Source: a virus
Strand: one strand, 5' to 3'
DNA length: 23,310 bases
Virus record (IMG/VR): IMGVR_UViG_3300049855_000126
Span: 1-23,310 of that record
In this document: piece after piece, positions 1 to 23,310 of the stretch
Numbering within the stretch: the stretch's first letter is position 1
Layout of the letters: each line of letters opens with the position of its first letter
Notes under the pieces: model-generated
Seen by the model: only the letters and a program-made list of their open reading frames with translations
Told to the model about the DNA's origin: nothing
The model's database searches: none
Translations under genes and position numbers: made by a program

Positions 1-420
1 TTCCAGCGAAGGTCAATCGTGTCGGTCACAAGGCTGGTCACGTTCCAGCGAAGGTCAATCGTGTCGGTCACAAGGCTGGTGACGTTCCAGCGCAGGTCAA
101 TCGTGTCGGTCACAAGGCTGGTCACGTTCCAGCGAAGGTCGAGTGTATCTGTCACAAGGCTGGTCACGTTCCAGCGAAGGTCGAGTGTATCTGTCACAAG
201 GCTGGTCACGTTCCAGCGAAGGTCGAGTGTGTCGTTGACTTGTGCGATAAGGTTCCAACGAACGTCGAGTGTGTCGTTGACTTGTGCGATAAGGTTCCAA
301 CGAACGTCGAGAGTGTCGGTCACAAGAGAGGTGACGTTCCAACGAACGTCGAGAGTGTCGGTCACAAGAGAGGTGACGTTCCAGCTAAGGTCGAGGGTGT
401 CGCTCACATATGAGACAACT
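1..420. repeat. Tandem repeat, 10 units of 42 bp
   Basis: Units begin with TTCCAGCG or TTCCAACG at positions 1, 43, 85, 127, 169, 211, 253, 295, 337 and 379. Units 1-3, 4-5, 6-7 and 8-9 form near-identical subgroups, which suggests stepwise local duplication. The array continues to the left edge, so the copy number is a minimum. It lies inside the coding region of the minus-strand repeat protein and encodes its 14-residue repeats. Confidence 0.95.
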
Positions 421-554
421 TCCCACAGCAAGAACCTGCCGTTGGACACGAACTCACCTTCGAGGTGAAAAGGTTGAGTCCGCTCCTCTATCTCAAAGCA
501 GTAGTATGGGCTCCTGCTGAGCCAAAGCCCTGCGTCTGAGATGGCACGCGCCAT
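1..554 (-). CDS. Repeat-containing phage protein, 5' part only (runs off the left edge)
   Basis: An open minus-strand frame starts at ATG 554-552 and runs to base 1 without a stop, giving at least 184 residues. The N-terminus (about 45 residues, beginning MARAISDAGLWLSRSPYY) is not repetitive. It is followed by ten 14-residue repeats of the type LDLRWNVTSLVTDT, with two copies reading LIAQVNDT in the second half. Short Trp-containing beta-type repeats of this sort are seen in phage structural or fibre-like proteins, so a virion or tail-associated role is likely but unproven. The start lies 4 nt after the stop of the 378-aa gene, and a GGTGATG stretch just upstream can act as a weak ribosome binding site. 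The frame was chosen because it continues the co-directional operon and gives a regular protein. All other frames across the repeat are open only because the 42-bp period is a multiple of three. Confidence 0.7.
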   Translation of the reverse strand, partial: MARAISDAGLWLSRSPYYCFEIEERTQPFHLEGEFVSNGRFLLWEVVSYVSDTLDLSWNVTSLVTDTLDVRWNVTSLVTDTLDVRWNLIAQVNDTLDVRWNLIAQVNDTLDLRWNVTSLVTDTLDLRWNVTSLVTDTLDLRWNVTSLVTDTIDLRWNVTSLVTDTIDLRWNVTSLVTDTIDLRW

Positions 555-558
555 GTCA

Positions 559-1695
559 TCACCCAGCTACCGTGGTGAAGGAGCCTGTGTAGGTGGTCGC
601 GCCAGTGGCCGACTTGGCGACTTCGAGGAAGGCTAGGCAGGCGTCGTCATACACTCGCTCAAGCTGGAAGGAACCCGAAATTGCATCCGTGGGGAGCATG
701 ATGTTGGCGAGCGGGCAGGCTATCCAGCCAATCGGATGGCCAATGACGAAGTTGATGGCCCCTGTTGCAACAGTTGCCGAGCACTGCATCTGATCCAACT
801 CCTTGATGCCTGTGTCGCCGCTTGCGAGAGGCGCGAACCACTGGCTGGTCGGGTGGTCAAGACGGTTTACAATGTTGGAAGAGTTCCCAGTCAGAGAAGG
901 CAACGTGGATGAGGCATTGCCGTTCTGATCGGTGTAGAGGCATGTCGTCCAGTTATGCGCGGTGGCTGGCAATACGGTCGTGCACTCGACAAAAACGAAG
1001 TTGCCATCAGCCGAGTCCTGATTGCCAGACGTTGTGTTCTGATACCTCGTTGGGACGCCCGTCACCGACTCGGTCGCGGTCGAGTTCATGGTCTTGGCCA
1101 CGCTGAACAGGCGGTCGTACATGAGAAGCTGATTTCCCGCCACGGACGCCATGATTTGTGCTGACGTGAAGTGCTGGGTGTCGCCTCCTGTTGGGTTGAC
1201 GAACGTGAAGGAGCCAGTGTCACTGTCAACATGGGCAGTCCCACCTGGAGCCGCCGCGCCGTTCGCACCAGCGACAGGCTGGTTACCGACTGCCCAAAGA
1301 GAATTGGTTGCAGCGACAACACCGGTGGTCCCAGCCTTTTGAAGGCTGAAGAGACGCTTCTTACCAGCCGCCGCCTCAGAGATGAGGTCGCTCAGGGAGG
1401 CGAAGCCAGTGTTGAGTTGCAGACCCTCCTGTTGGCGGGCGAGCCAGTGGTTGAAGCGCTGACCCACGTTGGCCTCGATCCGGCGAGCATGGTCCTTCAT
1501 CTTATCAAACAGAGATGCCTCTGAGCCCGCCTCGATGTGGCCACGGAAGTCGCCACCCTTGGTCACATACACCTTGCCGGGAACATGAGACACTGCGATG
1601 GGAGGACCATACCAGTCGCGCATGGACTCAGCAAGGTTCTCGACGGCTTCTGTCCCGAGCCAGCGTTCCAGTCTTTGTGAATGCGTAGCTCTCAT
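559..1695 (-). CDS. Phage virion-type structural protein, 378 aa
   Basis: I do not recognise a named family. The first ~110 residues are charged and helical in character. The remaining two thirds is rich in Gly, Ser, Thr, Ala and Asn with alternating hydrophobics (for example the region around SFTFVNPTGG and the C-terminal ATTYTGSFTTVAG), as in beta-rich virion proteins. There is no signal peptide or membrane segment. The start ATG overlaps the stop of the 70-aa gene upstream (ATGA), with GGAG 7 nt before it. Its place after the duplicated structural module and before the repeat protein supports a tail, neck or head-surface role. This is inference from context and composition. Confidence 0.75.
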   Translation of the reverse strand: MRATHSQRLERWLGTEAVENLAESMRDWYGPPIAVSHVPGKVYVTKGGDFRGHIEAGSEASLFDKMKDHARRIEANVGQRFNHWLARQQEGLQLNTGFASLSDLISEAAAGKKRLFSLQKAGTTGVVAATNSLWAVGNQPVAGANGAAAPGGTAHVDSDTGSFTFVNPTGGDTQHFTSAQIMASVAGNQLLMYDRLFSVAKTMNSTATESVTGVPTRYQNTTSGNQDSADGNFVFVECTTVLPATAHNWTTCLYTDQNGNASSTLPSLTGNSSNIVNRLDHPTSQWFAPLASGDTGIKELDQMQCSATVATGAINFVIGHPIGWIACPLANIMLPTDAISGSFQLERVYDDACLAFLEVAKSATGATTYTGSFTTVAG

Positions 1696-1904
1696 TTCAT
1701 ATCTCCATACAGTGCTTGGTAGTAGGCATTGATCGCGGCTCGTCTGTTTGCTTCTATCACAGAAATCAAGGCTCGACTAGCCGCTGATGTGATCTTGGCC
1801 TCAACAAAGGCAGACAACTTTGCTCGCATGAAGGACATCTCATCTTCCTTAAACACGCCCTCTGCAACTTTTGCAGCGATGCTATCGTATCCATCTTGTG
1901 TCAT
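1692..1904 (-). CDS. Small helical protein, 70 aa, paralogue of the C-terminal half of the 83-aa protein at 2392-2643
   Basis: The protein is short, charged and predicted helical. Residues 1-38 (starting MTQDGYDSIAAKVAEGVF, ending AFVEAKI) align with the last 37 residues of the 83-aa protein two genes upstream. The shared pattern is MT, D, A.K, G, ED and a closing AF.AK. It overlaps both neighbours by 4 nt (ATGA junctions), so it is translationally coupled between the 162-aa and 378-aa genes. Its function is unknown. Because it always follows a member of the RLSGG structural pair, it may be an assembly partner or chaperone of that protein. That is inference. Confidence 0.7.
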   Translation of the reverse strand: MTQDGYDSIAAKVAEGVFKEDEMSFMRAKLSAFVEAKITSAASRALISVIEANRRAAINAYYQALYGDMK

Positions 1905-2389
1905 GGCGCAGTCACTCCGCCCAATGTGATACTGCGACTAGGGGTCTGAGCCGTTGAAGATGAAGGTGATATACGCCGAACCCACACTCCCATGTACTCA
2001 GCGGGACCCAAGTCTTGAAAGGTTTCGAGCTTGTCAATGTTGTTGTAGAATTGAAATGTGATGCCAGCAGGAGCCGTGTACTCGTCGGCGATGACCTCTA
2101 AGTCTGTGTTTTTCGTGATGAAGCCGAAGCTGAGTAGAGTCAAGGCCCCCGCAGTGAACAAGTACGTTCTCCTGAGAGTCAAGGACGCATTGTTATTCCT
2201 GAAGTAGATGCCTCTGTAGGAGGTGTCCCCAGCCAACGCCTCAGCGGCGGTGATGCTGTCAAACAGATTATCAACCACCGCGTTGACAACAGCAGTTGAC
2301 GACATGACCCCACCAAGGGAGGCATTGGGGTCGGTGTTGCCCGACCCACCCGACAACCGCATTTGAATGTTGCCAGTGACGATGGGCAT
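1901..2389 (-). CDS. Phage structural protein, 162 aa, paralogue of 2655-3164
   Basis: The N-terminus MPIVTGNIQMRLSGGSGN and motifs NASLGG, SS, DNLFD, AGD.SYR, TAPAG and GVWVRR match the 169-aa protein at 2655-3164 along the whole length. The two are therefore diverged copies of one gene. Proteins with the pattern IQxRLSGGxxNxDxNAxLGG are known to me as hypothetical virion proteins of tailed phages of Proteobacteria. The exact role (decoration, tail or neck) is not settled from sequence. The start has AGGGG 5 nt upstream, formed by the end of the preceding gene. The stop overlaps the start of the 70-aa gene. Confidence 0.8.
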   Translation of the reverse strand: MPIVTGNIQMRLSGGSGNTDPNASLGGVMSSTAVVNAVVDNLFDSITAAEALAGDTSYRGIYFRNNNASLTLRRTYLFTAGALTLLSFGFITKNTDLEVIADEYTAPAGITFQFYNNIDKLETFQDLGPAEYMGVWVRRISPSSSTAQTPSRSITLGGVTAP

Positions 2390-2391
2390 GA

Positions 2392-2643
2392 CTACCCCTT
2401 GGCATCAAACGCGGCGATCATGTCCTTGACGATCTGGACCTTGTCCTCGGTGTATCCACCACGCTCCAGCTTTGATGCCATGCGGTCGCGGTCAGCCTCG
2501 GTCATGGGGAGGTTCCCGCTACGGGGGAAAGCAACGGCCTGTTTGGCCGATGTCTCACGCTCCAGTTGAGACTTCTCGAATGCCTTGACCTTGTCTGCGT
2601 GAGCAGGGTCATTCTTGATCTTCTCGTACATCTCAGGGGTCAT
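2392..2643 (-). CDS. Small charged protein, 83 aa, first copy of the duplicated partner gene
   Basis: This is a highly charged, Lys/Glu/Asp-rich, probably helical protein without Cys or membrane segments. Its C-terminal half (from MTEADRDRMASKLERGG to AAFDAKG) resembles the N-terminal half of the 70-aa protein at 1692-1904. AGGGAG lies 7 nt before the ATG. It sits between the two paralogous structural genes and ends 2 nt before the second one begins. No enzymatic motif is visible and its function is unknown. Conservation of the pair order suggests it works with the structural protein next to it. Confidence 0.7.
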   Translation of the reverse strand: MTPEMYEKIKNDPAHADKVKAFEKSQLERETSAKQAVAFPRSGNLPMTEADRDRMASKLERGGYTEDKVQIVKDMIAAFDAKG

Positions 2644-2654
2644 TGGTGCTCTCC

Positions 2655-3164
2655 CTACGCTGCCGTGTCGCCTTCAACGCTGATAATGACGCTGTCTGTG
2701 TTATACGCAGCAGCGCCTGCCGTCACCGTGCGACGGACCCACACAGCGTAGTGCTGACCAGCCGGGATGGTGCCGAGGGAAAGGCCGGTGCCCTTGCTGG
2801 AGGGTGACGTGAAGGACTCACCAGCCGGGGCCGTGTTCTCGTTGGCCACAGTTTCAGCCGTGGCGTTCAGGCCCTCACCAGCGAGGGCGATGGCCACCGT
2901 GGTGTCAGTGGAGGGAGTGTTGGTGCTGATCCAGACGACCGCATTCTGAAGTGAGAGAGAACCATGTGCATTGTGGACGTAGAAGCAGCGGTACTCAATG
3001 TCACCGGCTGCCGACTCATCACCGGTGACCTGATCGAACAGGTTGTGAAGGGAAGCGGTCGTGATCTGCACCGAGGACTTTGCACCACCGAGCGCAGCGT
3101 TCACATCCGAGTTCGCTGCACCGCCTGAAAGGCGGAATTGAATGTCTGTAGCTGTGACGGGCAT
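2655..3164 (-). CDS. Phage structural protein, 169 aa, RLSGG family, first copy
   Basis: The N-terminus MPVTATDIQFRLSGGAANSD is followed by NAALGGAKSS, HNLFDQVTG, AGDIEYRCFYVHN, a beta-rich middle, NTAPAGESF and YAVWVRR. It is the closer match to the family as I know it from other phages; the 162-aa copy is more diverged. A strong AGGAGA site lies 6 nt before the ATG. A promoter candidate and a palindrome precede it, so it is probably the first gene of a separate structural transcript. A virion role is likely, given composition and position between head genes and the fibre-like repeat protein, but the exact structure is unknown. Confidence 0.8.
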   Translation of the reverse strand: MPVTATDIQFRLSGGAANSDVNAALGGAKSSVQITTASLHNLFDQVTGDESAAGDIEYRCFYVHNAHGSLSLQNAVVWISTNTPSTDTTVAIALAGEGLNATAETVANENTAPAGESFTSPSSKGTGLSLGTIPAGQHYAVWVRRTVTAGAAAYNTDSVIISVEGDTAA

Positions 3165-3182
3165 GTGAATCTCCTATCTGCT

Positions 3183-3197
3183 AAACCTATTAGGTTT
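3183..3197. promoter_or_regulatory. 15-bp palindrome, possible operator
   Basis: AAACCT and AGGTTT flank ATT as a perfect inverted repeat between the candidate -10 box and the ribosome binding site of the 169-aa structural gene. It could be an operator or a small leader hairpin. A second 10-bp palindrome (TAAGCGCTTA, 3212-3221) lies in the promoter spacer. Confidence 0.4.
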
Positions 3198-3224
3198 CAT
3201 ACATCAAGCTTTAAGCGCTTACAA
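3196..3224 (-). promoter_or_regulatory. Candidate sigma70-type promoter for the structural operon
   Basis: Read on the minus strand, a TTGTAA -35 box (3224-3219) and a TATGAA -10 box (3201-3196) are separated by 17 bp. They lie in the 71-bp gap between the metallophosphoesterase gene and the 169-aa structural gene. Each hexamer matches the consensus at four positions, so this is a moderate candidate seen by eye only. Confidence 0.35.
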
Positions 3225-3235
3225 CCAGAAACAGA

Positions 3236-4837
3236 TCAGGCCCGCCACTTGCCTTCCCAGCAAGTTATGATCGCACGCTTGCCGTTACTGTAGGTGACCA
3301 CATGCGAGTAAGACCAGGACGAAGGGCCTTTCTTATACTTCGGATTCATAGCGCAAGTGCCTGCAACGTACAATCCGTCCACAATGCGAGCTGAGTGAGT
3401 GTGCCCGGTGTTCGCGCGGCGTCCGATACGTGATAAGTTTAGCGGGTTACCGCGTTGACCGTCAGGGCCCAGATCACCGTGCATGCCACATTCAATGCCT
3501 CCATGGTCGGCACAAATAACGAAGGACTCATCCTGACGAAGGAAACGGAAACTCCCAGAAAGGCCTGTGGCACGCAGAGCGTCTTCCACAACGTGGTAAC
3601 TGTCATTTCCCGACTCCATTGCCTTGTAGTACGCGAGTTGCCGTTCGAGGAAGAACACCGCATTTGGCGGATCGAAGCGGTAGTCCCCTTCGCGCAACCA
3701 GCGTACCATCGCATTGTCGTGGTTCGAGTCAACGATGATTGTCTCACACCACGACCTGTTGACTTGTGAGCTTAGGAAACGTGCGAGGTTAGTGCACTCG
3801 CTCGCCACGTTATCCCTGCTCGTCTTGTACTTCAGATAGAAGGCGTGAGGGTCTTTTGTATCATGGTGATTGCGCGACCGGAAGTCGAGTGAGTCGTGCA
3901 TGAATTGAAAGTGTGGCCTGAGAGTATCTAAGATACCATCCTTGCCCCAGTTCATGCTACGCACTTCCTCGTCCATGCAGTCGTCGTGGATGTCACCCCA
4001 ATTGATTGCCTCAACGCGGACGCCTTCAGCGACCTTCTCACGACTGACGCGACGGTCGAGGTCCTGAAAGGATCCATCGTCGGCGGCTGAGATCTGGCGA
4101 ACATACCAACACCCATCTTCATCGACTTCGACGATCAAGGCGCCGTAAATGTGGTGAAACTCTGCTTTGATACCTTCCTTGCGTTGAAGATAATTGCGCT
4201 TCGTGACCGTGCCGGTCGTGTAGTTGAACTTCGCACCTTCGCCTTTGATCTGTGCGACCGAAGCCATCGACATCTTAGCATGTGGAAAGATGCCAGACTT
4301 ACGTCCAGTGTAGGTCTCGAGGCCTGACAGTGGGCGAACCGCGGTCGGCAGGATATTCATCTCACCGCAGAAGACGAGGTTCGGCGCAAGCTCGACCGAG
4401 TCGTCGCAGACGTAGTCGGCAATCTCGCTAGCGTACATCACGCCGTCCGAGTCAATGCTCGCATCCGAATAGGCTTTCACCTTTTCGCGGACACGTTGAA
4501 AACCTGTCTTGTTGTAAGTGTAGCGGGACACGAGCAATTCGACGTTGTCCGTTCCTTCGCGGGCAAGTAGCCAGTCCTTGTAGGTGAGGAGATTCTTCCA
4601 GAACCCGTCATGGACGAGTGTGTTGTTCTGCGCCGATGTGACGATGTAGTACTTGACGCCCGACTTCGGTACCTTGCGAACTTTTATTTTTCGTTCGCTG
4701 GTCTGGCCTGTGTACACAGGCCCTTCGGTTTCAATGATCTTCTTGACTGCTGAGCGTGAAAGTCCAGTTGCTCGAGCCGTCGCTCTGATTGAGCCCGTCT
4801 TGTCATATACTGATCGTACTGCAAGATTACTTTCCAT
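3236..4837 (-). CDS. Phage T5 A1-like metallophosphoesterase with N-terminal helix-turn-helix, 533 aa
   Basis: The C-terminal two thirds carries the ordered motifs of the calcineurin-like metallophosphoesterase fold: GDIHDD (281-286), SNHDNA (371-376), ADHGG (443-447), GMHGD (451-455) and GHTHS (478-482). These supply Asp, His and Asn ligands for a two-metal centre. Residues about 14-36 (GSIRATARATGLSRSAVKKI) form a helix-turn-helix of the resolvase/transposase type. Length and motif order fit the phage T5 DNA transfer protein A1, a ~556-aa protein needed for second-step transfer and host DNA breakdown. By analogy it may be a Mn-dependent nuclease that attacks host DNA or modifies phage DNA. 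The start has AGGAGA 5 nt upstream. It is odd that such a usually pre-early gene lies among late structural genes. The family call is fairly good; the biological role is inferred. Confidence 0.65.
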   Translation of the reverse strand: MESNLAVRSVYDKTGSIRATARATGLSRSAVKKIIETEGPVYTGQTSERKIKVRKVPKSGVKYYIVTSAQNNTLVHDGFWKNLLTYKDWLLAREGTDNVELLVSRYTYNKTGFQRVREKVKAYSDASIDSDGVMYASEIADYVCDDSVELAPNLVFCGEMNILPTAVRPLSGLETYTGRKSGIFPHAKMSMASVAQIKGEGAKFNYTTGTVTKRNYLQRKEGIKAEFHHIYGALIVEVDEDGCWYVRQISAADDGSFQDLDRRVSREKVAEGVRVEAINWGDIHDDCMDEEVRSMNWGKDGILDTLRPHFQFMHDSLDFRSRNHHDTKDPHAFYLKYKTSRDNVASECTNLARFLSSQVNRSWCETIIVDSNHDNAMVRWLREGDYRFDPPNAVFFLERQLAYYKAMESGNDSYHVVEDALRATGLSGSFRFLRQDESFVICADHGGIECGMHGDLGPDGQRGNPLNLSRIGRRANTGHTHSARIVDGLYVAGTCAMNPKYKKGPSSWSYSHVVTYSNGKRAIITCWEGKWRA

Positions 4838-4872
4838 GCGTTTCTCCTATGGCCAGCATATCAGTTAGCACA

Positions 4873-5031
4873 TTATGTGCAAGTACATGCTAAGAATTCG
4901 CTGAAAGGCTTATACCAACAGTTAGCAGCGACGAGATAAGCGACAAGTGCGAGGGGCAACGATGCAAGGATGGTAAACGTGACCACCGTCTGTGCCACAA
5001 TCCAGAGGGCGCGACCTAACGGGCTAGCCAT
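4873..5031 (-). CDS. Small membrane protein, 52 aa, overlapping the end of the 96-aa gene
   Basis: ATG 5031-5029 opens a 52-codon frame ending at TAA 4875-4873, inside what would otherwise be a gap. The peptide MASPLGRALWIVAQTVV continues as a strongly hydrophobic segment to about residue 34, then a short Cys-containing tail. It starts 16 nt inside the end of the 96-aa gene, with GGGAG about 11 nt before the ATG, so translational coupling is likely. A single hydrophobic helix beside another small one-helix protein is typical of phage holin or anti-holin pairs, but there is no homology evidence. Confidence 0.5.
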   Translation of the reverse strand: MASPLGRALWIVAQTVVTFTILASLPLALVAYLVAANCWYKPFSEFLACTCT

Positions 5032-5306
5032 TGCAGCATGAACTCCCGGAGCCCATCCCTGAAAATGGCGAACACAGCCACAGCGACGGCGAGGATGGCA
5101 GTTGGGACAACCGCGTTGCGGATCATCTTCTTAGCGTCCTCGGTGCCTTTTCGCGTGTCTGCTAGATATCGAAGATCGTTGCGGAATTCTTTCAGTGAAT
5201 CCGGGTCGTTCACGTCAATATCGAAGTACCGGAAGAAGCTGCCAAGGGCCTTTGTGGCCGCCTCTTCCGCTATGGTCTTCGCTTCGTCATGACTCAACCC
5301 TTGCAT
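5016..5306 (-). CDS. Single-pass membrane protein, 96 aa, holin-like candidate
   Basis: Residues 1-62 are charged and soluble (MQGLSHDEAKTIAEEAAT..., with an acidic stretch around DIDVNDPDSLKEF). They are followed by one hydrophobic helix at about residues 65-83 (AVVPTAILAVAVAVFAIF) and a short C-terminal tail. I recognise it only as a small phage protein with a C-terminal membrane anchor. A role in lysis or in membrane contact during infection is possible because a second membrane protein overlaps its end. The ribosome binding site is weak (AAGGG about 8 nt upstream). The start lies 11 nt after the preceding 82-aa gene. Confidence 0.65.
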   Translation of the reverse strand: MQGLSHDEAKTIAEEAATKALGSFFRYFDIDVNDPDSLKEFRNDLRYLADTRKGTEDAKKMIRNAVVPTAILAVAVAVFAIFRDGLREFMLQWLAR

Positions 5307-5317
5307 GGCTCATACCC

Positions 5318-5566
5318 TTACTCGGGCGCAGCCGGCTTGCGCTTGATGTCCGATGGCTTGAGGGCTTCAGATGGCTTCGCGGCAGCAACTGACGCGTCAA
5401 ACTTGGCTTTCTCGTCAGCATCGGCCTTCGCCTTCGCGACAAGTTGATCCGCCTGAGCGGTCTTGCCTGCAATGACGAGAGCGCCGTTGCTCGCAGCGAT
5501 CTGCTCTGCAGACGCAAAGCCAAAGAATGCTGGATTGTTCTTCTTGGTGACAGGGATCAGGGACAT
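5318..5566 (-). CDS. Small Ala/Lys-rich protein, 82 aa
   Basis: MSLIPVTKKNNPAFFGFASA is followed by an Ala, Lys and Asp-rich helical stretch and a basic Pro-rich tail (SDIKRKPAAPE). An AGGAGG site sits 5 nt before the ATG. It is the first gene after the coat protein and its hairpin terminator. The good ribosome binding site suggests appreciable expression, perhaps as a head-associated minor protein. No family is recognised. Confidence 0.65.
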   Translation of the reverse strand: MSLIPVTKKNNPAFFGFASAEQIAASNGALVIAGKTAQADQLVAKAKADADEKAKFDASVAAAKPSEALKPSDIKRKPAAPE

Positions 5567-5601
5567 AAGGTCCTCCTCGTTTGATCAGAGCTGAAAGGAA
5601 G

Positions 5602-5625
5602 GAGGGGCCCTTTTCAGGGCCCCTC
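5602..5625 (-). terminator. GC-rich hairpin after the coat protein gene
   Basis: A perfect 9-bp stem (GAGGGGCCC/GGGCCCCTC) with a 6-nt loop lies 5 nt after the coat gene stop. The minus-strand product continues with CCTTCCTTTC, a pyrimidine tract but not a clean U-run. It is probably a partial terminator or a 3' stabiliser that lowers expression of downstream genes relative to the coat protein. Confidence 0.65.
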
Positions 5626-5630
5626 ACTCA

Positions 5631-6860
5631 TTAGGCGGGGTAGACCGAGGTGGCGCGGAGGACGCGAGTGGCCATCATTGGGTCCAGAGTCTGGTACCCG
5701 TAGAGAGCGTCCAGGGCGACGAAGTTGGTCGCCGTGTCACCGTCGTAGTACATGCGGGCGCGGAGCGAGACGCCCGAGATCTCATCCGTGACGGTCTCGA
5801 TCTGAGCGCCGCGGCCATCGCCGGTGCGCGGAAGAGGAGCGAAGGCGAGGGCGAAGGCGTTGCGGTGGAACATGATGTTCCGGTAGTTCGCGGCCTCTTC
5901 GATGGCATCCAGGATCACGAAGGTGACCACCGCGTCATCCGCGACCGCCTTGCGGAGGCCGGGGTAGAACGTGAAGGTACCAGCACCCGAAGACAGCGTT
6001 GTCGCGGCCGTCAGGATGTAGACCGTATCGTCACCCGCGACCTGGAAGGTGTCGCCGACCTGGAAGGTCTGTGTGGTCGTGCCGCCGTCCATCGCGACCG
6101 AGGTCGTGTTGCCGGCGTAACCCGAACCGTTGTTGATCGCAAGAGCGCGGTCGCCTGTGGCGGCCGAGGCAGTCGCGGTCGAAGACATCGTGGGGCCAGT
6201 CACATCAGCGTTCTGCGAGACGAAGGTCTCGACGCCGAAGCGTGTGCCGAGCGAGCCGCGCATGAGGGCTTCCTGGTTCAGAGCAGGGCCGGCAGCGTCA
6301 GCACGGTGGAAGATGTCCATGTCGAGGAACGCGGCTTCCATGCCCGTGTCAATGGCGTAGTGCACCATGCCCGGATCAATGTTGACGTTGTTGCCGCGGA
6401 GGACCTTGCGAGGTCCGGTGATGAAGGCCGAGGAGGCCGTACCGGAAATGGTCTTCTTCGGGCCCACCTTGGCGCCGAGTGTGTAGAGGTCCTGGTCGAT
6501 CTTGTCGGCAAGAGCATACGCAGCGGGCTTGATGTGCTCGTTGATGATGCGCTCGGAGGTGTAGGCGAGTTCCTTGTCGGTGACCTTGAACTTCACTTCC
6601 TGGTGAGAGTCGAGGGAGATAGACACGTTCTGGCCCAGGAGATCCTGAGCGGTCGTGCCTGTGCCGGCAACATGCGTCGAAGCAGTGAAGTGGGATGGAC
6701 GCCGCATGTTGATTGTGTCGCCGAGAGAGTTGCCAGCACCGTTGCGCTCGGCTTCCGCGCCGCGGTGAACGCGGCCGGCCATGCCGAGGGCCTTGAAGAG
6801 CTGGATCAGAGCCTCGTTCGCGAAGAACGTGACGTTATAGTTACCAAGAGTGTTAGCCAT
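5631..6860 (-). CDS. Major capsid protein, P22 coat protein-like (HK97 fold), 409 aa
   Basis: MANTLGNYNVTFFANEALIQ begins the extended N-arm. The stretch SDxHQEVKFKVTDKELAY and the long helix IINEHIKPAAYALADKIDQDLY fit the spine-helix region of P22-type coat proteins. A beta-rich insertion of about residues 230-310 (VGDTFQVAGDDTVYILTAAT) corresponds to the extra I-domain of the P22 coat family. The C-terminus (ARMYYDGDTATNFVALDALYG, then ATRVLRATSVYPA) fits the last coat strand. Length is close to P22 coat (430 aa). It follows the scaffold gene, as in P22-like heads. It has AGGAGG 5 nt before ATG, its own promoter, a structured leader and a hairpin behind it, all consistent with the most highly expressed virion gene. 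Confidence in the coat assignment is high; family-level assignment is by memory. Confidence 0.9.
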   Translation of the reverse strand: MANTLGNYNVTFFANEALIQLFKALGMAGRVHRGAEAERNGAGNSLGDTINMRRPSHFTASTHVAGTGTTAQDLLGQNVSISLDSHQEVKFKVTDKELAYTSERIINEHIKPAAYALADKIDQDLYTLGAKVGPKKTISGTASSAFITGPRKVLRGNNVNIDPGMVHYAIDTGMEAAFLDMDIFHRADAAGPALNQEALMRGSLGTRFGVETFVSQNADVTGPTMSSTATASAATGDRALAINNGSGYAGNTTSVAMDGGTTTQTFQVGDTFQVAGDDTVYILTAATTLSSGAGTFTFYPGLRKAVADDAVVTFVILDAIEEAANYRNIMFHRNAFALAFAPLPRTGDGRGAQIETVTDEISGVSLRARMYYDGDTATNFVALDALYGYQTLDPMMATRVLRATSVYPA

Positions 6861-6881
6861 GCTGGCCTCCTGAGGTTCGGT

Positions 6882-6926
6882 GCGCTCGTCGCGCTGGTTG
6901 GTTTACGTCAACCTTACGACGAGCGC
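6882..6926 (-). promoter_or_regulatory. Long hairpin in the coat-gene leader
   Basis: A perfect 10-bp outer stem (GCGCTCGTCG at 6882-6891 with CGACGAGCGC at 6917-6926) encloses an inner GGTTG/CAACC stem (6896-6900, 6909-6913). If transcription starts near 6939, the hairpin fills most of the ~79-nt leader and ends about 20 nt before the coat ATG, leaving the AGGAGG site free. It may stabilise the mRNA or serve as a translational control site. Confidence 0.6.
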
Positions 6927-6945
6927 AAAGATGACGCGATGGGTC

Positions 6946-6974
6946 CTTATAGGACAGATAGTCGATCAGGTCAA
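6946..6974 (-). promoter_or_regulatory. Sigma70-type promoter for the coat gene
   Basis: On the minus strand, TTGACC (6974-6969) and TATAAG (6951-6946) are separated by exactly 17 bp, each with five of six consensus bases. It lies between the scaffold stop and the coat start. This is the best promoter I can see in the window. Confidence 0.7.
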
Positions 6975-6982
6975 TACCTGAT
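6965..6982. promoter_or_regulatory. Inverted repeat overlapping the coat promoter -35 box
   Basis: ATCAGGT and ACCTGAT are perfect 7-bp arms around CAAT, immediately after the scaffold stop codon. The right part covers the -35 hexamer, so it could be an operator for a dimeric regulator. Alternatively it is a short hairpin at the end of the scaffold transcript. Confidence 0.5.
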
Positions 6983-7741
6983 TTAGTCTACGATCTGAAG
7001 AGACTGTCCGGCCTTCTCAGCAGCGGCCTTCGCGGCCTGGTACTTCTGAGGATTCCGAGCATCTTCACGGGCAATGGTGTACGAAGCACCACCCGGTCCA
7101 GGACGAGAACCCGACGCGCCGGCACCGGACGAACCAGGATACCAATGCGGAGCCTTCTCCTTCATCGCCTCCAGCCACTCCTTAGCAGAGAGCGGGGTCT
7201 TGGCATCCTTGCCAAGGACGATTGTACCGTCAGTGTTCTTCGCAACTGGAGCGAAGTTGTCGTCCAGTTGGAATACACGCTTGCCGCGGAAGATTGCATC
7301 TTCGAGAGCGGCGGGAAGAACGTTGACTTCAGACGCTGCCTGACGGATGATACCTTCGATCAGCGTGTCCTTGAACTTGGTCTCGAGACCCTGCTTGTCG
7401 TTGGTCAGCTTGCCGACCAGCTCCTCCTGGGCCTTGATCCGTGAGTCGTAGTCGCGCTTGAGCGCTTCAGTCCGGCGGGAGAAGACTTCCTCGATCTTGC
7501 CCTCGGCAATGAGTTTCGTCTCTTCGTCGTTCTTCATGCGCTCGGCGAGCGAGCGAAGGATCTTCGGATCGACGCCCTCGAACTGAGAGCTGAGTTCCTT
7601 GAACTTCTCCTCGACCGACTTCTTCTCGTTCAGGATCGTGTCGCGGTTTTCCTTCAGACCCTTTGTCGCTTCTGCGATTGCGGCGTCTACGATTGCCTTC
7701 ACCTCTGGGTTAGACAGGTCGATTTTTACGGCTTCAGTCAT
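6983..7741 (-). CDS. Scaffold-like head assembly protein, 252 aa
   Basis: The protein directly precedes the coat gene and has the composition of phage scaffolds. It is Lys/Glu-rich and nearly all helical in residues ~1-150 (for example EEKFKELSSQF, RIKAQEELVGKL, LETKFKDTLIEG), with coiled-coil character. A Gly/Ser/Pro-rich linker (SSGAGASGSRPGPGG) follows, then a basic helical tail. The start MTEAVKIDL at 7741 is chosen because AGGAG lies 7 nt upstream; an earlier in-frame ATG at 7759 lacks a good site. Scaffold families are poorly conserved, so the call rests on position and composition. Confidence 0.7.
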   Translation of the reverse strand: MTEAVKIDLSNPEVKAIVDAAIAEATKGLKENRDTILNEKKSVEEKFKELSSQFEGVDPKILRSLAERMKNDEETKLIAEGKIEEVFSRRTEALKRDYDSRIKAQEELVGKLTNDKQGLETKFKDTLIEGIIRQAASEVNVLPAALEDAIFRGKRVFQLDDNFAPVAKNTDGTIVLGKDAKTPLSAKEWLEAMKEKAPHWYPGSSGAGASGSRPGPGGASYTIAREDARNPQKYQAAKAAAEKAGQSLQIVD

Positions 7742-7814
7742 GTGAGCACTCCTGTGCAAAAGTTCGCAGGTTCCTACCTACGCAATCTTGATATGGCATA
7801 TCTGCGCTTGACAA

Positions 7815-8510
7815 TCAAGCACCCTGAGATTTCATTCTCATTTTGTCAAATGCTAGTTGCCACTCTTTGCAGAGCTCGGACCGGACAATGTCGTCGTGAG
7901 TGAACTCGACAACCTTGGTTGATGGCACCCACCCATTGATAGATGCTTCTACGCACCAGGCAAGTCCGTTGCTGCCTCGCAGGTCTGACTGAGATAGGTC
8001 GCCACAGACGATAACTTGAGATCCTTGCCCGATACGGGTTAGGAAAGCTTTCATCTCTTGAGGTGTGGTGTTCTGCCCTTCGTCAATGATCATGATTGAG
8101 TCGTCATAGGTAAGGCCACGGATGTGCTCAAGCGACGTGATCTCTATTGACTCCTCGGTTTGCGCGTCATCCCAGCGACGCTCTCCAAGATGTCGCTTGA
8201 GGGCCTCGACAAGCGGCCTCGCCCACGGTTCAAGTTTTCGCTTGAGGCTACCTGGGAGCAATCCCGACGTTGCGCCTACGCCTACGAGTGGTCGAGCAAT
8301 GATAACCTTCGAAGTTCGCTTGTTAGCTAGTTGACTCGCGGCGTATGCTGTAGCGATGAATGTCTTGCCTGTGCCGGCAGGGCCAATTGCGAGAACGGAC
8401 GGTGATACACTGAGGGTCCGTAGCAGGGTGCTTTGAGTTTCGTTCTTCGGCTGTACTTGAGCCGGAACGAAGTTGCGCTTAGTCTGTCTCGTCTTGCGCT
8501 GTGTAGTCAT
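7815..8510 (-). CDS. phoH: PhoH-like P-loop ATPase, 231 aa
   Basis: Walker A GPAGTGKT (43-50), ARPLVGVGATSGLLPGS (72-88), Walker B IMIIDEGQN (139-147) and the sensor GDLSQSDL (170-177) match the PhoH family, an NTPase branch related to superfamily 1 helicases. The family is common in phages, where its role in RNA or phosphate metabolism is unresolved. The start MTTQRK at 8510 has AGGAGGT 5 nt upstream; an upstream ATG at 8582 would place the intergenic hairpin in the coding region and has no site. Length is near the ~230-250 aa of phage PhoH. It lies between the transglycosylase and scaffold genes, so it is probably late expressed. Confidence 0.9.
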   Translation of the reverse strand: MTTQRKTRQTKRNFVPAQVQPKNETQSTLLRTLSVSPSVLAIGPAGTGKTFIATAYAASQLANKRTSKVIIARPLVGVGATSGLLPGSLKRKLEPWARPLVEALKRHLGERRWDDAQTEESIEITSLEHIRGLTYDDSIMIIDEGQNTTPQEMKAFLTRIGQGSQVIVCGDLSQSDLRGSNGLAWCVEASINGWVPSTKVVEFTHDDIVRSELCKEWQLAFDKMRMKSQGA

Positions 8511-8551
8511 TCGATACCTCCTGGTACGGAGGTCATTATGCAGATGATGGC

Positions 8552-8580
8552 GCGCGCCGCAACATGAGATTGCGGCGCGC
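8552..8580. terminator. Strong GC hairpin between transglycosylase and phoH genes
   Basis: Perfect 11-bp arms (GCGCGCCGCAA/TTGCGGCGCGC) flank a 7-nt loop, 10 nt after the stop of the transglycosylase gene. There is no U-run on the minus-strand side. It is more likely an mRNA stability, processing or weak attenuation element than a full intrinsic terminator. Confidence 0.5.
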
Positions 8581-8590
8581 AACGAAATTG

Positions 8591-9604
8591 TTAGGTTGAC
8601 ACGCCTGTACCGTTGCCAACATAGGCGGTCGAGTCAGTCTTGCCGCTGATCTCATCTTCGACACGCTCGGCGATGATGCCTTTCTGCTTGAGGACGATGT
8701 AGGCAGTGACGCCGGTCACTGCAAGCAGCGCGATTGACAGCACTAAGCCGTCTGACACGCCGAGCGACGAGAACAAGCCCTTGGCTTGCGTCTGTGTTGT
8801 CGATACGGCTTGCAGGACAGTGTTGGTCGCAACAGGCGCGCCAAAGACCGCGGCGAAGATCGCCTGGATCCAGCCGGCCGTCGAACTCTTCTTCGCGTTC
8901 TTGACGACCACGACTTCCTTCTTCTCGAGCTCCTTCACGACCTCGACCTTGTTGACAGGCGCCGAGCCGTTGATCTGCTTGTAGTACGAAGGCGCTGTGC
9001 CCGCATACCCGACCATGCCGAGATAGGCAATCGTGTCGTTGAAGAACTCGACGATGCGGTCGCAGTGCGCGGACGTGCCGATTGGGTACTGGCGAAGCTT
9101 CCAACGGTTCTTCGCGCCATCCTGATAGTACATGGCGCCTGCGTTGTAAGCCGCGCCGGCCTTGATCGGATCGAGGTTGGTGTCCTTCGCCTGCTGAGCC
9201 ATGTAGGCCGTGCCGGCCATGATCGACGTGCGCGGATTGAGCAAGTCGTCACGTGTCAGGTCTCGCTTGAGAACACCTTCAGCGGTCGAGATGAGCGTCT
9301 GCATGAGGCCAGGCGAAACCTTGTTGGGAGTCGATGTGTCCGACTTGTAGCCGGGTTCCTGGCGAACGGCTTTCGGATTGCCACCCGACTCGGTCGCAAT
9401 CGTCGCAACGATGATCTCGATAGGCACACCGTACTTGGTCGCCATCTCTTCGATGGGTTCCTTGAACGTCTCGAAAATGCGCTTGACGGTTGCAGGCTCG
9501 CCGCGGGTACGCGGAACGCCGTCGCCTTCTACTTCAATGCCCTTTGGCGTCAGACGCCAACGGACGGAGTCCTTAAAGGACTGCCATTCATTCAGATTGA
9601 TCAT
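8591..9604 (-). CDS. Lytic transglycosylase (SLT domain) with C-terminal membrane anchor, 337 aa
   Basis: Residues ~45-200 form a soluble lytic transglycosylase domain. It has catalytic Glu72 in IATESGGNPKAV, SPGLMQT (97-103) and AAYNAG (151-156). These enzymes cleave the MurNAc-GlcNAc bond of peptidoglycan to 1,6-anhydro ends. A charged Val/Lys/Glu linker (about 217-240) leads to a hydrophobic helix at ~286-306 (VLSIALLAVTGVTAYIVL) and a short polar tail. There is no N-terminal signal peptide. It may be a virion protein opening the wall during DNA entry or a tail-anchored lysis enzyme. Position among head genes favours a virion-associated or ejection role. It starts 17 nt inside the MuF-like gene. 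Confidence 0.85.
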   Translation of the reverse strand: MINLNEWQSFKDSVRWRLTPKGIEVEGDGVPRTRGEPATVKRIFETFKEPIEEMATKYGVPIEIIVATIATESGGNPKAVRQEPGYKSDTSTPNKVSPGLMQTLISTAEGVLKRDLTRDDLLNPRTSIMAGTAYMAQQAKDTNLDPIKAGAAYNAGAMYYQDGAKNRWKLRQYPIGTSAHCDRIVEFFNDTIAYLGMVGYAGTAPSYYKQINGSAPVNKVEVVKELEKKEVVVVKNAKKSSTAGWIQAIFAAVFGAPVATNTVLQAVSTTQTQAKGLFSSLGVSDGLVLSIALLAVTGVTAYIVLKQKGIIAERVEDEISGKTDSTAYVGNGTGVST

Positions 9605-10565
9605 TTCTCAGTCTCCTAAACGCGGACGGCATTTTGGCTTTCAGCGCAGGAAGAGTAATTTGCTCGCCGTCTTCATCTAGGAACTTCTCGGGCTTGACGC
9701 CACCCTCTTTCCAAAGACGATACCGCGTAGGACCTAAAGCCTCTACCTGAACCGCTTCAGGCTGGTTATCCAGCCACTCGAACCAGTTCTGTTTACGCGG
9801 AATCTTGTCGCCAATCAAGAGTGGAGCCATAGTAGATCGGCAGTTGAGGTGTCCGGGAGGCCGCGGGCCTTTGTTGATCGGGAAGGTCTTGCCTGACAGA
9901 AATCGGCAGGTGTCGCTCGTGTGGGAGTCGAGAACTGAGACCCAAACGAGACGCTTCATGATGTGACCATTGACGGCCCAGACGGCAGCGCGGCCAGCGC
10001 TAAAAGCGTGCATGACGGTAGACTTGACGAGCAAGGCGAGCGCTCGGTAGCTCTGGGCCCGGGCCCCATAACGCCTCACTGGCTCAAGAACCGCCTGTGC
10101 GACTTTCTTTGCGGTCCTGCCGTAGGACACTTCAGTCCTGATCGTGCGCATAACGCGGTTCTTGTCATCGTTGAAGGCTTGCTCCATCCATTCGACCATG
10201 GCAGCGCCTTGGAAGAGCTGGTTGCGCACCTGCTCGAGAACCGCGACGGTGCCGGGATCCAAGACATCCTTCCCTGACAAGGACAGCGCGTCGATCTCGA
10301 CGAGCGCTGAATACTGGGCAAGTTCGTCGGCCAGTTCCTGAAGGGTCTGCTTCATCTCGGAATGGTACTTCGCGAGGATGTTCTCGACTTTCGAGTCTAG
10401 GACCGCGACCTTGAGCGGGTAAGTCAGCGTGACGAGATAGTTCCGCAACTCCTCCTGATTCTTTTCGAGGATCTTTTCGAGTTCAAGCACCTTGCTATTC
10501 GCAAGGCGCGAGAAGCGCATCTGATTCTCGACGGAGAAGTTCAGGAGTTGGTCAGTCTTGCTCAT
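9588..10565 (-). CDS. MuF/SPP1 gp7-like minor head protein, 325 aa
   Basis: The C-terminal signature runs VWVSVLDSHTSDTCRFLSG (208-226), GPRPPGHLNCRSTMAP (233-248). This is the Thr/Cys...His-x-Asn-Cys-Arg pattern of the phage Mu F-like domain, found in minor head proteins such as SPP1 gp7. These bind the portal and help DNA ejection. The N-terminal ~150 residues are helical and charged. The start overlaps the end of the reductase gene by 4 nt (ATGA). In most phages this gene directly follows the portal gene; here the reductase has been placed between them. Confidence 0.88.
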   Translation of the reverse strand: MSKTDQLLNFSVENQMRFSRLANSKVLELEKILEKNQEELRNYLVTLTYPLKVAVLDSKVENILAKYHSEMKQTLQELADELAQYSALVEIDALSLSGKDVLDPGTVAVLEQVRNQLFQGAAMVEWMEQAFNDDKNRVMRTIRTEVSYGRTAKKVAQAVLEPVRRYGARAQSYRALALLVKSTVMHAFSAGRAAVWAVNGHIMKRLVWVSVLDSHTSDTCRFLSGKTFPINKGPRPPGHLNCRSTMAPLLIGDKIPRKQNWFEWLDNQPEAVQVEALGPTRYRLWKEGGVKPEKFLDEDGEQITLPALKAKMPSAFRRLRNDQSE

Positions 10566-12346
10566 CCGCAGGTCTTCTGTCCGGTGTTCGGGTCGATCTC
10601 ACACGCCTGTTCTTCTTTCTCGGGTTTGGCTTTCATGATGCCCATGCGCTTTCCCGAGGCGCGGAATGTTGTACATCCTTTGGCCCCGCCTTCCCAAGCC
10701 ATCATGTAGATGTTCTTGAACTCCTCCCACGTCACGTTGTCACCAACGTTGCAGGTTTTCGAGCAGGCCGAGTCAACGAACTTTTGTGCTGCGCACAACA
10801 CCTTGACGTGGTCGGTGGCCGAGCACTTGTCGGCTGTGACTCCTTTCACGCCAAAGTTCTTCACACCGTAGTCAACGACTGAGAACACCTGAGGCCCTTC
10901 TGGGAAGATGATCGTCCGGTCGTAGCCATAAGAGAAGACAGGCTCAATGCCTGACGAGATGTGGTCAGCAGAAATTGAGATCGTGCCGGTCGGCGCAATC
11001 GAGAGCAGATGAGAGTTGCGGATGCCGTTCTCGAATATCAGAGCTTTGATGCGGCCAGGCAGTGTCTGAATGAACTCGCCTTCGAGATACTTGTTTGCAT
11101 CGTAAAGCGGGAAGGGGCCCTTTTCCTTCGCGAGGAGTGCTGACGTCTCATAAGCCACGTCTCGCAGTACGGCGAGGATCTTGTCTTGCAGCTTGATGTA
11201 CTCGTCTGTGCCGTACATGAAGCCGCATGCTTCGATTGCGTTCGCCATGCCGGTGACGCCTAAGCCCATGCGCCTCTTCGACTTAGCCTCCTGTTCCTGC
11301 TGCGGCAGTGGGTACTTCGACACGTCAACAATGTTGTCCATCATGCGGACAATGCCTGGGATGTCTGCCGAGAATGCTTCGAGGTCGATGAAGCGGCGCG
11401 ACCCACGCTGCTTCACGTACTTGGTGACGTTGAAGGAGCCGAGGAGGCAGGCGCCGTAAGGTGGGAGTGGCTGCTCGCCACATGGATTGGTCGCCGCGAT
11501 GTACTCGCAGTACCAGAGATTGTTCGCCTTGTTGATCCGGTCGATGAAAAGGATTCCAGGCTCTGCGTAGTCCCAGGTCGAGCGCATGATCTTGTCCCAC
11601 AGGTTGCGGGCGTTGACGCTCTGGATCACTTCGCCTTTCCAGATGAGGTCGAAGGTTGCGCCCTCGCGGACTGCGGTCATGAACTTGTCAGTGATACCGA
11701 CAGACAGATTGAACCCTGCGAGTGGCAACGTCGACTGCATCGCGGCCCACATGGCTGACTTCTCAGGACCATCGTCCATCTTCGCAATGAAGTCCCAGAC
11801 GACACGTGTCTTCTCGGTCGGCTTCTTCGCGTCAATGAACTCCTCAATATCAGGATGGTCAACGCGGATGACGCCCATCATGGCGCCACGACGATTACCA
11901 GCCGACGCGACCGTCTTACAGGCGGCGTCAAAGGGTGACATAAATGAGACAGCGCCTGAAGCAGGCTGGCCTTGCGACTTGATCAGTGCGCCGTTGTAGC
12001 GCAGCGTCGAAAAGTCGTACCCGATGCCGCCGCCCATGCGCATTGTCTTGAAGGCATTGGTGAGCGCACCGAAGATGCCGTCGGTCGAGTCCTCGATAGT
12101 CTCAGACACGAAACAGTTGTAGGCCGTAACCTCGTGAGCAGAACCAATCGCGCGCTGGATGCGACCCGCAGGCAAGAACGCTTGGTCGAGCAGAGTCATC
12201 TTGATATCTCGCCGATGCTCCTCGCTGTCCGATAGCGGTCCAATGATGCGGCACACCATATCGTAGAAGCTCTCATTCTTCGCGCGATACTTCTCGCTGT
12301 GAGTCAATTCTGCAACAGGGTCCGCGGGACCATACCAGTTAGACAT
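10562..12346 (-). CDS. nrdJ: Adenosylcobalamin-dependent (class II) ribonucleotide reductase, 594 aa
   Basis: The enzyme reduces ribonucleotides to deoxyribonucleotides for DNA synthesis. The active site NPCGE (287-291) supplies Asn287, thiyl Cys289 and Glu291. Cys78 (YNCFV) and Cys300 (GAC), the latter exactly 11 residues after the thiyl Cys, form the redox pair expected for NrdJ. APTGTIS (451-457) is the phosphate-binding loop. A C-terminal Cys582/Cys593 pair probably shuttles electrons from thioredoxin or glutaredoxin. There is no N-terminal ATP cone and no small-subunit gene in the window. Length fits short phage NrdJ. It has AGGAG 9 nt before ATG. Its place between portal and MuF genes is unusual for a metabolic gene and suggests late insertion. 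Confidence 0.9.
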   Translation of the reverse strand: MSNWYGPADPVAELTHSEKYRAKNESFYDMVCRIIGPLSDSEEHRRDIKMTLLDQAFLPAGRIQRAIGSAHEVTAYNCFVSETIEDSTDGIFGALTNAFKTMRMGGGIGYDFSTLRYNGALIKSQGQPASGAVSFMSPFDAACKTVASAGNRRGAMMGVIRVDHPDIEEFIDAKKPTEKTRVVWDFIAKMDDGPEKSAMWAAMQSTLPLAGFNLSVGITDKFMTAVREGATFDLIWKGEVIQSVNARNLWDKIMRSTWDYAEPGILFIDRINKANNLWYCEYIAATNPCGEQPLPPYGACLLGSFNVTKYVKQRGSRRFIDLEAFSADIPGIVRMMDNIVDVSKYPLPQQEQEAKSKRRMGLGVTGMANAIEACGFMYGTDEYIKLQDKILAVLRDVAYETSALLAKEKGPFPLYDANKYLEGEFIQTLPGRIKALIFENGIRNSHLLSIAPTGTISISADHISSGIEPVFSYGYDRTIIFPEGPQVFSVVDYGVKNFGVKGVTADKCSATDHVKVLCAAQKFVDSACSKTCNVGDNVTWEEFKNIYMMAWEGGAKGCTTFRASGKRMGIMKAKPEKEEQACEIDPNTGQKTCG

Positions 12347-12375
12347 GGCTTATCACTCCTTAGATGGCTATGAGG

Positions 12376-13791
12376 TTAGGATTCTTCGGGTTCGGTATCT
12401 TCTGGTTCAGGACCGGCACCAGGCGCAACAGGTGGAATACGAAGGTCATCGCTTTCGATCTCCTCTTCCTCCTGTTCGGTGGTGCGCTCCTGCCCGACGA
12501 TCTCACCACGCTGCAAGTTCTCGTGCAACGTTGTACGCGAGATGGCACCATTCTGCCAAGCGGCAACCAGGGCCGTGATCTCCTTGTCAGTCATGCGCGT
12601 TTCGACGAAGTCGCGGTTCAGTTTGAACTTGATTTCTTCTGTGATGCCCATCCACGTCGCAATTAGCGTGAGAAGCTTTAGCACCGCATTGTCGAGCGTG
12701 TTGACAACCGACATGAGCAACGACATCTCGCCGCGCCCACGCAGGCGCGCTGTGTCGACCGTCTCGTTGCGATTAGCATTCTCAGCGATCATACGGGCGC
12801 CCAAGGCGGCCATGCGATCTTCCTTGTCTTTCATAGCATCGCGCTGCGCACCGATGCCTTTGCCCGTGAACTCAAGGAGGCCTGCGCGACCTTGCTCAGT
12901 GATGTACCAGATGGTCGTGGGGCCGATTGTCTTTGGCTTCGACTCCTCGGACACAACACCCGCGACCCACGGTGTTGGCTGGGCCGTCATGTAAAGGGCG
13001 TGCTCGTAGTCCGCCGAATTGCGGTAGTGAGCAATGTTCATATTGACCAAGTCGAGGAATGGTGGCTTTTCGACTTCAGGACGCAGATTGTAGGCGTTCA
13101 CGAAGATAAATGGGATGTAGTTCAGCGTCTTACCTTGGACGGTTGGCTGAGTCGGCTCGCCGCGCGAGATGCGAAGGTTGGTTCGCGCGTCGTACTCGTA
13201 CCGACTAACCGTGTACACGCCAGCATCGTCAAGATACAGTTCGAGGAATTGCTCGTTACCAGAGTCTAGCGACGTCTCAATCTCATCACGCAGAACGACA
13301 CGCGTCAGAACCTTCTGACCGTCGATCAAGCGCTGCTCCCACATGGTAATGTCCTCGGCCTTGTAGGTGACGATGTAAGGCAAGTCAGTTGGGCCTGCGT
13401 CCTTCTTGAAGTCAGGCAGCAATCCGTAGCGACCGAGCGACAGGATCTCGCGGACGAGTTCGTCGAGGAACATCATCAGCGAGTGGCCGTCTGACGTGAA
13501 CTGAGTGATAAGCGGTTGCATCTTCGTCGGAAGCTCGAGGACGGGATCTTTGCGGAAAATCATACCTGTCAGGCCGCGAAGCGTACGCTCGGCGACGCCA
13601 TAGAACATGGCTCGCTCTTTATAGTTGTTGTACTCGGTTGGCGTCATGCCTGAAGGCTTCGGCAAATAAGCCCTGCCCATCTGCTTGATCTGATCCTCGC
13701 CCTCGATTGCATGCCGAACCTTTTCCCACTGAACCTGGCGGGATTTGAAATGCTTCGAGTAGTTGGAGATATTGCCTTCTGCTAGCGCCAT
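12376..13791 (-). CDS. Portal protein, DUF4055 type, 471 aa
   Basis: The protein reads as a DUF4055-type phage portal. Features are the N-terminal Y.PKPSGMTPTEYNNYKERA, a central VTYKAEDITMWEQR, then a beta region with LNYIPFIFVNAY and PPFLDLVNMNIAHYRNSADY. An Ala/Arg-rich stretch follows (MIAENANRNETVDTARLRGRGE), then a helix ending in LLTLIATWMGI. The C-terminal tail is very acidic (EEEEIESDD, EPEDTEPEES). Portals form the dodecameric ring for DNA entry and exit and contact TerL and MuF-like proteins; TerL and MuF genes flank it at a distance. GAGGA lies about 7 nt before the ATG. Length is typical. Confidence 0.85.
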   Translation of the reverse strand: MALAEGNISNYSKHFKSRQVQWEKVRHAIEGEDQIKQMGRAYLPKPSGMTPTEYNNYKERAMFYGVAERTLRGLTGMIFRKDPVLELPTKMQPLITQFTSDGHSLMMFLDELVREILSLGRYGLLPDFKKDAGPTDLPYIVTYKAEDITMWEQRLIDGQKVLTRVVLRDEIETSLDSGNEQFLELYLDDAGVYTVSRYEYDARTNLRISRGEPTQPTVQGKTLNYIPFIFVNAYNLRPEVEKPPFLDLVNMNIAHYRNSADYEHALYMTAQPTPWVAGVVSEESKPKTIGPTTIWYITEQGRAGLLEFTGKGIGAQRDAMKDKEDRMAALGARMIAENANRNETVDTARLRGRGEMSLLMSVVNTLDNAVLKLLTLIATWMGITEEIKFKLNRDFVETRMTDKEITALVAAWQNGAISRTTLHENLQRGEIVGQERTTEQEEEEIESDDLRIPPVAPGAGPEPEDTEPEES

Positions 13792-13828
13792 GATGTGTTC
13801 CTCGGCCTTTCGTTATGACGAGACACGA

Positions 13829-14302
13829 TCAGAATGTCAACGTGCAACGCGGTATGCCGAAGACGCGAGGATCAAGTTTCTTCCACTTCGTAACAGTCAG
13901 CGGACCGATCAGGTCGGTGAACTTCATGCCGACCCACTCAATGAAGACCTCACGGTAATAAGGCACACCGATCCGCATGTTGAGGAACTCGATGTACGGC
14001 TGATGGAAGTAAAGTGTGATGTCTCCGGTGCAAATCTTTCCGCCACGGAAATGATACATGACGACTTGCATTGCGGCCGCCGAATATTGGTCGCCTAGGA
14101 TCTTGATCGTGACACGGTCACGCCGCCAAGACGCCTCTTCCTCGTAGTACGTTTTCATGAGCCCGCCCGGACGGTCAAAGACGAGAAGCTTGCTCTCCTG
14201 CGGCGGGAAATAGGTTGGTAAGATCGTCGGTATCGAGTACGAGATCGCAAACGCAAGAATTGCGCTGATTGAAAGCAGTAGGATGTCTCGTATGGCTCTC
14301 AT
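13829..14302 (-). CDS. Membrane-anchored protein of unknown function, 157 aa
   Basis: MRAIRDILLLSISAILAFAI gives a basic N-terminus followed by a hydrophobic helix (about 7-27), an uncleaved anchor or signal peptide. The remainder is soluble and probably outside the cytoplasm, with two Cys (one in GKICTGDITLYF, one in the C-terminal PRCTLTF). The start at 14302 has GAGG about 6 nt upstream and a UACG-loop hairpin before it. An upstream ATG at 14353 also has GAGGA and would add 17 residues. No family is recognised. It clusters with two other exported proteins between TerL and portal. Confidence 0.65.
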   Translation of the reverse strand: MRAIRDILLLSISAILAFAISYSIPTILPTYFPPQESKLLVFDRPGGLMKTYYEEEASWRRDRVTIKILGDQYSAAAMQVVMYHFRGGKICTGDITLYFHQPYIEFLNMRIGVPYYREVFIEWVGMKFTDLIGPLTVTKWKKLDPRVFGIPRCTLTF

Positions 14303-14320
14303 GGTAACCTCAATGCAAGA

Positions 14321-14338
14321 CAGGCGCCGTAGCGCCTG
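14321..14338 (-). promoter_or_regulatory. UACG-tetraloop hairpin in the leader of the 157-aa gene
   Basis: On the minus strand CAGGCGC-TACG-GCGCCTG forms a 7-bp stem closed by a C(UACG)G loop, the extra-stable UNCG class. It ends 18 nt before the chosen ATG. It could protect or regulate the transcript. If the upstream start at 14353 is used, it lies in coding sequence. Confidence 0.5.
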
Positions 14339-14383
14339 CTTGGTCGTCCACATTAAGCTGTTCCTCTGTTCAATGACTGAGTG

Positions 14384-14395
14384 TTACGACTTCAT
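14384..14395 (-). promoter_or_regulatory. Three-codon open frame (MKS-stop) with a strong ribosome binding site
   Basis: A textbook AGGAGG (14406-14401) lies 5 nt before ATG AAG TCG TAA. The site is as good as those of real genes nearby, yet the frame closes after three codons. It may be a leader minicistron coupled to the downstream membrane protein, or the remnant of a lost gene start. Confidence 0.35.
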
Positions 14396-14435
14396 GGTGG
14401 CCTCCTGACTGCTGCAAGCGATTTGGCAATACCAA

Positions 14436-14459
14436 CAGCACCATGTTAACATGGCGCTG
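14436..14459 (-). terminator. 24-bp near-perfect palindrome after the 118-aa gene
   Basis: The arms CAGCRCCATGTT and AACATGGYGCTG meet at the centre with one non-complementary pair. In minus-strand RNA that pair is a G-U wobble; in plus-strand RNA it is an A-C clash. The structure therefore favours the minus transcript: 10-bp stem, UUAA loop, 12 nt after the stop, followed by TTGGTATTG. It is probably a terminator or 3' hairpin; an operator for a dimeric protein is the alternative. Confidence 0.5.
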
Positions 14460-14470
14460 CCGGTTGTCAA

Positions 14471-14827
14471 TCAGGGAGTGATCGGTTCCGCTGTAATCGC
14501 GTACAGGATGGTGCCGGAGCCATCTTCGAGTTCGACAACGGTGCCGATGATCTTCTTCTCGCCGGTGTCGACTTCAGCCTGAGCGATGATCGACTTGACG
14601 AGTAGGGGCATGGTGGCCTTTCCGCACTTGCGGCCTTCGACAAGTAGGCGCCAAGTGTCCTGAGACGTGGCGTAGTCGATCTTCGCGTTGTTCAGGATGG
14701 TGATGGGCGACTCGCGGTCGATGCACAGCGACCACTCGCGCTCAGCCGGCTGGCCAACCACGAGATCTGCGAGTGCAACGGTCGACGAGAGACCGAGGGC
14801 AAGCACGGCGAGCAGAACGTTCTTCAT
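14471..14827 (-). CDS. Small secreted two-Cys protein, 118 aa (paralogue of 14831-15163)
   Basis: MKNVLLAVLALGLSSTVALA is a clear signal peptide, with cleavage probably after ALA at residue 20. The mature ~98-residue protein has Cys35 (EWSLCIDRES) and a second Cys in EGRKCGKAT. This pair is expected to form a disulfide in the periplasm. AAGGAG lies 9 nt before the ATG. It shares the frame (R.WS[IL]C..ES, a second Cys about 30 residues on, then beta strands ending in Y..T.E) with its upstream neighbour. No known family is recognised. Export during infection suggests envelope modification, receptor masking or superinfection exclusion; this is inference. Confidence 0.75.
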   Translation of the reverse strand: MKNVLLAVLALGLSSTVALADLVVGQPAEREWSLCIDRESPITILNNAKIDYATSQDTWRLLVEGRKCGKATMPLLVKSIIAQAEVDTGEKKIIGTVVELEDGSGTILYAITAEPITP

Positions 14828-14830
14828 GAC

Positions 14831-15163
14831 TCATTTCTCCTTTTCGAGTGTGACCCAGTAGTACACCTTCCCGGTGCTTTCGAGCACGCGAACCACTCGC
14901 AAGTCACGTGCTCGGTAGATTGTTGCGCCGACCGTCATCGGGCCGTAGCGGTAGAAACATAGGTCGTTGGCAGCCGCTCGCTCCCAAGTCCAGAACGCTG
15001 TCTCGCCGCCGAACTCCTCGTAGATCTCGCCAATCGAGATCGCGACGCTTTCCTGCTCGCATATCGACCACTGGCGTGTCTCGGGCGGGCCTGTGTAGGC
15101 CGGCACGCTTGTTGCGAGTAGCGCCGTCATTGCTGCGATTGTGAGCGAGCGAAAGTCAATCAT
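14831..15163 (-). CDS. Small secreted two-Cys protein, 110 aa
   Basis: The start MIDFRSLTIAAMTALLATSV at 15163 is chosen for the AGGAGG 4 nt upstream; an earlier in-frame ATG at 15190 lacks one and would spoil the signal peptide. Cleavage is likely near VPA (about residue 22). The mature part has Cys in RQWSICEQES and in NDLCFYRYG, then beta-type strands ending YYWVTLEKEK. It resembles the next gene over its whole mature length. Three nt separate them. A UACG hairpin touches the ribosome binding site. Function unknown; periplasmic location likely. Confidence 0.75.
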   Translation of the reverse strand: MIDFRSLTIAAMTALLATSVPAYTGPPETRQWSICEQESVAISIGEIYEEFGGETAFWTWERAAANDLCFYRYGPMTVGATIYRARDLRVVRVLESTGKVYYWVTLEKEK

Positions 15164-15173
15164 GGTGCCTCCT

Positions 15174-15187
15174 GGTGCCGTAGCACC
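15174..15187 (-). promoter_or_regulatory. UACG-tetraloop hairpin next to a ribosome binding site
   Basis: On the minus strand GGTGC-TACG-GCACC forms a hairpin ending directly before AGGAGG of the 110-aa secreted protein gene. A second GCACC lies between that site and the ATG. GGTGC could therefore pair with either copy and hide or expose the site. Confidence 0.45.
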
Positions 15188-15235
15188 CAATCGTAGTGGT
15201 CACGATGGAAGATTGCACACCACAATTTCAGCGCC

Positions 15236-17632
15236 TTAGTAAGCATTCTCGATTCTCCCTTGACCGACAACACCGCCCAGGAGTGCGACTTCGTGTACAC
15301 CCCATACGAGAGCGTCGATGCGGTCAGGCGACTCGTCGCCGGACAATGGCTCCCATTGGCACATCTGATCCTCGAGCTCCGGCATGTCGCCTACGATATG
15401 TGCTCGTTTCTGTTCCCACATGGCCGAAACTGGTTCAGCTCGCGCTTGCTTGCCACGTGCGGCACGCACCATGCGAACAGGCACGTTGCGGTCTACCGTG
15501 TTGAAGACGTGTTTAACCATGTCACCACCCTGATTGACTTCAGCGATGATCGAGTCGCAAGACCACTCACGCCACAAGCGGACAGCTTTCGCGCCCCACT
15601 GTTCTGGCGTCATGCGGCCTGAAGCATCGTGCAGCACATAGATGTGGTCGTCTGAACCGAGGCCTACGACAATCATACCTGTTTCAGCAGACGTCATCTT
15701 GGACGTTGTCGCGGGATCGACGGCGACAACCAGTCGCTTGATCCAAACGTTCTCAGGCATCTTCCTCAGGCGGGTATCGTCAAGGTTCTCGCGGTTCCAA
15801 AGTGCGTCCTCCGACTCCTCTAGCAGCTCACCCATGAGTTCCTGCTTACCGAGGCGTGTGCCTTCGTACTTGGTGATGATCTGCTTGAAGAACGAGTCGG
15901 CGAGGTTGTCGCGGTTGTCATATGTCGAACCTCGCGTGACGATGGTCGCTGGATTGCGAAGGACCTCTTTAATCAACTTGGTCGGCTTCGGCGTGGTCGA
16001 GATAAACGCTTGCGGGTTCTTGCCGAGACGCAGACCGAACATTGCGAGGTCCCATGTCATCGGATCGCGCCATGCGCACAACTCGTCCGCCCAAAGCGCG
16101 TCGTGCTGCGGACCGCGAAGGCGCTCGGCCTCGTCGGCTGAGTACAGTGATGCAATGGCGCCGTGCGCCCATGTCAGTCGTCGCTTCGATGGCTCGTAAA
16201 GAGGCTTGCCCATGAACTGACCGTCATAGGTTTCGTCCTTCTCCCAGCACGAGTTCAAAATGCCTGACTCGCCTTCGACCATAACGTCGCGCGTATCGGC
16301 CGCGGTCGGCGCAATCATACCAACGCGCATCTTGCCGCGCTTCACCCACTCGCGGACTGTCTCGCCTCCGGTGCGAGTATTATGAGTTGGTATCAGTGTT
16401 CTACCTGCAAGGTAGAGCCGTGAAGGAGAATCAACGGTGATACAACGAATAGGCACGGTCGGCACTTCATCGACTGCTTCGATATAGCGAAGACGTGAGC
16501 GCATGAACTGCTTCGTGTACACGTGACGCTCAACCTTTCGTGTCAATTTAGTGAGAACAAAAGGTGCTCTGAAGCGGATATCGTAGTAAGGTTTTGTCCG
16601 CTTCACTACGCCATCAACACGGTACTGACCCATGTGAGAATGAATGGTAGCCTTCAAACCCAGACCACAAGCAAGTTCAAGAATGTCTAAAGCGAGGTCC
16701 TTTTTTGACGACGAGATAGTGTACTCACCTGTTCCTTTCGAGAGCGTTCCATCAGTATCGACAAGTCCTTGCATAAGCGCAATGCGTTGCTCGACTGATG
16801 CGGTAAGATACGCGCGCGGAATATGCTTGTTGTGAAGCAGGTTATTGCTCTTCAGGACGCTATGAAATCCGCCCCCTGACGTAAAGCGTTGTCCTTTTTC
16901 TGGAATCATCCCTACTTGACCAACGTACCGAATGTTATAGTATTTTGCCCGGCCTTGAGCTCGGTGTGGCTTCTCGACGCACTCAAAACCTTCAGCTTCA
17001 ATGTTCGCGATTATCTCAGGATCCATTGACGTGATATAAGCGCTATCGGAATTGCCGTCACCTAACCACGCCCCGAGGACGTAAGGCGGTATAGGAAGTG
17101 ACGCAGTCTCATACTGCAAAGGAGCTGCAACAGCAACAGCGTGGTTGCGCTCGTTCACGTAGATCAGTGTATCTTTGATCTGCTCAGTCGTCCTCACTGA
17201 CGTAGTACCTGCGTATCGCTCGTTCTTCGTCGCAGTCTCCCACAGATGCTCAGCGTCTGCAACAATTGAAGACTCATCTGAGAACACAACATTATAGCAC
17301 CGACGATCATGTAAGACTGGATGGGCTTCAAGGACGTTGCATGGTATGCCTTCTTCGTCAAATACCACGTCACCCGCGACAAGCTCGCCCATGGTCGTCC
17401 ACGACCTGTTCTTAGTCAGAATAGGCGTGTCGACCGCGAGAGCTTTACCTGCACCACGACCAGCGAGGTACAGCCAGAACGACCAATCACCATCGGGAAG
17501 GATCTGTTCAGGACGACCGATAAACGCCCACTGATGCCACAAGGCATCCATTTCCTCAGGCTTGAGGCTCTTGAAGAAAGCAACCCTCTGCTTCTCAGGA
17601 AGTTTCTTGATCTGCTGCAGCGTAACGGTCAT
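15236..17632 (-). CDS. terL: Terminase large subunit (TerL) interrupted by an intein, 798 aa precursor
   Basis: TerL pumps DNA into the prohead using ATP and cuts concatemers. The exteins together make 443 residues, a normal TerL length. Residues 1-63 end in LAGRGAGK, and T419 RTGGE completes the Walker A loop after the intein is removed. Walker B is DALWADE (511-517); STTPKPT (546-552) is a coupling-type motif. The RNase H-like nuclease shows Asp639 (VAVDPATT), Glu698 (IIAEVNQGGD) and Asp773 (DRIDALVWG). Splicing of residues 64-418 is needed for ATPase activity because the P-loop is split. The start overlaps the preceding gene by 38 nt and has no clear ribosome binding site. No small terminase subunit is recognisable in the window. 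Confidence 0.92.
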   Translation of the reverse strand: MTVTLQQIKKLPEKQRVAFFKSLKPEEMDALWHQWAFIGRPEQILPDGDWSFWLYLAGRGAGKALAVDTPILTKNRSWTTMGELVAGDVVFDEEGIPCNVLEAHPVLHDRRCYNVVFSDESSIVADAEHLWETATKNERYAGTTSVRTTEQIKDTLIYVNERNHAVAVAAPLQYETASLPIPPYVLGAWLGDGNSDSAYITSMDPEIIANIEAEGFECVEKPHRAQGRAKYYNIRYVGQVGMIPEKGQRFTSGGGFHSVLKSNNLLHNKHIPRAYLTASVEQRIALMQGLVDTDGTLSKGTGEYTISSSKKDLALDILELACGLGLKATIHSHMGQYRVDGVVKRTKPYYDIRFRAPFVLTKLTRKVERHVYTKQFMRSRLRYIEAVDEVPTVPIRCITVDSPSRLYLAGRTLIPTHNTRTGGETVREWVKRGKMRVGMIAPTAADTRDVMVEGESGILNSCWEKDETYDGQFMGKPLYEPSKRRLTWAHGAIASLYSADEAERLRGPQHDALWADELCAWRDPMTWDLAMFGLRLGKNPQAFISTTPKPTKLIKEVLRNPATIVTRGSTYDNRDNLADSFFKQIITKYEGTRLGKQELMGELLEESEDALWNRENLDDTRLRKMPENVWIKRLVVAVDPATTSKMTSAETGMIVVGLGSDDHIYVLHDASGRMTPEQWGAKAVRLWREWSCDSIIAEVNQGGDMVKHVFNTVDRNVPVRMVRAARGKQARAEPVSAMWEQKRAHIVGDMPELEDQMCQWEPLSGDESPDRIDALVWGVHEVALLGGVVGQGRIENAY
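16379..17443 (-). mobile_element. Intein with LAGLIDADG homing endonuclease and class 3 (WCT) splicing signature
   Basis: The 355-residue insert is TerL precursor residues 64-418. It begins with Ala, not Cys or Ser (ALAVDTPILT), and ends THN before Thr+1. Block B is DAEHLW with His129 and Trp131; block F is IRCITVD with Cys397; block G is T416-H417-N418. Trp131, Cys397 and Thr416 match the WCT triad that defines class 3 inteins, in which the block F Cys replaces the missing N-terminal nucleophile. The endonuclease motifs are LGAWLGDG (186-193) and LMQGLVDTDG (286-295), so homing may be active. The insertion point is between Lys and Thr of Walker A. Its DNA looks more AT-rich than the flanking exteins, in keeping with transfer. 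Confidence 0.93.
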
Positions 17633-17903
17633 AGTTGTCCAGTATGTGTTTCGCTTGTGCGAAGAACATGTGGGCCGGTATGCCCTCTTCGTAGTTCAGC
17701 ACAATCGAGGCGTTGTCGGGCGTAAATGCAATCAGCAAGTATCCGGTAAGATCCGGGTGCGCGTCAACCATATCTGACGTTCTATCCAAAAGAGAGGAGA
17801 CCATAGCCGTCTCTTCCCATTCAGGAAGTGGTTCGAAGTTGTGGACGACAAGACCACTATCTTTCATCGTCACCTTCGAGATTCTTGTTCGAAAACTTTC
17901 CAT
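17595..17903 (-). CDS. Small acidic protein of unknown function, 102 aa
   Basis: The start MESFRTRISKVTMKDSG at 17903 has GAGGAG 7 nt upstream. A second possible start (MKDSGLVVHN, 17867) has AAGGTGA just upstream and would reduce the overlap with the previous gene from 47 to 11 nt. The protein is acidic with a beta-rich middle (GYLLIAFTPDNASIVLNYEEG) and a helical tail (MFFAQAKHILDNYDRYAAAD). It lies immediately upstream of TerL and overlaps it by 38 nt, the usual place for a small terminase subunit. However, it lacks a visible helix-turn-helix, so I do not assign that role. Confidence 0.65.
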   Translation of the reverse strand: MESFRTRISKVTMKDSGLVVHNFEPLPEWEETAMVSSLLDRTSDMVDAHPDLTGYLLIAFTPDNASIVLNYEEGIPAHMFFAQAKHILDNYDRYAAADQETS

Positions 17904-18231
17904 TCTGCCACTCCTCGTCAGCGCGGTATCCTGCGTGCCAAAGGATCTTAGCAAGATACTTGCCAGTGTACAAGACCACTGATTCCGGCAACGCGGGAAT
18001 TGCGAGATGCAATGCTTCGTGAATGAAAATCTCGAGTCGTTGACGACCTTTCGTGGTCGTGTCGACTTCGAGCATCGGCTCAGTCAACGGCCGCACTTCT
18101 TGAAACTGCGGGTGGCTCGCGAGACCCCATGCCTTATGCTTGCCGAGTTTCCGAATGATGATCTTCGGAAGCTTGCGCAAGTCGATTCCGCCTTGTTCTG
18201 AACGAGCTCTTGGCATGCAGTTTTGTTGCAT
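17857..18231 (-). CDS. HExxH protein, putative zinc metallopeptidase-like, 124 aa
   Basis: HEALH (71-75) in RLEIFIHEALHLAIPALPE is the zinc-binding motif of gluzincin-type peptidases, with Glu83 as a possible third ligand. The flanks are helical: PKIIIRKLGKHKAWGLA before, and VVLYTGKYLAKILWHAGYR after. It has no signal peptide. At this size it resembles short cytoplasmic phage proteins with a metallopeptidase core rather than a full peptidase. The substrate is unknown. No ribosome binding site precedes ATG 18231 or the later ATG 18216, so the start is uncertain. It is the first gene of the minus-strand block, divergent from the plus-strand operon. Confidence 0.65.
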   Translation of the reverse strand: MQQNCMPRARSEQGGIDLRKLPKIIIRKLGKHKAWGLASHPQFQEVRPLTEPMLEVDTTTKGRQRLEIFIHEALHLAIPALPESVVLYTGKYLAKILWHAGYRADEEWQNGKFSNKNLEGDDER

Positions 18232-18239
18232 GTTATGGT
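18210..18239 (+). promoter_or_regulatory. Candidate promoter for the plus-strand operon
   Basis: TTGGCA (18210-18215) and TATGGT (18234-18239) are 18 bp apart, just before the first plus-strand gene. Five and four consensus bases match. A start near 18246 would leave a leader of about 19 nt carrying the AAGGA site. It overlaps the start of the divergent HExxH gene. Confidence 0.35.
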
Positions 18240-18264
18240 GCTGGAAATCAACAAGGAAGATCCC

Positions 18265-18630
18265 ATGCTTGTGAGGCGGTTTGGCAATGTCAAGACGAAA
18301 GAGGACGGGCCTCGCTTCGAGATCACGTTCGAACTCGTCGGCATCACGATAGTCGAAGACCCGGTTCTTCAGTCGCGAATGTTGACGCTAGGTCAACGCG
18401 CTGAGCAGTGGGATCCGCAATCCTACCGAGTTGCCGTTGACTACCTTCTGGCGCAGCGGCCACCAGATCCTTACGGATGGCTCGAACTGTGGACTGAAGG
18501 AGAGATTGACAATGACTACCGAGAATACCTTGTTCGAGACTTCTACGCCTCAATCGGTGGGCGACCGGACAATTCACATAGCGTCTTTCCAGGGTCCGTA
18601 CAGATGGCTGAGCAACTTCGCGCCGGTTGA
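18265..18630 (+). CDS. Protein of unknown function, 121 aa, long overlap with the NADAR gene
   Basis: The start MLVRRFGNVKTKEDG at 18265 is chosen because AAGGA lies 7 nt upstream; earlier ATGs at 18223 and 18235 lack a site. The first ~85 residues look like a real acidic protein (EITFELVGITIVEDP, YRVAVDYLLAQRP, WLELWTEGEIDND). The last ~40 residues overlap the NADAR gene in another frame for 119 nt. That overlap is unusually long for this genome. The true C-terminus may be altered by a frameshift or sequence error. No family is recognised. It is the first gene of the plus-strand run. Confidence 0.55.
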   Translation: MLVRRFGNVKTKEDGPRFEITFELVGITIVEDPVLQSRMLTLGQRAEQWDPQSYRVAVDYLLAQRPPDPYGWLELWTEGEIDNDYREYLVRDFYASIGGRPDNSHSVFPGSVQMAEQLRAG

Positions 18631-18991
18631 GGTGGTATTAGACGGCCTCGTCTATTCCACCACAGAGCACGCCTACCAAGCCGCCAAGACAACAAACATG
18701 GCCGAGCGTCGTGCCGTTCGCAAGTGCGCAACGCCTGGCGACGCGAAGCGCATGGGCAGGAAAATAACACTCAGGCCGGACTGGGACGAGATCAAGCTCC
18801 GCGTCATGCGGGACCTTCAGGTACAGAAGTACTCGAAGGAGCCTTACAAGTCGCTCCTGAAAGGAGTGCGTGGCGCCTTCATCGAGGAGGGCAACACGTG
18901 GGGCGACACGTTCTGGGGAGTGTGCCGCGGGAAAGGTCGCAATGAACTTGGCAAGATCCTGATGGAGGTGGCTGATGATCTCGGTGAATGA
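18512..18991 (+). CDS. NADAR family (YbiA-like, DUF1768) protein, 159 aa
   Basis: Residues 24-155 carry the NADAR signatures: SFQGPYRWLSNFAP (25-38), YSTTEHAYQAAK (48-59) with the conserved Glu52, and GNTWGDTFWGVCRGKGRNELGKIL (127-150). YbiA acts as an N-glycosidase on riboflavin-pathway intermediates. Other NADAR proteins remove ADP-ribose from guanine bases and act as antitoxins to DarT-like ADP-ribosyltransferases. In a phage, reversal of host ADP-ribosylation or NAD-linked nucleotide salvage are both plausible. The start MTTENTLF has AAGGAG 9 nt upstream; a longer in-frame start at 18431 has none. Family call is secure, role inferred. Confidence 0.88.
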   Translation: MTTENTLFETSTPQSVGDRTIHIASFQGPYRWLSNFAPVEVVLDGLVYSTTEHAYQAAKTTNMAERRAVRKCATPGDAKRMGRKITLRPDWDEIKLRVMRDLQVQKYSKEPYKSLLKGVRGAFIEEGNTWGDTFWGVCRGKGRNELGKILMEVADDLGE

Positions 18992-19172
18992 TCTTGTGAA
19001 CCTCGGCTGCGCTATCAACAACTACCATGGCCCTGATGACACTTTCCAGTGGGAGACTGCGGACGGCGTGATCGAGGCGACCAAAACGGTCGAAAGATCT
19101 TTCGAGACGTGGATGATTGGTGAGGTGCTGATCCTTCAGCGTCCCGCCTATGCGCCAAAGGAGGTTGCGTGA
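18975..19172 (+). CDS. Small protein of unknown function, 65 aa
   Basis: MISVNDLVNLGCAINNYHGP begins a small acidic protein with one Cys (NLGCAIN) and several Trp residues. It starts 17 nt inside the NADAR gene with GGAGG 6 nt upstream and ends overlapping the next gene (TGATG), so it is part of the coupled run. No motif identifies a function. Confidence 0.65.
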   Translation: MISVNDLVNLGCAINNYHGPDDTFQWETADGVIEATKTVERSFETWMIGEVLILQRPAYAPKEVA

Positions 19173-19480
19173 TGGCCTACAAGTGCGACGGTGAGTGGCA
19201 TATCGAGGCGGCTGACCTCGACGCGTTGCGGCGGACAATTTTGCGCATGTACGGTTCGACGTTCCCGAGCGACGTGCCGGCGATGGCTCAAGCACGTGTA
19301 CACGACCGCTTGAACCCTCCCGACTTCACGAAGCCGAAAGGCAACTTGCCTGTGAAGGACGAGAGCCTGATCATCACGGCCGAGCGTCACGATGTATGGC
19401 AAGGCAAGGGCAGCAATCGAGCGCGCTATCACGCATGGAGGTACGATGGAATCACCGTTGCACTATACCAGGTCCTCTGA
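19172..19480 (+). CDS. Protein of unknown function, 102 aa
   Basis: MAYKCDGEWHIEAADLDALR starts at ATG 19172 with a strong AAAGGAGG 7 nt upstream; a GTG one codon earlier is less likely. The protein is mixed, with a helical first third and a basic middle (NPPDFTKPKGNLPVKDE). It ends with a possible strand, YDGITVALYQVL. It overlaps its neighbours at both ends. No known domain is recognised. Confidence 0.65.
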   Translation: MAYKCDGEWHIEAADLDALRRTILRMYGSTFPSDVPAMAQARVHDRLNPPDFTKPKGNLPVKDESLIITAERHDVWQGKGSNRARYHAWRYDGITVALYQVL

Positions 19481-19820
19481 TGTGTTGTGCTATCGACTAC
19501 AGTCGACGAAGGATCTCGACGACTGGACGTACCTCTATGTCAGCGCTAAGGGCGCTAGACTAGAGGTAATGATCCGTAGCGACTTCGGTTGCTACGAGTA
19601 CACCTGGTCGAACATCGGGCCGGGGGACTGGCGCGAGTTCCTGATCAATCTCGACAACGACTACTTGCTTGGCAAACTCGCGCCTGACGTGTTTCGCTTG
19701 AAACGCGGGAAGCGGCTGACTGAGGTCGCATCCTTCATTCGGCTGGTTTGGCCTCGCGTTAAGGATATGCTCATGAAGGACTTGCAGTCCGAGGGCCGCT
19801 CGCCTATTATCATACCATGA
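19446..19820 (+). CDS. Protein of unknown function, 124 aa
   Basis: The start MESPLHYTRSSDVLCYRLQS at 19446 has GGAGGT directly upstream with a short spacer. The protein is rich in aromatic residues and looks like a compact alpha/beta domain. Strands DWTYLYVSAKGARLEVMIRS and CYEYTWSNIG are followed by a helical part, WREFLINLDNDYLLGKL and ASFIRLVWPRVKDMLMKDL. No catalytic motif or membrane segment is visible. It is co-directional and overlaps its neighbours. Confidence 0.65.
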   Translation: MESPLHYTRSSDVLCYRLQSTKDLDDWTYLYVSAKGARLEVMIRSDFGCYEYTWSNIGPGDWREFLINLDNDYLLGKLAPDVFRLKRGKRLTEVASFIRLVWPRVKDMLMKDLQSEGRSPIIIP

Positions 19821-19975
19821 TTTCATGCTTCACAAAAGGCGGCGCAGCTCGCCTCCGGAACATCTACATCAAGATGGGATGGGAGGTGGGTGAGATTGTC
19901 GAAGGAGGATACGGTTGGCAGTTTGAAGTATGTGAGAGCCGTCTTAGCTCAGTTGGTAGAGCACCTGCCTTGTAA
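19817..19975 (+). CDS. Small protein, 52 aa, whose 3' end lies inside the tRNA-Thr gene
   Basis: ATG 19817-19819 overlaps the previous stop (ATGA), and the frame runs to TAA 19973-19975 in the anticodon loop of tRNA-Thr. The first 41 residues (MISCFTKGGAARLRNIYIKM, then GWEVGEIVEGGYGWQFEVCES) have a normal protein-like pattern. The last 12 are encoded by tRNA sequence. It may be genuine and processed together with the tRNA transcript, or a remnant of a longer gene cut by tRNA acquisition. Confidence 0.45.
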   Translation: MISCFTKGGAARLRNIYIKMGWEVGEIVEGGYGWQFEVCESRLSSVGRAPAL

Positions 19976-20010
19976 GCAGGGGGTCACGAGTTCGATTCTT
20001 GTAGACGGCA
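19938..20010 (+). tRNA. tRNA-Thr(TGT)
   Basis: A complete cloverleaf is visible. Acceptor GCCGTCT/AGACGGC, D arm GCTC/GAGC, anticodon stem CCTGC/GCAGG with loop CTTGTAA (anticodon TGT), T stem ACGAG/CTTGT with one wobble, and discriminator A. No CCA is encoded. It reads ACA codons. Confidence 0.93.
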
Positions 20011-20011
20011 C

Positions 20012-20087
20012 GACAGCGTAGCTCAGCGGTAGAGCAGGGGCCTCATAAGCCTCAGGTCGGTAGTTCGATTCTGCCCGTCTGTCACCA
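20012..20087 (+). tRNA. tRNA-Met(CAT), or Ile2, with a bulge in the acceptor stem; CCA encoded
   Basis: D arm GCTC/GAGC, anticodon stem GGGGC/GCCTC with loop CTCATAA (anticodon CAT) and T stem GGTAG/CTGCC are normal. The acceptor GACAGCG needs CGCTGTC, but the 3' strand reads CGTCTGTC, so one T is bulged out. A CCA end (20085-20087) is encoded. G1-C72 speaks against an initiator tRNA. Elongator Met or lysidine-modified Ile2 cannot be separated by eye. Confidence 0.85.
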
Positions 20088-20088
20088 A

Positions 20089-20164
20089 CGTCTGTTAGCT
20101 CAGTTGGTAGAGCACTCGACCGATAATCGAGAGGTCGCCAGTTCGAACCTGGCACAGACAACCA
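20089..20164 (+). tRNA. tRNA-Ile(GAT) with C33 and a C1-A72 mismatch; CCA encoded
   Basis: D arm GCTC/GAGC, anticodon stem CTCGA/TCGAG and T stem GCCAG/CTGGC are perfect. The loop CCGATAA gives anticodon GAT but places C at position 33, which is almost always T in tRNA genes. The acceptor CGTCTGT/ACAGACA pairs at six of seven positions, with C1-A72 unpaired, a feature otherwise typical of bacterial initiator tRNA. CCA (20162-20164) is encoded. Confidence 0.85.
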
Positions 20165-20168
20165 ATAA

Positions 20169-20244
20169 CAGTGTGTAGCGCAGTTGGTAGCGCATCGGAC
20201 TTGGATTCCGAGGGTCGCTGGTTCGAGTCCAGCCACGCTGACCA
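20169..20244 (+). tRNA. tRNA-Pro(TGG), CCA encoded
   Basis: Acceptor CAGTGTG/CACGCTG pairs fully with one wobble and has C1-G72, as bacterial tRNA-Pro does. D arm GCGC/GCGC, anticodon stem TCGGA/TCCGA with loop CTTGGAT (anticodon TGG), T stem GCTGG/CCAGC, discriminator A and CCA (20242-20244). It reads CCA codons. Confidence 0.93.
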
Positions 20245-20260
20245 AACAACGGAGTAAACA

Positions 20261-20467
20261 ATGAGAAACCACTACTCAATCCATATCGCAGCGGTCGGCG
20301 GCTACACAATCAAGCAGATCAAAGAGATCTGCAAGCGCTACGGCTACAAGTACATCTGCAAGAACTACTCGATCTATGTCGGGCACCAGTCGATTGTTGT
20401 TGACGGTGACTGGTCCGATGAAGCGCGCAAGTATGCTTTCGAGAGGGAGCTCTTCGCGCGTGGGTAG
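20261..20467 (+). CDS. Small basic protein of unknown function, 68 aa
   Basis: MRNHYSIHIAAVGGYTIKQI starts with CGGAG 6 nt upstream, 16 nt after the last tRNA. The protein is Lys/Tyr-rich with alternating short strands and helices (EICKRYGYKYICKNYSIYVG), then an acidic-basic tail. It has two Cys. Size and charge allow nucleic-acid binding, but no named domain is recognised. Confidence 0.65.
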   Translation: MRNHYSIHIAAVGGYTIKQIKEICKRYGYKYICKNYSIYVGHQSIVVDGDWSDEARKYAFERELFARG

Positions 20468-20648
20468 GTTCCTCAACTGGTGGCTTGCGTGGAAGCTCGG
20501 GCAGTTCGCTTGGGAGCGCCGTCCATCGGGACGCGTTCCGCAGTGGACGACTCCCTTCGAGTTGCTTCTACGTCGCTGGTTTGGCAAGGCGGTCTTGGCG
20601 TTTATGCTGTGGTTCGTTGCAATGATCATCGCAGGAGCGATCAGTTGA
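20460..20648 (+). CDS. Small membrane protein, 62 aa, GTG start
   Basis: The frame begins at GTG 20460, 8 nt before the end of the previous gene, with GGGAG about 10 nt upstream. A Trp-rich N-terminus (VGRFLNWWLAWKLGQFAWER) and a basic middle lead to one hydrophobic helix, AVLAFMLWFVAMIIAGAIS, at the C-terminus. An earlier ATG at 20418 would extend it in frame but lies deep in the upstream gene. Function unknown; inner-membrane location likely. Confidence 0.55.
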   Translation: MGRFLNWWLAWKLGQFAWERRPSGRVPQWTTPFELLLRRWFGKAVLAFMLWFVAMIIAGAIS

Positions 20649-20788
20649 TCAAGATTGAGCGCGTGAAAGACAAGTGGGTCGCTTTCAAGATCACGTCTGT
20701 CCTTGGCGTGATCTTCAAGACGAAGGTGGCCGAAGCCAAACACAAGTCGACGCTGGAGAAGATGTATGAAGTACACGTGGGAAGCTAG
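20645..20788 (+). CDS. Small basic protein, 47 aa, TTG start
   Basis: TTG 20645 is preceded by AGGAG with a 7-nt spacer and overlaps the previous stop (TTGA). The peptide begins (fM)IKIERVKDKWVAFKITSVLG and continues with a Lys-rich helical part, KTKVAEAKHKSTLEKMYEVH. The 23-nt overlap with the next gene is typical here. The rare start is supported by the ribosome binding site. Confidence 0.55.
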   Translation: MIKIERVKDKWVAFKITSVLGVIFKTKVAEAKHKSTLEKMYEVHVGS

Positions 20789-20963
20789 CGACATCTGCGA
20801 GAACATCGTGCCGAAGGTCGGGCGGCAGACGTACTTCATCTTTCGCGATCCGCAACGCGACGAGACAGACATGGGCATCATGATTGACGGCTTGATCGTC
20901 GAGCGCAACAAGACACGCCATCAGATCGCAACAATCCTCAACGAGCAAGAGGCACGGCCATGA
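20766..20963 (+). CDS. Small protein of unknown function, 65 aa
   Basis: MKYTWEASDICENIVPKVGR starts with GGAG 7 nt upstream. Strand-like GRQTYFIFRDP and GIMIDGLIVERN are followed by a helical end, HQIATILNEQEARP. It overlaps the cupin-like gene by 4 nt (ATGA). No known domain is recognised. Confidence 0.65.
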   Translation: MKYTWEASDICENIVPKVGRQTYFIFRDPQRDETDMGIMIDGLIVERNKTRHQIATILNEQEARP

Positions 20964-21349
20964 AGTGGGACTACGTTGAAGCCGGTATCCTGCACATCAA
21001 GAAGCTCGTCTCCTTCGGAGGTTTTCAAATTAACCTCCACAGGATAACAGGACGGGATCACGTCAACGTGTTCCATTCGCATCCAGCGAAGGCCATCCGC
21101 ATCCTCCTGAAGGGTGGCTATATCGAGGAGGTGCCGAAAGGCCGGTACTCGGACTATGACTACTGGCATTGCGGACGAATTGGGTTCATTGAACCACAAT
21201 TCGTTCACCGCATTGCGCACGTCGAGGACAATGGCTCCTGGACGCTGTGGATCCGCTGGCCGATCACTCACAAGATCAAACTGTTCAATCGCATCGGCGG
21301 CGAGCTGACGCAGGTTGCTGAGGTCTCGTCACCAGGAGTGCTGAAGTGA
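20960..21349 (+). CDS. Cupin-like protein, 129 aa
   Basis: NVFHSHPAKAIRILLKGGYIEE (36-57) fits cupin motif 1 with metal-type ligands His39, His41 and a Glu at 56-57. GRIGFIEPQFVHRI (72-85) fits motif 2 with His83. The end, SWTLWIRWPITHKIK, completes a small beta-barrel. Short single-cupin proteins of this form occur in phages and rhizobia without a known reaction. It overlaps its neighbours by 4 nt and lies two genes upstream of the RNA ligase, so it is probably co-expressed with it. It could be a metal-dependent oxygenase, isomerase or sugar/nucleotide-binding protein. Confidence 0.6.
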   Translation: MKWDYVEAGILHIKKLVSFGGFQINLHRITGRDHVNVFHSHPAKAIRILLKGGYIEEVPKGRYSDYDYWHCGRIGFIEPQFVHRIAHVEDNGSWTLWIRWPITHKIKLFNRIGGELTQVAEVSSPGVLK

Positions 21350-21474
21350 GGCACTGGTCGGACGATCTGAGTTGTCAATGTGGCATGCGTATGCTGAAGC
21401 ACGTCACCGTCCGATGCTGTGCAGGAAGAAGAAATGTGGAACCCAGAAGAGATCAAGTACAGCGTCCCGCCTAG
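21346..21474 (+). CDS. Cys-rich microprotein, 42 aa, GTG start
   Basis: GTG 21346 overlaps the previous stop (GTGA) and has AGGAG with a 7-nt spacer. The peptide begins (fM)RHWSDDLSCQCGMRMLKHVT and has Cys-x-Cys followed 16 residues later by Cys-Cys, a spacing that could bind zinc. Its last 41 nt overlap the start of the GGQ gene. The start signal is good; length and overlap leave doubt. Confidence 0.45.
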   Translation: MRHWSDDLSCQCGMRMLKHVTVRCCAGRRNVEPRRDQVQRPA

Positions 21475-21625
21475 CAAAGGTGGGCAACATGTTGGCGTTG
21501 ATCCAACGGTCATCGGAGAATACCGGGACATAAAGATCGAGTGTGGCGCGCACCGCTCGCAACACAAGAACAAGCAAGCAATCTACGAGATGTTTCTCGC
21601 AGCCTACACAGGAGGATTCACATGA
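21434..21625 (+). CDS. Miniature release-factor (RF-1, GGQ) domain protein, 63 aa
   Basis: SKGGQHV (14-20) and HRSQHKNKQAIYEM (40-53) match the peptidyl-tRNA hydrolase domain of class 1 release factors. RF2, for example, reads GAGGQHVN and then RSQHKNK with nearly the same spacing (25 versus 28 residues from GGQ to RSQ). GGQ is the catalytic motif that enters the ribosomal peptidyl-transferase centre. Nothing remains of the codon-recognition domains, so termination at stop codons is not expected. Codon-independent ribosome rescue, or peptidyl-tRNA release on damaged ribosomes, is more likely. The Asn after GGQHV in release factors is Gly here. The start ATG 21434 has AGGA 7 nt upstream; a GTG at 21419 is an alternative. 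The stop overlaps the RNA ligase start (ATGA). Confidence 0.75.
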   Translation: MWNPEEIKYSVPPSKGGQHVGVDPTVIGEYRDIKIECGAHRSQHKNKQAIYEMFLAAYTGGFT

Positions 21626-22572
21626 GGCAGTTAGTCACAATCAGGACGGTCGACGAGTTGCGACCGATTGAAGGCGCCGACATGATCGAGTTGGCGATTG
21701 TCAACGGCTGGCAGTGCGTTGTCAAGAAGGGCGAGTTCAAGCTAGGGGATAAAGGAATCTATTTTGAAATAGATTCTTTTCTCCCCACGGACAATCCACT
21801 CTTTGCGTTCCTCGCGCCAAAGAAGCGCGTCTTCAATGGCGTCGAAGGTCACCGTCTGCGCACGATCAGGCTCCGCAAGCAATTGTCTCAAGGCCTCCTG
21901 CTGCCTTGTCTCAAAGAGCTTCCGCAAGGAGACCTTGCCGAGCACTTTGGCGTTCAGCTCTACGAGAAGCCGTTGCCTGCTCAGTTGGGTGGGACGGTGA
22001 GAGGCACGTTGCCAAGCTTCTTCCCCAAAACCGATCAGGAACGCATCCAAAACCTCGACGTGTCTCGCCGCGAGGATTTGTTCGAGGTTACCTTGAAGAT
22101 GGACGGTTCGTCAATGTCCGTCTATCGCATGGACGAGGACTACGGCGTGTGCTCGCGCAACTTGTCGCTGCGCGAGACGGAAGGCAACACGTTTTGGGCC
22201 GTCGCGAGGCGCCGGGCGTTACTTGAGATTCTCGCCGCTGACGGGCGGAATCTCGCGTTGCAAGGCGAACTGTGCGGGCCGGGCATCCAGAGCAATCCCC
22301 ACAAGCTTGGCGATCACCAGTTCTTCTTGTTTGACGTGTACTTGATCGACGAGAAGCGCTACATGACGCCGACCGAGCGCATTTTGTTCGCGGCAAAGCA
22401 TCACGTTCAGCACGCGCCGGTGATCGAGCGTGCGTTCAAGCTTCTGCCGAGGCCTGAATTGATGGCGATGGCCGACGCGACGAAGCTTGAAGGCATTGTG
22501 CTGAAGTCCGAGACGGAAGCGTTCTCGTTCAAAGTGATCTCGAATGACTATCTCTTGAAGGAGAAGGACTGA
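21622..22572 (+). CDS. RNA ligase, DRB0094/Rnl5-like, 316 aa
   Basis: The enzyme seals RNA ends using ATP through a lysyl-AMP intermediate. Nucleotidyltransferase motifs are in order: motif I KMDGSS (159-164, nucleophile Lys159), CSRNLSL (177-183), motif III/IIIa LALQGELCGPG (211-221) and FFLFDVY (234-240), motif IV LEGIVLK (289-295), and motif V FSFKVIS (301-307) with Lys304. The N-terminal ~100 residues (WQCVVKKGEFKLGDKGIYFE, DSFLP) match the OB-like domain that precedes the catalytic domain in the DRB0094 type. Members of that type seal 3'-OH/5'-phosphate nicks. AGGAGG lies 6 nt before ATG 21622, which overlaps the stop of the GGQ gene. It is the last gene of the plus-strand run. Confidence 0.9.
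   Translation: MRQLVTIRTVDELRPIEGADMIELAIVNGWQCVVKKGEFKLGDKGIYFEIDSFLPTDNPLFAFLAPKKRVFNGVEGHRLRTIRLRKQLSQGLLLPCLKELPQGDLAEHFGVQLYEKPLPAQLGGTVRGTLPSFFPKTDQERIQNLDVSRREDLFEVTLKMDGSSMSVYRMDEDYGVCSRNLSLRETEGNTFWAVARRRALLEILAADGRNLALQGELCGPGIQSNPHKLGDHQFFLFDVYLIDEKRYMTPTERILFAAKHHVQHAPVIERAFKLLPRPELMAMADATKLEGIVLKSETEAFSFKVISNDYLLKEKD
21751..21780 (+). promoter_or_regulatory. AT-rich hairpin plus U-run inside the RNA ligase gene
   Basis: GAATCTATT (21755-21763) and AATAGATTC (21768-21776) pair perfectly around TTGA and are followed by TTTT. AAAG before the stem can extend the pairing. It lies at ligase codons 44-53 and uses AT-rich codons unlike the rest of the gene. The stem is weak for an intrinsic terminator, so attenuation is only a possibility. 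Confidence 0.35.
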
Positions 22573-22727
22573 CAGATTTTTCTAAAATTTTCTGCTCGGA
22601 AAAGGTTTGGGTGGTTTTCAAACCGGGGTCCCTTTGGATACGGGATCGCGTATAGTGGTGAGCTATGCTCGAGCGCGTGTACACGGGGAGGTCTTCAGAA
22701 ATAGCGCTAGCATGCTGATCCGGAAGC

Positions 22728-22747
22728 ACCACCCCGGGGCGGTTTTC
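22728..22747 (+). terminator. Candidate terminator after the RNA ligase operon
   Basis: Arms ACCACC and GGCGGT (one A-C mismatch) flank CCGG and are followed by TTTTC on the plus strand. It is a modest structure, but the only hairpin here with a T-run directly behind it. Confidence 0.35.
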
Positions 22748-22753
22748 AGATAG

Positions 22754-22773
22754 GGGGTCGGTTGCCTGACCCC
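22754..22773 (-). terminator. Candidate hairpin terminator after the 73-aa gene
   Basis: GGGGTC and GACCCC arms enclose an 8-nt loop, about 20 nt after the stop of the minus-strand 73-aa gene. There is no strong U-run, so termination would be inefficient or factor dependent. Confidence 0.35.
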
Positions 22774-22792
22774 GTACACGTCTCGTTAACCC

Positions 22793-23014
22793 TCAGCGAT
22801 GGTTGTGGTTGATGTACTCAGCCAGGACGCTGTACTCAGCAGCCTGCAGCGACTTCCAGAACCTGCCGGGCAGGCCCCGGAGGCATCCGCAGAAGGACAC
22901 GCGGTAAGGCGCCTCTTCGTTGGAGACACAGTACTCGATCTGCCCGACCAGCTCCTTGCTCCTTGGGCATGTCATGATGACCGAGCCTGCTGCTAGTGAG
23001 GTGTTGAGGTACAT
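22793..23014 (-). CDS. Small Cys-containing protein of unknown function, 73 aa
   Basis: The start MYLNTSLAAGSVIMTCPRSK at 23014 has GAGGAG 7 nt upstream; a GTG five codons earlier lacks a site. There are four Cys: one in MTCPRS, one in EYCVSN, two in FCGC. This spacing could bind a metal ion. The end NHNHR is His-rich. The sequence FWKSLQAAEYSVLAEYI is helical. No family is recognised. It lies 11 nt after the neighbouring membrane-protein gene. Confidence 0.6.
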   Translation of the reverse strand: MYLNTSLAAGSVIMTCPRSKELVGQIEYCVSNEEAPYRVSFCGCLRGLPGRFWKSLQAAEYSVLAEYINHNHR

Positions 23015-23025
23015 GATGCCGCTCC

Positions 23026-23187
23026 TCACTTGATCAGCAGGTTGATGATGTACAGCGCAAGGCCCGCAGGCGTCAGCGCAAGGGCAAACACGACCGCGCG
23101 GTCGAGCATGCTGTGCCAGGCCGGCGCCATGGCACGTGCCGACTGGCAGACGGACTCGTCGTCGTAGTGTGAGTGATGCTTAGTCAT
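23026..23187 (-). CDS. Small membrane protein, 53 aa
   Basis: The start MTKHHSHYDDESVCQSARAM at 23187 has AGGAG 6 nt upstream; a longer in-frame start at 23223 has none and would run through an inverted repeat. A polar His/Asp-rich N-terminus leads to one hydrophobic segment, AVVFALALTPAGLALYIINL, ending in LIK. Function unknown; a one-helix inner-membrane protein is likely. Confidence 0.6.
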   Translation of the reverse strand: MTKHHSHYDDESVCQSARAMAPAWHSMLDRAVVFALALTPAGLALYIINLLIK

Positions 23188-23209
23188 GGTAGGCTCCTGT
23201 GTTGATGAC

Positions 23210-23228
23210 GTAGTGTAGCGCACACTAC
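23210..23228. promoter_or_regulatory. Inverted repeat in the leader of the 53-aa gene
   Basis: GTAGTGT and ACACTAC pair perfectly around AGCGC, 23 nt upstream of the ATG of the minus-strand membrane-protein gene. It may be an operator or a leader hairpin. No convincing promoter hexamers could be fixed next to it. Confidence 0.4.
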
Positions 23229-23243
23229 TTAAGAAAGTGTTGA

Positions 23244-23261
23244 TGGGCGCTTACGCGCCCA
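23244..23261 (-). terminator. Hairpin at the end of the right-edge gene
   Basis: TGGGCGC/GCGCCCA arms (7 bp) enclose a 4-nt loop that contains the stop codon of the upstream minus-strand gene. The minus transcript then reads TCAACACTTTCTT, a mild pyrimidine tract. It probably separates that gene from the small genes downstream. Confidence 0.5.
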
Positions 23262-23310
23262 CCAGGTCCTGAACCCTCGCCACCTCGGGCTGGCCACCGT
23301 TGAACGTCAC
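23251..23310 (-). CDS. 3' end of a gene entering from the right edge (last 19 codons)
   Basis: The minus-strand frame is open from base 23310 to TAA 23253-23251 and encodes VTFNGGQPEVARVQDLVGA. The stop sits in the loop of a terminator-like hairpin, which supports this being a real gene end. Too little is present to identify the product. The GGQ triplet here is not in a release-factor context. Confidence 0.45.
   Translation of the reverse strand: MTFNGGQPEVARVQDLVGA

Follow-up and report, generated by a model that had tools for sequence, protein, structure and literature searches.

Does a 63-aa protein bearing the GGQ motif of release factors form a dedicated rescue-and-repair system with the RNA ligase whose gene overlaps its own? 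This question is raised by a phage locus in IMG/VR record IMGVR_UViG_3300049855_000126, whose full extent, positions 1 to 23,310 (the window, that is, the whole stretch of DNA analysed), was examined here. An earlier note on this DNA had read the two genes as such a pair, by analogy with bacterial PrfH and RtcB2, and as a possible counter to host nucleases that cut tRNA or rRNA.

Phage context and accessory region

The window represents part of the genome of a Nanhaivirus-like phage, a placement made because its capsid protein is 72% identical to that of Dinoroseobacter phage R5C; the corresponding identities to Pan1 and R26L were 68-69%. The genomes of these three relatives measure 72-80 kb, and the window would represent roughly one third of the genome if its size resembles theirs. 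Structural genes occupy the minus strand, and an accessory region at ~18.2-22.6 kb occupies the plus strand. Among the structural genes sits an adenosylcobalamin-type ribonucleotide reductase (NrdJ_Z; 10562-12346, minus strand), as is likewise the case in R5C, R26L and Pan1. The terminase large subunit (15236-17632, minus strand) has a Walker A loop that appears split by an intein-like insert (GRGAGK / ALAVDTPIL ... THN / T), and an intein-containing NCBIfam model matched residues 258-332 of this protein. A 42-bp tandem repeat of 9.7 copies at positions 1-408 yields repetitive ORFs on both strands.

Within the accessory region, a domain search identified a NADAR-domain protein of the ADP-ribose-derivative glycosidase family (18512..18991, plus strand), which is also related to PHROG 1017 and matches the NADAR-family anti-phage model NF053876 far below its cut-off; NADAR proteins act in NAD/ADP-ribose conflicts (PMC9503650). 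A cluster of four tRNA genes spans 19938..20244 on the plus strand, of which three were found by ARAGORN, namely tRNA-Thr(TGT) at 19938-20011, tRNA-Ile(GAT) at 20089-20164 and tRNA-Pro(TGG) at 20169-20244, while the fourth, at 20013-20083 with CAU in its anticodon loop (CUCAUAA), was missed by ARAGORN and found by Rfam (49 bits). The nearness of tRNA genes to which the earlier note had drawn attention is real, the cluster lying 1.2-1.5 kb upstream of the GGQ and ligase genes, but it is rare at similar ligases, as evidenced by a tRNA within the fetched flanks at only 3 of 50 homologous loci. Directly upstream of the 63-aa ORF is a 129-aa gene of PHROG 4786, annotated as cysteine dioxygenase (20960..21349, plus strand), which is possibly in the same transcription unit as the GGQ and ligase genes.

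The stop codon of the release-factor-like gene and the start codon of the ligase gene overlap by 4 bp in the sequence ATGA (21622..21625, plus strand), and an AGGAGG at ~21610-21615 immediately precedes the ligase ATG. The pair probably shares a transcript, with translation of the second gene coupled to that of the first. The overlap reported previously is therefore present, whereas the statement that the genes are co-translated had been drawn from the overlap, and 4-bp overlaps are routine in this genus (in R5C, 12 of 46 same-strand neighbours overlap by 1-4 bp and 6 of 46 by exactly 4 bp). A scan for promoters and terminators found them no clearly more often than in shuffled sequence.

The solo release-factor domain

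The ORF at 21434..21625 on the plus strand encodes MWNPEEIKYSVPPSKGGQHVGVDPTVIGEYRDIKIECGAHRSQHKNKQAIYEMFLAAYTGGFT, a protein of 63 aa that consists of release-factor domain 3 alone and has both the GGQ and the RSQHKNK motif intact. Neither decoding domain 2/4 nor a basic C-terminal tail is present; the protein ends in AYTGGFT and has a pI of 6.8 and a net charge near zero. Its sole Pfam match was RF-1 (PF00472; 21.6 bits, E = 2e-4), and because this score is under the curated Pfam threshold of 35 bits, we term the protein a domain-3 homologue and not a regular release factor. NCBIfam gave weak RF2, RF1 and PrfH matches (for PrfH, TIGR03072 scored 11.5 bits versus a cut-off of 166.65). GGQ precedes the RSQHKNK-type motif, which is the order expected of an RF-1 domain, and the occurrence of exact GGQHV and RSQHKNK in one short ORF is not chance (expectation from residue composition = 4e-12). 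Codon usage supports the frame (+0.12 bit/codon versus -0.35 and -0.75 in the other two forward frames), and the ORF has a Shine-Dalgarno site and a good start. Taken with the superposition of the AF2 model described below, the RF-1 match, the motifs and the codon usage confirm the release-factor identity first proposed for this protein. A related-locus search with the single query protein P0001 alone returned no relatives, and one DNA pattern scan covered TCN serine codons only. Genome-contig matches were set aside, the ORFs examined among them being ordinary bacterial RF2-type release factors.

When supplied with a ten-sequence alignment, AF2 modelled the protein at a pLDDT of 75 as a strand, hairpin and helix, with low confidence in the GGQ loop; the predicted fold rests on the homologous alignment, since the pLDDT was only 48 for the single sequence with no homologues. 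In VIA-align, all 63 residues of the model superposed on domain 3 of PrfH, RF1, RF2, mtRF-R and ArfB (Z = 5.9-7.7, rmsd ~4), and the whole-length alignment to RF1 216-283 (rmsd ~4) contained the beta-hairpin and C-terminal helix fold. The top row was PrfH on the damaged ribosome (9mor; Z = 7.7), with the others tied within 1. Because the LiCMS regulatory domain, which is not related, reached Z = 7.0 against the same model, Z by itself does not settle the matter, and the case rests on the sequence motifs. Matches to dsRBD and other non-RF folds were taken to reflect a common small alpha-beta arrangement rather than kinship. The earlier note had stated that a structure unable to place GGQ in the peptidyl-transferase centre would speak against its reading; the model can instead be laid over domain 3 of RF1/RF2, PrfH, ArfB and mtRF-R along its whole length, and judging from it the GGQ could occupy the position that this motif takes in them. 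Activity of the protein alone is nonetheless uncertain, given that every known targeting element is missing and that net charge is near zero. ArfB/YaeJ and mtRF-R (C12orf65/MTRFR) are codon-independent GGQ domains with a fold similar to that of the model, but they have a basic C-terminal tail or a partner protein for targeting, whereas the 63-aa protein stops at the domain and is not basic.

The ligase and the distribution of both genes

The gene at 21622..22572 on the plus strand encodes a 316-aa Rnl5/DRB0094-type ATP-dependent RNA ligase with an N-terminal OB domain and a nucleotidyltransferase domain (PF21189, PF09414 and NCBIfam). The earlier assignment to the ATP-type RNA ligases was correct, the score exceeding the NCBIfam DRB0094 cut-off (TIGR02306; 177.4 versus 151.15 bits). 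The catalytic lysine, K159, lies in KMDG and aligns with the KLDG of Naegleria gruberi Rnl (NgrRnl), and K159, E216, E290 and K304 were invariant across 27 ligase sequences. NgrRnl, for which many crystal structures exist, is the closest solved relative, with full-length similarity (278 bits), and is of a type described as a 5'-3' nick sealer (PMC9931718). With DraRnl and NgrRnl, the window ligase shares full-length homology, the OB and nucleotidyltransferase domains and the catalytic residues; it is an ordinary phage member of the Rnl5 kind (PHROG 968), from which it shows no difference.

The occurrence of the pair elsewhere was surveyed by an alignment-led IMG/VR scan, from which the best 80 ligase loci were retained, and a GGQ...RSQ motif scan found none in their flanks (<=3 kb). 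PF00472 and a phage-based RF-1 profile, which recovers the window gene at E = 2.3e-21 and also matched in other records, were run over the whole records of ~85 ligase-bearing contigs and phages, and a GGQ domain overlapping or adjoining the ligase was found in 0 further cases among these records. A convincing RF-1 domain was present in five IMG/VR contigs among them: in three related contigs (G031, G032, G035) a GKGGQHRNK-type protein lies ~4 kb downstream of the ligase on the same strand, in G029 a GGQ-less domain lies ~1.2 kb upstream of it, and in G040 such a domain lies ~60 kb away. The two genes are separated by 46-53 kb in Otagovirus VCM and Psxphi15 and by >60 kb in Apostate, W16 and Ac42, which are Acinetobacter phages. 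Contig L069 comes closest to a second pairing: there, a GGQ-less RF-1-like protein (1661-2050; GFGSPSR, ERSDHANK) lies ~1 kb upstream of an Rnl5 ligase (3001-4056) on the same strand. In the mini-RF contigs L133, L134, L149-L153, L155 and L156, no such ligase was detected with a ligase profile run without a positive control. The overlapping pair is thus unique to this contig within the collections searched (best 80 ligase loci; ~85 records); many IMG/VR records are fragments, so that absence is weak evidence per record and other cases could be hidden.

The RNA ligase is absent from R5C, R26L and Pan1, and PF00472 found nothing in these three named relatives; no intact mini-RF is present in them. 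R26L carries a degenerate RF-1 homologue detected by the phage-based profile (79 aa, E = 3.4e-5), which has no GGQ and in which QQYRVRN replaces RSQHKNK. Because the three phages have neither the ligase nor an intact mini-RF, the GGQ protein and the ligase are accessory genes. Conservation of the pair in related phages, the lack of which the earlier note had named as evidence against its reading, was not found in the records open to searching.

Phages commonly carry solo RF-1 domains, in many cases with no adjacent ligase, and GGQ has been lost in most lineages sampled. It is retained in mycobacteriophages Blubba and Nanosmite, L133/L134, the L149/L151-L153 group, G031/G032/G035 and the window copy, and lost or changed in Otagovirus (GGM), Apostate, W16, Ac42, IG49, qdvp001, 495E54-1, phage 73 and Knedl as well as in L150/L155/L156, L069 and R26L. 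Solo domains without GGQ (GGM, ARRW, SNW, GHY etc.) were recorded in L123, L124, L125, L129, L130, L131, L010, L069, L150 and L158. The serine and asparagine of RS-x3-N were invariant in an 18-sequence alignment (R26L left out), and most GGQ-less solo domains keep this region. PHROG 20323 and 3122 ('RF-1 domain peptide chain release factor') and PHROG 35727 (unknown function) are likewise stand-alone domain 3, with members of ~64-80 aa that occur in numerous phages and in some cases within tRNA clusters, and mycobacterial tRNA arrays include RF-1-domain genes (PMC5966550). From these families the window copy has diverged far (E = 0.1 to PHROG 20323 and 0.2 to PHROG 35727; <=37% identity to its nearest relatives), its hairpin is 3 residues shorter than in relatives, and it has kept the GGQ that most sampled members have lost. 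The solo GGQ domain is unusual but has precedent, and the ligase is ordinary.

Proposed parallel action and its alternatives

The explanation that we favour, and to which we would give about an even chance, is that the two are accessory translation/counter-defence genes acting in parallel, probably acquired independently, rather than a dedicated two-protein system. They would belong to an accessory set opposite the structural-gene strand, made up of four tRNAs, the NADAR protein, the solo GGQ domain and the Rnl5 ligase, with translation-related and counter-defence roles. Homology predicts that the ligase joins 5'-PO4/3'-OH breaks in RNA of the phage or its host, tRNA being the likeliest substrate. 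The 63-aa protein, whose homology is established and whose activity is presumed, would correspond to domain 3, the part of a class I release factor that hydrolyses peptidyl-tRNA, and has no element for reading codons or for detecting that the mRNA channel is empty; provided that it is active, it may catalyse codon-independent peptidyl-tRNA hydrolysis on ribosomes or split 50S subunits with an open A site, as ArfB and mtRF-R do with extra anchoring parts. Both proteins would then act in parallel on damaged translation apparatus. Parallel action is favoured because colicin E3 and anticodon-nuclease breaks would need healing before an Rnl5 ligase could seal them, and the window showed no recognisable healing enzyme. 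The solo RF-1 domains of many phages with no ligase beside them also speak for it, as does the published precedent of phages whose rescue tools include ATP-grasp RNA ligases alongside a peptidyl-tRNA hydrolase (PMC7824862). A tight overlap with a repair enzyme, on the other hand, would be expected of a functional pair and counts against parallel action.

A dedicated pair, in which the GGQ protein would release the growing peptide where cleaved tRNA or rRNA has jammed a ribosome and the ligase would join the broken RNA again, is in our judgement unlikely. The ATGA overlap with its strong Shine-Dalgarno site and the tRNA and NADAR genes close by argue for such a pair, and there is functional precedent in the PrfH-RtcB2 operon, where, as in the window, the gene of a GGQ-bearing relative of release factors adjoins that of an RNA ligase. 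In that system PrfH frees the peptide on ribosomes cut by colicin E3, and 2',3'-cyclic-PO4/5'-OH ends are joined again by RtcB2 (PMC9223846; PMC6514570). A further precedent comes from passages of a paper on phage tools that undo ribosome jamming (tRNAs, ATP-grasp ligases and Pth2), where the same pairing of functions is proposed in one jumbo-phage genome (PMC7824862); Pth2 is, however, an unrelated peptidyl-tRNA hydrolase, and no tight gene pair is described in those passages. A literature search found nothing joining phage, release factor, GGQ and RNA ligase. NgrRnl-type ligases require 5'-PO4/3'-OH ends, so that anticodon-nuclease breaks, like colicin E3 breaks, would need healing before they could be sealed. 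The analogy to PrfH-RtcB2 therefore needs end-healing enzymes, since RtcB2 acts on 2',3'-cyclic-phosphate/5'-OH ends and Rnl5 does not, and the scanned proteins of the 23-kb window, a fragment from which two thirds of the genome may be missing, included no recognisable kinase, phosphatase or phosphoesterase. The analogy fails on end chemistry, which is the wrong one for cyclic-phosphate-producing nucleases, and the window further differs from PrfH-RtcB2 in its Rnl5 ligase instead of RtcB, a protein lacking the PrfH recognition domain, and a phage location without conservation of the pair. In addition, no second overlapping or adjacent case appeared among the ~85 ligase-bearing records or the GGQ-domain phages found, and most homologous ligases have no tRNA in the fetched flanks. 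Both proteins are genuine, but their putative joint role in rescue and repair is a weak reading, to which conservation in the phages examined lends no support.

It is rather unlikely that the solo domain mainly binds the peptidyl-transferase centre, plugging the A site or dampening host translation, with GGQ as a retained ancestral feature. Most sampled phage lineages have lost GGQ yet keep the RS-x3-N region and the hairpin (R26L being still more degenerate), so that a non-catalytic role is evidently useful, and from their sequences the GGQ-less domains are possible non-catalytic ribosome binders. The window copy, L133, L134, the L149/L151-L153 group and the mycobacteriophages have nevertheless kept GGQ, which suggests selection for catalysis there. 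We consider quite improbable a working minimal release factor without a decoding or anchoring part, coupled to an Rnl5 ligase in a rescue-repair module that evolved independently of PrfH-RtcB2. A decaying, no longer functional remnant of a release-factor domain would fit the shortened hairpin, the sub-threshold profile score and the low identity to relatives, but is very unlikely in view of the open frame with good start, Shine-Dalgarno site and phage-like codon usage, the exactness of both motifs, and the similar-sized homologues in other phages.

If the lone domain hydrolyses peptidyl-tRNA by itself, few peptide-release enzymes would be smaller, and it would reveal the minimal needs at the peptidyl-transferase centre. 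Across the wider family of solo domains, the loss of GGQ with retention of RS-x3-N in most sampled lineages is a testable sign of use as a ribosome-binding module.
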